NCBI GenBank assembly: GCA_015063335.1 | Contig: SVUH01000002.1 | Location: 1-64,000, forward strand | Reading direction: 5' to 3' | Source of the DNA: Oscillospiraceae bacterium | Lineage (GTDB): Bacteria; Bacillota_A; Clostridia; Oscillospirales; CAG-272 | Length of the DNA: 64,000 nt | Part shown: in pieces, positions 1-64,000 of the stretch | Position numbering within the stretch: the first letter of the stretch is position 1 | Layout: the number at the start of each line of letters is the position of its first letter | Notes under the pieces: model-generated | Seen by the model: only the letters and a program-made list of their open reading frames with translations | What the model was told of the DNA's origin: nothing | Database searches by the model: none | Position numbers and translations under genes: made by a program

Positions 1-10
1 ACCCGCACGC

Positions 11-117
11 GAACCCACTCCGCGACTTGTCGCGGAATATGGGTTCGCATTTTGCGAGTAAAGCCGACGTGAGCTTGCTCAACGTCGCAACGAGCAAAAA
101 TATTCGCCGCAGGCGAA
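11..117. repeat. Triple-hairpin intergenic repeat, copy A
   Basis: This 107-bp element has three hairpins. Hairpin 1 has outer arms 11-17/40-46 and inner arms 20-25/30-35. The middle section includes GAGC-TT-GCTC at 71-80. Hairpin 3 has arms 103-108 and 112-117 around GCA. A second copy lies at 6672-6779. Outer and inner arms of hairpin 1 differ between the copies but stay complementary (GAACCCA/TGGGTTC here, GAACCCC/GGGGTTC there), which is compensatory change. It is non-coding and upstream of the first gene. The family was not recognised. Confidence 0.75.
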
Positions 118-152
118 ATTTCTGTTGCGAAATATAATTTTCACTATCTTAC

Positions 153-181
153 TTGATAATCCCACAGCTATATGGTATAAT
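153..181 (+). promoter_or_regulatory. Promoter of the nucleotidyltransferase gene
   Basis: TTGATA at 153-158 and TATAAT at 176-181 are separated by 17 bp. The gene starts about 60 nt downstream at 241, and no other gene lies between. Confidence 0.65.
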
Positions 182-240
182 AAAAGCACCAATCGGATAA
201 AATTTCTCAAGATATAAATTTTTAATTGTTAGGAGAACGT

Positions 241-1119
241 ATGAAAACCACACTTTTGATTATGGCGGCGGGGCTTGGCTCGCGCTACGGCGGTGACAAG
301 CAGGTTGACGGCATTGGCCCTCACGGTGAAATGCTCATGCAGTATTCCATATACGATGCGGTTAAGGCGGGTTTTGACAAGCTTGTTTTTGTGATTAAAC
401 CCACATATAAAGAGATTATAGATAAGCTTTGCAGCGGACTCTCGGGTGTTGAAGTCGCTTGCGTTTATCAGGATTTTGACAGCATTCCGACGTTCTATAA
501 AGTGCCTGCGGACAGGGTAAAACCCTTTGGTACGGTGCACGCTGTTTTGTCGGCATCGGGCGTTATAGACGAGCCGTTTGCGGTTATAAATGCAGACGAT
601 TTTTATGGACGAGAGGCTTTTGTCAAGATGCACGAGCGCTTGGTTTCGCTTGTCAGAGGCGAGGGCGCGATGGTTGCGTACAGACTAAAAAACACAGTTA
701 GCCTTAACGGCTCGGTTACAAGAGGTATATGCCTCGTTGAGGACGGTGCGCTTGCGTCCGTTAAGGAAACGTACAGCATAGTAGTTGATAAGGACGGCGT
801 TATAAGCGACGGCGAGGGCGGTGCGCTCGACGGAGAATCGCTTGTTTCCATGAACATGTGGGGATTTCACGCGAGTGTGCTTGAGAATATGAAAGAGGAA
901 TTTGACGCATTTCTGCGCACTATTCCTGACGGAGATATTAAGGCGGAATACGCATTGCCTACTATGGTCGATAAGCTTATCTCTTGCGGCAAGCTCCGTG
1001 TTGACGTGCTGAGCACGGATGCGGTTTGGTTCGGTGTTACCTATCGCGAGGACCGCGACTACGTAGCGGGAGAGCTTAAAAAGCTGCACGAGAGCGGAGT
1101 TTATCCAGAAAAAATATGA
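241..1119 (+). CDS. Sugar-phosphate nucleotidyltransferase family protein
   Basis: The 292-residue protein belongs to the nucleotidyl transferase (NTP_transferase) family, which joins NTPs to sugar phosphates or related acceptors. The N-terminus carries the nucleotide-binding loop AAGLGSRYGGDKQ (residues about 9-21), with the conserved glycines, Arg and Lys. VINADDFYG (around residue 116) supplies the metal-binding Asp pair. The start chosen is the ATG at 241, because AGGAGA lies 5 nt upstream; an in-frame TTG at 226 has no such signal. It has its own promoter and a strong terminator directly after the stop, so it is probably monocistronic. The acceptor cannot be told from sequence; cell-wall or capsule sugar activation is the usual role. 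Confidence 0.85.
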   Translation: MKTTLLIMAAGLGSRYGGDKQVDGIGPHGEMLMQYSIYDAVKAGFDKLVFVIKPTYKEIIDKLCSGLSGVEVACVYQDFDSIPTFYKVPADRVKPFGTVHAVLSASGVIDEPFAVINADDFYGREAFVKMHERLVSLVRGEGAMVAYRLKNTVSLNGSVTRGICLVEDGALASVKETYSIVVDKDGVISDGEGGALDGESLVSMNMWGFHASVLENMKEEFDAFLRTIPDGDIKAEYALPTMVDKLISCGKLRVDVLSTDAVWFGVTYREDRDYVAGELKKLHESGVYPEKI

Positions 1120-1125
1120 AAACAT

Positions 1126-1165
1126 AAAAAGGTCTTGGAACAAAGTTCCAAGACCTTTTTGCTAT
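1126..1165 (+). terminator. Terminator after the nucleotidyltransferase gene
   Basis: A 16-bp perfect inverted repeat (1126-1141 with 1145-1160, loop AAA) ends in a run of T, immediately after the stop at 1119. Confidence 0.9.
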
Positions 1166-1191
1166 AATATCTTTTGTGAAGTTTTTTGACT

Positions 1192-1215
1192 CCACCTTTT
1201 TTATAAAAAAGGTGG
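1192..1215 (-). terminator. Terminator for the UPF0210 operon
   Basis: CCACCTTTTTTATAAAAAAGGTGG is a perfect palindrome split at the TA centre, 22 nt past the stop of the minus-strand gene. On the minus strand it follows that gene directly. The AT-rich centre makes it a less typical terminator. Confidence 0.5.
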
Positions 1216-1237
1216 AAAAATCGCGTCCCCTCGTTCT

Positions 1238-2596
1238 TTAGTTCTTCAGCGAGTGAATGGGAGCAGGGATATGACCGCCGCGAGCTATAAAGTCCTCGCA
1301 GGTATAGTTGCTGAGCTTCATGATAGGCGCGTAGCCGAGCAGACCGCCGAACTCAACAGAGTCACCAACACCCTTACCGTAAGCGGGAATAACGCGAACG
1401 GCGGTAGTCTTGGTATTAGCCACACCAATTGAGATTTCGTCTGCGATAATGCCGCAGATGGTTGCCTCGGACGTATCTCCGGGAATTGCGATCATATCAA
1501 GACCGACGGAGCAAACCGCCGTCATAGCCTCAAGCTTTTCGAGAGAGAGCGCACCGCACTCAACTGCATCGATCATTCCTGCGTCCTCGGAAACGGGTAT
1601 AAATGCTCCCGAAAGACCGCCGACGCGAGAGGATGCCATAACGCCGCCCTTCTTTACCGCGTCGTTAAGCAGAGCGAGAGCCGCCGTTGTGCCGTGTCCG
1701 CCGCAGCGCTCAAGTCCCATAGCCTCAAGGATATGAGCCACCGAGTCGCCGACTGCGGGCGTGGGAGCGAGCGAGAGGTCAACAATTCCAAAGGGAACGT
1801 CAAGCCTGCGAGACGCTTCGTTTGCAACGAGCTGACCCATACGGGTAATCTTAAATGCGGTCTTCTTGATAATTTCAGCAAGCTCGGTAAAGTCGCAATT
1901 GCCCGCGCGCTTGATAGCGGAGCTTACGACTCCGGGACCTGAAACGCCGACGCTTACGACCTTTTCCGCCTCACCTACGCCGTGGAATGCACCTGCCATA
2001 AAGGGGTTATCCTCGGGAACGTTAGCGAACACTACGAGCTTTGCGCAGCCAATAGACTGATTGTCGCGGGTAAGGTACGCGGTTTCCTTTATGATCTTAC
2101 CCATAAGCGCAACTGCGTCCATGTTTATTCCTGCCTTTGAGGACGCTACGTTTACGGACGAGCAAACACGCTCGGTCACGGAAAGCGCCTCGGGGATAGA
2201 CATGATAAGGTTACGGGCGTTATTGGTAAATCCCTTTTGAACGAGTGCGCCGTAGCCGCCGATAAAGTTTATACCGAGGGTGTTAGCCGCCCTGTCAAGG
2301 GTTTTAGCCATTTTTACGTAATCGTCGGGGGAGTACTTACCGCCGACCATGGAAATGGGAGTTACGGAAACGCGCTTGTTGATTATCGGTATTCCGTATT
2401 CCTTTTCTATGTCGCAGCCAACCTCTACGAGGTGCTCTGCGCTTGTGGTTATTTTATCGTAAATTCTGTCACAAACGACGTTTACGTCGTCGCCTGCGCA
2501 GTCGTAAAGGGAGATACCCATGGTGATCGTACGCACGTCAAGGTTCTCGTCCTTTATCATATTTATTGTTTCAAGAATATCGTTTGTATTTATCAT
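1238..2596 (-). CDS. UPF0210 (DUF711, PFL family) protein
   Basis: This 452-residue protein matches the UPF0210/DUF711 family, a glycyl-radical-fold-like family of unknown biochemical role, at the expected full length. The N-terminal [20 protein letters not shown] and the glycine-rich C-terminal [12 protein letters not shown] are typical. It is the last gene of a minus-strand run. The ACT-domain gene ends only 9 nt before it, and ACT plus UPF0210 proteins are neighbours in many Bacillota, so a shared, perhaps amino-acid-responsive, function is plausible but unproven. The ATG at 2596 has a GAGG/AGGA signal upstream. Confidence 0.85.
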
Positions 2597-2605
2597 GTCC
2601 TAACC

Positions 2606-2875
2606 TCAAATTCTGTGCATTGAGTTGAATATGTCCTCGTGCATTGCTCGAATATCAAGGCCGTTCTCCTTGCCGAGAGCATCAAGCTCCTCAACAAGAG
2701 AAGCAAACGGAATACTGAGGTCGTTAATTTCGATTACCATTATCATTGCGAAATATTCCTTGAGAACGCTCTGGGATATTTCAACTATGTTTCCACCGCG
2801 CTCAGCACACTTTGCGCTTACCTTTGCGATGATTCCTTTTGCGTCGTGTCCTACGACTGTTACTACTGCTTTCAT
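2606..2875 (-). CDS. ACT domain protein (UPF0237)
   Basis: The 89-residue protein is essentially one ACT domain, a small-molecule (usually amino acid) sensing fold. It opens with MKAVVTVVGHDAKGIIAKVS, typical of the UPF0237 family. The C-terminus MHEDIFNSMHRI is also characteristic, and the length matches the family. It sits between pgsA and the UPF0210 gene on the same strand with short gaps, so it is probably co-transcribed with them. A regulatory partnership with the UPF0210 protein is suggested only by neighbourhood. Confidence 0.85.
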   Translation of the reverse strand: MKAVVTVVGHDAKGIIAKVSAKCAERGGNIVEISQSVLKEYFAMIMVIEINDLSIPFASLVEELDALGKENGLDIRAMHEDIFNSMHRI

Positions 2876-2898
2876 CTTTTATCTCCTGTCTTTATTCT

Positions 2899-3510
2899 TT
2901 ATTTCTCGGGATCGAGATATTTCCAATATGCTTTGATATAATTTATTCCTGACCATACCGTCATTACCGTTGAGAACAAAAGCGTTATGTAGGTAAGAGG
3001 TATGATGTTTCCGTTCCACGTAATTCCCGTAGCTCTCGAAAAAACATGCTGTACGACGGGCTCAAGCAGAGTCGTCGCAATTGCGACTATCTGGGATACC
3101 GTCTTGATCTTTCCAAGACTGTTAGCCGCGATCACAATACCCTCGCCGGTTGAAACGACAAGGCGCATCGACGTTACCGCAAGCTCGCGGAAAACGATGA
3201 GCAGCGATGAGAAAAATACAAGTGTCTTGATGTGGCTGAATTCGGGCTTGAAAAGTATTATGAACAGCGTACCGATGACGATAAACTTGTCTGCAACGGG
3301 GTCGAGAAACTTTCCGAAGTCGGTTATAAGACCGTACTTTCTTGCAATCTTGCCGTCAAGCATGTCCGTGATTGCCGTGAGGATAAACAACACCGCAACC
3401 AAAAAGCAGGAAAGCAGAAAGGGAATATACTCGAGCAAACCCACGAGCATAATTATGGGAACCATTATAAGTCTAAGAACAGTTAGCTTGTTTGGAAGAT
3501 TCATTTTCAT
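2899..3510 (-). CDS. pgsA: CDP-diacylglycerol-glycerol-3-phosphate 3-phosphatidyltransferase
   Basis: The enzyme makes phosphatidylglycerol phosphate from CDP-diacylglycerol and glycerol 3-phosphate in the membrane, the committed step to anionic phospholipids. The 203-residue protein has several hydrophobic segments. It carries the full CDP-alcohol phosphatidyltransferase signature at about residues 48-72: DG-x2-AR-x8-G-x3-D-x3-D, read as DGKIAR through GKFLDPVAD. It lies 9 nt downstream of rimO in the same direction, a gene order common in Bacillota. The ATG at 3510 has AGGT about 7 nt upstream. Confidence 0.93.
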   Translation of the reverse strand: MKMNLPNKLTVLRLIMVPIIMLVGLLEYIPFLLSCFLVAVLFILTAITDMLDGKIARKYGLITDFGKFLDPVADKFIVIGTLFIILFKPEFSHIKTLVFFSSLLIVFRELAVTSMRLVVSTGEGIVIAANSLGKIKTVSQIVAIATTLLEPVVQHVFSRATGITWNGNIIPLTYITLLFSTVMTVWSGINYIKAYWKYLDPEK

Positions 3511-3519
3511 AATATTACC

Positions 3520-4866
3520 TCAATCCTCTATAATCGCTCTGCCAAGAAGATCGTAATCAACGACCTCTCGAATTTTTACATTGACAAATGATCCGGGAGC
3601 AATACGCTTTGATGCACGGAAGTAGATCTTTCCGTCGATCTCGGGGGCGTTCGCGGCATCTCTGCCGAAATGGACCTCGCTGACGGGATCGTAGTCCTCA
3701 CACAGCACCGTAATCGTTTTGCCGACCATCTTTCGGTTGTTTTCTTCGTTTATTTCGATCTGCTCGCGCATGACGAGATCCATTCTGTCAAGCTTCACCT
3801 GCTCGTCTATCTGGTCGGGCATATCGTATGCCGCCGTGTCCTCCTCGCGGGAGTAGGTGAACACGCCTGCGCGATCAAATTTCGTTTCCTTTACAAACTC
3901 GCAAAGCTCAACGAAGTCCTCCTCGGTCTCACCGGGGAAGCCTACGATAAATGTTGTCCTTATGGTGATGTCGGGTATCTCGCGGCGAAGCTTTGATATA
4001 ACGTCAAGTATCATCTGCTTGTCACCGTGGCGGTTCATTGCGCGAAGCATGTTGTTGCTGATATGCTGTATGGGTAGGTCTATGTATTTAAGTATTCTCG
4101 GATTATCTCTCATTTCTGCTACAAGAGCGTCGGTTATCTTGTCGGGGTAGCAGTAGAGAATTCTTATCCACGGAATGGACGTTTCCTCTGTGATCTTACG
4201 CAGAAGCTCTGCAAGCTTGTATTCGCCGTAGAGGTCGAGTCCGTAGCGTGTTGTGTCCTGCGCTACAACGCAAAGCTCGCGAACACCGAGAGCGTCCATC
4301 TGCTTTGCTTCCTTTATTATGTCTTCCATGGTACGGGAACGGAATTTTCCGCGTATCGAGGGAATTGCGCAGTACGCGCAGCGGTTGTCACAGCCCTCCG
4401 CAATTTTGAGGTATGCCATGTATTCGGGTGTCGTGAGAATTCTGTCGCCGCCAAGGCGTACAGCCTCCTTATCCTCAAAAGAGGAATACTTGCGCTTAGA
4501 GCCTTTTTTTCTTTTAACGGTAACTGCCTCGATCGCTTCAACTATGTTGTGTATGCTTCCAACACCGAGAACGGCATCTATTTCGGGAAACTCATCGAGA
4601 AGCTGCTCTCTGTAACGCTCTGCAAGACAGCCAGTTACTATAATTGCGCGCAACGAACGGTGCTTTTTGAGCCAAGCAATATCGAGTATGTTGTCGATCG
4701 CTTCCTTTTTTGCGCTTTCAATAAAGCCGCAGGTGTTTATTATAACTACGTCAGCTTCGGTTTCTTCTGGGGTTATCTCGTAGCCCGCCGATGCTACCTC
4801 GTGAAGCATGACCTCGGTGTCAAGCTGGTTTTTCGGACAGCCGAGAGAAACGAATCCTACTTTCAT
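3520..4866 (-). CDS. rimO: Ribosomal protein S12 methylthiotransferase RimO
   Basis: This radical SAM enzyme adds a methylthio group to an aspartate of ribosomal protein S12. The N-terminal MTTase domain starts VGFVSLGCPKNQLDTE. The radical SAM cluster is CDNRCAYC (CxxxCxxC, around residue 160). A C-terminal TRAM-like region follows. At 448 residues it is full length. The chosen start is the ATG at 4866, preceded by AAAGGA; a TTG at 4881 is possible but lacks a site. It is followed closely by pgsA. Confidence 0.94.
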   Translation of the reverse strand: MKVGFVSLGCPKNQLDTEVMLHEVASAGYEITPEETEADVVIINTCGFIESAKKEAIDNILDIAWLKKHRSLRAIIVTGCLAERYREQLLDEFPEIDAVLGVGSIHNIVEAIEAVTVKRKKGSKRKYSSFEDKEAVRLGGDRILTTPEYMAYLKIAEGCDNRCAYCAIPSIRGKFRSRTMEDIIKEAKQMDALGVRELCVVAQDTTRYGLDLYGEYKLAELLRKITEETSIPWIRILYCYPDKITDALVAEMRDNPRILKYIDLPIQHISNNMLRAMNRHGDKQMILDVISKLRREIPDITIRTTFIVGFPGETEEDFVELCEFVKETKFDRAGVFTYSREEDTAAYDMPDQIDEQVKLDRMDLVMREQIEINEENNRKMVGKTITVLCEDYDPVSEVHFGRDAANAPEIDGKIYFRASKRIAPGSFVNVKIREVVDYDLLGRAIIED

Positions 4867-4906
4867 ATCTTTTCCTTTCAAATGGGTTCGAATATTTTAT
4901 AATTGA

Positions 4907-5554
4907 TTATTCAAAAAGCGCGAGAAGCTCGTCTGCGGTATCAACAAGCGAGTCTGCGCCTAAAAGCTCGCTTCTCGGGCGGTAGCCCCACGTTACGGCA
5001 ACTGAGTACATTCCAGAGTTCTTTGCCGTCAGCACGTCAACGTCGCTGTCGCCTATAAAGGCGCACTCGTCAGGGGATGCTCCAAACTCCGCCGCTATCA
5101 TAAGAGGAACTTTCGGGTCGGGCTTCTTGGGGAGAGCTGTCTGCCCCATGGCATAGGTGATCTCGCCGTCGGGGAATAACAGAGCCACGATTTTTTTGAC
5201 GTACGCATCCTGCTTGTTGGAAAGCACCGCGATCTTGCAGCCACGCTCAATGAGCATCTTTATCGCTGTATCAACTCCGTCGTAAGTGCCGTCAATATTT
5301 GCGTAGGTCTCTTCGTAAAAAGCGTCGTAGTCGGCAAGCACTCGGTCGACAAGCTCGGAGTCGTTCTGCTTGTCCACGGGCATTGAGAGCCTGATAAGCT
5401 CACGCGCTCCGTTGCCGATAGCCGCTCTCGTCTCTTCGTAATCCCGTTCGGGGAAGCCGTATTTATTCATAGCCATGTTTACTCCGTCGCGTATGGAGTA
5501 TATGGTGTCGGCAATAGTGCCGTCAAGATCGAATATCAAAACCCGCTTTTTCAT
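4907..5554 (-). CDS. HAD-family phosphatase (phosphoglycolate phosphatase-like)
   Basis: The 215-residue protein starts with the HAD motif I DLDGTIADT, where the two Asp residues are nucleophile and general acid. It has motif II in AVLSNK and motif IV in FIGDSDVD. The cap domain lies after motif I (subclass I, Gph/PpaX-like). It hydrolyses a small phosphate ester; the substrate (phosphoglycolate or pyrophosphate) cannot be read from the sequence. It is the first gene of the minus-strand run leading into rimO, 40 nt upstream of it, and is preceded by a consensus promoter. Confidence 0.88.
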   Translation of the reverse strand: MKKRVLIFDLDGTIADTIYSIRDGVNMAMNKYGFPERDYEETRAAIGNGARELIRLSMPVDKQNDSELVDRVLADYDAFYEETYANIDGTYDGVDTAIKMLIERGCKIAVLSNKQDAYVKKIVALLFPDGEITYAMGQTALPKKPDPKVPLMIAAEFGASPDECAFIGDSDVDVLTAKNSGMYSVAVTWGYRPRSELLGADSLVDTADELLALFE

Positions 5555-5586
5555 TGTCGGTTCCTTTGCATAATAATCTAAATTAC

Positions 5587-5615
5587 ATTATATCATAAAA
5601 GTCAGGTCGTGTCAA
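5587..5615 (-). promoter_or_regulatory. Promoter of the HAD-rimO-pgsA run
   Basis: On the minus strand TTGACA (5615-5610) and TATAAT (5592-5587) are 17 bp apart, about 35 nt before the ATG at 5554. It is a near-consensus vegetative promoter, divergent from that of smpB. Confidence 0.85.
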
Positions 5616-5668
5616 TATTTCTTGATTTTCTTTGAATAAGAAAAAATAAACAATCCGACATAAAATGC

Positions 5669-5697
5669 TTGATTTTAGAGTGAAAATGTGTTACAAT
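5669..5697 (+). promoter_or_regulatory. Promoter of smpB (and probably ssrA)
   Basis: TTGATT at 5669-5674 and TACAAT at 5692-5697 have a 17-bp spacer. No clear promoter lies between smpB and the tmRNA gene 45 nt after it, so one transcript may serve both. Confidence 0.7.
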
Positions 5698-5728
5698 ATT
5701 GGGGAACGAAAAGGAAAGGAGAGAATCC

Positions 5729-6205
5729 GTGGCGGACAAGAAGTCGGGAACGCGAACTATCGCGCAGAACAAAAAAGCATATCACGAGTATTTCGTTGAT
5801 GAAAAGTACGAAGCGGGCATATCTCTTTTCGGAACAGAGGTCAAGAGTATTCGCGCAGGTGCGGTAAACCTTAAGGACTCGTATTGCTCGTTTAAGAACG
5901 GCGAGCTTTATGTGCTTGGTATGCACGTAAGTCCTTATGAAAAGGGAAATATCTTTAACCGAGAGCCGCTGCGCGAGCGCAAGCTTTTGATGCACCGCAG
6001 AGAGCTTAATAAGCTGTTTGGGCTTGTGGCACAAAAGGGATTTACTCTTGTGCCGCTGTCACTTTACTTTTCGGGCAAAAACGTAAAGGTAGAGGTCGGA
6101 CTTTGCCGAGGCAAGAAGCTTTATGATAAGCGTGATACAGCGGCGAAGAACGAGGCGAATAGGGAAATGGACAGAAGAATCAAGGAGCAGTCGCGCTACG
6201 ACTGA
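5729..6205 (+). CDS. smpB: SsrA-binding protein SmpB
   Basis: SmpB binds the tRNA-like end of tmRNA and brings it to stalled ribosomes for trans-translation. The 158-residue protein shows the family hallmarks IAQNKKAYHEYF near the N-terminus, GTEVKSIRAG and NLKDSYCSF. It ends in the basic tail typical of SmpB. The start is the GTG at 5729, placed 7 nt after AAGGAAAGGAG; an upstream in-frame TTG (5699) would overlap the ribosome binding site. Its partner RNA gene ssrA begins 45 nt downstream, a common arrangement. Confidence 0.95.
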   Translation: MADKKSGTRTIAQNKKAYHEYFVDEKYEAGISLFGTEVKSIRAGAVNLKDSYCSFKNGELYVLGMHVSPYEKGNIFNREPLRERKLLMHRRELNKLFGLVAQKGFTLVPLSLYFSGKNVKVEVGLCRGKKLYDKRDTAAKNEANREMDRRIKEQSRYD

Positions 6206-6249
6206 ATTTTACCTTTTCACTTCTCACTATTACTTCTCACCTCAAATAT

Positions 6250-6617
6250 GGGTCCGTAAAGGTTTCGACGGGGATTTTGAGGTATAATAAGCGGGTAGAG
6301 CCGGGCAATCTCTATAAAGGCCTAAATTAAAAATAAACGCTAACAATAAAACTGTAGCAATGGCTGCCTAAGGGCAGTGCCGTGGCATAAGCCACCCGTT
6401 CCTCCGAGGAGTATCGCGACCTCGGACTGAGCGTCATTTGAGCGGTGAACGTGCATCGGTGTTTCGCCATTGAACCGATCACGCAGAAAAGGGCTACCCA
6501 AGTAAGCGGCTTGTCCGTTGACGGCTTACAAGGGGAAATTTAATCAACGGAATGCACCCGGAGAAGGTTATATCAAGAGGTTTTCGGACAGGGGTTCGAC
6601 TCCCCTCGGATCCACCA
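6250..6617 (+). ncRNA. ssrA: Transfer-messenger RNA (tmRNA)
   Basis: This 368-nt one-piece tmRNA rescues stalled ribosomes with SmpB. The acceptor stem pairs GGGTCCG (6250-6256) with CGGATCC (6607-6613), followed by A and an encoded CCA ending at 6617. The T arm contains GGGGTTCGACTCCCC just before the 3' acceptor strand. The tag reading frame runs from the resume codon GCT at 6339 to TAA at 6369-6371 and encodes ANNKTVAMAA, ending in the proteolysis signal AMAA. It lies directly after smpB. Confidence 0.95.
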
Positions 6618-6658
6618 AAAAGAGAGAGGCACGCAACCGCGTGCCTCTCTCTTTTTGA
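6617..6658 (+). terminator. Terminator of ssrA
   Basis: An 18-bp stem (about 6617-6634 with 6639-6656, loop AACC), GC-rich at the top and ending in T5, begins exactly at the CCA end of tmRNA. Confidence 0.92.
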
Positions 6659-6671
6659 TGAATCCTCAGGA

Positions 6672-6779
6672 GAACCCCCTCGCGCCGCTCGCGGCGCGAA
6701 TAGGGGTTCGCATTTTGCGAGCAAGGCGATGGGAGCTTGCTCACGAGAGCCGCGAGCAAAAATATTCGCCGAAGGCGAA
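6672..6779. repeat. Triple-hairpin intergenic repeat, copy B
   Basis: This is the second copy of the element at 11-117. The stretch from GGGTTCGCATTTTGCGAG onward is nearly identical. The first hairpin (6672-6678/6703-6709 outside, 6081-type inner arms at 6681-6687/6692-6698) differs in bases but stays fully paired. The last hairpin TTCGCC-GAA-GGCGAA is at 6765-6779. It sits directly after the tmRNA terminator. The inner arms meant here are 6681-6687 and 6692-6698 only. Confidence 0.75.
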
Positions 6780-6888
6780 CCTCCCTTCGCATCTACTCGA
6801 AGCGGTGAAAGAAAAGGATACACTTATTGGTGTTTTCGTTTTTAAGTATTGAGTTTATAAATTATTGAATCAAATTATATTTATTGAG

Positions 6889-6917
6889 TTGACTTAATAT
6901 GTACTTTATGTTATACT
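6889..6917 (+). promoter_or_regulatory. Promoter of the candidate small RNA
   Basis: TTGACT (6889-6894) and TATACT (6912-6917) have a 17-bp spacer. No open reading frame of note follows for 240 nt, which suggests it drives a non-coding RNA. Confidence 0.75.
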
Positions 6918-6923
6918 ATATTA

Positions 6924-7015
6924 GGAACCATATCGTGGAAGTTCGTCTGTGCCGTATCTCTTTATAGAGGGTAAACGCAAGCCTTTCGATCAAGCCGAAC
7001 GATGGTTCTTTTTTT
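6924..7015 (+). ncRNA. Candidate small RNA with own promoter and terminator
   Basis: A predicted RNA of about 92 nt starts 7 nt after the TATACT box. Its ends pair (GAACCAT 6926-6932 with ATGGTTC 7002-7008; GTTCG 6941-6945 with CGAAC 6996-7000). An inner hairpin CTCT-TTAT-AGAG lies at 6958-6969, and the RNA runs into T7 at 7007-7015. The end-closing helix itself forms the terminator. I could not assign it to a known RNA class; it is not tmRNA, SRP RNA or RNase P RNA. Some loop sequence resembles riboswitch junctions, but no class fits. It could also act as a leader of the downstream esterase gene, which however has its own promoter. Confidence 0.6.
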
Positions 7016-7056
7016 GCATAAAAATGCGTTTCCTTGATAATGTTATACGATCCTTT

Positions 7057-7075
7057 AAGGAGGAATACCCTCCTT
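7057..7075 (+). other. Small hairpin between the candidate RNA and the esterase gene
   Basis: AAGGAGG-AATAC-CCTCCTT forms a 7-bp hairpin. It contains a Shine-Dalgarno-like AGGAGG but no start codon at a useful distance. The stretch 7016-7100 holds nothing else that I recognise. Confidence 0.35.
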
Positions 7076-7100
7076 GGTGAATGAAACCCCGAGAAAACAG

Positions 7101-7129
7101 TTGCGAAATTCGTTTTATTGTGCTATAAT
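7101..7129 (+). promoter_or_regulatory. Promoter of the SASA esterase gene
   Basis: TTGCGA (7101-7106) and TATAAT (7124-7129) are 17 bp apart. The -10 box is preceded by TGTGC, an extended -10 shared with several other promoters in this window. Confidence 0.65.
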
Positions 7130-7161
7130 TATCACGATAACATAAGAAAGGGAATTTTATT

Positions 7162-8112
7162 ATGTCAAAAGCTAAAAAAATAATTATAGCTGCCATATCC
7201 GCTACCTGTGCAATTCTCATTGGCCTTGGCTGCTTTTTCGGTATAAGCTACTATCGCAAAAACCAAATAACCTTTACGGTAAACGATACGCTACCCGACG
7301 GAAATGGCAAGGAAGCGACTGTCATTCTCTTGTGCGGACAGTCAAACGCATCGGGGTGCAGTCTTGACGAATACTTAAAGAAAAACGTTTCCGCCGAAAA
7401 ATACGCCGAATATCAAAACGGTTACGATAACGTATATATCAACTATTTGTCGGGCGCAAACAGATCTGGGGGATTTGTAAAATGCGCAACCTTGCAAGGA
7501 GAGCTTGAAGGAGCTTTCGGCCCCGAGCTTGGTCTTGCGGAAAAGTTGCACGAGCTATATCCCGATAGAGCATTTTTCATAATAAAATGCGCGTGGGGCG
7601 GCACCAATCTCTTTTCGCAGTGGCTCTCTCCTTCTTCAAGGGGCAGAACAGGCGATCTTTACAAGCAATTTGTGGCATACGTAGAAGCAAGCGTTGAATA
7701 TCTTGTTTCCAAAAACTACGACGTTAAAATTGAGGGAATGTGCTGGATGCAGGGCGAGTCGGACTCGTTTTCGGTGGAAGCCGCCGAGGGCTACGGCGAA
7801 AATCTCAATAATTTCATCGAGGATATGAGAAAAAAATTTTCAAAATATGCGGCTGAGGACGGGATAGCATTTGTTGACGCTTACATAGCCGACAATCCCG
7901 TTTTTTGGGTGTATTGCGACGAAGTAAACAAATGCAAGGACGAGGTCGCAAAAAAATCTCCGATGAACGCGCTGATAGATACCATATCCGCAGAGCTTGA
8001 CTGCACACAGGAGCCCGAGGGCACGCCCGATATTGCTCACTACGATTCGATGAGCCAAATTACGCTCGGTCATCTTTTTGCCGAGCAGCTCGTACCCTTT
8101 TTGAGGACATAG
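7162..8112 (+). CDS. Membrane-anchored SASA/GDSL-like carbohydrate esterase
   Basis: The 316-residue protein starts with a basic stretch and one hydrophobic segment (residues about 5-30), so it is exported or anchored. It carries blocks of the sialate O-acetylesterase/DUF303 family: VILLCGQSNASG (about residue 54) with the nucleophile Ser, CAWGGTNL, and CWMQGESD. A late Asp/His pair in DIAHYDSMSQITLGH may complete the triad. Such enzymes remove acetyl groups from glycans outside the cell. The ATG at 7162 is preceded by AGAAAGGGA. It is followed by a bidirectional terminator, so it is likely a single-gene unit. The substrate is unknown. Confidence 0.8.
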   Translation: MSKAKKIIIAAISATCAILIGLGCFFGISYYRKNQITFTVNDTLPDGNGKEATVILLCGQSNASGCSLDEYLKKNVSAEKYAEYQNGYDNVYINYLSGANRSGGFVKCATLQGELEGAFGPELGLAEKLHELYPDRAFFIIKCAWGGTNLFSQWLSPSSRGRTGDLYKQFVAYVEASVEYLVSKNYDVKIEGMCWMQGESDSFSVEAAEGYGENLNNFIEDMRKKFSKYAAEDGIAFVDAYIADNPVFWVYCDEVNKCKDEVAKKSPMNALIDTISAELDCTQEPEGTPDIAHYDSMSQITLGHLFAEQLVPFLRT

Positions 8113-8139
8113 AAACATATATTTTGATATTACGAACAG

Positions 8140-8188
8140 AAAGAGCAAGAACAGAAGGATTTTTCTCCTTCTGTTCTTGCTCTTTTAA
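8140..8188. terminator. Bidirectional terminator
   Basis: A stem of about 20 bp (8140-8159 with 8166-8186) lies between convergent genes, the esterase (+) and the AEC transporter (-), with A and T runs on both sides. Confidence 0.9.
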
Positions 8189-8199
8189 ATTTGTTTGGA

Positions 8200-9180
8200 T
8201 CAAAGTCCCGACACAAGCTGTGCCACTGCGACCACGATGGGCATGGTTGCGATAGACAAAAGCGAGGTCATTCCGACGCCCTGCGCAGAAAAGCGAGGCG
8301 AGATGTCGTAAAGCTCTGCAAGCATGGAAACTGCCGTTGCCGACGGCATGCACGTGAGCGCTGTCGCAAAAAGTATCCAATCCGTGCTGAACGGCAAGAA
8401 CAGAGAGCCGAGCTTCATGATGCCGCACACTGTAAGGGGGATCAAGACGAGCTTGAAAAGGCAAAGGTAGTAAAGCTTGCCCGAAACGAAGACCTTGCGC
8501 AGACTTACTGTAGACAGAAGCGCGCCTATAATAAGCATTGAAACGGGGGTGCAGAGTCCCGAAACGTACATCAGAGTATCAGATGCAAACGGCAAAGTCG
8601 CTTTAAGACTAAACCCTTGAAGCGCCGGTATGGCGGGGAGCAGGAATATCGCAATTCCAATAAGACTTGGAATGGTGCCCTTGTTTATAAGCGCCTTTTT
8701 CGGAGTCACCTTAATATCGTCTCTGTGTCTTCCGAGAATACTCATACCGAGCGTCCAGAGAAGAATATTAAAGCTTATCATTATAAACGAAGCCTGAAAC
8801 GCGCCTGTATCGGGGAAGAGCGCACCCAGAATGGGAATGCCTATAAAACCCGTGTTTCCGAATACCATTGAGAATTCCAGTATCTTTCGCTCATCCATGT
8901 GCTTTATTTTTATGCACACGACGTAAGCGATAGCGCCCATAAACAGATGCACGCCAAAGCCGAGCAGAAGCGTTTTAAGGCCGAGCAAAAGGTTTTCCTT
9001 AGTATACGGCTGGGAGGTTATCGAATAGATTATAAGCGCAGGCTGACCGATATTTATTATGAGCGACGACAGCTTTTTCGAGGCGACCGAGTCAATAATG
9101 CCTCTCTTGCCTGCTATATATCCTATAATAAGCAGGATAAACAGCGTCGCTATTGTAATGAGAAACGATTTAAAATCCAT
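8200..9180 (-). CDS. AEC family (auxin efflux carrier-like) transporter
   Basis: The 326-residue protein has about ten hydrophobic segments and the AEC family pattern. It starts MDFKSFLITIATLFILLIIG, has the conserved NIGQPALI motif near residue 43, and has the second repeat half after about residue 170. AEC proteins are secondary transporters, and bacterial members include malate and other organic anion permeases. The substrate cannot be deduced. It is the last gene of a minus-strand run (Nudix, DUF1015, uracil-DNA glycosylase, AEC), 20 nt after the glycosylase gene. Confidence 0.87.
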   Translation of the reverse strand: MDFKSFLITIATLFILLIIGYIAGKRGIIDSVASKKLSSLIINIGQPALIIYSITSQPYTKENLLLGLKTLLLGFGVHLFMGAIAYVVCIKIKHMDERKILEFSMVFGNTGFIGIPILGALFPDTGAFQASFIMISFNILLWTLGMSILGRHRDDIKVTPKKALINKGTIPSLIGIAIFLLPAIPALQGFSLKATLPFASDTLMYVSGLCTPVSMLIIGALLSTVSLRKVFVSGKLYYLCLFKLVLIPLTVCGIMKLGSLFLPFSTDWILFATALTCMPSATAVSMLAELYDISPRFSAQGVGMTSLLSIATMPIVVAVAQLVSGL

Positions 9181-9200
9181 TTTTGATTCCTTTGCGTATA

Positions 9201-9758
9201 TCAGATTATGGAATCTATTTTTTCCTTGATTGCCTTCATGTCGGCAAGCATTTCTTCTTTTTTGTGGGGGTCCCGCAAAAGAAGCGCGGGGTGATAAACT
9301 GCGGTTATGTAGAAGTTGCCCTTCTTAAACCAAACGCCGTGCTCCTTGGTGATCTTGAAGTCGGGCTTTATTAAGCGCATGGCGGAAATTCTGCCAAGGC
9401 AGACGATGACCTTGGGATTTATCAGCCTTACCTGTCTGCGCAAGAATTCGATGCAGGCATCCTCCTCGGCGGGGAGTGGATCGCGGTTTTTTGGCGGACG
9501 GCATTTTAGAATATTTGCAATATATACGTTTTCTCTCGGAATGTCAACGGCAAAAAGGTATTGGTCAAGCAGCTTTCCTGCTCTGCCCACAAAGGGAATA
9601 CCTGTCTTATCCTCGTTGTCACCGGGGGCTTCGCCGACGAAAAGCACGTCGGCATTCTCGTTTCCCACGCCGAAAACGCAGTTTGTTCGAGTTTTACAAA
9701 GCTCGCAGGCAGTACAGCTCTCACAGTCCGCGCGCAGCTTTTCCCATGAATCGCTCAT
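9201..9758 (-). CDS. Uracil-DNA glycosylase, iron-sulfur type (family 4)
   Basis: The enzyme removes uracil from DNA to start base excision repair. The 185-residue protein has the family 4 features: N-terminal cysteines ([10 protein letters not shown], residues about 12-21), and a second Cys pair around residues 85-101 (ILKCRP and DACIEF) to hold a 4Fe-4S cluster. The active-site motif GEAPGDNED is around residue 42 and VYHPALLL is near the C-terminus. Full length for the family. It is 19 nt after the DUF1015 gene in the same direction. Confidence 0.9.
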
Positions 9759-9777
9759 TTTTTTATCCTTTCAACGC

Positions 9778-11037
9778 TTAAAGCGTTATTTTTCTTGCTT
9801 CGAGATAATATCTCTTGTCCTCGGCGTGTCCCATCGAAAAGGTCTTGCGGGGAAGCGCACCGTCGAAAATGACCGTCTTAAAGAGGTCTGCCTTGCCCAT
9901 ACCGTCGAATATAAAGCCGATAGCGCTATTGCGGAGAGCGAGCGTTTCGGTGGAATTTATTCCGTGAATGTAGTCGACCTCGGCGCCGTCGTGACTCTTT
10001 ATGTATTCGTCGATAAAGTCCTGAAGCGTTCCGACGGTGAGCTGGCGCACGGGCGCATCTACCGTTAGCGTGCCCTCGCCCTCGGCGCTTACGTAGCGCA
10101 CAGTCTGCGCGCTTGCCGAGCCGTCGAGTGTACTCGCGTACTTTTTTAGCTCTGCGAGCACGTCAGTGGGATCAACTCCGAACATAACACGATAGATAGG
10201 CTCGAATTTGAGAGAAGCGTCGTGGACGTTTACCACCTCAACGAGCGCGTATCTTGCGGGGTGAGTGCTTGCGGCATCATCACCGATACGTGCCTTTATT
10301 TCCTCGTAAGCCGCCTTTGCGGACGCGAGAGAGTGATTTCCGTCGCCGACAGCAAAGAGCAGGGGCGCGAGATTTCCCTCACCGTAGCGCTCTGCCATTT
10401 TTTCGGGGGAAATGAGATTATCAAGTGCTGCTGTGAGCAACTTTTTCTCCTCACACGAGAGGAAACGTCCCTTTATGTGTCCGCCACCAAGCATGAGCTC
10501 GGTGTCGTAAGCGATCTCTCCGTCCTTACCCGTAAGCGGCTCAATTACAGAGAAATCGGGGTCGTCAATAAGCATCATTACGTGAGGAAGCTCAATAGCT
10601 GCACCGCGTCTTATCGCAACGCGCGGAGGTATTCTCTCGACAACGGTCGCTTCTGTTGCGCGAATGAGCGCGTTTGCGCCTTTTTTGTAGTCGTACTCCT
10701 CAAGATCAACCGCAAGCACGACTCCGCGACGCACGTCGCCGTCGGACTGCGTTCTTTCAACGTATATCATGGAGTCCTTATGCTCGGTGAGAACGCCGTT
10801 GAGGTACTCCTTCATGGTCGAGTTTATCTTTGAAATGCGCGACTCTGTTTCACTAAGATATACCTCTGGGAGAATAAGACGCAAGGTTGAGGGCGCGTCG
10901 CCTACCTCGCGCTCGGCGCTCTCCCAGTATTCGGGCTCGCTCGTGAATTGGTCGCAGGCAACTACTGCCCATTTTTTTGCATCTGTTTTGGTCATATCGG
11001 GCAGAAGAATGTCTGCCGCCTTAAAGCATCTTTTCAT
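9778..11037 (-). CDS. DUF1015 family protein (SerK/SbnI-like)
   Basis: The 419-residue protein belongs to DUF1015, a ParB-like-fold family. Characterised relatives (SerK, SbnI) phosphorylate free serine; whether this one does is inference. Typical stretches are [16 protein letters not shown] near residue 25 and [15 protein letters not shown] near residue 210. The start is the ATG at 11037 with AAAGGA upstream; an in-frame TTG at 11067 would overlap the end of the Nudix gene. It lies between the Nudix and glycosylase genes in one run. Confidence 0.83.
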
Positions 11038-11060
11038 GTCGTTCTGTTCCTTTGATAGTT

Positions 11061-11657
11061 TTAACAATTTGGATTTTTAAGCTCTTTGTTTATCGTAAGC
11101 GCGGCGCGCATGACCGCCGCCTGCGTTTTTCCGTCGATTATCTCACCGCGCATTATCAAGCCGACAAGCTCGTCAACGGGGATCTTGACTATCTCTATAA
11201 ATTCGTCCTCGTCGAAGTCGGTCTCGCCGAATTCAAGCCCCTCGGCTAAGAACATATGTATTCGCTCGTCGAGTATGGCGGGGGAGGAGAAATACTCACC
11301 CATGTAGGTGATCTTTTTAGCGGTGGCGCCCGTTTCCTCGCGAAGCTCGCGCACGGCGGCATCAAGCGGTATCTCGTCCTTTGAGTCAAGCTTGCCCGCA
11401 GGAATTTCAAGCACCGTTCTGCCTACGGCATATCTGTACTGGCGGACGCAGATTATCTCGCCCTCGTCGGTGACGGGAACTACGCATACAGCCCCCATAT
11501 GGCGGCAGTATTCTCGAAAGCCCTCCTTGCCGTTCGGAAGATATATCTCGTCGCGGTATAGGTGAAGCACCTTGCCGTCGAAGATAAGCTCGGACGATTT
11601 TTTCGTTTCAATAAATTCCTCGTCAGCTTTTTTGAAAATATCGTTAGTGTTGAGCAT
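11061..11657 (-). CDS. Nudix hydrolase, ADP-ribose pyrophosphatase-like
   Basis: The 198-residue protein contains a complete Nudix box, GKLDSKDEIPLDAAVREL continuing REETGA (residues about 98-121), which binds metal and cleaves nucleoside diphosphates linked to a moiety X. The preceding VCVVPVTDEGEIICVRQYR and overall size fit the ADP-ribose pyrophosphatase (NudF) group, which clears ADP-ribose. The start is the ATG at 11657 with GGAGGG upstream; the open frame continues upstream for another 525 nt but that part overlaps rnhA and is not coding. It is the first gene of its run, divergent from rnhA. Confidence 0.88.
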   Translation of the reverse strand: MLNTNDIFKKADEEFIETKKSSELIFDGKVLHLYRDEIYLPNGKEGFREYCRHMGAVCVVPVTDEGEIICVRQYRYAVGRTVLEIPAGKLDSKDEIPLDAAVRELREETGATAKKITYMGEYFSSPAILDERIHMFLAEGLEFGETDFDEDEFIEIVKIPVDELVGLIMRGEIIDGKTQAAVMRAALTINKELKNPNC

Positions 11658-11688
11658 ATGTACCCTCCGCGCAAGTATATAATAAATA

Positions 11689-11717
11689 ATTATACAACAA
11701 TTTTTATCCAAAATCAA
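11689..11717 (-). promoter_or_regulatory. Promoter of the Nudix-DUF1015-glycosylase-AEC run
   Basis: On the minus strand TTGATT (11717-11712) and TATAAT (11694-11689) are 17 bp apart, about 30 nt before the Nudix ATG. Confidence 0.75.
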
Positions 11718-11738
11718 TAGAGATATTGCAAATTTAAC

Positions 11739-11767
11739 TTGAATATTGCGCTTGGATATGGTAAAAT
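11739..11767 (+). promoter_or_regulatory. Promoter of rnhA
   Basis: TTGAAT (11739-11744) and TAAAAT (11762-11767) have a 17-bp spacer, about 31 nt before the ATG. Confidence 0.65.
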
Positions 11768-11798
11768 GTATTCGTAGAAACTTGAAAGGACGTTTTTT

Positions 11799-12233
11799 AT
11801 GAAGCACGTTGATATATATACGGACGGGGCATGCCGCGGCAATCCAGGCAAGGGCGGCTGGGGCGCGATACTCGTTTTCGGAAACGTTGAAAAGGAGCTT
11901 TCGGGCGGAGAGGCTATGACGACCAACAACAGAATGGAGCTGCTCGGCGCTATTCGTGCCATGGAAGCGCTCAAAGAACCCTGCGAGATAACTCTTACCT
12001 CGGACTCCAAATATCTTACCGACGCGATAAACCAAGGCTGGCTTGAGTCGTGGAAGAAGCGCGGCTGGAAAAAGGCAGACAAATCTCCCGTGCTTAACGT
12101 CGAGCTTTGGCAGAGAATAGACGAGCTTATAAGCGTTCATAAGGTTACTTTTGTGTGGGTTCACGGACATGCGGGGCATCACTATAACGAGCGCTGCGAC
12201 GCGCTTGCAACCGCGTTCGCGGATACGCTTTGA
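11799..12233 (+). CDS. rnhA: Ribonuclease HI
   Basis: RNase HI degrades the RNA strand of RNA-DNA hybrids. All catalytic residues are present: Asp9 in [11 protein letters not shown], Glu47 in [10 protein letters not shown], Asp69 in TSDSKYL and Asp134 in NERCDALA. The mobile His is in the [10 protein letters not shown] loop. It is 144 residues, full length, with ATG at 11799 and AAAGGA upstream. It stands alone, divergent from the Nudix gene and next to a repeat-rich gap. Confidence 0.96.
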
Positions 12234-12279
12234 GGGAAAGCAGGCAAATTAAATTTTAAATATTGCATTTATATGAAAA

Positions 12280-12305
12280 GGACAGTCGAGGACGCCTGTC
12301 CCTAC
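12280..12305 (-). repeat. REP-like palindrome, GTAGGGACAG family, copy 1
   Basis: On the minus strand this reads GTAG followed by the imperfect hairpin GGACAG...CTGTCC. It is an exact inverted copy of 12392-12417, with the GTAG feet facing each other. Confidence 0.8.
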
Positions 12306-12391
12306 AGCCTATTAAGATAGCTACGCTCTGATTTTTTTGCTTGTACTTACACTCAAAATAATTGTAAGAGTTATATTTTAATTTACGGATT

Positions 12392-12417
12392 GTAGGGACA
12401 GGCGTCCTCGACTGTCC
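12392..12417 (+). repeat. REP-like palindrome, GTAGGGACAG family, copy 2
   Basis: GTAG foot at 12392 followed by stem GGACAG/CTGTCC with inner CG/CG pair. All 26 bases are identical to the reverse complement of copy 1. Confidence 0.8.
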
Positions 12418-12473
12418 GTAAAAAATATCGGTACGCACAAATAAAATTTTGTAGCCGAGGCTCGGTTTAAGAA

Positions 12474-12686
12474 AAGCCTTCCCCAGCGGGGGAAGGGGGA
12501 CCGCTTGCGGTGGATGAGGTGTCCATGATTCAATTCATTCTTAACACCTCATCCGTCATTGACTCGCATGGGCGGCTCGTCAATGCCACCTGTCTCGCTG
12601 CGCCTCGGTCACGCTCGCGTTCTGACAACACTCACTGTTGTCATTCATTACGCTCGCGCCGCTTCGCTACCTCACAAGGGAAGGCT
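12474..12686. mobile_element. MITE-like element with AGCCTTCCC ends
   Basis: The 213-bp element has terminal inverted repeats AGCCTTCCC (12475-12483) and GGGAAGGCT (12678-12686). A hairpin CCTTCCCC/GGGGGAAGG lies at the left end. Internal inverted repeat arms are GGATGAGGTGT (12512-12522) and ACACCTCATCC (12544-12554). The layout matches a non-autonomous repeat that I recall from Clostridia, with AGCCTTCCCC arms and GGATGAGG inner arms. It has no transposase. The right half seems longer and less regular than usual. Confidence 0.6.
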
Positions 12687-12752
12687 AACGCTTACGGAAC
12701 TCTATCCGCTTTTACAACCTTACTCACTATCTCAAAACTTTATAAACAATCA

Positions 12753-12780
12753 AAGGGGCTGGCTCGTAAGAGTCAGCCCC
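12753..12780. terminator. GC-rich hairpin, terminator-like
   Basis: GGGGCTGGCTC-GTAA-GAGTCAGCCCC forms an 11-bp stem with one bulge. No T run follows on the plus strand; on the minus strand it is followed by CTTTG. It may be a decayed terminator. A second hairpin AACCCCGCC-ATAGT-GGCGGGGTT lies at 12797-12821. Confidence 0.4.
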
Positions 12781-12885
12781 ATGGTTGTATCACGAAAACC
12801 CCGCCATAGTGGCGGGGTTGAATAGAGGTTAACCGATGAGAAGAAAAAGAATAAAGGATTAAGAAGAAAGTAAAAAAGAGAGCTT

Positions 12886-12911
12886 GTAGGGACAGGCGTC
12901 CCCGACTGTCC
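12886..12911 (+). repeat. REP-like palindrome, GTAGGGACAG family, copy 3
   Basis: GTAG foot at 12886. It differs from copy 2 by one base in the loop (CCCC instead of CCTC). It forms an outward-facing pair with copy 4. Confidence 0.8.
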
Positions 12912-13023
12912 GAGAAAACAAAGGATTAAAACAGAAATATGGTTGATGGAGTATTTTTACGATGTGTGAGGCATGGGAAGAAAAATTCACACAATTGCAA
13001 AGAGAAACTTTATATCTCAATAT

Positions 13024-13049
13024 GGACAGTCGAGGACGCCTGTCCCTAC
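13024..13049 (-). repeat. REP-like palindrome, GTAGGGACAG family, copy 4
   Basis: Minus-strand copy identical to copy 1, with the GTAG foot ending at 13049. Together with copy 3 it makes a 164-bp inverted pair with outward-facing feet. Confidence 0.8.
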
Positions 13050-13171
13050 AAGTAACAACAAGACCCCAAAAGCATCCGTTTACGGATAGTAAGTAACAAT
13101 TGCGTGGCTGGCAGGCCAATAAAAGACGAACTTGTGCGCAGCCAGTATTATTAGGGCTATGCCCGAAACTG

Positions 13172-13248
13172 AAATACCCCCCGTTTCTGATATGCACCTC
13201 CAAAAGTGTCTAACTTTTGGGGTGCATATCATTCACGGGGGGATATTT
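13172..13248. repeat. 77-bp near-perfect palindrome
   Basis: Outer arms AAATACCCCCCG (13172-13183) and CGGGGGGATATTT (13236-13248) enclose inner arms 13189-13207 and 13213-13230. The inner part, read on the minus strand, contains TGCACCCCAAAAGTTAGACA, which resembles terminal repeats of IS3-family elements. It lies 14 nt past the stop of the minus-strand LRR gene, so it may serve as its terminator. Terminator and IS remnant are both possible. Confidence 0.65.
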
Positions 13249-13262
13249 ATTTATATTTTATT

Positions 13263-13928
13263 TTATAACGTTATATCTCCATCCGTGCAATGTATTGTTT
13301 TGATACTGCTGCCGTTGCCCCGCCAGTCGTATTTCGTAATTTCATTCCACTGTGCCTTGGTTCCGTTAAATCTTATGCCCCTGAGTCCGGTACAGCCCAA
13401 GAACGCAGAAGAGCCAATGCTCGTAACGCTGTTGGATATCGTAATGCTCGTAAGTCCGTTACAGCTGGAGAACGTAGAAGAGCCAATGCTCGTAACGCTG
13501 TCCGGTATTGTAATGCTCGTAAGTCCGCTACAGCCATAGAACGCAGAAGAGCCAATGCTCGTAACGCCGTTGCCTATCGTCACGTTTGTGAGCTCGGTAC
13601 AACCAGAGAACGCACGCGCACCAATGCTCGTAACGCTGTCGGGGATAGTTATGCTTTTAAGATTGATTGCTCCCGCAAAAGCTTCGTCCAATATAGTGGA
13701 AACACTCTTTTTGTTATATTCTGAAGGAATAACGATTTCTTCGAGATATTTTGCAGTGCCTGCTGATACGGCGTAGGTTTCGTCGGGGAGGGGATAAAAT
13801 TCAAGTCCTGCAGTGCCATCTTTACTCATGATGCTCGATATGCCAAAGCATGCGCTAAGGCAAGAGAGAAGCGACAGCAACACTGTGAGTGCCAAAATTA
13901 CCGAAATTGATTTTTTGAGATTTTTCAT
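13263..13928 (-). CDS. Leucine-rich repeat (BspA-like) lipoprotein
   Basis: The 221-residue protein has a lipoprotein signal peptide (KKSISVILALTVLLSLLSCL then lipobox LSAC, Cys at about residue 27). The rest includes four BspA-type LRR_5 units of 23 residues, each like LTSITIPDSVTSIGSSAF plus a GC-x-G turn (about residues 110-200). Such proteins display repeats at the cell surface for adhesion or glycan contact. The chosen start is the ATG at 13928, 7 nt after AAGGAG; the open frame continues upstream through a hairpin and is not coding there. No separate promoter is visible directly upstream; expression probably depends on the promoter at 14188-14216 and read-through of the terminator at 13970-14025. 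Confidence 0.82.
   Translation of the reverse strand: MKNLKKSISVILALTVLLSLLSCLSACFGISSIMSKDGTAGLEFYPLPDETYAVSAGTAKYLEEIVIPSEYNKKSVSTILDEAFAGAINLKSITIPDSVTSIGARAFSGCTELTNVTIGNGVTSIGSSAFYGCSGLTSITIPDSVTSIGSSTFSSCNGLTSITISNSVTSIGSSAFLGCTGLRGIRFNGTKAQWNEITKYDWRGNGSSIKTIHCTDGDITL
13395..13670. repeat. Four tandem 69-bp units inside the LRR gene
   Basis: The 23-residue LRR units are repeated at DNA level with high identity, seen as recurring GAGCCAATGCTCGTAACGC stretches 69 bp apart. Such units can change in number by slippage or recombination. Confidence 0.75.
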
Positions 13929-13969
13929 TTTCATTCTCCTTAAAATGTTTTTGTCATTTCGGTGAAAAT

Positions 13970-14025
13970 AAAAAGGTGCGACAACCAGAGTCGTTACACC
14001 GAAAAACGCAGACTCCAATTGTCGC
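13970..14025 (-). terminator. Terminator-like hairpin downstream of the rod RNA
   Basis: On the minus strand arms 14025-14011 and 13992-13978 pair at 12 of 15 positions (GCGACAA-NNN-GAGTC on both sides) and are followed by ACCTTTTT. It lies between the rod RNA and the LRR gene. Confidence 0.7.
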
Positions 14026-14181
14026 CAAACAAATCGAAATGATATGGGAATAAATCCGACATATTCAACCTTCGAGGAATTTGCATTTTTACCAAATTCA
14101 AAAAAAGTTGAGATGCCGAAAAAGGGTATAAAAGCCCAAAAGACAAAAATATCCCATTATCAAGTATTCGATTTGTTTGGC
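13970..14181 (-). ncRNA. Candidate rod-shaped structured RNA (6S-like architecture or LRR-gene leader)
   Basis: A minus-strand RNA of about 210 nt is predicted, from a start near 14181 to the U run at about 13970. Helices: P1 14181-14167 with 14038-14024 (15 bp); P2 14162-14152 with 14049-14040 (10 bp, one bulge). A large lopsided bubble follows, with a small GGG/CCC hairpin at 14137-14124. Then P3: 14118-14113 with 14062-14057, 14110-14103 with 14073-14066, and 14099-14093 with 14083-14077, loop 14092-14084. Its 5' end falls where the promoter at 14188-14216 predicts. The rod with one central bubble recalls 6S RNA, but no sequence signature was recognised. Alternatively it is a regulated leader of the LRR gene. 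Confidence 0.62.
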
Positions 14182-14187
14182 ACTCTC

Positions 14188-14216
14188 ATTATAGCACAAG
14201 TTTTGAAGTTTGTAAA
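14188..14216 (-). promoter_or_regulatory. Promoter of the rod RNA
   Basis: On the minus strand TTTACA (14216-14211) and TATAAT (14193-14188) have a 17-bp spacer ending in TGTGC (extended -10). The expected start, about 7 nt on, is 14181, exactly the outer end of helix P1. Confidence 0.78.
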
Positions 14217-14265
14217 TACGTTATTGAAAAATAAAGAATACTGCAAAGAGGCGGTGTGTAGAGAT

Positions 14266-15246
14266 TTACGTCAAAATGCCCGACAGCAGAAGGCAAGCCC
14301 CGCCCATGAGCGCGGCTTTTATTAGGTGAGCGAGGACGTAGGGCTTTATTTCAAACGGCGCGTCGGAGCACATTGAAACCGTCTGAAAATGGACGGAGAG
14401 TCCCGACCAGCCGACGGCAATTCCGCACAGCGCAAGACTCCATTCGGCGCCCATCTCTCCTATGCGGGCAACGCCCGACGTAAGCTCGAAAAAGGAGAAT
14501 ATAAGGGCGGTTGCGGTATCGGAAAGCTCAAAAAGGGAAAGCGTACTCTCGACTACTCCGAGAAACGCGCAAAAGAAAACGACGAATGCGCAGACGGACA
14601 CCATGCCTGCGGCAGCGCTTGTGACGGCGTGTGTGAAAACGCCCGCAAACCCCATTGATTTTTTGTTTTGAGGTGCGGATTGCGGTGTCGGTTCGGATTT
14701 ATCCCAAAGAGCTATTACCGCACCTATAAGCGCGGAAATTAAGATAGATAAGACGTACAACACCACTCCCACAAGGGGGGAGCCAAAGGTTTCCTTACCG
14801 ACAGCCCCGATAAGAAAGGCAGGACTTGGCGTGCTTGTTATGCATACCGCGCGCTTATATTCTGAAAAGCTTATATGCTCACTCGCATAAAGCTCACAAA
14901 GGGAGCGCGCACCTACGGGAAATCCGCAAAGCCAGCCGATAATTACAGCCCCCGTAGCGTCCTCGCCTATTTTGAATATGCGCCGAAAAAGTCTTGAAGG
15001 GAGCTTACAAAGTGCCCTTAACGCTCCGCTTTCGATGGCGATAGATGACAGCACCATAAAAGGGAAAAGCGCGGGAATGAGGCGCGTCCCGCAAAGGTAA
15101 AGTCCATTCTGTACCCAAAGAGAAGCGGCAGAAGCATTTTTGAAAAACAGAATAATGACGAAAAGGCTCATGAAGGCAAAGGCATAGCGCCGTTTTATGA
15201 CTGTTTTATGTGTGCCTTGCCGTTTCCCTGTTTCGATAAGAGTCAT
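14266..15246 (-). CDS. ylbJ: Sporulation integral membrane protein YlbJ-like (Gate domain)
   Basis: The 326-residue membrane protein has about eight hydrophobic segments and nucleoside-recognition (Gate) domain features. LIPALFPFMVLSS (about residue 57) and IGWLCGFPVGARSLCELY (about residue 103) are typical of YlbJ. In Bacillus ylbJ is a mother-cell (sigma E) gene needed for spore coat/cortex formation. Here it is divergent from the sigma-E-type pair yqfC-yqfD, which supports a sporulation role. The ATG at 15246 follows GGAGG by 7 nt. Another Gate-family transporter is possible, but location and length favour YlbJ. Confidence 0.8.
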   Translation of the reverse strand: MTLIETGKRQGTHKTVIKRRYAFAFMSLFVIILFFKNASAASLWVQNGLYLCGTRLIPALFPFMVLSSIAIESGALRALCKLPSRLFRRIFKIGEDATGAVIIGWLCGFPVGARSLCELYASEHISFSEYKRAVCITSTPSPAFLIGAVGKETFGSPLVGVVLYVLSILISALIGAVIALWDKSEPTPQSAPQNKKSMGFAGVFTHAVTSAAAGMVSVCAFVVFFCAFLGVVESTLSLFELSDTATALIFSFFELTSGVARIGEMGAEWSLALCGIAVGWSGLSVHFQTVSMCSDAPFEIKPYVLAHLIKAALMGGACLLLSGILT

Positions 15247-15347
15247 TTAAGAGCCTCCGTGGGCATAAAATATTTTGAATAAATGCGCTCGGTAAATCTT
15301 ACTGCCAGACAGCTTTAAATATGACTTACAGGCGCTTTGGAGGACAC

Positions 15348-15653
15348 ATGACGAAGAAAAACAAAAATTCAGGTGCGGATACTCCGCGCCTGCGGGAGCG
15401 GCTCTGCCACGCGCTCGATATAAAGCCCGATATTTTCCTCGGAGAGACGCTTATTGAGCTGCGCGGGCGCAATTCGCTTACTGTGCGGGGCGGTGGCGGC
15501 ATCACCGCTTACGGAGATAAGGAAATAAGGTTCAAGCTAAAAAAAGGGGAGCTTTCCGTGAGGGGGGAGCGACTTGCTTGCGCGTCGTTTGAGAGGGGAG
15601 CGGCGGTGGTTGACGGCAATATTTTTTCCGTGAGCTTTGAGGAGGACGCATGA
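15348..15653 (+). CDS. yqfC: Sporulation protein YqfC
   Basis: The 101-residue protein belongs to the YabP/YqfC family, made in the mother cell during sporulation. The segment from GETLIELRGRNSLTVRGGGG to GEL matches the family core. The start is the ATG at 15348, 5 nt after GGAGG; an ATG at 15321 is in frame but has no site. It overlaps yqfD by 4 nt (ATGA), so the two are translationally coupled, as in other Clostridia. Confidence 0.87.
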   Translation: MTKKNKNSGADTPRLRERLCHALDIKPDIFLGETLIELRGRNSLTVRGGGGITAYGDKEIRFKLKKGELSVRGERLACASFERGAAVVDGNIFSVSFEEDA

Positions 15654-16912
15654 TACATCCGCTTTTGTTTTTAGTCGGCTATAAAATAGTTTCCGTTCCC
15701 GAAAAAAACGGGGTTGATTTTGTCAATTTCTGCGCGCAGAACGGCTGTCGATATCACAGCATGGGCAAGCGGCAAACAGACGGCGGCGAGCGCCTTTTCT
15801 TTCGCATGCATATCATATCCGCGTCGCGCGCGCATCTTTTGCGGGAAAGACACGGTGTTGACATCAAGACCGAGAGCACCCACGGCATTCCTTTTTTGGC
15901 GCTCGGCGCATTAAAGCGCCCGGGGCTTCTGCTGGGGCTTGCCGTTTTCTTTTTTCTTACACTTGCATCGGGGCGTGTTATCTGGGACGTGAGGATAGAG
16001 GGCAACGAGCGCGTTAGCGACTCCGAGATAATAGCGCTCTTAAAGGAGAGCGGAATGGGAGTTGGGGACACGCTCGCCGACATTGACGTCGACGGAACGG
16101 AGACGCGGTTTTTGATCGCCTCGGACGAAATATCGTGGATCGCGATAAATATTTCGGGCACGGTTGCCGACGTCGAGGTAAGAGAGGTCGAGCCCGTGGT
16201 GCCTAAGACAGACGACGGAGTTATCGCATCAAACCTCGTTTGTAGCAAAAACGGCGTTATAGTCGGCTTCGAGGAGGTAAGGGGGAACATAGTCGTCGCT
16301 ATCGGAGATGCTGTAAGCGAGGGCGACTTGCTTGTAGGCGGAGTTTACGGAACGGCAGACACACCGCTTCGGGTTACACGCTCGCGCGGAAAGGTATTTG
16401 CACTGTGCGATAATCGCTACGAGATAAAAGTTCCGCTCGCTTACACTCAAAAAACGTATACTGGAAGAAAAAAGGTTAAAAAAACACTTATTTTCTTTGA
16501 AAAAGAAGTAAAATTTTTTGAAAATAGTAGAAATTTGTATACAACTTATGATACAATAAGAAGGGAAGAATATTTAGATCCCTTTGGGCTTGGCAAATTG
16601 CCTATCGGGATACGGACGGTGGAGTACACGGAATACGTCGAGGTCGATGCCCTCAGAACGGAGGACGAGGCTCTCGCCGAGGCAAATTTTCTTCTTTGGC
16701 AAAGGGTTTACGGCGAAAACCCCGATGCGACTCTTGAAACAAAAAGACTTACGGGACGGCTTGAGGGCGATGTGTACGTGCTTGACGCGGCGATCAGGAC
16801 TGTCGAGAACGTAGCTGTGGAGAGAGTTATTGAGGTTGAGCTAACATCAATATCGGATTACAAAAACAAGAGAGGGGCGGATAAAGAATGGAAAAATACG
16901 CAAGGACGGTAA
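15650..16912 (+). CDS. yqfD: Sporulation protein YqfD
   Basis: This 420-residue protein has one central membrane segment (LLLGLAVFFFLTLASG, about residues 88-103) followed by a POTRA-like start, VRIEGNERVSDSEIIALL. YqfD is required for proper spore engulfment/envelope events in Bacillus and is sigma E dependent. It overlaps yqfC at its start and phoH at its end (25 nt), forming one operon. A short AT-rich patch in the gene (about 16485-16580) contrasts with its GC-rich surroundings and contains promoter-like TACAAT; it may hold an internal promoter for the housekeeping genes downstream. Confidence 0.88.
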   Translation: MIHPLLFLVGYKIVSVPEKNGVDFVNFCAQNGCRYHSMGKRQTDGGERLFFRMHIISASRAHLLRERHGVDIKTESTHGIPFLALGALKRPGLLLGLAVFFFLTLASGRVIWDVRIEGNERVSDSEIIALLKESGMGVGDTLADIDVDGTETRFLIASDEISWIAINISGTVADVEVREVEPVVPKTDDGVIASNLVCSKNGVIVGFEEVRGNIVVAIGDAVSEGDLLVGGVYGTADTPLRVTRSRGKVFALCDNRYEIKVPLAYTQKTYTGRKKVKKTLIFFEKEVKFFENSRNLYTTYDTIRREEYLDPFGLGKLPIGIRTVEYTEYVEVDALRTEDEALAEANFLLWQRVYGENPDATLETKRLTGRLEGDVYVLDAAIRTVENVAVERVIEVELTSISDYKNKRGADKEWKNTQGR

Positions 16913-17916
16913 AGATCGATTCCTCGGAAATAACGGCGCGCCTTTTTGGAAGCTTTGATATTAACGTGCGAATGCTCGAAAAGAGCTTTGACGTGAGTAT
17001 CCACAACCGCGCGGGTGAGGACACCGACGCGGTGATAATCACGGGAGAGAGCAAGGAAAACGTAGATATGGCGGCGGATGCCGTCAGATATCTTAAAAAC
17101 ATGGCGAAGTACAACGAAACGCTGACAGAGCAGCAGGTTGGCTACGTTATGGAGATGGTCAAGGAGGGGAATACGGCGGAGCTTGCCGATATGGAGGGCT
17201 CTTGCATCTGTATTACCACTCGCGGCAAGCCCATAAAGGCAAAGACTGTCGGACAGCGTAGATACGTTGAGGCTATTGAAAAGAATACGGTGGTGTTCGG
17301 TATAGGTCCTGCGGGAACGGGTAAGACCTTTTTGGCGGTTGCGATGGCGGTAAAGGCGCTTCGTGAAAAGCAGGTATCAAGAATAATCCTTACGCGTCCC
17401 GCAATTGAAGCGGGCGAGAAGCTCGGATTTTTGCCGGGCGATCTACAAAGTAAGATAGATCCCTATCTTCGTCCGCTTTACGACGCGATGTATGAGATGA
17501 TGGGCGCTGAAAACTACGCGCGCCAGCTTGAAAAGGGAATTATCGAGATAGCGCCGCTTGCATACATGCGCGGAAGAACGCTTGACGATTGCTTTATCAT
17601 ACTCGACGAGGCGCAGAACGCCACCCCAGAGCAGATGAAAATGTTTCTGACGCGTCTTGGCTTTAACTCAAAGGCTGTCATCACGGGCGACCTTACGCAA
17701 ACCGACCTTCCGTCAGGACAAAGAAGCGGACTTGCGGTGGCTGTCAAAATACTCGACGACATCGAGGACATAAAAATACACGCATTCACCGACAAGGACG
17801 TGGTGCGCCACAAGCTCGTACAGCAGATAATAAGAGCTTATGAAAAATACGAAAAAGCGGCTGCGGAGAGAACAGCGGCATCAAGAAACAACAAAAGGCA
17901 GGGAGATAAAAAATGA
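16888..17916 (+). CDS. phoH: PhoH-like ATPase
   Basis: The 342-residue cytosolic protein has an N-terminal KH-like part and a PhoH ATPase domain with Walker A GPAGTGKTF (about residue 132) and Walker B CFIILDEAQNAT (about residue 230). PhoH proteins are RNA-associated NTPases, and their position next to ybeY and era suggests work in ribosome or RNA maturation. It overlaps yqfD at its 5' end and ybeY at its 3' end (ATGA). Full length. Confidence 0.92.
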   Translation: MEKYARTVKIDSSEITARLFGSFDINVRMLEKSFDVSIHNRAGEDTDAVIITGESKENVDMAADAVRYLKNMAKYNETLTEQQVGYVMEMVKEGNTAELADMEGSCICITTRGKPIKAKTVGQRRYVEAIEKNTVVFGIGPAGTGKTFLAVAMAVKALREKQVSRIILTRPAIEAGEKLGFLPGDLQSKIDPYLRPLYDAMYEMMGAENYARQLEKGIIEIAPLAYMRGRTLDDCFIILDEAQNATPEQMKMFLTRLGFNSKAVITGDLTQTDLPSGQRSGLAVAVKILDDIEDIKIHAFTDKDVVRHKLVQQIIRAYEKYEKAAAERTAASRNNKRQGDKK

Positions 17917-18395
17917 AAACGGGACTTATGATATACTTCATGAACGAATCGGGCGAGGACGTTACCTACAAGCAGAAAATGCTGCTTCGCGAGGCGGTAA
18001 AGGCGACGCTTGACTACGAGGGATTTCAGAATGACGTGCAGATCTCCGTCACATTTGTGGACGACGAGGGAATACGCGCGATAAACAATAGCTACCGAAA
18101 TATCGATAAGGCGACGGACGTGCTGTCTTTCCCGCTTACCGACTTTGAGGGCGGCGAGGAGCCCCCTACGGACGAGCCTGAGATAGCGCTTGGCGACATC
18201 GTGATCTCGCTTGAGCGCGCAAGAGCGCAGGCGGCGGAATTCGGACATTCCTTTGACAGAGAAATAGCGTTTCTGACGGTACACTCCATGCTTCATCTTC
18301 TCGGCTACGACCACGTTGACTCCGAGGAGGACGACAAGGAAATGAGAGCGCGACAGAGCGCAATACTTGAAAAAATAGGACTTGGAGTAAAGTGA
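17913..18395 (+). CDS. ybeY: Endoribonuclease YbeY
   Basis: YbeY is a metal-dependent endoribonuclease in 16S rRNA 3' maturation and ribosome quality control. The zinc site HSMLHLLGYDH (H-x3-H-x5-H, around residue 128) is intact, and AINNSYRNIDKATDVLSFPL is the conserved upstream block. It is 160 residues, full length. Start and stop codons overlap those of phoH and era, so the run is translated as a coupled operon. Confidence 0.95.
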   Translation: MKTGLMIYFMNESGEDVTYKQKMLLREAVKATLDYEGFQNDVQISVTFVDDEGIRAINNSYRNIDKATDVLSFPLTDFEGGEEPPTDEPEIALGDIVISLERARAQAAEFGHSFDREIAFLTVHSMLHLLGYDHVDSEEDDKEMRARQSAILEKIGLGVK

Positions 18396-19282
18396 TGAAA
18401 AAAACGGGATTTATAGCGATAGTAGGCAGACCGAACGTTGGAAAATCAACGCTTATGAACTCAATTCTCGGCGAGAAGGTGGCAATAGTTTCAAGTAAGC
18501 CGCAGACGACGAGAAACAGAATTACGGGAATACACACCCGAGGCGAGGAGCAGTTCGTTTTCCTTGACACGCCGGGTATGCACAGCCCCAAGAATACGCT
18601 TGGCGAGTACATGGTCAAGGCGGCGGACAGTACCATGCGCGACGCAGACGCGGTAGTGCTCGTCGTTGACGTGGCGAAGGATATAAGCACCGTTGAGGAG
18701 AACGTTATCGCGTACCTCAAAAAGAGTGGTATTCCCGCGCTTATCGCGATCAACAAGATAGATACCTGTAACCGTGAGCAGATAGCGCAGACAATAGCGA
18801 AATATGCGGACAAGCACAGCTTCGAGGCTTTCGTTCCGATAAGCGCAAGAAGCGGCAAAAATGTTAAGGAGCTGCTTGACGAGTGCTCAAAATTCCTTAG
18901 TGAGTCGGAGTGGTTTTTCCCCGACGATATGGTGACAGACCAGCCTGAGCGACAGATCGCGGCGGAGATAATTCGTGAGAAGATCCTCAGAACGCTCAAT
19001 AAGGAAATACCCCACGGCACGGCTGTGGTCATAGAGGAATTTAAGGACGAGGGAAGCCTTGTAAGTATTCGCGCGGAGATATTCTGTGAAAAGGCTTCGC
19101 ACAAGGGAATTATCGTAGGTAAGAACGGCGCGGCGCTCAAGCTCATAGGAACTTACGCGCGCGAGGATCTTGAAAAGCTTTTTGGTACTAAGGTATATCT
19201 TAATCTTTGGGTAAAGGTTAAGGAAAACTGGCGCGAGAGCGCTAGGACCGTTGGTAACTTCGGTTACAGAGACGAGGAATAA
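18395..19282 (+). CDS. era: GTPase Era
   Basis: Era is a GTPase that binds the 16S rRNA 3' end and assists 30S assembly. Motifs: G1 GRPNVGKST, G3 DTPGMH, G4 NKID, G5 SAR. A C-terminal KH domain is around residues 205-285 with GKNGAALKLIG. The start is the ATG at 18395, 7 nt after GGAG; a GTG at 18392 is directly adjacent. It is 295 residues, full length. The order ybeY-era-recO is standard. Confidence 0.96.
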   Translation: MKKTGFIAIVGRPNVGKSTLMNSILGEKVAIVSSKPQTTRNRITGIHTRGEEQFVFLDTPGMHSPKNTLGEYMVKAADSTMRDADAVVLVVDVAKDISTVEENVIAYLKKSGIPALIAINKIDTCNREQIAQTIAKYADKHSFEAFVPISARSGKNVKELLDECSKFLSESEWFFPDDMVTDQPERQIAAEIIREKILRTLNKEIPHGTAVVIEEFKDEGSLVSIRAEIFCEKASHKGIIVGKNGAALKLIGTYAREDLEKLFGTKVYLNLWVKVKENWRESARTVGNFGYRDEE

Positions 19283-19306
19283 GATTTTTAGATTGGGGGT
19301 GCGGTC

Positions 19307-20098
19307 ATGAGAGATACCTGCGACGGGCTGGTTATACGCGAATGCGCTTACGGCGAGAATGACAGACTCGTGACCGTGCTTACGGAAAAAGGGCAGTCGG
19401 TCATGATTGCCAAGGGTGCGCGCTCAATGAAAAGCAAGGTCCTGGCGGTTTGCCGTCTGTTTACCTATGCGAATTTTGAGTATTACGAAAAAAACGGAAT
19501 GAAGTGGCTCTCGGGCGGCTCGGTAAACGATAGCTTTTTTGGCCTCAATACCGACATACGCGGCTTTGCTCTCGCGTCGTATATTGTTCAGCTTGCCGCT
19601 GAAATTACAGGCGAGGAGGTTGACGCAAGTCGCACGCTCCGCATGACGCTTAACTCCCTATATGCAATTGAAAACAATCTGAAGCCGCTCCCGCAGATAA
19701 AGAGCGCGTATGAGATTTTTGCTGCTGAGGAGTCGGGATTTTCCCCCGATCTTTCGGAGTGCATACGCTGCAACTCGGAAAAGGTGGATTCCTCGTGGCT
19801 TGACGTTATGAACGGCGGACTCGTTTGCGAGGACTGCATGAGGTCGAGGGGCGGCGCTGAACGTGTCGCGGCAGAGGGCGTTGACGCTACTATGACGAGC
19901 ACCGTTCTCGTGCCTATGAGTGCGCCTGCGGTTGCCGCTTGGAAATACGTATCGGGCGCACCGCTCAAACGCATATTCGCGTTCAAGATCGAGGGAGAGG
20001 AGCTTTCGACGCTTGAGCGCGCAAGCGAAACCTACATTATAAACCATCTTGAAAGAAATTTTGAAACTCTTGAGTTTTATCATTCCATAAAGGAGTAA
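19307..20098 (+). CDS. recO: DNA repair protein RecO
   Basis: RecO helps load RecA onto SSB-coated DNA in the RecFOR pathway. The 263-residue protein has the N-terminal OB fold (GLVIRECAYGENDRLVTVLT) and a zinc site made of CIRC (about residue 153) and CEDC (about residue 176). It lies 24 nt after era and 1 nt before mutS2, part of the same operon. Confidence 0.93.
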   Translation: MRDTCDGLVIRECAYGENDRLVTVLTEKGQSVMIAKGARSMKSKVLAVCRLFTYANFEYYEKNGMKWLSGGSVNDSFFGLNTDIRGFALASYIVQLAAEITGEEVDASRTLRMTLNSLYAIENNLKPLPQIKSAYEIFAAEESGFSPDLSECIRCNSEKVDSSWLDVMNGGLVCEDCMRSRGGAERVAAEGVDATMTSTVLVPMSAPAVAAWKYVSGAPLKRIFAFKIEGEELSTLERASETYIINHLERNFETLEFYHSIKE

Positions 20099-20099
20099 C

Positions 20100-22475
20100 A
20101 TGAGTATAACTGAAAAAACGCTGGTAACTCTTGAATTTGATAAAATAAGACAGATGCTTGCCGACAGCTGTCCCACAAAGGGCGCAGCGGAGGCGGCAAG
20201 GTCGTTATATCCCGCGACGTATCTCGAGGCAGCCTTAGCAAGACAGACGGCGACGAGTGACGCGAAGCGCCTCTCGGATGCCAAGGGAATGCCCTCCTTC
20301 GGCGGAGTCGTAGACGTTTCGGACGTGTGCGAAAGAGCGCTTAAGGGCGCTGTGCTGACGCCTCGCGAGCTTCTTGACGTTGCCGTGCTTTTGCGCTCGT
20401 CAAGACAGCTTCTTGACTATATACGCTCAAACAGACTCTTTGAAACCTCGCTCGACGAGGTCTTTGAGCGACTGATACCCAACCGCACGCTTGAGGACAG
20501 AATAGCACGCTCGATTATCTCCGAGGAGCTGATTGCCGACGAGGCAAGCCCCGCGCTTGCGGACGTAAGGCGCAAGATAAGAGCGGCTAACGTAAAGGTA
20601 AGAGAAACGCTTGCAAGATATACGGGCGGAAGCTATTCCAAGTACTTGCAGGAAAACATAGTAACGCAGAGAAACGGACGCTTCGTTATCCCCGTCAAGG
20701 CAGAGCACAGGAACGAGATCAAGGGACTTATACACGACACGTCATCGTCGGGCGCGACTATATTTATTGAGCCCATGGCGGTGGTTGAGGCTAACAACGA
20801 GCTTGCGATGCTCGAGTCGCGCGAGGCGCACGAGATCGAAAAGGTGCTTGCGGATTTATCTGCGGCGGTAGCGGGAATATCTCCGTCGTTAAATCTTAAT
20901 TACAGAAACGTCACGCAGCTTGCTTTTACATTCGGCTGTGCGGAGCTGTCAAGAAAAATGGACGCCTGCGAGCCGATACTCACCGAGGAGCGCGCTTGCC
21001 GACTTTTGCGTGCGCGACACCCGCTTATAGATAAAAAAAGCGTCGTTCCCGTAACCCTTTCGATAGGCGGCGAGTATGACACACTCATAATTACAGGCCC
21101 CAACACGGGCGGTAAGACGGTAACGCTTAAAACTCTCGGACTTTTCTCGCTTATGGCGCAGTCGGGACTTCATTTGCCCTGCGACGAGGGAAGCGGAGTA
21201 TGTATTTTTGAGAGTGTGCTTGTTGACCTCGGTGACGAGCAGAGCATAGAGCAATCTCTCTCTACCTTTTCCTCTCACATGGTAAACATTGTAAGTATTT
21301 TAAAGGAGAAGGATTCAAGATCCCTCGTGCTTTTCGACGAGCTTGGAGCGGGAACAGACCCTGTTGAGGGCGCGGCTTTGGCTATTGCGGTTATTGAGGA
21401 CGTGCGCGCGGCAGGCGCTATGTGTATGGCTACGACTCACTATACCGAGCTTAAAACGTACGCGCTTGACACGGACGGAGTATGTAATGCTTCGTGCGAG
21501 TTTGACGTTGAAACGCTTCGACCGACCTACAAATTAATAATAGGAACACCCGGCAAATCCAATGCGTTTGCCATTTCCTCAAAGCTCGGACTCCCCGAAA
21601 AAATAGTAAAGCGCGCAGAGTCGCTCGTCGGAAGCGAGAACAAGAAGCTTGAGAGTGTACTTGGTGAGCTTGAGCTTTTGCGTCAGCAGACGGAAAAGCA
21701 GCTATACGAAGCCGAAAAGCAGAGAGTAGAATATGAGAGCTACAAAAAAGCGGCAGAGGCGGATATTGCAAAGCGTCTTGCAGACTCCGAAAAAGCCCTT
21801 GAAAATGCACGCGCAAAGGCGCAGAATATGGTTGACAGCGCCAAGCTTTCAAGCGACTTTATTATGGAGCAACTCGACAGAGTGCAGAAGCAGCGCGAGT
21901 CGGAAAGACTCGGCAAGGAGCTGGCTGAGGCTCGACGCGAGATAAGAGAGCATTTGAGAACTCACAGTGATAGCTTCGATCCCGTGGTGCACAGAAAGCT
22001 TGATAACTACAAGCTGCCCAGAGCCTTAAGAAAGGGCGACGAGGTCTATGTTGTAAGCCTTGACAAGACGGGCGTGCTTACCGACGATCCATCGGGCGGT
22101 AAGGTCGGAATACAGATAGGGATTATAAAGACCAAGGTGGCGGTAAGTGACCTTCAGCTTATCGAGGACTCACATGCAAAGAAGAAAAATGAGAAAAAGA
22201 GCGCACCGCTTAAAGTTACCGTTAACCGTGATTTTCGTGGAGAAATAGACGTTCGCGGAAAAACGGGCGATGAGGCTTGGAGTGTCATTGATAAGTATTT
22301 TGACGATGCGGCAATAGCAGGCTTCCATAGTGTTCGCGTTATTCACGGCAAGGGAACGGGCGCGCTGAAAAACGCTCTTTGGGCTTATCTTAAAAGAGAT
22401 CCCCGCGTGGCAAGCTTCCGTATCGGACAGTTTGGCGAGGGCGACGGCGGCGTTACGGTCGTTGAGCTTAAGTGA
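20100..22475 (+). CDS. mutS2: Endonuclease MutS2
   Basis: MutS2 is a MutS-like ATPase with a C-terminal Smr nuclease domain; it limits recombination and also acts on collided ribosomes in Bacillus. The 791-residue protein shows Walker A GPNTGGKTVTL (about residue 333), Walker B and signature around LVLFDELGAGTDPVEG. A long coiled-coil stretch (about 520-630) follows, with Smr domain at the end including IHGKGTGALKNALW. ATG at 20100 with AGGAG upstream. It ends the yqfC-to-mutS2 operon. Confidence 0.95.
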   Translation: MSITEKTLVTLEFDKIRQMLADSCPTKGAAEAARSLYPATYLEAALARQTATSDAKRLSDAKGMPSFGGVVDVSDVCERALKGAVLTPRELLDVAVLLRSSRQLLDYIRSNRLFETSLDEVFERLIPNRTLEDRIARSIISEELIADEASPALADVRRKIRAANVKVRETLARYTGGSYSKYLQENIVTQRNGRFVIPVKAEHRNEIKGLIHDTSSSGATIFIEPMAVVEANNELAMLESREAHEIEKVLADLSAAVAGISPSLNLNYRNVTQLAFTFGCAELSRKMDACEPILTEERACRLLRARHPLIDKKSVVPVTLSIGGEYDTLIITGPNTGGKTVTLKTLGLFSLMAQSGLHLPCDEGSGVCIFESVLVDLGDEQSIEQSLSTFSSHMVNIVSILKEKDSRSLVLFDELGAGTDPVEGAALAIAVIEDVRAAGAMCMATTHYTELKTYALDTDGVCNASCEFDVETLRPTYKLIIGTPGKSNAFAISSKLGLPEKIVKRAESLVGSENKKLESVLGELELLRQQTEKQLYEAEKQRVEYESYKKAAEADIAKRLADSEKALENARAKAQNMVDSAKLSSDFIMEQLDRVQKQRESERLGKELAEARREIREHLRTHSDSFDPVVHRKLDNYKLPRALRKGDEVYVVSLDKTGVLTDDPSGGKVGIQIGIIKTKVAVSDLQLIEDSHAKKKNEKKSAPLKVTVNRDFRGEIDVRGKTGDEAWSVIDKYFDDAAIAGFHSVRVIHGKGTGALKNALWAYLKRDPRVASFRIGQFGEGDGGVTVVELK

Positions 22476-22479
22476 GTAC

Positions 22480-22515
22480 GCGAGGATGCGAGGATGCGAG
22501 GATGCGAGGATGCGA
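22480..22515. repeat. Tandem repeat of GCGAGGAT (4.5 units)
   Basis: Four exact 8-bp units at 22480-22511 plus GCGA start 4 nt after the mutS2 stop. They are followed by a hairpin GCGCTTTTT-GT-AAAAAGCGC (22521-22540) that may be the operon terminator. Confidence 0.85.
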
Positions 22516-22563
22516 TTTTCGCGCTTTTTGTAAAAAGCGCGGCAAAAACTTTTAAAAAATATA

Positions 22564-22731
22564 TTGATTGACAAACACAAGATAGGACATCAAAGTGATA
22601 TCTATGAGGACTTTGATATAAATACGAGAGAAGTTTAGAGACCGTATTACTATGATGTTAGCGCATCTAACGGTCAAGCTGCTGTGTTTCTTATAATCAA
22701 AAACAATGTATTGGAGAATTTAGTATCGTGA
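22564..22731 (+). pseudogene. Remnant of an AT-rich gene with an in-frame stop
   Basis: Reading from 22564 gives a 24-codon stretch, a TAG at 22636-22638, and then 30 codons (RPYYYDVSASNGQAAVFLII onward) to TGA at 22729-22731. The composition on both sides of the TAG looks protein-like. The final TGA overlaps the GTG start of the next gene by 4 nt (GTGA), as in a coupled operon. No start codon with a site is present. It is likely the 3' end of a gene whose 5' part was lost beside mutS2. No family was recognised. Confidence 0.5.
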
Positions 22732-23432
22732 ACAAAAACAGTTTAAGGCGTATCAGTTTTTTATTATTAATTTGTGCTTTTCTCTGTGTATTTACATCTT
22801 GCTTCAAAAATGACAATAGAACTGCTGCTATTCAAAAATGTTGGGCTTTTATTCCTGGCACATGTCACAAAGAAGATATAGTATCCGAACTTGAAGTATT
22901 AGAATGTGATATATATGGCAGAATGCTTATTAAATGTAATACATATTTTTTTCCAACCAATCAGGTTGAACAATTATATGTCATAGGTCAAAAATATGAC
23001 GATTGTGGTATATACATATATGAAGATGTTAATTATATCATTTTATCATATGGTAATGATATTGACAATTTAAAGTTACTAAATGATTGGGATAAACCAT
23101 TGGATGACAGTAAAATGTCATATAAAATGGCAACTGTGGAAAAGTACTGGCAAATAATTAAAACTCAACCTACTAATGTAATTTCCGAATATGTTACGAA
23201 TGCCTTTGTCGAAGAGATGGGAATAAGTAATGACAGTATTGCAGAGATGTTAGAAGTAGATATAGATGCTAATGGAAAACGCTTAAACATGTATGCTATT
23301 GGTAGTACATCTAGGGATGTATATGCTGTTATTTGTGACGATAACTATAACATATGGTATTCTAAAATTGAGGTTGATGAAAATTATCAAGAAAGTATAT
23401 CAAACTTAAAAAGCAACGCAAATTGGTATTAA
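22728..23432 (+). CDS. Hypothetical lipoprotein (AT-rich, probably acquired)
   Basis: The 234-residue protein has a lipoprotein signal peptide (SFLLLICAFLCVFTSC, lipid Cys at about residue 25) and a soluble outer domain rich in Tyr, Asp and Asn. I recognise no family. The region is clearly more AT-rich than mutS2 and prs on either side, a sign of transfer. The GTG at 22728 overlaps the stop of the upstream remnant, and GGAG lies about 11 nt before it. A terminator follows. Confidence 0.65.
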   Translation: MNKNSLRRISFLLLICAFLCVFTSCFKNDNRTAAIQKCWAFIPGTCHKEDIVSELEVLECDIYGRMLIKCNTYFFPTNQVEQLYVIGQKYDDCGIYIYEDVNYIILSYGNDIDNLKLLNDWDKPLDDSKMSYKMATVEKYWQIIKTQPTNVISEYVTNAFVEEMGISNDSIAEMLEVDIDANGKRLNMYAIGSTSRDVYAVICDDNYNIWYSKIEVDENYQESISNLKSNANWY

Positions 23433-23456
23433 ATTTAAATTAGGGCAAAAATTGTT

Positions 23457-23495
23457 CTCCACACTTGATTGGAAACTTTCAAGTGTGGAGTTTTT
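23457..23495 (+). terminator. Terminator after the lipoprotein gene
   Basis: A 12-bp stem CTCCACACTTGA/TCAAGTGTGGAG (23457-23468 with 23479-23490) is followed by T5. Confidence 0.88.
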
Positions 23496-23536
23496 CATAA
23501 GTACTTGCAAATTCAAAGTATGTTATGCACATACCT

Positions 23537-23564
23537 AAATCCCCAATATTTGGGGATTTTTTTT
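23537..23564 (+). terminator. Second terminator-like hairpin
   Basis: AAATCCCCAA-TAT-TTGGGGATTT with a following T run lies 40 nt after the first terminator and before the prs promoter. Confidence 0.6.
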
Positions 23565-23623
23565 GTTTATTTTTAGTTAAAGTCACATTTTGACATTTTT
23601 GTGTAAAAAATGTTTGAAATCCC

Positions 23624-23652
23624 TTGTTAAAATAAAAAAAGTGTGCTATAAT
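23624..23652 (+). promoter_or_regulatory. Promoter of prs
   Basis: TTGTTA (23624-23629) and TATAAT (23647-23652) have a 17-bp spacer ending in AAAAAGTGTGC. The same AAAAAGTGTGCTATAAT occurs before typA. Confidence 0.75.
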
Positions 23653-23689
23653 TTATGTATAGTTGAATTTTATCTTGGAGGGTTATAAA

Positions 23690-24835
23690 ATGAAGCAGTC
23701 ACAGTATGCAGAGCTTAGCGTAATAGGCATGAGAGGTTGTGAGCAGTTTGCGGCGCAGGTGGATTACTATTTGAAGGAATGGCGCCGTCACGGTGGGGAT
23801 GAGACCTTTCTCGTTCACGCGGATTGCCCCCGTTTCGGTACGGGTGAGGCAAAGGGACTCATTCACGAATCGTTAAGAGGTCACGACCTTTACATAATCT
23901 GCGACGTTTTCAATTACAGCGTTACCTATAAGATGTACGGTCAGGAGGTTCCCATGAGCCCCGACGACCACTACGCTGACCTTAAGCGTATTATCGCGGC
24001 TAATGCAGGTAAGGCAAGACGAATTACGGTAATTATGCCGATGCTCTACGAGGGCAGACAGCACAAGAGAAGCGGCAGAGAGTCGCTCGACTGCGCTTAC
24101 ATGCTTCAGGAGCTCGTAAACATGGGCGTTACCAACATTATTACCTTTGACGCTCACGATCCCAGAGTCCAGAACGCGATCCCGCTTTCCGGATTTGACG
24201 ACGTAAGACCCTCTTACCAGATGATAAAGGCACTCGTTCGCAACGTTCCCGACGTGGTTATCGACAAGGACGAGCTCGTTATAATTTCTCCCGATGAGGG
24301 CGCTATGGGAAGATGTATGTACTTCTCCTCCGTGCTCGGACTCGATATCGGTATGTTCTACAAGAGAAGAAACTACTCTGTAGTCATAAACGGACGTAAT
24401 CCCATCGAGGCACACGAGTATCTCGGACGCGACCTTACCGGCAAGGACGTTATCATTGTTGACGATATGATCTCCTCGGGCGAGTCTCTTATAGACGTAG
24501 CGGCACAGCTTAAAGAAAAGGGCGCAAAGAGAATTTTCGCATTCGCGACCTTCGGACTCTTTACCGACGGACTTGCAAAGTTCGATAAGGCTTATGCAGA
24601 CGGAGTTATCAGCAGAATATTCACGACTAACCTAGTTTACCGCCGTCCCGAGCTTGCAAGCAGAGAATGGTACGTTGAGGTCAACATGTGCAAGTACGTT
24701 TCTTACATCGTTGACACCCTCAACCACGATTACACTCTCAGCGAGCTTCTTAACCCCGTTAAGAGAATCCACAGCCTCGTTGAAAAGCACAAGGCAGACC
24801 AGACCTCTCAGATGAAAATAAAGCTTGAGGACTGA
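23690..24835 (+). CDS. prs: Ribose-phosphate pyrophosphokinase
   Basis: The enzyme makes PRPP from ribose 5-phosphate and ATP for nucleotide, His and Trp synthesis. The PRPP-binding loop VIIVDDMISSGESLIDVA is around residue 265, and FDAHDPRVQNA (about residue 160) is the flexible-loop/ATP block. At 381 residues it is longer than the usual 310-320, with an N-terminal extension and a longer C-terminal tail, as in a clostridial subgroup. Several canonical positions differ, so a specialised role is possible. The ATG at 23690 follows TTGGAGG. Confidence 0.87.
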   Translation: MKQSQYAELSVIGMRGCEQFAAQVDYYLKEWRRHGGDETFLVHADCPRFGTGEAKGLIHESLRGHDLYIICDVFNYSVTYKMYGQEVPMSPDDHYADLKRIIAANAGKARRITVIMPMLYEGRQHKRSGRESLDCAYMLQELVNMGVTNIITFDAHDPRVQNAIPLSGFDDVRPSYQMIKALVRNVPDVVIDKDELVIISPDEGAMGRCMYFSSVLGLDIGMFYKRRNYSVVINGRNPIEAHEYLGRDLTGKDVIIVDDMISSGESLIDVAAQLKEKGAKRIFAFATFGLFTDGLAKFDKAYADGVISRIFTTNLVYRRPELASREWYVEVNMCKYVSYIVDTLNHDYTLSELLNPVKRIHSLVEKHKADQTSQMKIKLED

Positions 24836-24906
24836 TTCTGATCAGGATAATAAAAAGAATTTATCAGCAATTACTCTGCTATACATGACGGAGAATTAGC
24901 GGACAC

Positions 24907-24944
24907 AAAAATCGGCAGAGGAATTAGTTTCTTCTGCCGATTTT
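24907..24944 (+). terminator. Terminator after prs
   Basis: AAAATCGGCAGA and TCTGCCGATTTT form a 12-bp stem, 70 nt past the prs stop. Confidence 0.8.
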
Positions 24945-24962
24945 GGTACAAATAGGGAAGGA

Positions 24963-25499
24963 GTGATTGAAACGGATAAAGAAAATAGATTTCCGGAGCG
25001 AAAGCTTTTAAGGTTAAAGAATTTTGATTATAGCACGGCCGGGGCATATTTTATAACGATATGCACTCACAGCAGGAAATGCACATTGTCCCGTGTCGTA
25101 GGGGCGATTCACGAATCGCCCGAAATAAAATTGACGGATTACGGGAAAATAGCAGAGAATGTGATACGGAATATTCCCGAACGTTATAATATAACAGTAG
25201 ATACGTATGTAATTATGCCAAACCATATTCATCTAATTATCGGAATAGCTGATAGTGATGAATTGCGGGCGATTCGTGAATCGCCCCTACGTTGTCGGTC
25301 TATTGTTTCAAAATCCATTGGATATATTAAAATGAATATATCAAAAGAGATAAATCGTCAATTTGGAGATACTGCGATATGGCAACGTGGTTTTCATGAC
25401 CATATTATTCGCGATCGGCAGGATTATGAAAAAATCACGAAGTATATTTATGAGAACCCGTTAATATGGGAATATGATCGCCTTTATGTAGAAGAATAG
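24963..25499 (+). CDS. REP-associated tyrosine transposase (RAYT, Y1_Tnp, IS200-like)
   Basis: This HUH single-strand transposase relative handles REP palindromes. The 178-residue protein has the RAYT start pattern LLRLKNFDYSTAGAYFITIC, the HUH motif in MPNHIHLII (about residue 80) and the catalytic Tyr in DRQDYEKI (about residue 159), then YIYENPLIW. Two 26-bp exactly inverted REP-like palindromes lie inside the frame (25097-25122 and 25266-25291), coding GAIHESP and RAIRESP in variable loops. The start is uncertain: GTG at 24963 overlaps AAGGAG, and no other canonical start is well spaced. It is AT-rich relative to neighbours. It is probably domesticated; no transposon ends were found. Confidence 0.85.
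   Translation: MIETDKENRFPERKLLRLKNFDYSTAGAYFITICTHSRKCTLSRVVGAIHESPEIKLTDYGKIAENVIRNIPERYNITVDTYVIMPNHIHLIIGIADSDELRAIRESPLRCRSIVSKSIGYIKMNISKEINRQFGDTAIWQRGFHDHIIRDRQDYEKITKYIYENPLIWEYDRLYVEE
25098..25121 (+). repeat. REP-like palindrome, GTAGGGGCGATT family, copy 1 (inside the RAYT gene)
   Basis: GTAG foot followed by GGGCGATTC-AC-GAATCGCCC, a perfect 9-bp stem. Confidence 0.85.
25267..25290 (-). repeat. REP-like palindrome, GTAGGGGCGATT family, copy 2 (inside the RAYT gene)
   Basis: Exact reverse complement of 25098-25121. The GTAG feet of the two copies point outward, as in the pair at 12886-13049. Confidence 0.85.
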
Positions 25500-25569
25500 T
25501 GGCGTGAGTAACGCCACAAGCCTTTCCGAAACAAGGTTAAAAAAGAAAAATAAACATGCGGAGATTAAT

Positions 25570-25779
25570 ATGCGTAAGTGTATCAGATGCAATATAGCAA
25601 TGATTGAAAATTGTGGTATTAAGGTAAAGGGTGCAGCCTATGGCTTAGTGTTGGTAGATGATGAAAGTAAATGGTGGGGCGGAAGAATGGAACAGCCTAA
25701 AGTAGCTATTTGCCCTAAGTGTGGAGAGGTATCAATTTATCTGGAAAATTTGGATAAACTAAAAAATAAAACACTTTAA
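25570..25779 (+). CDS. Small zinc-ribbon protein
   Basis: The 69-residue protein has two CxxC knuckles (CIRC at about residue 4 and CPKC at about residue 48), enough for one zinc site. GMRME-like middle residues (WWGGRMEQPKVA) and a charged C-terminus complete it. It resembles small nucleic-acid-binding zinc-ribbon proteins of Bacillota. The ATG at 25570 has GGAG 7 nt upstream; the frame is open further upstream but lacks a site. It lies 70 nt after the transposase gene, also AT-rich. Function unknown. Confidence 0.6.
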   Translation: MRKCIRCNIAMIENCGIKVKGAAYGLVLVDDESKWWGGRMEQPKVAICPKCGEVSIYLENLDKLKNKTL

Positions 25780-25802
25780 ACAACACAAATAAGCTAAAAA
25801 GT

Positions 25803-25846
25803 AATAGCCCCGATAGGCTTTTAGGTCTATCAGGGCTATTTTTATG
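25803..25846. terminator. Bidirectional terminator between the zinc-ribbon gene and rpe
   Basis: A 14-bp stem (25803-25816 with 25827-25840, one mismatch) followed by TTTT lies between convergent genes. Confidence 0.88.
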
Positions 25847-25895
25847 TGCGTTAGTTTGATTTTTATATAAATATAATTATGAGAACCCGATTTTA

Positions 25896-26558
25896 TTATT
25901 TCACCTTGTCGCCTATCGCAATCATGTCGGCGATGACCTTTTCGGGGTTTTCTGCCTTGAATACCGCAGAGCCTGCAACGATAACGTTAGCGCCTGCCTC
26001 GAATGCCGAGGATACGTTGTCGGGGGTTATACCGCCGTCAACCTGAATATCAATATCAATGCCGTTTGCGTTTGCGTAGTCGCGGATAGCGCGAACCTTC
26101 TTGAGCATATCGGGCATCATCTTCTGTCCGCCAAAGCCGGGCTCAACCGTCATTACGAGCACCATATCAAGCTCGCCCAGCAGTGGATAGAGGACTTCGG
26201 GAGAGGTGGCGGGCTTTATGGAAATAGCCGCCTTTTTGCCGTAGGACTTAATGAGCTCGATAGTACCCTTTACGTCAAAGGTGCTCTCGTAATGTATAGT
26301 GATAAGATCTGCGCCCGCATCAACGAAATCCTTTATGTATCTTTCGGGGTGGGTTATCATAAGGTGCACGTCGAACAATATGTCGGACACACCTCTGAGT
26401 GATGCTATGAGCGAAGGACCAAAGCTTATATTGGGAACGAAAATTCCGTCCATAACGTCAAGGTGAATGTACTCTGCACCAGCCTTGTGGACCTTGTTTA
26501 CTTCTTCTCCGAGCTTTGAAAAATCAGCTGCGAGAACCGAGGGGGAAATAATAGTCAT
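25896..26558 (-). CDS. rpe: Ribulose-phosphate 3-epimerase
   Basis: Interconverts ribulose 5-phosphate and xylulose 5-phosphate in the pentose phosphate pathway. The 220-residue TIM barrel shows SPSVLAADFSKLGEE at the start, the metal-site segment HLDVMDGIFVPNISFG (about residue 33), MTVEPGFGGQ and the phosphate-binding IQVDGGI and VAGSAVF. It lies about 200 nt after ispF on the same strand; rpiB of the same pathway is four genes upstream. Confidence 0.95.
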   Translation of the reverse strand: MTIISPSVLAADFSKLGEEVNKVHKAGAEYIHLDVMDGIFVPNISFGPSLIASLRGVSDILFDVHLMITHPERYIKDFVDAGADLITIHYESTFDVKGTIELIKSYGKKAAISIKPATSPEVLYPLLGELDMVLVMTVEPGFGGQKMMPDMLKKVRAIRDYANANGIDIDIQVDGGITPDNVSSAFEAGANVIVAGSAVFKAENPEKVIADMIAIGDKVK

Positions 26559-26756
26559 ATTTAACCGTCCTTTAAATTTAATTTGATTTTAACGGCGCAA
26601 AAGAGAGCACCGAGGCATACTATAAAATTAGGAAATTTCATACGCGAGGGGCGAAAAGGGAATCAAAATCTTTATAGACGTGAAACGGCTCATTCGCTCC
26701 GAGCGTATATTTTTTCTTTTGGCGCGCCTGCAAGCACGTATTGCGGCGCGTCACTT

Positions 26757-27233
26757 TTATATTTTTTCTATGAGGCAGACCGCATGCGCGGCAATTCCCA
26801 AGCCCTCGCCTGAAAAGCCGAGTCCTTCCTCGGTGGTTGCCTTTACGCTGACAGCATTTAGCTGTACGTCAAGCGCACGCGCAATATTGGACCTCATTTT
26901 TTGAACGTATGGAGCAAGCTTTGGGGCTTGCGCGATCACCGTGGAGTCGACGTTGACGACGCGGTATCCCGCCGTATTAAGGCGCGTTGCTACCCTTCTG
27001 AGGAGCAAAAGACTGTCAGCACCCTCGTATTTTGAGTCGGTGTCGGGGAAAAGCTTTCCGATATCTCCAAGCGCAGCTGCGCCCAAAAGCGCATCACTTA
27101 TAGCGTGAAGCAAAACGTCCGCGTCGGAATGTCCGATAAGCCCAAGCTCATAGGGGATATCGACACCGCCGATAACAAGACGTCTGTTTTCTCCAAGACG
27201 GTGGACGTCATATCCGTGTCCTATTCTTATCAT
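26757..27233 (-). CDS. ispF: 2-C-methyl-D-erythritol 2,4-cyclodiphosphate synthase
   Basis: Fifth step of the MEP isoprenoid pathway. The 158-residue protein starts with the metal-binding motif GHGYDVHRL (Asp8, His10). It has [20 protein letters not shown] (about residue 33) with the third metal ligand His and the conserved [10 protein letters not shown] near the C-terminus. It overlaps the end of ispD by 4 nt, so the two successive pathway enzymes are coupled. Confidence 0.95.
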
Positions 27234-28018
27234 TTTTCGAGTCCATCCTCCTTGCCGTTTTTCTTTGCCTCGCGCTTTCTTTTGGCGAGTATTCCTGCGG
27301 CTACCGCCATATCCTCTTGCGTGGTTATCTTAATGTTCTGAGCACCGCATTCAACAAGCCTTACAGAGCCGCCAAGCTCCTCAACGAGGGAATTGTCGTC
27401 TGTGGCGATAAATCCTCTTTGGAGCGCGGTATATGCTGCCGCGCGGTAGAGATTTACCTTAAACACCTGCGGTGTTTGCGCAAGCCAAACTATATCTCTG
27501 TCTGCAGTCGCGTCGATAAAGCCCTTTCTGTTTGCAACCTTTACGGTGTCCGTTGAGCGGTGTGCCGCAGTTGCGGCATCGTATTTGTAAGCCGCGCGGC
27601 AAACCTCGTTTATTTGTTCAGGTGTCGTAAGACAGCGAGCGCCGTCGGCGATCGCCACAAACCTCGCGTCTTCGTTTATTGCCTCAAAGCCGCAAAGCAC
27701 GGAGTCCTGTCTCGTAGCTCCGCCCTCTACTATTTTAGAGAGCTTGTTGATTCCGTGGCGAGAGCATAATCTCTTCCAAGCTTCTATCTCGTCGGGTCTT
27801 GCCACAACGATAATTTCGTTTATGCTGTCCGCTTTTTGGTAAGCCGTAAGCGTGTGGATAAGCACGGGAGTGCCGCAAAGCAGAGTCATTTGCTTTGTGC
27901 GCGTTCCGCCAAAGCGCTCAGAAAGACCTGCGGCAACTATTATTGCCGAGGTGAACGCCTTTTGAGTTCCCGAGCCCGAAACGGCACGCAAGAGATCTGC
28001 TATTTTATTTGTGCGCAT
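27230..28018 (-). CDS. ispD: 2-C-methyl-D-erythritol 4-phosphate cytidylyltransferase
   Basis: Third step of the MEP pathway, CTP-dependent. The signature [20 protein letters not shown] (about residues 24-43) binds CTP, and [12 protein letters not shown] is the second block. At 262 residues it carries a short N-terminal extension (about 22 residues) compared with typical IspD. ATG at 28018 follows GGAGG. It overlaps ispF. Confidence 0.92.
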
Positions 28019-28052
28019 GGGGCTTACCTCCTTTTTTGATTTTTATCTTAGA

Positions 28053-28499
28053 TTAGTTCTTGCTTTCTATATCGGCGAGCATTGCAACGCGGGTAACGTG
28101 GTTGCCGTTGTTTAAATATTCAGCGCCGAGAAATGCGTCAACGAGGTCGAGGGCTGTGCCTATTCCGACTACTCTCTCGCCGAAGCAGAGCACGTTTGCG
28201 TCGTTGTGCTCGCGGGTAAGTCTTGCGGAAAATACGTCCGAGCAGCAAGCTGCGCGGATGCCCTTGTGCTTGTTTGCAGCCATGGACATGCCGATTCCCG
28301 TGCCGCATATAAGTATTCCGAGCTCGCACTCACCTCCGAGTATTTTTTTGCAGAGTGCCGACGCATAAACGGGATAGTGGCAGCTGTCCGCAGAGTGCGT
28401 TCCTACGTCAAGTACCTCGTAGCCCTTAGATTCGATATGTGCCTTTACTGCATTCTTAATTCCAAATCCTGCATGGTCGCAGCCGATTGCTATTTTCAT
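28053..28499 (-). CDS. rpiB: Ribose-5-phosphate isomerase B
   Basis: Converts ribulose 5-phosphate to ribose 5-phosphate. The 148-residue protein has the typical start KIAIGCDHAGF, the catalytic Cys in ICGTGIGMSMAANK (about residue 67) and His in REHNDANVL. It is only 2 nt downstream of tsaB and 34 nt upstream of ispD, so it is part of the same run. Confidence 0.95.
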   Translation of the reverse strand: MKIAIGCDHAGFGIKNAVKAHIESKGYEVLDVGTHSADSCHYPVYASALCKKILGGECELGILICGTGIGMSMAANKHKGIRAACCSDVFSARLTREHNDANVLCFGERVVGIGTALDLVDAFLGAEYLNNGNHVTRVAMLADIESKN

Positions 28500-28501
28500 T
28501 T

Positions 28502-29203
28502 TTAGTTCTCCTCTTTGTTTTTATTCATTAACTCGCGCTCTGCTTGTGAGGGGCGCAAGTAATTTACCTTTAAAGATAGATCGTCGGTGTATTCGCCGCG
28601 AAGATACTGCGCGTATGCTACGCAGGCAACGGAGTACGCAGACTGATGACGAAGTCTGTCGGGGACGGGGAGCGCTTCTGTAAGGGAGAGCGCGGGAACT
28701 GTCACACCATAGCCGTCACCCGAAAAGTAGACGGGCTCGCCAAACTCCGCGAGCTTTTCATCAAGCTCCGCGATAGACATTGCGCTGTCGGGTATAAGTC
28801 GCTCAAGCGTCTGACCGTTCGAACGGAAAAGCGCGGTGTAGACCTGTGCTCGGCGCGCGTTCATTACGGGACAGATAAGCCCCTTGCAAAGCGAAAGATT
28901 TTTCGCGATCGCATGAAGCGTCGATACGCCCACGCAAGGCTTGTCCGAAGCAAAAGCAAGGCCTTTAAGGGTTGCCGCTCCTATTCTTACTCCTGTAAAT
29001 GAGCCTGGACCTGCCGAAACTGCAAAGAGGTCTACGTCGGACACGGACATCGAAAAATTAGCCAGCAGAGATTCTATCATGGGCAAAAGCGTTTCGCTGT
29101 GCGTGTTGCCGTTATTTACGGTATATTCCGCAAGTAGGCGCTCGTTGTCGCATAGCGCGACGGTGGCAACCGTTGCGGAGGTGTCAAAAGCCAGAATTTT
29201 CAT
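28502..29203 (-). CDS. tsaB: tRNA threonylcarbamoyladenosine biosynthesis protein TsaB
   Basis: TsaB is the scaffold/dimerisation partner of TsaD in making t6A at position 37 of ANN-decoding tRNAs. The 233-residue ASKHA-fold protein starts MKILAFDTSATVATVALCDN and has AVSAGPGSFTGVRIG (about residue 62). It lies 16 nt after tsaE. TsaD is not in this window. Confidence 0.93.
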   Translation of the reverse strand: MKILAFDTSATVATVALCDNERLLAEYTVNNGNTHSETLLPMIESLLANFSMSVSDVDLFAVSAGPGSFTGVRIGAATLKGLAFASDKPCVGVSTLHAIAKNLSLCKGLICPVMNARRAQVYTALFRSNGQTLERLIPDSAMSIAELDEKLAEFGEPVYFSGDGYGVTVPALSLTEALPVPDRLRHQSAYSVACVAYAQYLRGEYTDDLSLKVNYLRPSQAERELMNKNKEEN

Positions 29204-29219
29204 GAAATTCTCCGTTCTG

Positions 29220-29681
29220 TTACAGTTCTGCCGTTACGAGCTGTATATCGATGCGGCGGCTGTCGGTGTCGTTCGTGTCGTCCTTGACTATTTCAACGCG
29301 GACGAAAGAGGGGGGGAGGGCGTATTCGATATTTTCACTCCACTCGGTAATGCAAATATTCATGCTTTCCGTGTAATCGAAAAAGCCTATCGAATAAAGC
29401 TCGTCCTCACTCGTGATTCGGTACATATCAAAATGGAAAACCGAAATTTCCTCACCCTTATACTGATTTACAAGGGCAAAGGTGGGAGATTTTACTCTTG
29501 CGCTTGGTGCGATAACACTTGTAAAGCCGCGTGTGAAGGCGGTCTTTCCCACACCGAGGTCGCCGTAAAGAGCCAAGAAGCGGGGGAGTGATGTATTTTC
29601 AAGAATCGCACGCGCAAGGTCTACACCGACACTCTCTGTGTCGGTATAGGAGCGCGATTTTATGGAAATCGGGAATATCAT
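29220..29681 (-). CDS. tsaE: tRNA threonylcarbamoyladenosine biosynthesis ATPase TsaE
   Basis: TsaE is the P-loop ATPase of the t6A complex. It has Walker A GDLGVGKTAFTRG (about residue 39) and the conserved SPTFALVNQYKG and FHFDMYRI. The start chosen is the ATG at 29681, which begins 1 nt after the fhs stop; an upstream TTG at 29717 would overlap fhs by 35 nt. It is 153 residues, the normal length. It is directly followed by its partner tsaB. Confidence 0.92.
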   Translation of the reverse strand: MIFPISIKSRSYTDTESVGVDLARAILENTSLPRFLALYGDLGVGKTAFTRGFTSVIAPSARVKSPTFALVNQYKGEEISVFHFDMYRITSEDELYSIGFFDYTESMNICITEWSENIEYALPPSFVRVEIVKDDTNDTDSRRIDIQLVTAEL

Positions 29682-29682
29682 A

Positions 29683-31356
29683 TCAGAAAAGTCCAGTGAT
29701 GTTTCCGTCGTTGTCAACGTCGATGTTGACGGCTGCGGGCTTCTTGGGGAGTCCGGGCATGGTCATAATAGCACCCGTGAGGACAACGATGAATTCAGCG
29801 CCTGCAGAGAGCTTGACCTCGCGGACGGTGAGGGTAAAGCCCTCGGGACGTCCGAGCTTTGCAGGGTCGTCAGAGAGGGAGTACTGCGTTTTTGCCATGC
29901 AGACGGGGAACGTCGAGTACTTGGGATCAAGCGCCTCTATCTCCGCAATAGCCTTTGATGCAGCTGCATCGTACTTAACGTCGGCAGCGCCGTATATCTT
30001 TGTTGCGACTGCCTTGATCTTGTCCTTAATGGAGTCGCCTGTGTCGTACATAAGAGTAAAGTTCTTGGGCTTCTCGCAAGCCTCGATAACCTTTTCTGCA
30101 AGCTCAATTCCGCCGTCGCCACCCTTTGCGAATACCTCGGAGAGGGCAAATTCAGCGCCCTTTTCGGTACAGATTTGTCGGATGTAGTCAAGCTCCGCGT
30201 CGGTGTCCGTTCCAAAGCGGTTGATAGCAACAACTACGGGCAAGCCGAACTTACGAAGATTATCTATATGTGCCTCAAGGTTTACAGCGCCTTTTTTGAG
30301 CGCCTCGAGGTTTTCAGCTGCGAGGTCGGGCTTTGCAACGCCGCCGTTATACTTGAGCGCACGAACAGTTGCAACGAGGACGACCGCATCGGGGGTAAGC
30401 CCTGCCTTGCGGCACTTGATGTCAAGGAACTTTTCAGCACCGAGGTCTGCGCCAAAGCCTGCCTCGGTTATGGTATATTCGCCGAGCTTAAGAGCGAGCT
30501 TTGTAGCTCTTACGGAGTTACAGCCGTGCGCGATATTTGCAAACGGACCGCCGTGAATGATAGCGGGGGTGTTTTCGAGCGTCTGTACGAGATTAGGCTT
30601 GATAGCATCCTTCAAGAGAGCCGCCATAGCGCCCTCTGCACAGAGATCGCGGCAGAATACGGGCGATCCGTCGTACTTATACGCTACGAGAATGTTGCCA
30701 AGTCTTGTCTTAAGGTCGTCAAGCGACTCTGCAAGGCAGAGAATTGCCATAATTTCGCTTGCAACGGTGATCATAAAGTGATCCTGGCGCGGTATGCCGT
30801 CAACGCGAGTGCCAAGACCTACGGTCACATTGCGCAGAGCGCGGTCGTTGGTGTCGGTAACGCGGGCAAAGACTATTCTTCTTTGGTCGATACCAAGCTC
30901 ATTACCCTGCTGAAGATGGTTATCTATCATTGCGGAGAGCAGATTATTAGCCGCAGTGATCGCATGGAAGTCACCCGTAAAGTGAAGATTTATGTCCTCC
31001 ATGGGAACGACCTGTGAGTATCCGCCGCCTGCCGCGCCGCCCTTAACTCCGAAAACAGGTCCGAGAGAGGGCTCGCGAAGCGCGATGACGGTATTCTTGC
31101 CGAGCTTGTTCATAGCCATGCCAAGACCGACCGAGGTGGTGGTCTTACCCTCACCTGCGGGGGTGGGATTGATCGCAGTTACGAGAACGAGCTTTCCGTT
31201 GGGACGGCTTTCGGTTCTTTTAAGAAAAGCATCGTTGATCTTTGCCTTATATTTGCCGTAGAGCTCCAGCTCGTCGTCGGTGATACCGAATTTTTCGGCA
31301 ATTTTAGCAATTGGAAGCATATTAGCTTCTTTTGCAATTTGAATATCGGTTTTCAT
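29683..31356 (-). CDS. fhs: Formate-tetrahydrofolate ligase
   Basis: ATP-dependent formation of 10-formyl-tetrahydrofolate from formate, a key step of one-carbon metabolism and the acetogenic methyl branch. The 557-residue protein is full length, with the P-loop [14 protein letters not shown] (about residue 63), [19 protein letters not shown] (about residue 103) and [16 protein letters not shown] promoter is visible upstream, and tsaE starts right at its end. Confidence 0.97.
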
Positions 31357-31397
31357 GGTAGCAAGCTCCTTTTTATTTATTGTGTTTATTAACTACT

Positions 31398-31426
31398 AGT
31401 ATAGCATAATTTTGCCGTTCTGTAAA
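31398..31426 (-). promoter_or_regulatory. Promoter of fhs
   Basis: On the minus strand TTTACA (31426-31421) and TATACT (31403-31398) have a 17-bp spacer ending in TATGC. Confidence 0.75.
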
Positions 31427-31465
31427 TAGATTTCTTGCTTTTTTTAGGTATTTTGGTAAATTAAA

Positions 31466-32224
31466 TTACACGCATTGTGTAACGGAATAGATATACTGCC
31501 GCCCGTCCTTTTCGCGTGTGAGAATACCGAGGCTCATAAGCAGAGAAAGTGCCATGGAAAGACGTCTTGCGCGAAGCTTGGTAAGCTTTGCGAATTCGGG
31601 TGATGTAAACGGCTTTTCCGTAAGCTCCGTAGGCAATATTTTCCTTACGTCGAAGACGGACGAGATCTGTGTGCACCCAACGAGCGATACGGGGCACAGA
31701 TCCTTATCAAACGCGCCCGACTTTCGGTAACGCACGCGCTCCGAGAAGCGGTATTCCTCTGCCGTTATATGCAAAAGCTTTATACAGAAGCGCGGATCTC
31801 CGAGAAACGGGGAAAGATAATATAGGTCGCAAAGCACGTCCGTGTCGCGCTCGTGCTTCGGCGAGCGCTTTTGACTTATAATTTCTCCCGTTTCCTTATC
31901 CATTCGTATAACAGTCTTTTCGCATATTACGGGGCGTATTACCGTGACGGAAAAATCTGTTTGCGTCAGGTAAAATTTTATCTTTTTCCCGAGTGGGCGG
32001 AATGACGAGGTCTGTATTTCCGTTAAGTGTCCTTCCGACAGCACGTCCGCTACGTACCGTCCTATTTTTTGCTCGTAGCAACTTGCGTCTTCGCAAACGA
32101 GGCGCTTAAGTATTCTGTGAATACGCTTTTCGTTGTACGTGCCTATGCTCTCGCCGTCGTAAGGACGCATTATGCGGTCTTCCTCACAAAGCTCTGAAAA
32201 AAGTTTTTTATTAAATTCCGTCAT
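31466..32224 (-). CDS. DUF8091-like protein with a possible nuclease-like core and winged-helix tail
   Basis: The 252-residue protein has, around residues 50-75, VADVLSEGHLTEIQTSSFRP. The D-x(n)-ExQ spacing recalls PD-(D/E)xK nuclease-type cores and the DUF8091 pattern that I remember (viDvv..liEIQT). The following VTVIRPVICEKTVIR also fits that pattern. The C-terminal 70 residues look like a winged helix (LRARRLSMALSLLMSLGILT then a beta hairpin). No function is established. Its ATG overlaps the ABC exporter stop (ATGA), so it is translated with the MarR-ABC operon. Metal-binding residues are plausible but not certain. Confidence 0.6.
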   Translation of the reverse strand: MTEFNKKLFSELCEEDRIMRPYDGESIGTYNEKRIHRILKRLVCEDASCYEQKIGRYVADVLSEGHLTEIQTSSFRPLGKKIKFYLTQTDFSVTVIRPVICEKTVIRMDKETGEIISQKRSPKHERDTDVLCDLYYLSPFLGDPRFCIKLLHITAEEYRFSERVRYRKSGAFDKDLCPVSLVGCTQISSVFDVRKILPTELTEKPFTSPEFAKLTKLRARRLSMALSLLMSLGILTREKDGRQYIYSVTQCV

Positions 32225-34104
32225 GTCGCAACTCCCGCAAACTGGTTGCTGTAAAGCTTTGCGTATTCGCCGTCGAGCGAGAGAAGTTCGTCGTGGTTGC
32301 CCGACTCCGCGACCTGACCGTTCTTTATTACGACTATGACGTCAGCGTCACGAATGGTGGAGAGGCGGTGCGCGATTATCAGCGAGGTGCGGTTTTTCAT
32401 AAGCGCGACCATCGCCTGCTGAATGTGCATCTCCGTTCTTGTGTCAACGCTTGAGGTCGCCTCATCAAGAATTAGTATCTTGGGGTCTGCGAGCACAGCG
32501 CGAGCGATAGAGAGAAGCTGTCGCTGTCCCTGCGAGAGGTTACTACCAGATTCGGAAAGCACCGTGTCATATCCGTCGGGCAAGCGCTCTATGAATACGT
32601 CTGCCTTGGCAAGCGCTGCGGCGCGCTTCATTTCCTCGTCCGTAGCACCCTCGCGGCCGTATTTGATATTGGCGCGGATCGTATCGGAGAAGAGAACTGT
32701 ATCCTGAAGTACTATTGCAATCGAGTGACGCAAGTTTTCCTTGGGGATTTCGGTTATATCGGTGCCGTCAACGGTTATTTTTCCGCCGTCAAGCTCATAA
32801 AATCTCGTAAGGAGATTTACTATTGTCGTCTTTCCCGAGCCGGTCGCACCTACTATTGCTATCTTTTGTCCCGATTTGACGGAGAGATTAAAGTCACGCA
32901 GAACTTTCTCACCCTCAACGTAGGAGAAGTCCAAGCCCTCAAACTCAATATTTCCTTCCATTTCGGAAATGTTTTTTTGTGCCAAGCCCTCGTCTATCTC
33001 GTCTGCGCTGTCCATTATCTCAAAAATTCTCTCTGCGCCCGCCAGAGCCGTCAATATGTTCGCGTACTGGTTGGCAATTTCGTTTATGGGACGGGTGAAT
33101 TTCTTGCAGTATTGGAGCATTGACTGAATGTTACCGATAGTGAGAGGGCGCATAAAGCTTACGGGATTTAGCACGAAAAATCCACCGAAAGCGGCAATAA
33201 GCACGTACTGCAAGTTTCCAAGGAAATTCATACACGGTCCCATTACAGAGCCCCAAACACGAGCGCTTATGCTGCATTTTTTAAGCTTTTTGCTCGTGTC
33301 CGAAAACTCGTCTATCGCCTTTTTCTCCTTGCCGTAGGCAACGACCGTCTTGTATGAGGTTACCATTTCCTCGACCTGACCGTTAAGACTTCCGAGGAGC
33401 TTTTGACGGCGAACGAAATATTTTTTCATAAACTTCGCAAGAGTCGTGGAAACTAAAATAGTCAAGGGTACGGTTACGCATGCGATGAGCGCCATGACCC
33501 AACCGTAGTAAAGCATCATGGCAAACGCACCGACGAGCGTCAGAATGCTTGAAATGAGAGATGCTATCGACTGTGACACAGCGTTTGAAACGTTTTCAAC
33601 GTCGTTGGTCATTCTCGACATTATATCCCCGTGCTTGTGAGTGTCAGTAAATTTTATGGGAAGCTTTGATATTTTCTTAAAGAGGTCGCGGCGGAGCATG
33701 TAAACGGTATTCTGCGAAAGCTTTGTTGCGATAAAGCCTTGGAAAAGGCTCATTGATGCGCTGATTATAAATAGTCCTGTCATTATCGCAAGATATCCCA
33801 TCAGCGCTTGCATGTTAACGCTGAGAGCGCCGTCGGTTATTTTTATCGTGTCTATTGCCGCGCCCTGCATAGCGGGGCCCGCGAGATCGGTAACCGTAAC
33901 GATTACCATAATAGCAATAAGCGTTATTACGAGAAGCTTACTTTTGCCTATGTATCCAAGAAGTCGCTTGAGAGTTTTAGTCGCATTCTTGGGTTTCTGC
34001 TTGTTCATTCTGCTTCCCATAGGTCCGCCGCCCTGCGGAGCACCCGGGCCCATCGTAGGTCTAAGAGGCGGCAGATTTGCTGACGGCTTTTGTCCGTTAT
34101 TCAT
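32221..34104 (-). CDS. ABC exporter subunit, ATPase-permease fusion (canonical ATPase)
   Basis: The 627-residue half transporter has a Pro/Gly-rich N-terminal tail, six membrane segments (about 45-330) and an ATPase domain. Walker A is GATGSGKTT, the signature is LSQGQRQ, Walker B is ILILDEATSS with the catalytic Glu, and the H-loop is IIAHRLS. It pairs with the next-upstream gene (8-nt overlap), whose ATPase is degenerate, so the two likely form a heterodimeric multidrug or lipid exporter of the TM287/288 type. It is probably under control of the MarR regulator two genes upstream. Confidence 0.9.
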   Translation of the reverse strand: MNNGQKPSANLPPLRPTMGPGAPQGGGPMGSRMNKQKPKNATKTLKRLLGYIGKSKLLVITLIAIMVIVTVTDLAGPAMQGAAIDTIKITDGALSVNMQALMGYLAIMTGLFIISASMSLFQGFIATKLSQNTVYMLRRDLFKKISKLPIKFTDTHKHGDIMSRMTNDVENVSNAVSQSIASLISSILTLVGAFAMMLYYGWVMALIACVTVPLTILVSTTLAKFMKKYFVRRQKLLGSLNGQVEEMVTSYKTVVAYGKEKKAIDEFSDTSKKLKKCSISARVWGSVMGPCMNFLGNLQYVLIAAFGGFFVLNPVSFMRPLTIGNIQSMLQYCKKFTRPINEIANQYANILTALAGAERIFEIMDSADEIDEGLAQKNISEMEGNIEFEGLDFSYVEGEKVLRDFNLSVKSGQKIAIVGATGSGKTTIVNLLTRFYELDGGKITVDGTDITEIPKENLRHSIAIVLQDTVLFSDTIRANIKYGREGATDEEMKRAAALAKADVFIERLPDGYDTVLSESGSNLSQGQRQLLSIARAVLADPKILILDEATSSVDTRTEMHIQQAMVALMKNRTSLIIAHRLSTIRDADVIVVIKNGQVAESGNHDELLSLDGEYAKLYSNQFAGVAT

Positions 34105-35905
34105 TTATGCTACCTCCGTTTTTCATTTGTGAATTGTAGATATCGCGGTAGGTCTCGCTCGTTCTCATGAGAACGTCGTGAGAGCCGCAATCCTTGATAG
34201 TGCCGTTCTCGATTACGGCAATTCTGTCCGCATCCTTTACGCTGGCTATGCGCTGAGCTATCATGATCACCGTCGTGTCGGTAAGCTCTGCTTTAAGCGC
34301 GGCGCGAAGCTTGCCCTCGGTCGAGAGGTCGAGCGCCGAGGTGGCATCGTCAAGGATAAGTATTTCGGGACGGCGGGTAAGCGCACGCGCGATAGACATA
34401 CGCTGTTTCTGTCCTCCAGAAAGAGACGCTCCCTTTTCGGCAATATATGCGTCGTAGCCGTCGTTAAAGCTCAGAACAAAGGGTTCAGCTTGCGCGATAC
34501 GTGCCGCAGTCTGTATTTCCTTGTCAGTCGCGTCCTCCTTACCCCAGCGCAGGTTTTCCGCGATAGTTCCCGAAAACAGCTCGCTCTTTTGCATAACGAA
34601 AGCGATTTTCTGGCGCAGGGCATTAAGGTCGTATTCCGCAATAGGCTTTCCGTCTACCATTACCTCGCCCTCAGTCGCATCGTAAAAGCGGGGAATAAGG
34701 TTTACGAGCGAGGTCTTTCCCGAGCCTGTCGCACCGATTATAGCAAAGGTCTCGCCCTTTTTGACCTCGATATTTATGTCGTGAAGCACGGGATGACCGG
34801 TAGCGTCGGGGTATCTGAATCCAACTCCGCGCATGCTGACGGCAACCTCACTTGAAGCGTCGGTAACACTACCCGAGGTGATAACGGGCTCTGTGTCAAG
34901 AACTTCGTTTACGCGCTTGACAGATGCCATGGCGCGGGAGATAGACTGGAACATCATGGTTACCATCATAATGGACATAATTACCTGCGTAATGTAGGTG
35001 ATAGCCGCCATTATCGTACCCGCGGTCATACCCGTACCGCCGACGTTCTGTATCTGCCAGCCGCCTATATAAATAACGGCGATAATAGCCGCGTTCATTA
35101 CTACGGTAAGCACGGGATTCATGATTGCCATTATGCGGCCTACCTTGATATTGGTGTCGCGAAGATCGGAGTTTGCCGCCTCAAAGCGCTCTCCCTCGTA
35201 CTCCTCTTTAACGTATGCTTTGATAACTCTTGCTCCCGTCACGTTTTCCTGAACGACGCAGTTAAGGCGGTCAAGCTTTTTCTGTATCGCGCTGAACAGC
35301 GGAACGGCGCGGCCGAGAACAAGGGCAAGCATTATCACCATTACGGGAAAGGCGCAGAGAAGCACCGTTCCGAAGCTAAGATCGAGCGTGAGAAGCATGA
35401 TAAGACCGCCGATAAAAAACATAGGCGAGCGAACGAGCATACGCAAAAACATTTCGACAAATTCTATTATCATGCTGATGTCGTTGGTCATACGCGTGAC
35501 GAGCGAGCCTGTCGTAAACTTGTCCGTCTGCTCAATGGAGAGTGACATGACCTTCGCGTAAGCATCGCGCCTTATATCATCTCCCACGCCCTGCGATGCC
35601 TTGGCGGCGGTGTACGCGCACAGAACGCCGAAAAAGCCGCCTATGAGGACTATAAGGAGCATCAGCACTCCAAAGGTTATAATGACCTGCATAGAGGTGT
35701 ACTGTCCCTCGCCGTAGAGTATACGCATGACGGTCTTGCCGAGAGCGGACGAGGAAACGTCGCCGTCAGCTCCGATACCGCAGTCAACGATGACCGTCAT
35801 AAGACGGGGAAGACAAAGGTCAGCCGTGACCTCACCTATCATAAGAAGCGGCGAGATAATTGCTAAAAGAGAGTATTTTTTCAAATATTTAAAAATTCTT
35901 CGCAC
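34097..35905 (-). CDS. ABC exporter subunit, ATPase-permease fusion (degenerate ATPase)
   Basis: The 602-residue partner subunit has the same domain order. Its Walker A GATGSGKTS and signature LSGGQKQ look normal. Walker B reads ILILDDATSA, with Asp where the catalytic Glu should be, and the H-loop reads MIAQRIA, with Gln in place of His. Both changes are known hallmarks of the degenerate half of heterodimeric exporters. It starts 3 nt after marR and overlaps the partner gene. Confidence 0.9.
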   Translation of the reverse strand: MRRIFKYLKKYSLLAIISPLLMIGEVTADLCLPRLMTVIVDCGIGADGDVSSSALGKTVMRILYGEGQYTSMQVIITFGVLMLLIVLIGGFFGVLCAYTAAKASQGVGDDIRRDAYAKVMSLSIEQTDKFTTGSLVTRMTNDISMIIEFVEMFLRMLVRSPMFFIGGLIMLLTLDLSFGTVLLCAFPVMVIMLALVLGRAVPLFSAIQKKLDRLNCVVQENVTGARVIKAYVKEEYEGERFEAANSDLRDTNIKVGRIMAIMNPVLTVVMNAAIIAVIYIGGWQIQNVGGTGMTAGTIMAAITYITQVIMSIMMVTMMFQSISRAMASVKRVNEVLDTEPVITSGSVTDASSEVAVSMRGVGFRYPDATGHPVLHDINIEVKKGETFAIIGATGSGKTSLVNLIPRFYDATEGEVMVDGKPIAEYDLNALRQKIAFVMQKSELFSGTIAENLRWGKEDATDKEIQTAARIAQAEPFVLSFNDGYDAYIAEKGASLSGGQKQRMSIARALTRRPEILILDDATSALDLSTEGKLRAALKAELTDTTVIMIAQRIASVKDADRIAVIENGTIKDCGSHDVLMRTSETYRDIYNSQMKNGGSINE

Positions 35906-35908
35906 GGC

Positions 35909-36385
35909 TTAGTTTTCCTCCTTTCCGTCAAGCAGATTCGACCGAATTTTGCCAAGCAGGAGCATGAGTGTCTGCCATTCCTCATCGCTCACGTCGCGAA
36001 GCGCTATTGCGTCGGTCTCCTTAATGCGCTCTATAGTCTTTTTGTCGGTTATACGACCGAGCTCGGTAAGATAAATGCGATTTATTCTCATATCCGTCTC
36101 GTCGCCCTTGAGAACGACGTAGCCCTCGTCGATCATTTTCTTTATTATAAGACTTACCGTTGGCGCGCGCAGGTGCGTGCGCTCGGCAAGAGTGCGCTGA
36201 CTAAGACCGTCCTCGATCGCAAGAAGCGAAAGGACGAGGCGCGCACCTGGCTGAGACAGAACGCCGTCTATGTCACAGCTCTCTCTTATTCTCGAGCGGA
36301 AGATCCTTGCAATTTCGTTGCAAAGCTTTACGGGATTATCACTGAGCTCCGCTCTTGCGGGCGGCTTACAAACGTTTCTTTTCAT
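35909..36385 (-). CDS. MarR family transcriptional regulator
   Basis: The 158-residue winged-helix protein has the MarR core LSQRTLAERTHLRAPTVSLI (about residues 78-97) followed by the wing region VLKGDETDMRINRIYLTELG. It is first in the operon with the two exporter genes, a classic ligand-responsive efflux arrangement. A perfect palindrome overlapping the -10 box of its promoter is the likely autoregulatory operator. Confidence 0.9.
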   Translation of the reverse strand: MKRNVCKPPARAELSDNPVKLCNEIARIFRSRIRESCDIDGVLSQPGARLVLSLLAIEDGLSQRTLAERTHLRAPTVSLIIKKMIDEGYVVLKGDETDMRINRIYLTELGRITDKKTIERIKETDAIALRDVSDEEWQTLMLLLGKIRSNLLDGKEEN

Positions 36386-36404
36386 GCTTTTTTATCTCCA
36401 AAAA

Positions 36405-36432
36405 ATAATTAGTTAGAAAACTAACTAATTAT
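36405..36432. promoter_or_regulatory. Putative MarR operator
   Basis: ATAATTAGTTAG-AAAA-CTAACTAATTAT is a perfect palindrome with 12-bp arms. It overlaps the -10 box (36428-36433) of the marR promoter, placed to block RNA polymerase. Confidence 0.85.
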
Positions 36433-36456
36433 ATCACTTTATGTAAAAAATGTCAA
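36428..36456 (-). promoter_or_regulatory. Promoter of the marR-ABC operon
   Basis: On the minus strand TTGACA (36456-36451) and TATAAT (36433-36428) have a 17-bp spacer: full consensus. The -10 box is inside the palindromic operator. Confidence 0.92.
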
Positions 36457-36602
36457 TAAAAAGAGTGGAAAAATGAAAAAATTTACGGCTGACAAGATCA
36501 AAGGATATTTCGGTATACGAGTGGAAAAATATTTTCCCAAGCGGTGAAAAAATGGTTTAGGATAGCAATATTGCATTGTATTCAAAAGAGCAGGACAACG
36601 CA

Positions 36603-36609
36603 ACATAAT
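36603..36609 (+). promoter_or_regulatory. Possible forespore (sigma G-type) -10 box before spoIVB
   Basis: The stretch CATAATA at about 36604-36610 fits the sigma G -10 CATAMTA, 43 nt before the spoIVB start. No convincing -35 box at the right distance was found, so this is weak. Confidence 0.3.
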
Positions 36610-36652
36610 AATGCGGTAAAAACCGCAAAATAAAAATATGAAAGGGAAAAAT

Positions 36653-37780
36653 ATGGCAAAAAAAGTATTGAAATGCGCGGTAGCGTTTCTTCTTGCTTTT
36701 TCGGTATTTGGGGGACTATTGTCAAGCGCATCGGAAGCTCGTGCCGACTCGATATGCGTCGGGGGATTTTCAAATTCCTACCCGATCTTCGGCGGGGAAG
36801 CATCAGACGCGCTTCCTACGGCAAAGTCGGCAAATGATTACAGCGGACTTGAGCTTTACGTCGGCGGTATGCCCTTTGGGGTTAAATTTATGACTGACGG
36901 CGTTGTGGTGACAGAGCTGTGCGATATAAAGACCGACGGCGCTAAAAAATGCCCTGCGCGAGATGCTGGAATAGCCCCGGGTGACGTGATAGTCAAAATA
37001 AACGGTGAGAGTGTTACCGATGCGACCAGTCTATCGGATTTAGCTGAGAAGAGTGCGGGCAAGAGTCTGACTGTGACGTATTCGCGCGACGGAAAGACAA
37101 GAGAAGTGCGTCTTACGCCTGTTAAGTGTGCCGAGGACGGAAAGTATAAGACGGGTATGTACGTCAAGGACAGCGGCGCGGGAATAGGAACTGTGACCTA
37201 CGTTGTGCCCGAAACTATGTCGTTCGGCGGACTCGGACACGGCATTTGCGATGCGTCTACGGGAAAGCTGATACCCATGCAGCGCGGCTCTGTCGTGGGC
37301 GTTACTATCAGTGGAGTTGTAAGAGGACTTTCGGGCTCGCCCGGCGAGGTTAGAGGTTATTTCAGCGCGCCCAAGACGGGAACACTTCTTAAAAATACCG
37401 AGTGGGGTGTTTTCGGTGCGTTTGCAAGCCTGCCCGAGGGCTGTACGCAAAAAATGAGAGTCGGAGCTAAGGGCGAGCTTCAAAACGGAAAGGCGTATAT
37501 TTTGTCAACGCTTGAGGGAACAAAACCTCAAAAATACGAAATAGAAATTTCGGATATCAAAACGGGCTCTACGTCAAATAAGTGCTTTACCGTCAAGGTG
37601 ACCGACCAAGCTCTTATCGATAAGAGCGGCGGAATAGTGCAGGGAATGAGCGGCAGCCCTATAATCCAAAACGGCAAGCTCGTTGGTGCGGTCACCCACG
37701 TCCTCATCAACGATCCCACCACGGGGTATGGAATTTTCATTGAAAATATGTTGAATCAAATGGGAGATCTGGCGGGATAA
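36653..37780 (+). CDS. spoIVB: SpoIVB serine peptidase
   Basis: SpoIVB is the forespore-made protease that starts pro-sigma K processing across the spore membranes. The 375-residue protein has a signal segment (VLKCAVAFLLAFSVFGGLLS), a PDZ domain (about residues 70-150, RDAGIAPGDVIVKINGESVT) and an S55 peptidase domain with the His in GLGHGICD and the nucleophile Ser in VQGMSGSPI. The ATG at 36653 follows AAAGGG by 6 nt; an ATG at 36638 lacks a site. sigK, the final target of this pathway, lies 1 kb downstream. Confidence 0.92.
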   Translation: MAKKVLKCAVAFLLAFSVFGGLLSSASEARADSICVGGFSNSYPIFGGEASDALPTAKSANDYSGLELYVGGMPFGVKFMTDGVVVTELCDIKTDGAKKCPARDAGIAPGDVIVKINGESVTDATSLSDLAEKSAGKSLTVTYSRDGKTREVRLTPVKCAEDGKYKTGMYVKDSGAGIGTVTYVVPETMSFGGLGHGICDASTGKLIPMQRGSVVGVTISGVVRGLSGSPGEVRGYFSAPKTGTLLKNTEWGVFGAFASLPEGCTQKMRVGAKGELQNGKAYILSTLEGTKPQKYEIEISDIKTGSTSNKCFTVKVTDQALIDKSGGIVQGMSGSPIIQNGKLVGAVTHVLINDPTTGYGIFIENMLNQMGDLAG

Positions 37781-37784
37781 AAAG

Positions 37785-37822
37785 AAACGGCAACCTCACC
37801 GAAAGGAAGGTTGCCGTTTTTT
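37785..37822 (+). terminator. Terminator after spoIVB
   Basis: A 12-bp stem AAACGGCAACCT/AGGTTGCCGTTT followed by T. Confidence 0.9.
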
Positions 37823-37853
37823 ATATCGATACTATAAATAATTGAAACATAGG

Positions 37854-38405
37854 TTATCCGATTATTTCTATATATTCTGCGTCAATGTGCGGCAGAGTGA
37901 TTTCCGAACCAAGAACCGAAGTGTATGTTACCAGTCCTTCAAAGTTTCCATAGATTTTGACAATGTCATCTTCGAGTATTCGTCCTTCATTGCTTTTTAA
38001 TGTATACACAATATAAACAGTCTGATCATAATCATTATTCATATTTACACGAAGTGTTACTTTTTTGCCTGATTCCATAACTTGAATAACTTCGCCTGTT
38101 AGGACTATTTTTGCACCCTTATAATTTTCTGGAGTTCTTGCAAGCTCTTTATAAGTATAAGTCTTACATAGAGATTTATATTCCTCCGCACTTAGCTCTC
38201 GTTTTGTTTCTATCGACTTGGTTGTTTCTGCTTTGGATGTTTTGTTTGTTTCCATAGGGACGGTTTCGGGCTCGCTTTCTATTCCGAATATGCCGATAAA
38301 GACACTTATACTAAAAAAACCAGCGATTACCCAAAACCACCATTTTTGATAAAATTTTTTCTTTTTCGGCTTTGTTTCAATAACTTCCTGTACTTGATCT
38401 TCCAT
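37854..38405 (-). CDS. Hypothetical membrane-anchored protein with OB-like outer domain
   Basis: The 183-residue protein has a Lys-rich cytosolic start, one membrane segment (about residues 25-42, WFWVIAGFFSISVFIGI), a Thr/Glu/Lys linker, and a C-terminal domain (NYKGAKIVLTGEVIQVMESG onward) whose strand pattern resembles tRNA_anti-like OB folds found in small clostridial lipoproteins. No function was recognised. It is AT-rich and divergent from a small HTH regulator; the shared gap contains repeated TATAGCC boxes. Confidence 0.65.
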   Translation of the reverse strand: MEDQVQEVIETKPKKKKFYQKWWFWVIAGFFSISVFIGIFGIESEPETVPMETNKTSKAETTKSIETKRELSAEEYKSLCKTYTYKELARTPENYKGAKIVLTGEVIQVMESGKKVTLRVNMNNDYDQTVYIVYTLKSNEGRILEDDIVKIYGNFEGLVTYTSVLGSEITLPHIDAEYIEIIG

Positions 38406-38447
38406 TTTCTTCTCCTTTTTTTAAGACAAAAGTCTATTTATAGCCTA

Positions 38448-38476
38448 ATTGTATCATATATAGCCCATATTGTCAA
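38448..38476 (-). promoter_or_regulatory. Promoter of the membrane protein gene
   Basis: On the minus strand TTGACA (38476-38471) and TACAAT (38453-38448) have a 17-bp spacer. Confidence 0.85.
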
Positions 38477-38491
38477 TAGGTTTGGGCTATA
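38459..38491. promoter_or_regulatory. Putative HTH-regulator operator
   Basis: Inverted boxes TATAGCCC (38459-38466) and GGGCTATA (38484-38491), with a third TATAGCC at 38439-38445, flank the -35 box of the divergent promoter region, where a small regulator could bind. Confidence 0.55.
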
Positions 38492-38532
38492 ATTAGACTA
38501 TATAATTATTGATTTTTGTAGAGGGAGATAGA

Positions 38533-38775
38533 ATGGATACGTATACAGCAGTTAAAAACAGGATATTGCAACTACTTGGTGAGAAGAAAATGTCGATTCA
38601 TAAGCTTGCTATGGAATCGGCGGTGCCTCCGTCCTCGATTAAAAACATACTTTATGGGAAAAGCCAAAATCCCGGTATAGTTACTTTGAAAATGCTGTGT
38701 GACGGGTTGGGAATTACTCTTATTGAATTTTTTGATACCGAAGATTTCCGTAATTTAGAGCAAGAAATAAGATAA
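38533..38775 (+). CDS. XRE family helix-turn-helix regulator
   Basis: The 80-residue protein is almost entirely a Cro/CI-type HTH domain: LLGEKKMSIHKLAMESAVPP followed by SSIKNILYGKSQNPGIVTL. It is a probable DNA-binding repressor. The start is the ATG at 38533 after GAGGGAGA; an ATG at 38509 is in frame without a site. It is divergent from the membrane protein gene, which it may control through the boxes between them. Confidence 0.85.
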   Translation: MDTYTAVKNRILQLLGEKKMSIHKLAMESAVPPSSIKNILYGKSQNPGIVTLKMLCDGLGITLIEFFDTEDFRNLEQEIR

Positions 38776-38776
38776 T

Positions 38777-38816
38777 AAAAGGCAATATCAGCCTAATCGA
38801 TGATATTGCCTTTTTT
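38777..38816. terminator. Bidirectional terminator between the HTH gene and sigK
   Basis: A 14-bp stem (38777-38790 with 38801-38814) with T run lies between convergent genes. Confidence 0.9.
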
Positions 38817-38825
38817 GCCCGTTGA

Positions 38826-39506
38826 TTATTTCAGCGCCCCGCGGAGCTTTTCGAGTGCGCTTTTTTCTATGCGGCTGACATACGAGCGCGAGATCTTCAG
38901 CTTTTCCGCGATCTCTCTTTGCGTCATAGGCTCTCTGCCACCGAGTCCGTAGCGGAGCGTAATTATGTGTTTTTCGCGTGGAGTAAGCACCGTGTTAACA
39001 AGCTTCTTTGCCTTGCTGGCAGAGAGCTTGCGCTCAATGTCCGAGGTCATGCTGTCGTCGCAGCTTATTACGTCGATGTACGTAAGCGGATTTCCGTCGC
39101 GGTCAACGTCAATTGTGTCGTTAAGAGAAATTTCCGATGCCGTCTTTTTCTGTGAGCGAAAATGCATAAGTATTTCATTTTGTATGCACCTCGCGGCATA
39201 GGTGGCGAATTTAGCACCGTTCGCTACCTTAAAGGAGTCCACCGCTTTTATAAGCCCTATTGTTCCGATAGAAACGAGGTCCTCTTGATTTTTACTTGAA
39301 GCGTAATATTTCCTTACGATATGTGAAACAAGCCGCAAGTTGTGCAAAATAAGCTTTTTTCTCGCCTCTGTATCTCCTGACTCTGCGCGCAAAAAATACT
39401 TGCGCTCCTCGTCGGGAGGGAGTGGGGGCGGAAAATTCTGCGGAGTATTTATACCAAGAATGAGGTGGATAAAGTTCGTAAACAGAGAAATAATTCCTGC
39501 GAGCAT
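38826..39506 (-). CDS. sigK: RNA polymerase sporulation sigma factor SigK
   Basis: Late mother-cell sigma factor. The 226-residue protein has a hydrophobic pro-sequence (residues about 1-22, LAGIISLFTNFIHLILGI), a processing region, region 2 (HNLRLVSHIVRKYYASSKNQ, DLVSIGTIGLIKAVDSF, FATYAARCIQNEILMHFR) and region 4 (TPREKHIITLRYGLGG, SRSYVSRIEKSALEKLR). The pro-sequence separates it from SigE. The gene is in one piece, with no skin element. A sigma-E-like promoter lies upstream. Confidence 0.93.
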   Translation of the reverse strand: MLAGIISLFTNFIHLILGINTPQNFPPPLPPDEERKYFLRAESGDTEARKKLILHNLRLVSHIVRKYYASSKNQEDLVSIGTIGLIKAVDSFKVANGAKFATYAARCIQNEILMHFRSQKKTASEISLNDTIDVDRDGNPLTYIDVISCDDSMTSDIERKLSASKAKKLVNTVLTPREKHIITLRYGLGGREPMTQREIAEKLKISRSYVSRIEKSALEKLRGALK

Positions 39507-39538
39507 CGAAGCGCCCTCCTATAAAACGTTTTCCCTAA

Positions 39539-39567
39539 ATAATATGCTGTAAGGCCTTTAAATATTT
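39539..39567 (-). promoter_or_regulatory. Possible sigma E promoter of sigK
   Basis: On the minus strand AAATATT (39567-39561) and CATATTAT (39546-39539) are 14 bp apart, close to the sigma E pattern (KMATATT, 14-15 bp, CATACAHT). In Bacillus sigK is transcribed by sigma E. The -10 match is imperfect. Confidence 0.5.
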
Positions 39568-39586
39568 ACGGCTTGGCGAAGCCGTA

Positions 39587-39615
39587 TTGACAAAAGTCGA
39601 ATTTAGTGGTAAAAT
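39587..39615 (+). promoter_or_regulatory. Promoter of pfp
   Basis: TTGACA (39587-39592) and TAAAAT (39610-39615) have a 17-bp spacer, 38 nt before the ATG. Confidence 0.82.
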
Positions 39616-39653
39616 ATACGTGTTCAGAAAAACATTTGATTCGGAGGCTTTTT

Positions 39654-40892
39654 ATGTTAAAGGGAAATGCTATCGTAGGACAGTCCGGAGGCCCTACTGC
39701 CGCAATAAATGCAACGCTTGCGGGTGTTATCAGAGGTGCGATTCAGGCGGAGTGCATAGAAACTGTATACGGAATGAGAAACGGTATTGAGGGACTTCTC
39801 GAAGAGAGAGTTGTTGACCTCGGAAAGCTTTTTGGCAGTGAGGACGAGCTGAAGATACTCGAGCAGACACCTGCGGCGGCGCTTGGCTCATGCAGAAAGA
39901 AGCTTCCGAAGCCCGATTCCGAGGACGAGGCGGACAAGGAGCTTTACCGCCGTCTGTTTAAAATCCTTGAAGGACTTAATATCCGCTACTTTTTCTACAT
40001 AGGCGGTAACGACTCAATGGACACCGTCGCAAAGCTCAGCGCATACGCAGAGAAGGCAGGCGTGGAGATGAGGATAGTCGGAGTTCCCAAGACAATAGAC
40101 AACGACTTGGCACTTACCGACCACACCCCAGGCTTTGGCTCGGCGGCAAAGTATATTGCTACCACCATGTCCGAGATAATTCGTGATTGCAGCGTTTACA
40201 ATGTAAAGGCAGTTACTATCGTTGAAATTATGGGACGTGACGCAGGTTGGCTTACTGCTTCGAGCGCAATAGGCAGAGTAGTGAACGGTTACGCGCCCGA
40301 TTACGTATATCTTCCCGAGAAGAACTTTGATATGGAGAGCTTTTACTGCGATATTGAAAAGGCGTTCGAGAAGCACCCCAACGTCGTTGTTGCTGTTTCC
40401 GAGGGCTTGCGCTTTGCGGACGGTCGCTACGTAGGCGAGGGAACGCAGAGCGGAGTTACCGATGCGTTCGGTCACAAATATCTTGCAGGAACGGGTAAGG
40501 CTCTTGAAATGAGTGTCAGAGAGAAATTCGGCTGTAAGGCGCGCTCGGTTGAGTTGAACCTGCCTCAGCGCTGCGGCGGACATCTCATTTCGCTTACGGA
40601 TATTGAGGAGTCCGTAAGAATAGGACGAAGCGCAGTTGAGGCGGCTGTCAAGGGTGTCAGCGGAGCCGTTATGGTATTCCGCCGTGCCGCGGGAAAGGAG
40701 TACGTTTGTGAAATAGACTCCGCAAGCGTTCGCGGAATTGCGAACGTAACGAGATACGTTCCCGATGAGTTTATAACCGAGGGCAACAATAACGTTACGG
40801 ATTCGTGCTGTGAATATCTGCTTCCTCTTATTCGCGGTGAGTATCCTGTAAAGTACTGCGACGGTATGCCTGTACACGCAATAATTGAGTAA
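39654..40892 (+). CDS. pfp: 6-phosphofructokinase, pyrophosphate-dependent type
   Basis: Phosphorylates fructose 6-phosphate in glycolysis. The 412-residue protein has the PfkA fold with GQSGGPTAAINA at the start, the phosphoryl-donor loop GGNDSMDT (about residue 107) and the catalytic PKTIDND (about residue 133). ATP-type enzymes have GGDGS and PGTIDND. The Asp after Gly-Gly-x and the Lys before TIDND are the established marks of PPi-dependent enzymes, so PPi is the likely donor. The ATG at 39654 follows CGGAGG. hppA, which also uses PPi, is 1 kb away. Confidence 0.88.
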   Translation: MLKGNAIVGQSGGPTAAINATLAGVIRGAIQAECIETVYGMRNGIEGLLEERVVDLGKLFGSEDELKILEQTPAAALGSCRKKLPKPDSEDEADKELYRRLFKILEGLNIRYFFYIGGNDSMDTVAKLSAYAEKAGVEMRIVGVPKTIDNDLALTDHTPGFGSAAKYIATTMSEIIRDCSVYNVKAVTIVEIMGRDAGWLTASSAIGRVVNGYAPDYVYLPEKNFDMESFYCDIEKAFEKHPNVVVAVSEGLRFADGRYVGEGTQSGVTDAFGHKYLAGTGKALEMSVREKFGCKARSVELNLPQRCGGHLISLTDIEESVRIGRSAVEAAVKGVSGAVMVFRRAAGKEYVCEIDSASVRGIANVTRYVPDEFITEGNNNVTDSCCEYLLPLIRGEYPVKYCDGMPVHAIIE

Positions 40893-40899
40893 GAAAATA

Positions 40900-40936
40900 A
40901 AAATGCAGAGAACCTTGAGTTCTCTGCATTTTTTTA
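40900..40936. terminator. Bidirectional terminator between pfp and the lipid kinase gene
   Basis: A 13-bp stem AAATGCAGAGAAC/GTTCTCTGCATTT with A and T tails. Confidence 0.92.
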
Positions 40937-40937
40937 T

Positions 40938-41804
40938 TTAAACGTTAGCGTGGATCTTTGAGCTTGCCTTGTATTCGCTTACACCGAGAACTGTTTCTCC
41001 GTCAACCTGCAAGGGACGCGGCTCGTCAAATCTGACGGTTATCTCGTGACCTGAATGAACCGTTACTGCTTTCTTGTGATTTACGTGCTTGCCCTTAAAT
41101 ATAGAGGGGAAGATAGCAAGAGTGCGGATCTTGCCTGTGCCGTGGAAGATCATAACGGAAAGCTTGCCTTCGGGATCGTTACGCGACTGGTCGGGCGTGG
41201 GGATCATTCCGCCGCCGTAGTAGCGGCCTTTCATAGTGGGGGCGATCCATACCTTTTCGTAGCGATAGGTTTCTCCGTCAACAATAACGGTAGCTCCCGT
41301 AGGCTTATAGTGGAACAAAAGCCCCTTTATAGCTATCGCGGTATAATCCACGGGCTTATCCGAGGAAGCTTTGAGCGCATCGCCGACCTCGCAGCAGTAT
41401 CCGTCAATGCCGTAGCCTATGCCGTTTATGAATTTATAGTCAACACCGTTTATTTTGGCAGTGGGAAGCCCTTTAAAATATTCCTTTATACTGATAGGGC
41501 AATCTGCCACGATCTTGCCAAGATCTGAAAGAAAATCGTTGCCCGTTCCTGCAGGATAGTAAAGAACGTCGCATTTTATCGAATCAGTATCAACCATATT
41601 TATAAACTTGTTGATAGTTCCGTCACCGCCGCAAATAACGATTTTTTCGTCATCTCCTTTTTCTAAAACGAAAGCGGAGAGGTCTTCAATAGTGGTAACG
41701 TCTATACATTCAATCGCGCCGTCATACAGAGCAGATATCTTTTTTATATCCTCGTTGATCGTGCCTTTACCTGCCTTGGGGTTATACAAAATGTAATTTG
41801 TCAT
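40938..41804 (-). CDS. Diacylglycerol kinase family lipid kinase (YegS/DgkB-like)
   Basis: The 288-residue protein has the DAGK catalytic motif GGDGTINKFIN (about residue 58), the start NYILYNPKAGKGT and PAGTGNDFLSDL (about residue 84). It phosphorylates a lipid such as diacylglycerol with ATP; the exact lipid is unknown. It stands between pfp (convergent) and hppA (upstream, same strand, with a terminator between). Confidence 0.9.
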   Translation of the reverse strand: MTNYILYNPKAGKGTINEDIKKISALYDGAIECIDVTTIEDLSAFVLEKGDDEKIVICGGDGTINKFINMVDTDSIKCDVLYYPAGTGNDFLSDLGKIVADCPISIKEYFKGLPTAKINGVDYKFINGIGYGIDGYCCEVGDALKASSDKPVDYTAIAIKGLLFHYKPTGATVIVDGETYRYEKVWIAPTMKGRYYGGGMIPTPDQSRNDPEGKLSVMIFHGTGKIRTLAIFPSIFKGKHVNHKKAVTVHSGHEITVRFDEPRPLQVDGETVLGVSEYKASSKIHANV

Positions 41805-41899
41805 AGCTCTATCCTTCTTTAATATAAAATTTAGAGTATACTATAAAAATTATGTTAACACCGTTTTCTAAACTGAAAATAAACTTTGTCAAAAAAACT

Positions 41900-41938
41900 A
41901 AAAAAGTGTTGGCGCACCCTGATTCAGGAGCGCCAACC
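41900..41938 (-). terminator. Terminator after hppA
   Basis: On the minus strand GTTGGCGC (41937-41930) pairs with GCGCCAAC (41915-41908), followed by T5. Confidence 0.85.
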
Positions 41939-41944
41939 GAAAAT

Positions 41945-44035
41945 TCAGAGTATTGAAAAATTAACTACGATAGCCGCAAATACGATGGATACCATAGAGA
42001 GTAGCTTGATAAGTATGTTTATAGACGGACCTGAGGTATCCTTAAAAGGGTCTCCAACAGTATCGCCTACAACGGCAGCCTTGTGGCAATTCGAGCCCTT
42101 GCCGCCGTGAGTTCCGCTCTCTATGTATTTTTTGGCGTTATCCCAAGCTCCGCCGGAGTTTGACATAAATACAGCCATAAGGAAGCCCGATGCGGTGGCT
42201 CCTGCGAGCATTCCTACAACACCCGTGCAGCCGAGAACCATTCCTACGATTACGGGAACTGCGATCGCTACTATGGTGGGGAGTATCATTTCACGCAGAC
42301 TTGCTTTGGTGCATAGGTCAACGCACGAGGCGTAGTCGGCATCGGCTTTTCCCTCCATAAGTCCCGTTATATCCCTAAATTGACGGCGTACCTCTTTAAC
42401 CACGCTTTGTGCCGCACGTCCTACGGAATTCATGGTAAGTGCTGCGAAAACAAAGGGAAGGCACGCGCCGATAAACAAACCAACAAGTACGGTAGGATTG
42501 GTAATGTTAAGATTGGAGATTGCCTCTGCGCCGCCGTCTATGGTTTTTACCTTATCGATGTAAGATGCCATTAGAGCAAGTGCGGTGAGCGCTGCAGATC
42601 CGATAGCAAAGCCCTTGCCCGTAGCGGCTGTCGTGTTGCCGAGAGAGTCCAGAGCATCTGTGCGGTTTCTTACGTCACTTTCAAGATTTGCCATTTGAGC
42701 AATACCGCCTGCGTTATCCGCAACGGGGCCGTAGGCGTCGGTTGCAAGCGTTATACCCAAGGTGGAAAGCATACCGACAGCTGCGAGAGCTATTCCGTAA
42801 AGACCTCTTGAAACACTTGCCGCTCCGCCAGAAACAAAGTAGGCAACGAGTACGCAGATTGAAACTATTATAATGGGGAGGAGAGTAGAGAGCATTCCAA
42901 CGGACAAGCCGCCGATAATAATGGTAGCCGTTCCCGTTTCTGAGGTAGCCGCAAGATTGCGCGTAGGCTTGTAGCTGTCAGAGGTGAAATATTCGGTAGC
43001 TTGACCGATAAGCACACCTGCTATAAGACCTGCCAAAACTGCAAAATAAATGGGCCAATATTCCTTACCGAGAACGAAATATACAAGCGGGAACGCCGCA
43101 AGTGCGATAAGTATAGCCGAGAAATTAGTACCCCTTGAAAGTGCGCGAAGAAGCTGCTTTTGGGTTGCGCCCTCTTTAGTTCTTACGAGGAACGTTCCGA
43201 AAATTGAGCATATTACGCCTACAGCTGCAAGTAGCATGGGTAGAGCCATGGCACGGAATCCAAGAGACCCGAATGCGGTAACACCCAAAGCGCAAGCGGA
43301 CACTATCGAACCGACGTAAGACTCGTAAAGATCGGCGCCCATTCCGGCAACGTCTCCGACGTTATCTCCTACGTTATCCGCAATAACTGCGGGATTACGT
43401 GGGTCGTCCTCGGGAATACCTGCCTCTACCTTGCCCACGAGGTCTGCTCCGACATCAGCTGCTTTGGTGAATATACCGCCGCCGACACGCGCGAACAGTG
43501 CCATGGACGAGGCGCCCATACCGAAGGTTAGCATAGCGCCTGTAATTTCGGAGGGCTGAAGTCCAAATCCAAATTTAAGGATAAGAAACCAAATTGAAAT
43601 GTCGAGAAGTCCAAGACCAACGACGGTAAAGCCCATTACGCTTCCTGCGGAAAAGGCAACGCGAAGCCCCTTATTAAGTCCCTCACGGCAGGCGTTTGCG
43701 GTTCTTGCGTTTGATGCGGTAGCTATCTTCATTCCTATAAACCCCGAAAGAGCGGAGAAGAATCCACCTGAAATAAATGCAAACGGAGTAAAGGGATTTA
43801 GAAGTCCGAATATTGCCATGACTCCGAGGATTGCAAACATAATGCCAAAGAATATTAGTACGATTTTATACTGCCTTTTCAAAAAGGCGTTTGCTCCCAT
43901 GCGGATAGAAAGGGAGATTTTTTTCATCAAATCGTTGCCCTCCGAGAATTTCATTACCCGACAAGCCAAAAGGACTGCAAAAAGCAGAGCGAGTATTGAA
44001 CAAACCAAAGTAACCGTAACGATTATAATATCCAT
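41945..44035 (-). CDS. hppA: Membrane-bound ion-pumping pyrophosphatase
   Basis: Hydrolyses PPi and pumps H+ or Na+ across the membrane. The 696-residue protein has about 16 membrane segments and the PPi-binding block KAADVGADLVGKVEAGIPED (about residue 192), with DNVGDNVGDVAGMGADL following. GNTTAATGKG (about residue 470) has Ala and Gly at the positions that mark the K+-dependent subfamily. H+ versus Na+ specificity cannot be told. It has its own consensus promoter and terminator. Confidence 0.95.
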   Translation of the reverse strand: MDIIIVTVTLVCSILALLFAVLLACRVMKFSEGNDLMKKISLSIRMGANAFLKRQYKIVLIFFGIMFAILGVMAIFGLLNPFTPFAFISGGFFSALSGFIGMKIATASNARTANACREGLNKGLRVAFSAGSVMGFTVVGLGLLDISIWFLILKFGFGLQPSEITGAMLTFGMGASSMALFARVGGGIFTKAADVGADLVGKVEAGIPEDDPRNPAVIADNVGDNVGDVAGMGADLYESYVGSIVSACALGVTAFGSLGFRAMALPMLLAAVGVICSIFGTFLVRTKEGATQKQLLRALSRGTNFSAILIALAAFPLVYFVLGKEYWPIYFAVLAGLIAGVLIGQATEYFTSDSYKPTRNLAATSETGTATIIIGGLSVGMLSTLLPIIIVSICVLVAYFVSGGAASVSRGLYGIALAAVGMLSTLGITLATDAYGPVADNAGGIAQMANLESDVRNRTDALDSLGNTTAATGKGFAIGSAALTALALMASYIDKVKTIDGGAEAISNLNITNPTVLVGLFIGACLPFVFAALTMNSVGRAAQSVVKEVRRQFRDITGLMEGKADADYASCVDLCTKASLREMILPTIVAIAVPVIVGMVLGCTGVVGMLAGATASGFLMAVFMSNSGGAWDNAKKYIESGTHGGKGSNCHKAAVVGDTVGDPFKDTSGPSINILIKLLSMVSIVFAAIVVNFSIL

Positions 44036-44065
44036 AAAATGCCTCCATAGTTATTGGTATAGGCT

Positions 44066-44094
44066 ATTATAACACATTGTTATATTTTTGTCAA
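44066..44094 (-). promoter_or_regulatory. Promoter of hppA
   Basis: On the minus strand TTGACA (44094-44089) and TATAAT (44071-44066), 17-bp spacer, full consensus. Confidence 0.92.
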
Positions 44095-44161
44095 GCGGCT
44101 TATTAAAAAATATCATTATTGTTTTTGGCTTTTATACTAATAAAAATATTGCATAACTTAT

Positions 44162-44190
44162 AAAAATTCCCACTCTCATGAGAGTGGGAA
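44162..44190 (-). terminator. Terminator after asnA
   Basis: TTCCCACTCTC-AT-GAGAGTGGGAA is a perfect palindrome followed on the minus strand by T5, 10 nt after the asnA stop. Confidence 0.92.
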
Positions 44191-44199
44191 TAGTGTATA

Positions 44200-45213
44200 T
44201 TAGAGCAGCGGTATGCCGTTTTCTTCGCAGATGCGAACGGTTTCTGCATCCCAAATGCTCGACTGAACCTCACCGATGTGAGCGCAGCCCATCATGAGCA
44301 TGCAAAGGCGCGACTGACCTATGCCGCCGCCTATTGTAAGCGGAAGCTCGTCATTGAGTAGCATTTTATGGAAGGGAAGCTCTCTGCGGTCGTCACAGCC
44401 TGCGGCTGTAAGCTGTCTGTCAAGAGCCTCTGCATCAACGCGGATACCCATTGAGGAGATCTCAACGCCTCTGCCGAGCACGTCGTTCCAGAAGAATATA
44501 TCTCCGTTGAGCTGCCAGTCGTCGTAGTCGGGCGCTCTGCCGTCGTGAGGCTTACCAGAGCGAAGCTTGCCGCCTATCTGCATGATAAATGCGGTCTTGT
44601 GCTCCTTAACGAACGCCGATTCTCTTTCAGATGCGGTAAGCGTGGGATACATATCCTCAAGCTCCTGTGTTGTAACGAATGCCACGTCGCGGCAAAGCTC
44701 TATCTTGAGCTGGGGGTAGCGAACGTGAAGGCGATCGTTGGTGTTGCAGATAGCACCGACTATCGAGCGGACTATGAGCTTAAGATAATCCATGTTTCTC
44801 GCTTCGCGGGTTATTATCTTTTCCCAGTCCCACTGGTCAACGTAGATAGAGTGCAGGTTGTCAAGCGACTCGTCTCTGCGGATAGCGTTCATGTCGGTAT
44901 AAAGACCGTTTCCAACTGAAAAGTTATATCTTTTGAGTGCAAGACGCTTCCATTTTGCAAGTGAGTGCACGACCTGTGCGCAGGTTCCGATAGCGGGAAC
45001 GTCAAAGGAAACGGGGCGCTCGTAGCCGTTGAGGTTGTCGTTAAGTCCCGACTCCTCGGTTACAAAGAGGGGGGCGGAAACGCGCTTTAAGTCAAGCGCC
45101 TTTGCAAATTCCTCCTGGAAGGTCTGCTTGATGTAAGCAATAGCCTTTTGCGTGTTATATTCGTCCAGAGGCGGACGGTAGTCCTTGGGAACAAAGACTG
45201 CGTTCGGTTTCAT
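44200..45213 (-). CDS. asnA: Aspartate-ammonia ligase
   Basis: Makes asparagine from aspartate, ammonia and ATP. The 337-residue protein is full length for AsnA and related to class II aminoacyl-tRNA synthetases. Blocks include KRVSAPLFVTEESGLNDNLN (about residue 42), SVGNGLYTDMNAIRRDE and the C-terminal GGGIGQSRLCMLMMG. It lies 18 nt after asnS on the same strand, so asparagine synthesis and its loading on tRNA are co-transcribed. Confidence 0.96.
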   Translation of the reverse strand: MKPNAVFVPKDYRPPLDEYNTQKAIAYIKQTFQEEFAKALDLKRVSAPLFVTEESGLNDNLNGYERPVSFDVPAIGTCAQVVHSLAKWKRLALKRYNFSVGNGLYTDMNAIRRDESLDNLHSIYVDQWDWEKIITREARNMDYLKLIVRSIVGAICNTNDRLHVRYPQLKIELCRDVAFVTTQELEDMYPTLTASERESAFVKEHKTAFIMQIGGKLRSGKPHDGRAPDYDDWQLNGDIFFWNDVLGRGVEISSMGIRVDAEALDRQLTAAGCDDRRELPFHKMLLNDELPLTIGGGIGQSRLCMLMMGCAHIGEVQSSIWDAETVRICEENGIPLL

Positions 45214-45231
45214 ATTTTAAACTCCTGAATA

Positions 45232-46626
45232 TTAATATTCGGCATTTCCTACCGTTCTGGGGTAGGGAAGAACGTCGCGGATATTGGAAATACCCGTGAG
45301 GTACATGATAATTCTCTCAAAGCCCAAGCCGTAGCCTGCGTGCTTGGTTCCGCCGAAGCGACGGAGATTGAGATACCACCAATAATCCTCCTCGTTAAGT
45401 CCGCATTCAGCCATGCGGGCGGTGAGAACGTCAATTCTCTCCTCACGCTGTGAGCCGCCGATGATCTCTCCGACTCCGGGAACGAGCAGGTCCATTGCGG
45501 CAACGGTCTTGCCGTCGTCGTTAAGGCGCATGTAGAACGCCTTGATCTGTTTGGGATAGTCTATAACGAACACGGGGCACTTGAATATCTGCTCCGTAAG
45601 GTATCTTTCGTGCTCGGTCTGAAGGTCGATGCCCCACTCAACGGGGTACTTGAAGTCAGCGCCGCTCTTTTTAAGAAGCTCGACTGCTTCGGTGTATGTG
45701 ACCTTCTTGTATTCGCTGTTTGCAAGCGTTGTGAGTCTGTCGAGGAGTCCTTTTTCAACGAACTTGTTGAAGAATTCGATCTCCTGAGGGCAGTTTTCGA
45801 GGATATGGCGGATTATATACTGGATCATATCCCATGCAAGCTGCATATTATCGTCAAGGTCTGCAAATGCGATCTCGGGCTCGATCATCCAGAACTCTGC
45901 CGCATGACGTGCCGTGTTGGAGTTTTCTGCGCGGAACGTAGGTCCAAAGGTATAGATCTTACCGTAAGCCAAAGCGTAGGTCTCACCCTCAAGCTGACCT
46001 GAAACGGTAAGATTTGCGCTCTTTCCGAAGAAGTCCTGCGAATAATCTATCTTTCCGTCCTCGGTGCGGGGAGGATTTTCCATATCGAGCGTGGTTACGC
46101 GGAACATCTCACCAGCGCCCTCGCAGTCAGATGCGGTAACGATAGGGGTATGAACGTAAACGAATCCACGGTCGTGGAAGAATTTATGAATAGCAAAAGC
46201 CGCCTCGCTTCTTACTCTGAACGCCGCGGAGAAAAGATTGGTACGGGGGCGCAGGTATGCCTGCTCGCGCAAAAATTCCACGGTGTGGCGTTTGGGCTGG
46301 AGGGGGTAGTCGGGGGTTGAAGTTCCCTCAACGAGGATCTCCTCTGCCTTTATCTCAAAGGGCTGCTTCATGGTGGGAGTGAGCTCCACGCGTCCCCTGA
46401 CAACGAGTGCCGCGCCTACGTTCTGGCGAGCGATCTCGTCGTAATTATTTATCTTTTCGCGCTCAAATACAACCTGAACGCTCTTATGGCAGCTACCGTC
46501 GTTAAGATCGATAAAGCCGAACGCCTTGCTGTCGCGCAGATTACGTACCCAACCGCCGAGCGTTACGGTCTTGCCGCCGAAGTCCTCTGTATTCTCATAT
46601 ATGGAGCGAATAAAATCTCTTTTCAT
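45232..46626 (-). CDS. asnS: Asparagine-tRNA ligase
   Basis: Class II synthetase charging tRNA-Asn. The 464-residue protein has the N-terminal OB anticodon-binding domain ([20 protein letters not shown]), motif 2 around [20 protein letters not shown] and motif 3 [20 protein letters not shown]. The leader is only about 50 nt, too short for a T-box. asnA follows in the same operon. Confidence 0.97.
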
Positions 46627-46678
46627 AAGCTTCTCCGTTCTTTGGTCAATTTGTAATTTAGAACCATCTAACTAAATA

Positions 46679-46707
46679 ATTATATCACTATCGCTTGATT
46701 TTGTCAA
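46679..46707 (-). promoter_or_regulatory. Promoter of asnS-asnA
   Basis: On the minus strand TTGACA (46707-46702) and TATAAT (46684-46679), 17-bp spacer. Confidence 0.92.
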
Positions 46708-46738
46708 TTGTTTTTGCCAAAAAGATTATACGCAAATC

Positions 46739-46767
46739 TTGACTTTGGTTTTTCAATGTGCTACAAT
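46739..46767 (+). promoter_or_regulatory. Promoter of the ABC exporter gene
   Basis: TTGACT (46739-46744) and TACAAT (46762-46767), 17-bp spacer ending in TGTGC. Confidence 0.8.
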
Positions 46768-46816
46768 TAATGTAAAGAAATATGAAAATCATAATGACGT
46801 ATAAAGGAAAACTAAT

Positions 46817-48547
46817 ATGTTAAAACGCTTTATTTCCTACTATAAGCCTCATAGACTGGTTTTTTGCTTTGATATGCTGGCATCTCTTGCAGTGGCACTC
46901 GTCGGAATAGTTTATCCCGTCGTTACAAGGCTCATGCTCAATGATCTAATTCCCAACAGAAATTACAAAATGGTAGTAGTGTTTGGCGTGACACTTCTCG
47001 GGTTGTATCTTTTGCGCATGCTGCTTAACTATTTTATACAGTATTACGGCCACGTTATGGGTGTGCGTATGCAGGCGGAGATGCGCTCGGACATGTTCCG
47101 CCACCTTGAAAAATTGCCTTACAAGTTTTACGACGACAACGAAACGGGAAAGATAATGTCGCGAATGACGACGGATCTTTGGGAGATAAGCGAGCTTGCG
47201 CACCACGGTCCCGAAAATCTGCTTATTTCATCTGTTTCCATTATTATCTCGTTTGTATATCTCTTTACGATAAACAAGTGGCTGACGCTTATAATATTCG
47301 CGTGCGTTCCTTTCCTTATTCTTGTGGCAGTTCTTTTGCGCGGAAAAATGAAGAGCGCTTTTATGGAAAGCAGAAAGTCAGTGGCGCTCATAAATGCCGC
47401 GCTTGAGAGCAGTATATCGGGTATCCGCGTTACTAAGGCGTTTGATAACTCCAAAAAGGAAGCGGAGAAGTTTGAAGAGGGCAACGAGCAGTTCGTTCAC
47501 GCTCGCGACGACGCTTACCGCGCTATGGGACGCTTCCATTCCATGACGTCCTTTATAACGGATATATTCAACGTTATAGTTCTCATAGCAGGTGGATTTT
47601 TCCTTTACAACGGAAGCATACAGTTCGGTGACTACTCGGCGTTTATAGTTTCCGTAAACCTTTTCATAGCTCCCGTTATGACGCTTATAAACTTTATGGA
47701 GCAGTATCAGAACGGCGTTACGGGCTTTGAGAGATTCGTTGAGATAATGAACGAGAAGCCCGAGGAGGACAAGGAGGGCGCGGAGGATATCGGAAGTGTC
47801 GAGGGACACATTGAGATAAAGGACGCCGTATATTCCTACGGTGACGGCAAGGACGTATTAAGAGGCGTAAACCTCAATATTCCCAAGGGCACGAAGTTTG
47901 CGCTCGTGGGCCCGTCGGGCGGAGGAAAGACTACCATATGCCATCTTATCCCCAACTTTTACGAGCTTGAAACGGGAGATATACTCATTGACGGTAAGTC
48001 CATCTCGAGTATAACCAAGAGCTCGTTGCGTAGAAATATCGGTATAGTTCAGCAGGATATTTATTTGTTTAACGCAAGCTTTCGCGATAATATCCTTTAC
48101 GGCAGACTTGATGCTACCGAGGATGAGGTGATCGAGGCGGCTAAGCGCGCGAATATCCACGACTATATAATGAGCCTTGAGCACGGCTACGATACGGAGA
48201 TAGGCGAGAGAGGTGTCCGTCTTTCTGGCGGACAGAAGCAGAGGCTTTCAATAGCGCGTGTATTCCTTAAAAATCCGCCTATACTCATACTCGATGAGGC
48301 AACAAGCGCACTTGATAACACCACGGAAATACTTATTCAGCAGGCGCTTGACGAGCTTTGTGTAGGTAGAACTACGCTTGTGGTAGCCCATAGACTTTCG
48401 ACTATCAAGAACGCGGACAAGATAGCGGTTGTAGCTGACGGAAAGATAGTGGAGCAGGGTACTCATGAAAAGCTTCTCGCACTTGACGGAGAGTACGCAA
48501 AGCTTTATAGACTTCAGTTCCGCGCGGCGGAGGAATACTCAAATTAA
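46817..48547 (+). CDS. ABC exporter, ATPase-permease fusion (probably homodimeric)
   Basis: The 576-residue half transporter has six membrane segments (about 15-300) and a complete ATPase domain. Walker A is GPSGGGKTTI, signature LSGGQKQ, Walker B ILILDEATSALD with Glu, H-loop VVAHRLS. With all catalytic residues intact and no partner gene nearby, a homodimer is likely, in contrast to the 32-36 kb pair. Substrate unknown. Divergent from asnS. Confidence 0.9.
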   Translation: MLKRFISYYKPHRLVFCFDMLASLAVALVGIVYPVVTRLMLNDLIPNRNYKMVVVFGVTLLGLYLLRMLLNYFIQYYGHVMGVRMQAEMRSDMFRHLEKLPYKFYDDNETGKIMSRMTTDLWEISELAHHGPENLLISSVSIIISFVYLFTINKWLTLIIFACVPFLILVAVLLRGKMKSAFMESRKSVALINAALESSISGIRVTKAFDNSKKEAEKFEEGNEQFVHARDDAYRAMGRFHSMTSFITDIFNVIVLIAGGFFLYNGSIQFGDYSAFIVSVNLFIAPVMTLINFMEQYQNGVTGFERFVEIMNEKPEEDKEGAEDIGSVEGHIEIKDAVYSYGDGKDVLRGVNLNIPKGTKFALVGPSGGGKTTICHLIPNFYELETGDILIDGKSISSITKSSLRRNIGIVQQDIYLFNASFRDNILYGRLDATEDEVIEAAKRANIHDYIMSLEHGYDTEIGERGVRLSGGQKQRLSIARVFLKNPPILILDEATSALDNTTEILIQQALDELCVGRTTLVVAHRLSTIKNADKIAVVADGKIVEQGTHEKLLALDGEYAKLYRLQFRAAEEYSN

Positions 48548-48669
48548 TTCGGTGCGAATATAATTGATACAGTTCACGAAAACTTACTAAATATTTACAA
48601 ATAGTCTATTGTATTTTTAAGTGAAATAAGATATGATTATTAAGATTGCTGGGGAGGGGCGGGCGAGTC

Positions 48670-49566
48670 GTGTTTGGATACGTAAAGGTAAGAAGCTCAG
48701 AGCTTAAGGTAAAAGAATACGAGATTTATCGCGGTGCTTATTGCGGACTTTGCCGTTCAATGGGCAAATGCACGGGGCAGTGCTCCCGCATGGCTCTTTC
48801 CTATGATTTCGCCTTTTTGGCAATGCTGCGGCTTTGCCTTGGCGGTGTAGACAAAGTGGAATTCAAGCAAAGAAGATGCTTGGCTCACCCCTTAAAGAAG
48901 CGTAACGTCATGGAGCGCAACGCAGAGCTTGATTACTGTGCGCGCGCGGCGGCAATTCTCGGATACCATAAGGTAAAGGACGATATTGCGGACGAGCGCG
49001 GATTTAAGAAAATGCGCGCTCTGCTTACCTATCCATTTGTTGCATCTTGGCGCAAAAAGGCCTTGAAGGCAGGACTTTCATCGCTTGACGAAAAAATTTC
49101 CGATGCTCTTATGCGGCTTTCACAGCTTGAAGCACAAAAGAAACCGAGCGTTGACGAGCCTGCCGAGATATTCGGAGAGATACTTGCCGCAATTACCTCT
49201 TTTGGACTTGATGGCAGTGAGGAGCGTATTGCTTACGAGCTTGGAATGCACGTCGGAAAGTGGATATATATAGTTGATGCGCTTGACGATGCAGAGGACG
49301 ACCAAAAGAAAAAGCGCTACAATCCTTTTTTGCTTCTATACGGCGGAAGACTTCCGCAGGGTGAGGAGCTTACCTTGATCTCCGATGCTCTCAAAGCAGA
49401 GCTTTGCGGCGCAGAGGCGGCGCTCGATTTAATGGATACCGACAAGGAGTCGGTAAAGAATATTATTGAAAATATCTTGTATCTGGGCATGCCTGATACA
49501 GTTGAAAAAATAATTTGCGGGGACGGCTGTAAATCCGGTAATACCTCCGCAGAAAGGCAGAACTGA
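48670..49566 (+). CDS. DUF5685 family protein
   Basis: The 298-residue protein fits DUF5685: it begins with [20 protein letters not shown] followed by [19 protein letters not shown], a Cys-rich N-terminus that could bind metal, and is otherwise helical. [20 protein letters not shown] (about residue 203) recalls polyprenyl/squalene-synthase-like Asp-rich helices. Function unknown. The GTG at 48670 is chosen because family members start with FGYV; a GGGAGG lies about 12 nt upstream. It sits 1 nt before a DnaJ-domain gene, and a membrane protein gene follows, so the three are probably one operon. Confidence 0.78.
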
Positions 49567-49567
49567 A

Positions 49568-50221
49568 ATGAACGATCCTTACAAGGTGCTGGGTGTGTCG
49601 CCCGATGCCTCCGATGATGAGATAAAAAAAGCATACAGACAGCTTGCGCGTAAGTATCACCCCGATAAATACCGCGACAGCGACCTTGCCGATCTCGCAA
49701 GCGAGAAGATGAAGGAGGTCAATGCGGCTTACGAGGAGATCAAGAAGATGCGTGAGACGGGCAGCCGCTCAAATACCAATGCGGGAGCAGGCGCAGGCTA
49801 CGGAGCGCGCGGACGTTACAGCTATGCGGGAAACGAATCCGCAAGCGGAGACCCTAAATACAATGAAATACGCAGAATGATAAATTCGGGCAATATCGGC
49901 AGAGCAGAACAGATGCTTTACGGTATTGAGGAGCACCAGAGAAATGCCGAATGGAATTTCCTTATGGGCTGTATTATGGCTCGCCGTTCAAATTTCGTTG
50001 ACGCGCAGAGATATTTCGATATTGCTTGCTCCATGGATCCTTATAACAACGAGTACCGCGCGGCGCAGGCAGAGCTTCGCAACCGCGCAAACGGCTATGG
50101 CGGCGGTTATAGAACGGCTCACACCTCGGGCGGTTGCTCTACGTGCGATATATGCTCAGGACTTATGTGCGCTGACTGCTGCTGTGAGTGCATGGGCGGC
50201 GACCTTATAGGCTGCTGCTGA
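49568..50221 (+). CDS. DnaJ-domain protein with Cys-rich tail
   Basis: The 217-residue protein has an N-terminal J domain (residues about 1-65, with HPDKY) that would stimulate an Hsp70. A Gly/Ser/Asn-rich linker follows, then a short TPR-like helical part ([20 protein letters not shown] onward) and a C-terminal tail with about ten cysteines (residues about 190-217). It is not a full DnaJ: there is no standard zinc-finger or substrate domain. It lies between the DUF5685 gene and a membrane protein gene; the Cys-rich ends of both proteins hint at shared metal or membrane binding, which is inference. Confidence 0.85.
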
Positions 50222-50237
50222 CGAGAGGTGATGTTCC

Positions 50238-50753
50238 GTGAAGAATGGCAGGGTTAAGCAATTGACCGTTTGTGCCGCGCTGTCGGCTATTGGTGTGGTG
50301 CTTTTGAGCATAGGACATCTTATAGACGTGCTTGATGCATCTCTTGCGGTGCTTGCGTCGATCGTGTGCATCGTTGCCGTAATTGAGTACGGCAAGGCGG
50401 CACCGTGGCTTGTGTTCTCGGTGACGGCAACTCTTTCACTAATACTCATTCCGCCAAACTCGGCGGCGCTTATGTATCTTATGTTCTTCGGCTATTATCC
50501 TATACTTAAGGAAAAGCTTGAAAGACTGCCGAGAGTGCTTTCGTGGGTTGTCAAGGAGCTTATCTTTAATACGGCTATGGTAATATGCATAGCGCTGATA
50601 ACGATATTGTTTATGCCGACGACCGAGGTGACGGTATGGACCTACGCCATACTTGTGCTTCTTTGCGAGGTGGTGTTCGTGCTGTACGATATAGCGCTCA
50701 CTAGGCTCATTAGCTTTTATATCTATAAGCTGCGCACGAGATTTAAATTTTAA
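50238..50753 (+). CDS. Small integral membrane protein
   Basis: The 171-residue protein has five to six hydrophobic segments with the middle motif MFFGYYPILKEKLERL. Pattern and size resemble S-component-like or DUF-type clostridial membrane proteins, but I cannot name a family with confidence. The GTG at 50238 follows AGAGGTGA by 7 nt. It is third in the DUF5685-DnaJ run, 16 nt after the DnaJ gene. Confidence 0.7.
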   Translation: MKNGRVKQLTVCAALSAIGVVLLSIGHLIDVLDASLAVLASIVCIVAVIEYGKAAPWLVFSVTATLSLILIPPNSAALMYLMFFGYYPILKEKLERLPRVLSWVVKELIFNTAMVICIALITILFMPTTEVTVWTYAILVLLCEVVFVLYDIALTRLISFYIYKLRTRFKF

Positions 50754-50755
50754 AC

Positions 50756-50796
50756 AAAAAAGCTTTTGCTTCAAAAAGGAAGCAAAAGCTTTTTTT
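50756..50796. terminator. Bidirectional terminator
   Basis: A stem of about 16 bp (AAAAGCTTTTGCTTC with its complement) with A and T tails lies between convergent operons. Confidence 0.92.
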
Positions 50797-50797
50797 G

Positions 50798-51529
50798 TTA
50801 TTGCTTTTTCATTTGCCGCAAAAACAGCAGTACAGCTATCGCAAGTGCCGCGAGCGCATAACCGAGCACCCACAAAAGGTGGGGAAGTATTTCGGAAAAG
50901 CTGCCAGAGAGCACTGCGCGCTCAAGCTCAACTGCGTGAACGAACGGCAGACAGTAGGCTATTTTTTTGAAAGCACCGCCAACAAGATCGAGATCAAACC
51001 AAACGCCCGAGAGCCATGCAGAGAGGTTAGTCAAAAGCGCTCCGCAGATACCGCCCACCTGCTTGTCGTTAAGAATACTGCCGAAAAGCAAGCCCATAGC
51101 GATAAATAAGAGGGATACGGGAACTATCAAAAGGATAGCGTAGATAATATTTACCGTAACGTCAAGTCCGAGAATTATTGCGACAGCATAACAAATCACG
51201 CATTGAAGCACGGATATGGGAATGATCGGTAGGGTGTAGCCAAGTATAAAATCAACGGGAGTGAGCGGCGTGGTATAAAGGCGCTGAAGCAGAGAGCTTC
51301 CGCGGTCCTTTGCGATAATGGTCGCGGAAAACAGCGTCATAAACGAGAGACCGAATACGGTCACTCCCGGCGTAAGATGCGCTATTTCAAAGAGCGGCAC
51401 AGGCACGTTTGCCTGAATTGCGCTCAAAAGCAGTATCAATATAAGCGGGAAGCCGAGCCCGAAGCCTAAATTCAGGGGGTCACGTAGGATCTCCTTTGCG
51501 TTTCTTCCCGCAAACGTCAGCATTTTCAT
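50798..51529 (-). CDS. ABC-2 type transporter permease
   Basis: The 243-residue protein has six hydrophobic segments in the ABC-2 membrane layout, with FSATIIAKDRGSSLLQRLYT (about residue 65) as the conserved cytosolic helix. It is the permease of the exporter encoded with the next-upstream ATPase gene (4-nt overlap) under a TetR regulator. Likely exports a drug-like or lipid compound. Confidence 0.88.
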   Translation of the reverse strand: MKMLTFAGRNAKEILRDPLNLGFGLGFPLILILLLSAIQANVPVPLFEIAHLTPGVTVFGLSFMTLFSATIIAKDRGSSLLQRLYTTPLTPVDFILGYTLPIIPISVLQCVICYAVAIILGLDVTVNIIYAILLIVPVSLLFIAMGLLFGSILNDKQVGGICGALLTNLSAWLSGVWFDLDLVGGAFKKIAYCLPFVHAVELERAVLSGSFSEILPHLLWVLGYALAALAIAVLLFLRQMKKQ

Positions 51530-52254
51530 TTTTGTACCCCCTTGACTATATTTACGAACGCTTGCTCAAAGCTGTCAGTCCCTGCCGTTTCCTTTATGCT
51601 TTCGGCGGTTTCGCAGATCAAGAGCTTGCCGTCCTTCATAATGGCAATACGGTCGGAGAGCGCCTCCGCCTCCTCCATGTAGTGCGTTGTTAAAATTATT
51701 GTGACCTTGCCCTTGAGAGCGCGGATTATATCCCAAAGATCGCTGCGCGCGATAACGTCAAGTCCGAGAGTCGGCTCGTCGAGGAAAAGTATCTTCGGCT
51801 CGCTGATAAGTGCCATCGCAATACTCAGGCGTCTTTGCCAGCCGCCCGAAAGCTTGCCTGCCTTTCTGCCTATCACCTCGTCAAGTCCGAGTAGGTCGCA
51901 AAGCTCTCCGATCTTTTTAGCTCGTTTTTCCTTATTAAAGCCATGAACACCACAGATAAGATCAAGATTTTCTTTTACGGAAAGTCCGGGAGCTACTGCC
52001 GTTTCCTGCGGAGAGACCGCAATAAAGCTCTTGACAGCAATTGATTCGTACCTTACGCTCTTGCCAAAAAGATAAGCGTCGCCCTCCGTAGGGGAGGTGA
52101 GGCAGGAGAGCATTTTGATCGTGGTGGTCTTTCCCGCACCGTTTACGCCGAGCAGAGAAAAGAGCTCCCCCGCCTCTATGCTAAGTGATAGATCGTCAAC
52201 GGCGACTATATTCTTATAGCGCTTGGTGAGTCCTTCTATTTTTATAGCTTCCAT
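51526..52254 (-). CDS. ABC transporter ATP-binding protein
   Basis: The 242-residue ATPase has Walker A GVNGAGKTTTI (about residue 35), signature LSGGWQRR (Trp replaces the usual Gln/Met), Walker B ILFLDEPTLGLD and H-loop TTHYMEEAE, as in the drug-resistance (DrrA/Nod) group that pairs with ABC-2 permeases. It lies 3 nt after the TetR gene. Confidence 0.92.
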   Translation of the reverse strand: MEAIKIEGLTKRYKNIVAVDDLSLSIEAGELFSLLGVNGAGKTTTIKMLSCLTSPTEGDAYLFGKSVRYESIAVKSFIAVSPQETAVAPGLSVKENLDLICGVHGFNKEKRAKKIGELCDLLGLDEVIGRKAGKLSGGWQRRLSIAMALISEPKILFLDEPTLGLDVIARSDLWDIIRALKGKVTIILTTHYMEEAEALSDRIAIMKDGKLLICETAESIKETAGTDSFEQAFVNIVKGVQK

Positions 52255-52257
52255 CGT

Positions 52258-52821
52258 TTAATTCTCCTTTTGAGTGTGCCTTGCACGTATTCCGAGATAT
52301 ACGTCCGAGAGTATAGTGCTGATAAGCTCCCGATCAAGCGACAAAAATGAGGTTGCGAGCATTGTTCCTATGCCGTGAACGCAGGTCCACATCTCAAGAT
52401 GCATGAGTCTTGCCGTTTCAAGACTTACGCCGTTTGTTTTCATGATAATTTGCGCTGACTCTTCAAAATCAGACGACGCAGACATATCTTCGTCCGTTCT
52501 GTCGCGCATGAAAAGCAGCTTGAAAAGCTCCTTTTCCTCGTTAGCAAAGCGGATATACGCCATACCGTATGACTTATACTGCGGATATTTTCCGCTGCTC
52601 ATTTCCTTTTGCAAAAATTCGAGGTAAAGAGAGTAGGCGGCTTTAATTACCTCCTCCTCAAGCTCCTCCATTGACGAAAAGTTTGAAAAGATAGGTTGAG
52701 TCGAGCACCCTAGCGCTGCCGCTATGCTTCGCGCGTTAAGCGTAGCCTCGCCGTTTTCTCTTGCTAAATAAAGACCTGCTCTTATTATATCTTCTTTTGA
52801 AATTTTTACCTTTGGCGGCAT
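52258..52821 (-). CDS. TetR family transcriptional regulator
   Basis: The 187-residue protein has an N-terminal TetR HTH (IIRAGLYLARENGEATLNAR followed by SIAAALGCSTQPIFSNFSS) and a helical ligand domain. The start is the ATG at 52821 with AGGGAG 6 nt upstream. First gene of the exporter operon; a perfect palindrome in its promoter is the probable operator, so it likely represses itself and the exporter. Confidence 0.9.
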   Translation of the reverse strand: MPPKVKISKEDIIRAGLYLARENGEATLNARSIAAALGCSTQPIFSNFSSMEELEEEVIKAAYSLYLEFLQKEMSSGKYPQYKSYGMAYIRFANEEKELFKLLFMRDRTDEDMSASSDFEESAQIIMKTNGVSLETARLMHLEMWTCVHGIGTMLATSFLSLDRELISTILSDVYLGIRARHTQKEN

Positions 52822-52843
52822 AGCGTTCTCCCTAATATATCTA

Positions 52844-52857
52844 TTGTTATATAACAA
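52844..52857. promoter_or_regulatory. Putative TetR operator
   Basis: TTGTTATATAACAA is a perfect 14-bp palindrome lying between the -10 box and the regulator's start codon. Confidence 0.75.
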
Positions 52858-52862
52858 GTGTT

Positions 52863-52891
52863 ATTTTATCACATTACAAATACTTTGTCAA
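52863..52891 (-). promoter_or_regulatory. Promoter of the tetR-ABC operon
   Basis: On the minus strand TTGACA (52891-52886) and TAAAAT (52868-52863), 17-bp spacer. Confidence 0.85.
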
Positions 52892-52987
52892 TAGGAAACG
52901 TAAAAATATTTCACTTTTTGCACCACTTGCAATTTGTCGGAGCGTGTGGTATAATATTGCTTGTGTTTTAAGAAAGGGGGAAGGCTG

Positions 52988-53848
52988 TTGACGTATATTT
53001 TGTTGGTCATATGCGCGTTCTCGGTGTCAGCGCAAAACGTATCCAAGCAAAAATTTAACGAGCGAAGCCGAGGCGGAACGTATTTGTTTTCGGCAATGGT
53101 TGCGCTGTTCGCACTCCTTGTCTTTGCACTTACGGGCAAGGATTGGCAGTATTCCGCAGAGCTTCTTTTACCGTCGTTGGCTTTTGCGATTTTCTATGCG
53201 CTCATGACGTGCTCTGCCGTGCTTGCGATAAACTACGGCTCATTGGCAAAGACCTCGCTGATAATTTCTTGCTCATTGCTGATACCCACGCTTTACGGTA
53301 TAATATTCCTCGGCGAGGAGCTGTCGGCAACATTGCTGATAGGAGTCGCGCTTTTAGTTTTTTCCTTGATAACGGTAAACTATGAAAGGGACTCCGCAAA
53401 AAAGAAAATAACCGTTGAGTGGATAATATTCGTTACATTGGCGTTTTTGGGGAGCGGAATGTGCTCCGTTGTTCAGAGAGCTAAAACGGTATACCTCGGT
53501 AAAGAGGGCGACAGTCTTTTTATGGTGATCGCTCTCGGCGCCGTCAGCGTTATACTTGCAGGCGTCTCGTTGCTCTCGAAAAGGGAAAGATCTATCGCAA
53601 CCGACGTCATAAGACTCGGTTGGCTGCCTGCTCTCGTTTGCGGAGTCGCAAACGGGCTTACTAATTTTATCGTGATCTGCCTGAACAACCAAAGTTTTCC
53701 CGCGTCTGTGATGTTTCCCGTCATTTCGGGCGGAAACGTGATAATAGTTTTACTTTACTCCGTAATATTCAAAAAGGAACGCTTCGGCGTACGTCAGATA
53801 GTCGGCTTCGCCGCAGGTATTGCATCTATCGTTCTTTTGAATTTGTAA
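52988..53848 (+). CDS. DMT superfamily (EamA-like) transporter
   Basis: The 286-residue protein has ten hydrophobic segments in two related halves, the EamA layout (first half VSAQNVSKQKFNERSRGGTY, second half after about residue 145). It moves small metabolites; the substrate is unknown. The start is taken as the TTG at 52988 after GGGGGAAGG; no ATG gives a good N-terminus, so the start is uncertain. TTGCAA and TATAAT, 17 bp apart, precede it at about 52929-52957. Confidence 0.8.
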   Translation: MTYILLVICAFSVSAQNVSKQKFNERSRGGTYLFSAMVALFALLVFALTGKDWQYSAELLLPSLAFAIFYALMTCSAVLAINYGSLAKTSLIISCSLLIPTLYGIIFLGEELSATLLIGVALLVFSLITVNYERDSAKKKITVEWIIFVTLAFLGSGMCSVVQRAKTVYLGKEGDSLFMVIALGAVSVILAGVSLLSKRERSIATDVIRLGWLPALVCGVANGLTNFIVICLNNQSFPASVMFPVISGGNVIIVLLYSVIFKKERFGVRQIVGFAAGIASIVLLNL

Positions 53849-53871
53849 ATACCTAAAATTTAAAATGCATA

Positions 53872-53906
53872 AAAAAGAGCTGTCCCGAATTGGGACAGCT
53901 CTTTGC
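53872..53906. terminator. Bidirectional terminator
   Basis: A 13-bp stem AAAGAGCTGTCCC/GGGACAGCTCTTT with loop GAATT between convergent genes. Confidence 0.92.
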
Positions 53907-53917
53907 TGTTGAATTTA

Positions 53918-54658
53918 TTAACCGCCTATGATACCGCCCTGAGAATCGCTAGCAGGGAGTCCTACAAGGAAGGGCTTTGTACCAGAGGATATAGCAAGGT
54001 AGTAATCCTTGTTGTCGTACTTAACCTTGTACCATGTGCCAGTGGCATTCTTTGCAACTACAGTCATTGGCTTGGTTTGAGTATCTACGTTAGAAACGGA
54101 AATTATGTGACCTTCAGGCAAGTTCTTGTCGTATGTAAGAATTGTGCGCAAGTTTACGGTGTTAACACCTGTATCTGGCGTTTTAATTGTAAGTGTGAAC
54201 TGATCAGTAGGTTCGATTGCACTGAAGTTTGTGTCTTCGATATTGGTTGTTACATAATTAGAATTTGCATAAAGCTCTTGATTGTTGTAAGATACTTTGT
54301 ACCACACGGTTTCGACACCGCTTTCGGAAATAGTAGCTTCTGCAACAACGGTAAGCTGAGTTTTTTCCTCTATGGTTGTTATCGCTTTAGCGCTTCTGCT
54401 TGCTTCAGCACGGAGATACATCATGCACATAGAATACGCAGTAAAGTTTCTTACTGCCCACTCATCCTCGTTACCATTATTTGTATCACTTTCAGCGTCT
54501 GTTTCATCAGTAGAGGGAGTAGTGGTGATACCTACAAATCCGTCGTCATCCTCGAAATCGTCGCCGTTGTTGCCGACGTCGTTGCCGTTGTCACAAGCAA
54601 CGAGGGAAACGGAAAGCATCATTATGAGCGCGAGAAGAAGGGCAAGTGTTTTTTTCAT
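53918..54658 (-). CDS. Lipoprotein with two SH3-like domains
   Basis: The 246-residue protein has a lipoprotein signal (KKTLALLLALIMMLSVSLVAC, Cys at about residue 22). An acidic Asn/Asp/Gly-rich linker (about 23-70) follows, then two bacterial SH3-type repeats (each with a WYKV strand: VWYKVSYNNQELYANSNYV and TWYKVKYDNKDYYLA). SH3b domains usually bind peptidoglycan. It is a surface protein of unknown partner, with its own promoter. Confidence 0.82.
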   Translation of the reverse strand: MKKTLALLLALIMMLSVSLVACDNGNDVGNNGDDFEDDDGFVGITTTPSTDETDAESDTNNGNEDEWAVRNFTAYSMCMMYLRAEASRSAKAITTIEEKTQLTVVAEATISESGVETVWYKVSYNNQELYANSNYVTTNIEDTNFSAIEPTDQFTLTIKTPDTGVNTVNLRTILTYDKNLPEGHIISVSNVDTQTKPMTVVAKNATGTWYKVKYDNKDYYLAISSGTKPFLVGLPASDSQGGIIGG

Positions 54659-54743
54659 TTTAATTCTCCTTAATTTTGTACGTTTTTATTGATTTATGTC
54701 AGAGTTTTCCGCGAACGGAAAGACTCAAATATATACTGCATTT

Positions 54744-54773
54744 ATTATATCATAATAATATAGTATATGTCAA
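54744..54773 (-). promoter_or_regulatory. Promoter of the SH3 lipoprotein gene
   Basis: On the minus strand TTGACA (54773-54768) and TATAAT (54749-54744), 18-bp spacer. The leader contains a small hairpin TTTCCG-CGAA-CGGAAA (54706-54721). Confidence 0.8.
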
Positions 54774-54817
54774 GCACAAAAATGAATTTTTACAAAAAAC
54801 TTTTCGCCCGATTTCGA

Positions 54818-55591
54818 TCAAACGGAGCTGTTCTTTATGAGAATGCGAATTGCCTCGATCGCGCACGAAATTGCCTTCTCGGTGTCGTGCGCCTCGTCGT
54901 CCTTTGTGTCAAGTCCCGCGTTGTATCTTTCCTGATTCCACACGCAAAGAAATACCGCTCCGCAACGCAGATCGAGCGCCGAGCCTACGGTGAAAAGCGT
55001 GGACGACTCCATCTCGCTTGCGAGAACTCCGAGTCGCTTCCAAGCTTCCCATTTTTCTTCAAGCTGGCGTGCTATGGGCATGCGTGCGGGGGAATGCTGA
55101 CCGTAAAAGGAGTCCTTGCTCTGTACCACGCCCGTGTGATACGGATAGTCCGCGTTTTTTACCGCCTGTGTGAGTGCAAAAAGCACCTCCGTGTCGGGTA
55201 CGGCAGGGAACTCGGGCGGAGCGTACTCGTGCGAGGTACCGTCCTGACGGACGGCTCCCGATGCTATGACAACGTCCCCGGCGCAGACCTTTGTTGAAAT
55301 ACCGCCGCACGTTCCGACTCGTATCATTGTAGTCGCACCGCAAGCGGCAAGCTCCTCGGCAGCGATCGCCGTTGACGGTCCACCGATGCCCGTCGAGCAA
55401 ACGGTCACCGTCTCACCCTCAAGCGTGCCGTTATAAACGGTATATTCTCGGTTGGTGCTTACGTGGTGAGGATTTTCGAGAAACGATGCTATCTGCTTAC
55501 AGCGAGCGGGGTCGCCGGGCAGAATACAGTATTTACCTACCTCACCCTTGGAAAGATTTATATGGTACTGCTTTTGAGCGTGTTCAAGCAT
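54818..55591 (-). CDS. udp: Uridine phosphorylase
   Basis: Cleaves uridine with phosphate to uracil and ribose 1-phosphate in nucleoside salvage. The 257-residue PNP_UDP_1 protein has YCILPGDPARCKQIASFLEN (about residue 21), GTCGGIS (about residue 94) and the substrate segment SEMESSTLF (about residue 192). It is 14 nt after the aldose-epimerase-like gene; both act on sugars or nucleosides. Confidence 0.9.
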   Translation of the reverse strand: MLEHAQKQYHINLSKGEVGKYCILPGDPARCKQIASFLENPHHVSTNREYTVYNGTLEGETVTVCSTGIGGPSTAIAAEELAACGATTMIRVGTCGGISTKVCAGDVVIASGAVRQDGTSHEYAPPEFPAVPDTEVLFALTQAVKNADYPYHTGVVQSKDSFYGQHSPARMPIARQLEEKWEAWKRLGVLASEMESSTLFTVGSALDLRCGAVFLCVWNQERYNAGLDTKDDEAHDTEKAISCAIEAIRILIKNSSV

Positions 55592-55605
55592 AATTTGCTC
55601 CTTGA

Positions 55606-56475
55606 TCAGTTAAATATCATTGAGTATTCGAGGGTTACGTCCTTGCCGCTTTCTATGTGGAACATGTCGCACTTCGCCGTAAGCTCGTCGACCTCTCCGT
55701 CGAATGAAGGCAGACCGCACCAAGGCTCGATGCAAACGTAGGGCGCGTCGCTTCTCGGCTTATGCCAAAGTCCGAGATAGGGCATATCCTTATATTCGAG
55801 CGTTACAGAGCGAGAGGACTGCGCGCACTTAAGTGTTGCGCTGCTTGCGACTCTCGACATAAATATTGAGTCAATATCAAAAAGGCTGTGGCGAAGCGGT
55901 ATAATGCGTGAATCCTTGAGGGGGTATGCACGCTTTTTGCCTGTATTGAAGCAGGTGTCGGAGGAGATAAGCTCATCGGGGGTGCAATCCTCGCCAAACT
56001 CTACGCACCAGTCCTCAAAGCTGCCGACGTCGAGCGGAACGTTGAATGCGGGGTGCGCACCGAAGGTCGCGGGCATGATAGATGTGCCTGTATTTAGAAT
56101 GTTTGTGATAGATGTGAGCTTGTTGCCCGTCAAGGTATAGGTGATCGACAGACAAAAGGCGAACGGGTACTGTTCAAGAGTAAAGTCGTTTTGAGTAAGC
56201 ACGAACGTTACGGACTCCTCGGAGCTTTGCTTTGCACAAAAAACGCTGTGGCGTGCAAAGCCGTGAGTGCCCATTTGATATTCTTTGCCTTTGTGGGTAT
56301 ATCTACCTTGGAAAAATCTTCCGCAAATTGGGAAGAGAACGGGTGCTTGACCTGCCCAGTAGGCGGGATTGCCCTGCCACATATATTCGCATCCGTTTTT
56401 GACTACTGAAACTATTTCTGCGCCCTTATCGGATATTTTTACAGTTAAATCGTTGTTTTTTAGAGTATATATCAT
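55606..56475 (-). CDS. Aldose 1-epimerase family protein
   Basis: The 289-residue protein has the galactose-mutarotase fold pattern: GAEIVSVVKNGCEYMWQGNP (about residue 18), PVLFPICGRFF, GTHGFAR with the conserved His, GAHPAFNVPL with the second His, and CIEPWCGLPS near the C-terminus. It belongs to the LacX/YeaD-like subgroup, possibly a hexose (phosphate) mutarotase. The ATG at 56475 follows AAGGAG; the open frame upstream of it is not coding. Confidence 0.88.
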   Translation of the reverse strand: MIYTLKNNDLTVKISDKGAEIVSVVKNGCEYMWQGNPAYWAGQAPVLFPICGRFFQGRYTHKGKEYQMGTHGFARHSVFCAKQSSEESVTFVLTQNDFTLEQYPFAFCLSITYTLTGNKLTSITNILNTGTSIMPATFGAHPAFNVPLDVGSFEDWCVEFGEDCTPDELISSDTCFNTGKKRAYPLKDSRIIPLRHSLFDIDSIFMSRVASSATLKCAQSSRSVTLEYKDMPYLGLWHKPRSDAPYVCIEPWCGLPSFDGEVDELTAKCDMFHIESGKDVTLEYSMIFN

Positions 56476-56509
56476 AGTCGTATTTCTCCTTAAAGTATTA
56501 TTTACAAAT

Positions 56510-56538
56510 ATTATAACAATAATATACTTGATTTTCAA
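56510..56538 (-). promoter_or_regulatory. Promoter of the epimerase-udp operon
   Basis: On the minus strand TTGAAA (56538-56533) and TATAAT (56515-56510), 17-bp spacer. Confidence 0.75.
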
Positions 56539-56595
56539 GTCATATTCGCAATATTTTTGTAAATAATAAATTTGAACATCGGTATCGGAGGAAAT

Positions 56596-57594
56596 ATGAA
56601 AAATAGGATAATTAAACTTAATGACGTTTACGTAAGCGGTGTGTCGTCGGTTGTCGGAAAGCATGAGGCGGCGGGGCCCATGGGGGATAAATTTGATTTT
56701 TGCGACGTAAGCGACTCGTTCGGTTCGCCGACTTGGGAAAAGGCGGAGAGCGCGATGCAGAAAAAGGCATTTGAAATTTTACTTGACAAATGCGACCTTA
56801 CGGTTGAGGATTTTGGCGTTATGTTTGCGGGAGATTTGCAAAACCAATGTGTAGGCTCGTCGTACGGTCTTTTGGAATTTCCCATTCCGTATATAGGGCT
56901 TTACGGCGCTTGCTCGACTGCGGCAGAGGGGCTGATGCTTGCGGCGATGAGTGTGTCTGCGGGACATTTTGACCTTGCCGCCGCCGTTACCTCGTCGCAT
57001 TATCTCGCGGCAGAGCGACAGTATCGCTCGCCCACCGAATACGGCGCGCAACGCTCACCAACTGCTCAATGGACGGTTACGGGCGCAGGCGCGTTTGCCG
57101 TAGGACGGACGGGTACTGTTAAAATTACCGAGGCATGCCCCGGAATAGTTATGGACAAGGGGATAAACGACGCGTCGAATATGGGCGCGGCGATGGCGCC
57201 TGCAGCGGCAAGCACGCTTCTTGCGTACTTTGAGGAAAGCGGACTTTCACCCTCGGATTTCGACGGCATATTTACAGGCGACCTCGGATACGAGGGTGGA
57301 ACTATACTTTGCGAGTTGCTTTCGGATAAGGGCATCGATATACGCGCGGTTTATAACGACTGCGGCGTTATGATATACGACAGAATAAAGCAGGACAAGC
57401 ATGCGGGCGGCTCGGGCTGCGGTTGCTCCGCGACCGTCTTTGCGGCGGATATATGGAAGCGCTTACAATGCGGTGTGCTTAAAAACGTGTTGCTTATCGG
57501 CACGGGCGCTATGATGAGTCCGTCGAGCATTCAGCAGGGGTTAAATATACCTTCTGTTGCACATCTCGTAAGGTTTGAATATGGGGGTAAATGA
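56596..57594 (+). CDS. spoVAD: Stage V sporulation protein AD
   Basis: SpoVAD is the thiolase-fold protein that binds dipicolinic acid for its uptake into the spore. The 332-residue protein shows the family blocks GPMGDKFDFCDVSDSFGSPT (about residue 28), YGACSTAAEGLMLA (about residue 105) and GCGCSATVFAADIW near the end. The ATG at 56596 follows GGAGG by 4 nt. spoVAE follows with a 4-nt overlap. spoVAC, usually just upstream, is absent here. Confidence 0.95.
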   Translation: MKNRIIKLNDVYVSGVSSVVGKHEAAGPMGDKFDFCDVSDSFGSPTWEKAESAMQKKAFEILLDKCDLTVEDFGVMFAGDLQNQCVGSSYGLLEFPIPYIGLYGACSTAAEGLMLAAMSVSAGHFDLAAAVTSSHYLAAERQYRSPTEYGAQRSPTAQWTVTGAGAFAVGRTGTVKITEACPGIVMDKGINDASNMGAAMAPAAASTLLAYFEESGLSPSDFDGIFTGDLGYEGGTILCELLSDKGIDIRAVYNDCGVMIYDRIKQDKHAGGSGCGCSATVFAADIWKRLQCGVLKNVLLIGTGAMMSPSSIQQGLNIPSVAHLVRFEYGGK

Positions 57595-57959
57595 TGGATA
57601 TTGTGCTTGATTACGTTTGGGCGTTTGTTATTGGCGGTGCGTTTTGTATCGTTGCGCAGATACTCATAGATAAAACCTCGCTGACTCCGGCGAGAATACT
57701 CGTAGGCTACGTCGTAGCGGGCGTCATACTCGGAGCGGTAGGGCTTTACGAGCCACTTATGAATTTTGCGGGCGCGGGTGCGTCCACACCTCTTACGGGT
57801 TTTGGCTACGTCATAGCAAAAGGAGTAAAGACCGCCGTGACGGAAAAGGGAGCTTTCGGGATACTTGAGGGTGGACTTGCCGCCTCTGCGGCAGTCATTT
57901 CAGCAGTGCTTGTGTTTTCCTTTCTTGCGGCACTTATGGGGAGAAGAAGACCAAAGTAA
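57591..57959 (+). CDS. spoVAE: Stage V sporulation protein AE
   Basis: The 122-residue membrane protein with three to four hydrophobic segments matches SpoVAE(b), part of the dipicolinate channel: CIVAQILIDKTSLTPARILV (about residue 19) and TGFGYVIAKGVKTAVTEKGA (about residue 69). It overlaps spoVAD by 4 nt and is followed at once by a terminator, so the operon is only two genes long. Confidence 0.92.
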   Translation: MMDIVLDYVWAFVIGGAFCIVAQILIDKTSLTPARILVGYVVAGVILGAVGLYEPLMNFAGAGASTPLTGFGYVIAKGVKTAVTEKGAFGILEGGLAASAAVISAVLVFSFLAALMGRRRPK

Positions 57960-57994
57960 AAAAACGGCTGACTCAAACGAGTCAGCCGTTTTTG
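57960..57994. terminator. Bidirectional terminator between spoVAE and khpB
   Basis: A 15-bp stem AAAAACGGCTGACTC/GAGTCAGCCGTTTTT, loop AAAC. Confidence 0.93.
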
Positions 57995-57996
57995 TT

Positions 57997-58641
57997 TTAG
58001 TTCTCCTCAAGGAAAACTACGATCTTTCTGTTGTTTTCAGAACCTATGGAGTTGGTGGAAACACCCTCGATGTTCTGTATTTCAGAGTGGATTATACGTC
58101 TCTCATAAGGGTTCATAGGCTCGAGCATAACGCTCTTCTTGTATTTCTGAACCTTAGCAGCCATGCGTCTTGCAAGTGCACGGAGAGTTTCCTCGCGTTT
58201 TGCGCGGTAGCCCTCAACGTCAACAGTTACCTTAACGTATTCGCCCTTCTTGCCGTCAACTCTCTTGTTTGCCGCAAGATTTGCAAGGTACTGCAGGGAA
58301 TCGAGTGTGTCACCGTGGTGTCCTATAAGAACTGCTGCGGATTCACCCGTAACACTTATTCTCTTTTCTCCGTTTTCGCCGTCACTCATTTCTACGTCAG
58401 CGGTGATGCCCATGTCGCTAAGAAGCGTGTTTATAAAGTCAAGAGCATTCTGCTCGCCGCCCGTAATATAGGACGCGCTGATTTTTGCGTTTACCGCACC
58501 GATTCCGAAAAGACCGCCTTTTTTGGGCTCTTCGAGAACGGTATATTCAATCTTATCCGCATTGGGAGCGCCGAGCTCGCTTACTGCAATTGCAACGGCT
58601 TCCTCAATTGTTTTAGCGGTTGTAATAACTTCCTTTTTCAC
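57997..58641 (-). CDS. khpB: RNA-binding protein KhpB (Jag/EloR)
   Basis: The 214-residue protein has an N-terminal Jag domain (TTAKTIEEAVAIAVSELG, GLFGIGAVNAKI), a KH domain (about residues 78-145, with the loop IGHHGDTLDSLQYL where GHHG replaces the more usual GKRG) and an R3H domain (about 150-212, MNPYERRIIHSEIQ). KhpB binds RNA and influences cell elongation in Gram-positives. It follows yidC, the standard position. Confidence 0.93.
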   Translation of the reverse strand: MKKEVITTAKTIEEAVAIAVSELGAPNADKIEYTVLEEPKKGGLFGIGAVNAKISASYITGGEQNALDFINTLLSDMGITADVEMSDGENGEKRISVTGESAAVLIGHHGDTLDSLQYLANLAANKRVDGKKGEYVKVTVDVEGYRAKREETLRALARRMAAKVQKYKKSVMLEPMNPYERRIIHSEIQNIEGVSTNSIGSENNRKIVVFLEEN

Positions 58642-58646
58642 TTTTG

Positions 58647-59954
58647 TTATTCTCCGTCTGTATTTTTATTGTCTGTGTCGTTGGCGGTATTGTCAGCTTT
58701 CTTTGCGGACTTTTTCGCCTTTTTCTCTTTTTTCTCTTTTGCCAGCTTTTTAGCTTTCTTTTCTTCTTCTTTTTCCTTGTTTTCCTCGGTATTGTCCTTC
58801 TTCAAGAAGCCGTTTCCGAAAAGACTTGAAAGCTTTGGCGCTTGAGCCTGTGCTGCCTCCTCCTCGGCCTTTTGAGCCTCGAGAGCCTCACGGCGCTGTT
58901 TGCCGCGTTCAGCAGTATCGGCGTAGTCCTCGTCGTCGATATAGTGGAGCGAGCGGACGACCTTGCCGGATTTATTGGTCTTTGATACCTTTTCAGCCTT
59001 GGCGTTTATTTCCTTCTCAGCTGCCTTCAGCTCTTCCTCTGTAAAGGTAGGAAGAGGCATAGCCTTCTTTAGAATATACTGCTTGAGAACGCCTAAAAGG
59101 CTCTTGAATATCCAGTATACACCTATAGCCGCAGGAACACCAAAGGTAATAAATACGCTCATTACGGGCATCATGAAGTCCATCATGGTGTTGGAGCAGC
59201 CCATTGCCTTGTCGGTGACCTCAGGCTGATACGTCAGCTTTCTTGTCATCTTCATGCTGAAGAAGTATGCAAGGAACGTGAGTATCGGAACGAGCAAAAG
59301 AATTGCCGACTGGGTAAGGAAAAATCCCTCTCCACTGAAATTGAACGATGCGAGAAGATCAGGCGTATCCTTAAGGTCGATGAAATTAAAGATCTTGAGG
59401 TTAGGCAGATTGTTGAATGCCGACTTGCTGAGTCCCTCAACTCCCGAAAAATACTCCCAGCCCATTTCTTTCATCTTACCGAGAAGGTCGATGGTATTTC
59501 CGGAAACGAACTTATATTCGGGATCGTAAGCCGACACTACGGTGGAGATCTGGCTTATGGTCGAATCGGAAAACTGGCAGATATACTTGAGAGGGTCCTT
59601 GATAATGTTGAAGAGCGCGATGAGAACGGGGAACTGGATAAGAAGGGGAAGACAGCCGCTCATGGGGTTGTAGCCTTCCTTCTGGTAAAGCTCCTGGATC
59701 TCCTGACTCATTTTTTGCTTAGTAGGGTTATCGTCACGTCCTGCGTACTTTTTGCGGATAGCCATTTCCTTAGGACGGAGCTTTGCTTGCTTAATGGAGT
59801 TTTTCTGTTGCTTTATACCGAAGGGCAGAAGAACGATCTCGAGAATTACGGCAAAAACAAAGAGCGCCAGAATATACTGGTTGCCCGTTATCATGCTGCA
59901 AAAACGAATTACGTAGCCAAACGGTATATTAATAATATCCCAAATTGAACTCAT
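58647..59954 (-). CDS. yidC: Membrane protein insertase YidC/OxaA
   Basis: Inserts and folds membrane proteins. The 435-residue protein starts directly in membrane segments (no long outer domain, the Gram-positive Oxa1 type). It has the conserved IKQQKNSIKQAKLRPKEMAI hydrophilic groove loop (about residue 48) and GCLPLLIQFPVLIALFNII (about residue 98). An unusually long charged C-terminal tail (about 330-435, rich in Lys, Glu and Ala) probably contacts ribosomes. It is between yidD and khpB. Confidence 0.93.
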   Translation of the reverse strand: MSSIWDIINIPFGYVIRFCSMITGNQYILALFVFAVILEIVLLPFGIKQQKNSIKQAKLRPKEMAIRKKYAGRDDNPTKQKMSQEIQELYQKEGYNPMSGCLPLLIQFPVLIALFNIIKDPLKYICQFSDSTISQISTVVSAYDPEYKFVSGNTIDLLGKMKEMGWEYFSGVEGLSKSAFNNLPNLKIFNFIDLKDTPDLLASFNFSGEGFFLTQSAILLLVPILTFLAYFFSMKMTRKLTYQPEVTDKAMGCSNTMMDFMMPVMSVFITFGVPAAIGVYWIFKSLLGVLKQYILKKAMPLPTFTEEELKAAEKEINAKAEKVSKTNKSGKVVRSLHYIDDEDYADTAERGKQRREALEAQKAEEEAAQAQAPKLSSLFGNGFLKKDNTEENKEKEEEKKAKKLAKEKKEKKAKKSAKKADNTANDTDNKNTDGE

Positions 59955-60043
59955 TTGAATTTTAGTTTCCGCAAAGGGATCAATGCGGAAAATCCTCTCT
60001 TAAATATTAGCGGCAGTCATTGTTCGGTACCGCACGGCCGAAG

Positions 60044-60304
60044 CTATTCTTTCCCTCTCCGTTTATATTTGGGGATCTTCTTGGGTTTCCTCTCGGGTAC
60101 GGGATCGTATCCGCCCACGCAGAATGGATTGCAGCGCAGTACGCGCCACAAAGAAAGACCAAATCCCACGAAAAAGCCACGTTTCGTAAATGCCTCTAAG
60201 GCATAGGCGGAGCATGTAGGATAAAACCTACAGCACGGAGTTCTTTTAAGGGGGGATAAGAATTTCTGATAAAAGCGAATCAGCAAAATGCAAACGTGCT
60301 TCAT
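60044..60304 (-). CDS. yidD: Membrane protein insertion efficiency factor YidD
   Basis: The 86-residue protein has the YidD hallmarks: [40 protein letters not shown] and [14 protein letters not shown]. It is a small membrane-associated helper of insertion. It overlaps rnpA by 4 nt and lies 89 nt before yidC; that gap holds a hairpin (59966-59991). Confidence 0.93.
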
Positions 60305-60696
60305 TGTATTTTTTCCTGTGCCTTGGGAGAAGACAGAAGTCCAAGCTCACCAAAGGCCCGTATCAGCTCGCGCGCCACGTCCGTGCTTTTCGCGGATACG
60401 ATCGCACTTCGCGGACTGATGACGATAAGATTTCCTGTTTTGAGCTCTGTTTTGACCGAGTCGTAGGCCGCGCGAATGACTCGCTTTGCGCGGTTACGTT
60501 CAACTGCGCCGCCAAGCTTTTTGGAAACGGAAAGTCCCAATCGGTTGACGTATATCTTTTGCGGATGAGCATTTTTGAGCTTTTCCGCTTTCAGGTCGCG
60601 CAGAATATAAACGGCGACGTACTTACCTACGCTGCGCTTGCCGCGTCTGAAAGTCTTGTCATACAGATGATGCTCTTTAATTGCAACGTTTTTCAT
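60301..60696 (-). CDS. rnpA: Ribonuclease P protein component
   Basis: Protein subunit of RNase P, which trims tRNA 5' ends. The 131-residue basic protein has the RNR signature region ([20 protein letters not shown]) and [13 protein letters not shown] before it. The ATG at 60696 is chosen; a GTG at 60708 in frame is also possible, and neither has a strong Shine-Dalgarno match. It follows rpmH after a terminator-like hairpin. Confidence 0.93.
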
Positions 60697-60713
60697 AAAA
60701 ATACCCACATATC

Positions 60714-60748
60714 AAAAACCCCGATGCGCAATGTCATCGGCGGTTTTT
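60714..60748 (-). terminator. Attenuator-like terminator between rpmH and rnpA
   Basis: On the minus strand AAAAACCGCCGATG and CATCGGGGTTTTT form a stem of about 12 bp followed by T5. It would let most transcripts stop after rpmH, giving far more L34 than RnpA. Confidence 0.75.
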
Positions 60749-60769
60749 ATATTTTTTGGATTTTCCAAA

Positions 60770-60904
60770 TTAGTAGGTCAGTCTTTTTCTGCCTTTAGCA
60801 CGTCTTCTCTTGAGTACGTTTCTTCCGTCGGCAGTAGCCATTCTTTTTCTGAAACCGTGCTCTTTCTTTCTCTGACGCTTTTTAGGTTGATAGGTTCTAA
60901 GCAT
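60770..60904 (-). CDS. rpmH: 50S ribosomal protein L34
   Basis: The 44-residue protein reads [20 protein letters not shown] at its start and ends GRKRLTY, the full L34 pattern. It has a strong AAGGAGGTG ribosome binding site. It heads the rpmH-rnpA-yidD-yidC-khpB run. dnaA, often upstream of rpmH, is not here, and I see no cluster of DnaA boxes. Confidence 0.97.
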
Positions 60905-61014
60905 TTCGTGCACCTCCTTGTTGTTGTTTTCATCCCGGATTACGAGATATCCGGAATTTATCCGGAAGCGTGTTGCTTTACAGCCGAATTACGCTTTATA
61001 CAATGACATCTTAT

Positions 61015-61043
61015 ATTAAACCACAAAACATTCCATTTGTCAA
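61015..61043 (-). promoter_or_regulatory. Promoter of rpmH
   Basis: On the minus strand TTGACA (61043-61038) and TTTAAT (61020-61015), 17-bp spacer. The leader of about 100 nt contains repeated TTCCGGAT stretches able to form a hairpin. Confidence 0.78.
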
Positions 61044-61135
61044 GAGATTTTTTTATTTTTTTCGTATTTTATAAAAAATCGTTGCCTTTTTATAAGTAAT
61101 ATGTTATAATTTATAAGTAAAGCGAGGTGAGGGGA

Positions 61136-62167
61136 ATGGAAATAATCAAGGACGATATTTTTCGCAAGCAGATGAAAAAGGGGCTTTCGGGAGGATATCT
61201 GTTTTTCGGTGACGAGGACTATATGAAGGCGTATACCGTGGGTGCTGTACGTAAGGCAGTATGCGAGGAAGAATCCTTTGCGCTTTTTAACGACATGAAG
61301 ATAGACGCCATGGATTACAGCGCGAGCGCTTTGCTTGACGCTCTTATGCCGCTTCCCATGATGAGCGATAAGAAGATAGTCACCGTCAACGGCTTGAATG
61401 TAAACGCGCTTAAGGCGCGTGAGGTGGACGAGCTGTGCGAAGTGCTTGCAACTTTGCCCGAATACGATTATAACGTTCTCATTATCTCCGTACCCGCTAC
61501 TATGATAGAGGAAGGAAATCTTCCTAAAAGACCGTCCTCCATTCTCAAAAAGCTTTCCGAGCACCTGACTCCCGTACACTTTGAGAGCGTGTCGGGCGCA
61601 AGGCTTGTGTCATGGGTAGGTAAGCATTTCGAGCATAACGGAGTCTCGGCAACTCCCGAGGTCTGCTCGTTTCTTATAAATTACGTGGGCAGATCCATGT
61701 ATTCGCTCGCGAACGAGACCGACAAGCTCAGCTTCTACGTTCTTGAAAAGGGAAGAAGCAGTGTCACGCGCGAGGACGTTCTGAACGTCGCTGTGGCACA
61801 GATAAGCACGGATGCATTCGCGCTGACAAACGCTATCCTTGACGGCAGAAGCGAGGATGCGGTAAAGGCGCTCGCGGTTATGAAATTCAGGAGAATCGAT
61901 CCCGTAGTCCTTATGGGAGAGATATCAAGGACGATATGCGATCTGATCGCGGTAAAGGCGCTCCTTTCCGAGGGGTGCTCGTCTATGGATATAACGTCAA
62001 TGGTTACGAAAAACGAATACAGGACCAAGATCTATATTCAGGGCGCATCGGGAAAATCTATGGCGCGTCTTAAAAATGCGCTTGAGCTTTGCTCAGAGGC
62101 GGACCTCGGAATCAAATCGCTGTCACAGGGGTACGTTCCGATAGAAAAATTTATTTGCAGCATTTAA
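61136..62167 (+). CDS. holA: DNA polymerase III subunit delta
   Basis: Clamp-loader subunit that opens the sliding clamp. The 343-residue protein matches HolA: GYLFFGDEDYMKAYTVGAVR at the start, PLPMMSDKKIVTVNGL (about residue 75), the middle lid domain, and the C-terminal helical collar (LGIKSLSQGYVPIEKFI). ATG at 61136 after GAGGTGAGGGG. Single gene, divergent from rpmH and followed by typA. Confidence 0.93.
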   Translation: MEIIKDDIFRKQMKKGLSGGYLFFGDEDYMKAYTVGAVRKAVCEEESFALFNDMKIDAMDYSASALLDALMPLPMMSDKKIVTVNGLNVNALKAREVDELCEVLATLPEYDYNVLIISVPATMIEEGNLPKRPSSILKKLSEHLTPVHFESVSGARLVSWVGKHFEHNGVSATPEVCSFLINYVGRSMYSLANETDKLSFYVLEKGRSSVTREDVLNVAVAQISTDAFALTNAILDGRSEDAVKALAVMKFRRIDPVVLMGEISRTICDLIAVKALLSEGCSSMDITSMVTKNEYRTKIYIQGASGKSMARLKNALELCSEADLGIKSLSQGYVPIEKFICSI

Positions 62168-62227
62168 AAAGTGAGATATATCGCAAAAAAATTGTCAAAT
62201 AGTATTTATTTTTGCGAAAAAGTGTGC

Positions 62228-62233
62228 TATAAT
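62228..62233 (+). promoter_or_regulatory. -10 box of the typA promoter
   Basis: TATAAT preceded by AAAAAGTGTGC, as before prs. The -35 region at 17 bp (TTTATT) is poor, so the extended -10 may carry recognition. Confidence 0.6.
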
Positions 62234-62268
62234 ATCTGTTTAGAAAGAAAAATCAAGGAGAATTTTAC

Positions 62269-64000
62269 ATGGTAAGAACGGATTTGAGAAACGTAGCGAT
62301 AATCGCGCACGTTGACCACGGAAAAACGACGCTCGTTGACGAGATGCTCAAGCAGGGCGGAATTTACCGTGAAAATCAGGAAACTGTAACTCGCGTAATG
62401 GACTCGGGGGACTTGGAGAAGGAAAGAGGAATTACAATTCTCGCAAAGAACACCGCCGTACATTACAAGGACGTTAAGATCAACATTATAGACACTCCCG
62501 GGCACGCGGACTTCGGCGGAGAGGTCGAGCGTATACTCAAAATGGTAAACGGAGTTATACTTCTCGTAGACGCCGCAGAGGGACCCATGCCGCAGACTCG
62601 CTTCGTGCTTCAGCGCGCGCTTGAGCTTAACCACCGCGTTATTATCGTTATCAACAAGATAGACAAGCCTGATGCAAGGCTTGGTGTGGTTGAGGACGAG
62701 ATATTGGAGCTTTTGTTTGATCTCAACGCGACCGACGAGCAGCTTGACAGCCCCATGCTTTATTGCTCGGGCAGAGCGGGAACCGCGACCGAGGATCCCG
62801 ACGTTCCCGGTGTAGACCTTGTTCCTCTGTTTGATAAGATACTCAATTACATTCCCTCTCCCGAGGGTGACGAGGACGGAGAGCTTCAGCTTCTCGTATC
62901 CTCTATTGACTACAACGAGTACGTTGGAAGAATAGGAATAGGTCGTATTGAGCGCGGACGTATTCGCCAGAATCAGGACGCTTACATTTGTAACTACCAT
63001 ACGGGCGGAGCGCCAAAGCGTACTAAAATAGTATCGCTCTATCAGATAGACGGACTTGTCCGCGTGCCTGTCACCGAGGCAAAAATGGGAGATATAGTCT
63101 GCTTCTCGGGCGCGGAAAATATTACTATCGGTGATACGATCACGAGCCTCAGCGCTCCCGAGCCCTTGGAATTCGTAAAGGTAAGTGAGCCTACTCTTGA
63201 AATGACGTTTGCCGTAAACGACAGTCCGTTTGCGGGCAAGGAGGGTAAATTCGTTACCTCGCGTCAGCTTCGCGACAGACTCTATAAGGAGCTTCTTAAG
63301 GACGTATCCCTGCGCGTTGAGGACGGAGATACTACCGAGGAATTTAAGGTCGCGGGACGCGGAGAAATGCATCTTTCTATCCTTATTGAAACCATGCGCC
63401 GAGAGGGATATGAGATGATCTGCTCTAACCCCAGAGTGCTTTTCAAGGAGATAGACGGAGTCAAGTGCGAGCCCATGGAGCGCGTTACGCTTGACGTTCC
63501 TCAGGATTACGTCGGAGCTGTCGTTGAAAAGCTCGGTCAGCGCAAGGGCGACCTTCTCGAAATGAATCCTCTCGGAAATCGCATGAGAATAGAATACCTC
63601 ATACCCTCAAGATGCTTGTTTGGATACCGTTCCGAGTTCCTTACCGCAACTCACGGAGAGGGAATAATGAATAGCATATTTGACGGATATCAGCCCTACC
63701 GCGGAGAGGTTGTTATGAGATTTACGGGCTCGCTCGTTGCATCTGAAACGGGAGAGACCACGCGCTACGGACTCTTTAACACGCAGGAAAGAGGTAACCT
63801 TTTTGTAGGACCTCAGACTCCCGTTTACGAGGGAATGATAGTCGGAGAAAATCCCAAGAACGACGATATAGCGGTCAATCCCTGTAAGAAAAAGCAGCTT
63901 ACCGCGATCCGCTCTGCGGGCGCTGACGAAAAGCTTTTGCTGACTCCTCCGATCATCTTCTCGCTGGAGGAGGCTATTGAATTTATTACCGACGACGAGC
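62269..64000 (+). CDS. typA: Translational GTPase TypA/BipA (3' end beyond the window)
   Basis: Ribosome-associated GTPase of the EF-G class, involved in 50S assembly and stress or cold growth. 577 complete codons are present without a stop. Motifs: G1 [11 protein letters not shown]2 ERGITI, G3 DTPGHADF, G4 [10 protein letters not shown], then domains II and V and the TypA-specific C-terminal part ([40 protein letters not shown]). The usual length is about 605-615 residues, so about 30 are missing. ATG at 62269 after AAGGAG. A 381-codon frame on the other strand is only its shadow. Confidence 0.96.

Follow-up and report, generated by a model that had tools for sequence, protein, structure and literature searches.

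The RNA encoded on the minus strand at 13970-14181 of the window, the 64,000-nt stretch of DNA that was analysed, appears to be one copy of a large and apparently undescribed Clostridia family of structured leader RNAs. Comparison of the copies suggests that the RNA acts in cis, setting the share of transcripts that continue past an intrinsic terminator into the gene behind it, and we give this reading a probability of about 60%. An earlier note, made from this single locus, had recognised a structured RNA and read it either as a 6S-like RNA or as a long leader controlling read-through into the LRR gene that follows. The structured RNA and the second reading agree with the comparative evidence, namely a terminator common to the family and a gene right after its U run. 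The multicopy family, a pseudoknot, an alternative hairpin and the exchange of leaders had escaped that single-locus view.

Folding of the minus strand at 13970-14181 gave a minimum free energy (MFE) of -75.8 kcal/mol, compared with -42.6 ± 4.05 kcal/mol for shuffled sequences (z -8.2; 0 of 200 shuffles as stable), and five further copies gave z values of -6.2 to -11.0. The fold reproduced the rod described before, with a 15-bp end-to-end helix, a 10-bp helix and a lopsided bubble holding a mini-hairpin. The three-part apical hairpin was also found, but with 24 pairs (8 + 9 + 7) and not the approximately 21 counted earlier. The proposed minus-strand promoter, TTTACA-17-TATAAT, was confirmed in the sequence, with 11 of 12 consensus matches and an expected start at 14181. 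Mechanically called open reading frames overlap the RNA at 14044-14325 on the plus strand and in the LRR frame, which extends upstream without a stop as far as a TTG at 14018. The features, all on the minus strand, are as follows.

14211..14216, minus strand: -35 hexamer TTTACA (sequence and promoter scan; 17-nt spacing to the -10 hexamer)
14188..14193, minus strand: -10 hexamer TATAAT, preceded by TG (sequence and promoter scan)
13970..14181, minus strand: structured leader RNA of 212 nt, from the predicted start at 14181 to the end of the U run (fold z -8.2; family alignment)
14167..14181, minus strand: 5' arm of P1, the 15-bp closing helix (MFE fold; covaries with its partner)
14152..14162, minus strand: 5' arm of P2, partner 14040-14049 (MFE structure, coordinates counted by hand from the dot-bracket string)
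14124..14137, minus strand: mini-hairpin GGG..TATACCC inside the lopsided bubble (MFE fold)
14103..14120, minus strand: 5' arm of P3, partner 14055-14073 (MFE fold, coordinates counted by hand; the P3 region coevolves, z -19.2)
14077..14099, minus strand: local apical hairpin GAATTTG-GTAAAAATG-CAAATTC (MFE fold; coevolution z -4.6)
14076..14090, minus strand: pseudoknot strand 1, apical loop and 3' stem, AAAAATGCAAATTCC (complementarity and covariation)
14024..14038, minus strand: 3' arm of P1 (MFE fold and covariation)
14011..14025, minus strand: 5' arm of the alternative hairpin, a possible antiterminator (hairpin energies and pair counts)
14002..14016, minus strand: pseudoknot strand 2, linker GGAGTCTGCGTTTTT (complementarity and covariation)
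13978..13992, minus strand: 3' arm of the alternative hairpin, common to the terminator (hairpin energies and pair counts)
13976..13999, minus strand: family terminator hairpin, with one mismatch in the window copy (hairpin energies and covariation)
13970..13974, minus strand: U run (U5) after the hairpin (sequence)
13936..13941, minus strand: ribosome-binding site AAGGAG (sequence)
13263..13928, minus strand: downstream gene with ATG at 13928, encoding a 221-aa LRR_5 (BspA-type) surface protein with a lipoprotein-like N terminus (domain match and sequence)

A promoter scan from the U run to the LRR gene found no promoter-like site. The LRR protein matches TIGR02167, "PARCEL repeat-containing surface protein"; PARCEL repeats are called horizontally distributed in the title of a published paper (PMC2996958).

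The nearest relative found is the metagenome-assembled genome (MAG) Oscillospiraceae bacterium SIG616 (G001, locus L001), in which two blocks adjoining the locus are 88.6 and 87.0% identical to the window. A DNA search of this genome for the RNA gave 15 matches at E ≤ 1, and at eight dispersed places the alignment spans promoter, rod and terminator. In the family of this relative, 144 of 295 genomes matched another copy of the RNA by BLAST (E ≤ 1e-3; two candidates only were scored in each genome). A covariance model built on the 68-nt 3' module matched 102 of 295 genomes sampled from the order (E ≤ 1e-3) and 75 of 291 from the class (E ≤ 1e-4); among 299 sampled from the phylum the one match was G001 itself. 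G001 is in every one of these sampled sets, which partly overlap. Eight genomes selected for their richness in the RNA had between 12 and 15 matches apiece at E ≤ 1e-3, and the weakest of these matches may be due to chance. Within a genome, the copies lie mostly on different contigs, with a few tandem pairs.

From the fetched loci, 176 units were excised, of which 175 had both a P1 5' partner (score at least 9 of 14) and a rightly placed -10-like hexamer, two elements that fall outside the model used to find the units. Because the script sought the best place, a control was needed: the lenient limits were passed at 23 of 487 control positions, and the strict limits (11 and 5) by 144 units and 0 of 487 positions. 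The promoter spacing was 17 in 145 of 175 units (15 to 19 being allowed and ties broken to 17), and in 83 of 100 units the -10 hexamer matched at 5 or more of its 6 positions. The 3' module is better conserved than the rod, which is 135 nt or longer in 127 of the 175 units and shorter in 48. By eye, sequence like the mini-hairpin recurs in many long-rod copies of the family alignment; when 14 short rods were folded, the lopsided bubble was small or missing and the loop strand was locally paired in most, again by eye. An apical GGTAAAAAYGC is conserved in the family alignment.

The homologous copies showed covariation in P1, the terminator and a 15-bp pseudoknot, which is formed by complementary sequences of the apical loop strand (AAAAAYGCAAATTCC) and of the linker that separates P1 from the terminator (GGAGTTTGCGTTTTT); the earlier note had named covariation in homologues as a check on the RNA. 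The pseudoknot is possible in all 38 aligned units, with an energy no weaker than -13.1 kcal/mol. When P1, pseudoknot and terminator were counted jointly, 95.3% of the cells in these 38 units were paired, compared with 89.9% after shuffling, and 17 pairs showed two-sided changes compared with 7.4; none of 500 shuffles equalled any of five measures, and sliding the partner gave at most 49.7% pairing. Individual copies illustrate the compensation: one base is lost on both sides in L042, A-U is replaced by U-A in L026 and by G-C in L034 and L025, and two neighbouring pairs are changed on both sides in L028. The mean pseudoknot energy was -16.4 kcal/mol for cognate strands and -14.5 kcal/mol for dealt partners (0 of 5,000 permutations). 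Over 159 distinct pairs, the cognate-versus-dealt z was -14.2 (-10.6 for long rods and -8.0 for short rods), a value that, like the other coevolution z values given here, is not a probability because related sequences inflate it, and the permutation tests leave the relatedness among units in place. Control pairings gave z values of +0.7, +1.8 and -1.8, the last for the reversed loop and reached by 4.4% of permutations. The pseudoknot had a strength of at least -10 kcal/mol in 142 of 166 units with cruder anchors and in 92 of 94 with stricter ones, and was weaker in the other 24 and 2 units, respectively.

The family terminator, GTGCG..UUCG..CGCAC followed by a U run, coevolved with a z of -23.4. 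An intrinsic terminator, kept by selection, thus lies between promoter and gene as in an attenuator, with its hairpin weakened in the window copy. A second hairpin, in which GCGACAATTGGAGTT is paired with the 3' arm of the terminator, excludes both the pseudoknot and the terminator, because it uses the GGAGTT common to the pseudoknot as well as that 3' arm. This alternative hairpin had 90.8% of cells paired and three pairs with two-sided changes; the five measures were reached by 1, 13, 0, 10 and 0 of 500 shuffles. Its coevolution z was -8.1 overall and only -2.3 in short rods, and when trimmed it reached -8 kcal/mol in 37 of 166 units. Of the 38 units, 32 formed the alternative hairpin and 6 the terminator when the 3' module was folded alone (hand count). 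Since the isolated module mostly folds this way, the terminator would need help, such as that of the pseudoknot. In the window copy, the alternative hairpin has -22.1 kcal/mol, the strongest of the 38, and the terminator, with its one mismatch, has -7.4 kcal/mol, the weakest; a strict terminator scan of window positions 13880-14300 found none. The window copy may therefore be largely open. The 12-of-15 hairpin with U run that had been taken for the terminator does exist (14011-14025 with 13978-13992), but it is the alternative hairpin, and the shorter one makes the better terminator in relatives. Judged from these comparisons, an antiterminator role of the alternative hairpin is weakly supported.

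In 85 of 100 units, a simple-script ORF caller found an ORF of 40 aa or more, with a ribosome-binding-site-like stretch, after the U run. The remaining 15 had none, and one doubtful call (L043) was set aside, leaving 84 units with an ORF and 16 without a usable one, several of them at contig ends. The start codons of 54 of the 84 lie within 30 nt of the U run and those of 66 within 40 nt. Most units thus have little room for another promoter, yet the terminator is kept by selection, which is the main argument for controlled read-through. The downstream genes are very diverse (LRR_5 in 12 of the 84, zinc ribbon in 6, SHOCT in 3, AMP-binding and GDSL lipase in 2 each, and mostly single occurrences for the other Pfam families among the 25 of 54 listed), and no common pathway was seen among them, nor was a ligand suggested. 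A hydrophobic N terminus was present in 48 of the 84 proteins by a rough rule, and 22 of these 48 had a lipobox-like motif. PADLOC gave no consistent match to defence genes among the 84, with five models hit by one member each.

One group of downstream genes encodes a small Cys-rich family (..DITGIELTPG..CLGNG..ECCCDECDYL) with 721 homologues at E ≤ 1e-3. No Pfam domain was present in the 120 homologues listed of these 721, nor did two members match any NCBIfam model. Genomes hold several paralogues each; loci include L014:5922-6125, L036:1319-1486, L165, L169, L139, L133, L143 and L149. In the reverse direction, a search of nine genomes, eight of them preselected as RNA-rich, gave 22 matches to this protein family in five genomes. 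In 20 of the 22, the protein match is preceded at a distance of 19 to 34 nt by a same-strand match to the RNA (R1), which is weak or partial in two of these cases; of the other two, one had an R1 match 212 nt away and one had none.

These positions bear on whether the RNA might instead be a free-standing small RNA acting in trans, which we consider unlikely. The terminated product of about 210 nt would then bind targets or other copies through its conserved apical loop and linker, and its nearness to genes would be secondary. Such an RNA would have its own promoter and terminator and a 3' module more conserved than the rod, as seen here; the loop of one copy also pairs well with the linker of another (the mean of -14.5 kcal/mol given above), and the tandem copies L025, L114 and L179 have no ORF. 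However, the closeness of the start codons to the U run and the RNA directly upstream of 20 of 22 Cys-rich genes speak against it, since genes placed in this way appear to need read-through. After the ORF-less tandem units of L025 (the whole locus) and L179 (285-1000), about 26 nt form, by eye, a near reverse complement of the units' own linker, and L025 also has a six-codon mini-ORF, MNIPKN.

If the RNA is a cis-acting leader, RNA polymerase would start at about 14181 and the rod would fold first. The apical loop would either stay in its local hairpin or capture the linker. With the linker captured, the terminator hairpin could form and transcription would stop; with the linker free, its GGAG part would pair with the 3' arm of the terminator, so that the terminator would be lost and the gene expressed. 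A signal, be it a metabolite, a protein or an RNA, would act on the apical region. Of these steps the ON state is the least secure, because the alternative hairpin covaries weakly, and the direction of the switch could be the reverse because this hairpin ends 2 to 3 nt before the U run and might itself terminate weakly. Should this mechanism hold, many Clostridia would gate accessory and surface genes, including those for LRR surface proteins and the small Cys-rich family, with several copies of one leader RNA (about ten in rich genomes). The family would then be a widespread class of regulatory RNA with no Rfam entry and a pseudoknot switch open to testing, and natural leader swapping would mean that gene regulation is altered by replacing the whole 5' RNA.

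Rods are diverse, with a pairwise identity of 0.56 ± 0.11 in the 100-unit set and singletons making up 130 of 144 clusters at 0.8. Sixteen pairs of loci within genomes had a downstream identity of at least 0.88; in 15 of these the rods were 0.75 identical or less, and in one (G582) they were 0.99 identical. The 16 pairs come from seven genomes, with 56 to 200 nt compared, and are mutually dependent. The clearest case is that of two loci of G625, which are 0.96 identical upstream and 0.92 to 0.93 identical after the U run, whereas between these parts, starting at about the -10 box, each has a block of its own type (identities of 0.53 to 0.58 for pieces of the rod and 0.75 for the module). One of these two rods is 0.92 identical to a rod of another genome, where it also stands before a gene of the same kind. 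Between genomes, for rods of similar length, 12 rod pairs reached 0.85, and the sequences downstream were unrelated in nine, related in one (0.85) and not comparable in two; in L014 and L041, for instance, the rods are 0.97 and the genes 0.56 identical. What these data show is that leaders have been exchanged or replaced in mosaic fashion, or else that the rods of some copies change very fast, and leaders seem to have been exchanged as blocks between genes. An enforced difference between the rods of one genome was not supported: mean rod identity was 0.577 within and 0.572 between genomes, and rod pairs of at least 0.8 were, if anything, commoner within (3 of 355) than between genomes (41 of 14,870). 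It is possible, and we propose it tentatively, that control is of a plug-in kind. The common 3' module (linker and terminator) would serve as expression platform, and the rod would be an interchangeable part that acts as sensor or address, with whole leaders swapped by recombination, so that similar paralogues in one genome come under different rods and the same rod type is found on unrelated genes elsewhere.

Recombination of leaders and genes would also be expected of a mobile cassette or recombination site at the DNA level, in which the palindromic rod acts as DNA, for example as an attC-like folded single strand, and the RNA features are by-products. The outer boxes of integron attC sites are RYYYAAC and GTTRRRY. 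The leaders share with attC an imperfect palindrome, conserved ends, a variable middle and diverse adjoining genes, and their ends, GCCAAAC..GTTTGGC, resemble these boxes, but by eye each departs from the consensus at the fourth base. Window 12491-14290, a stretch containing both the LRR gene and the RNA, has no counterpart at the syntenic site of G001; a precise empty site was looked for in vain, no clean insertion point being readable because similarity stops already inside the neighbouring gene. Against a DNA cassette, the near-constant promoter spacing and the coevolving pseudoknot and terminator are features of an RNA, and copies are mostly dispersed over contigs, and we hold this explanation to be distinctly improbable. 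An origin from phages or plasmids was likewise rejected: two IUPAC patterns of the RNA had no exact match in viral_contigs, one copy (L021) had none in plasmid records, and the phage matches were isolated (one of 62 nt in an unannotated faecal "Bacteriophage sp." scaffold and a weak one of 43 nt to a Streptococcus phage, E 0.07).

As a special case of the cis-acting leader, the RNA might be a metabolite riboswitch, with the pseudoknotted core and the bubble as its aptamer. The pseudoknot adjoining the expression platform and the conserved apical motif would suit this, but rods vary down to background identity and the downstream genes have no visible pathway in common, which makes it a very doubtful proposal; a general signal, for example an ion or a stress nucleotide, could conceivably serve in such a variant. 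A 6S-like RNA mimicking an open promoter, the other reading first put forward, shares the long rod with an internal bubble but is most improbable given the many copies per genome, their fixed leader position before genes, the conserved pseudoknot and terminator, the bubble that is asymmetric and, by eye, small or missing in short-rod copies, and the lack of a match to the 6S model (RF00013) in the window or in the nearest genome, a MAG, although the same search found matches in 6 of 14 control genomes, above the cut-off in 4.

More generally, no Rfam 15 family covered the element at gathering score, either in the window or in 17 other loci, so that the suggested comparison with 6S and riboswitch models yielded no assignment. 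An E-value scan of 13900-14260 returned only a Plasmodium RUF1 match, which was dismissed as chance (18.3 bits against a cut-off of 70). The transcripts nearest in design are attenuating leaders and terminator-type riboswitches, which also have a promoter, a structured 5' leader, an intrinsic terminator and a gene with its ribosome-binding site directly 3', as well as a competing hairpin, for which the alternative hairpin is a candidate here. The leader family differs from them in its lack of a common pathway, its diverse rod, its 15-bp long-range pseudoknot, its many copies and the apparent exchange of leaders. In pT181-type plasmid attenuators, the loop of an antisense RNA pairs in trans with part of the attenuator and so leads to a terminator or an antiterminator. 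Loop pairing may decide in a similar way in the leader family, but there the loop lies in the same transcript. A limited literature search of titles and abstract openings found no description of the leader RNA, which leaves its absence from print unproven, and a term search of PMC11109978 and PMC8632094 gave no occurrence of Oscillospir, Ruminococc, Clostridia or lipoprotein. In PMC11109978, on novel noncoding RNAs in 50 bacterial genomes, a pseudoknot between a terminator hairpin and the preceding hairpin is proposed to decide termination in a folate-linked candidate motif. In that motif it is the stem-loop of the terminator itself that pairs, and the proposed effect of the pseudoknot is to keep termination from occurring, whereas in the leader family it is the linker before the terminator that pairs. 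The downstream genes differ as well, and the two are set apart here by description and not by sequence.

Away from the element, Rfam matches were a tmRNA and a permuted tmRNA in L013, Gut-1 in L028, and 5S rRNA and tRNA in L118. The Gut-1 RNA (RF01706; L028:2450-2527, minus strand) scored exactly at its gathering threshold, and the genome that holds it has copies of the leader family too; this RNA was set aside as a different element, about 700 nt away and on the other strand. The window itself has a tmRNA gene at 6250-6617 (Rfam, 155.8 bits). On the 3' side of the LRR gene, at 13177-13242, lies a 28-nt inverted repeat with a 10-nt gap and 82% complementarity, which could be a terminator or an IS remnant. 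A palindromic repeat, GTAGGGACAGGCGTCC, occurs in four exact copies on both strands, at 12290-12305, 12392-12407, 12886-12901 and 13034-13049, where none would be expected by chance, and similar repeats were seen by eye in loci of the relative.
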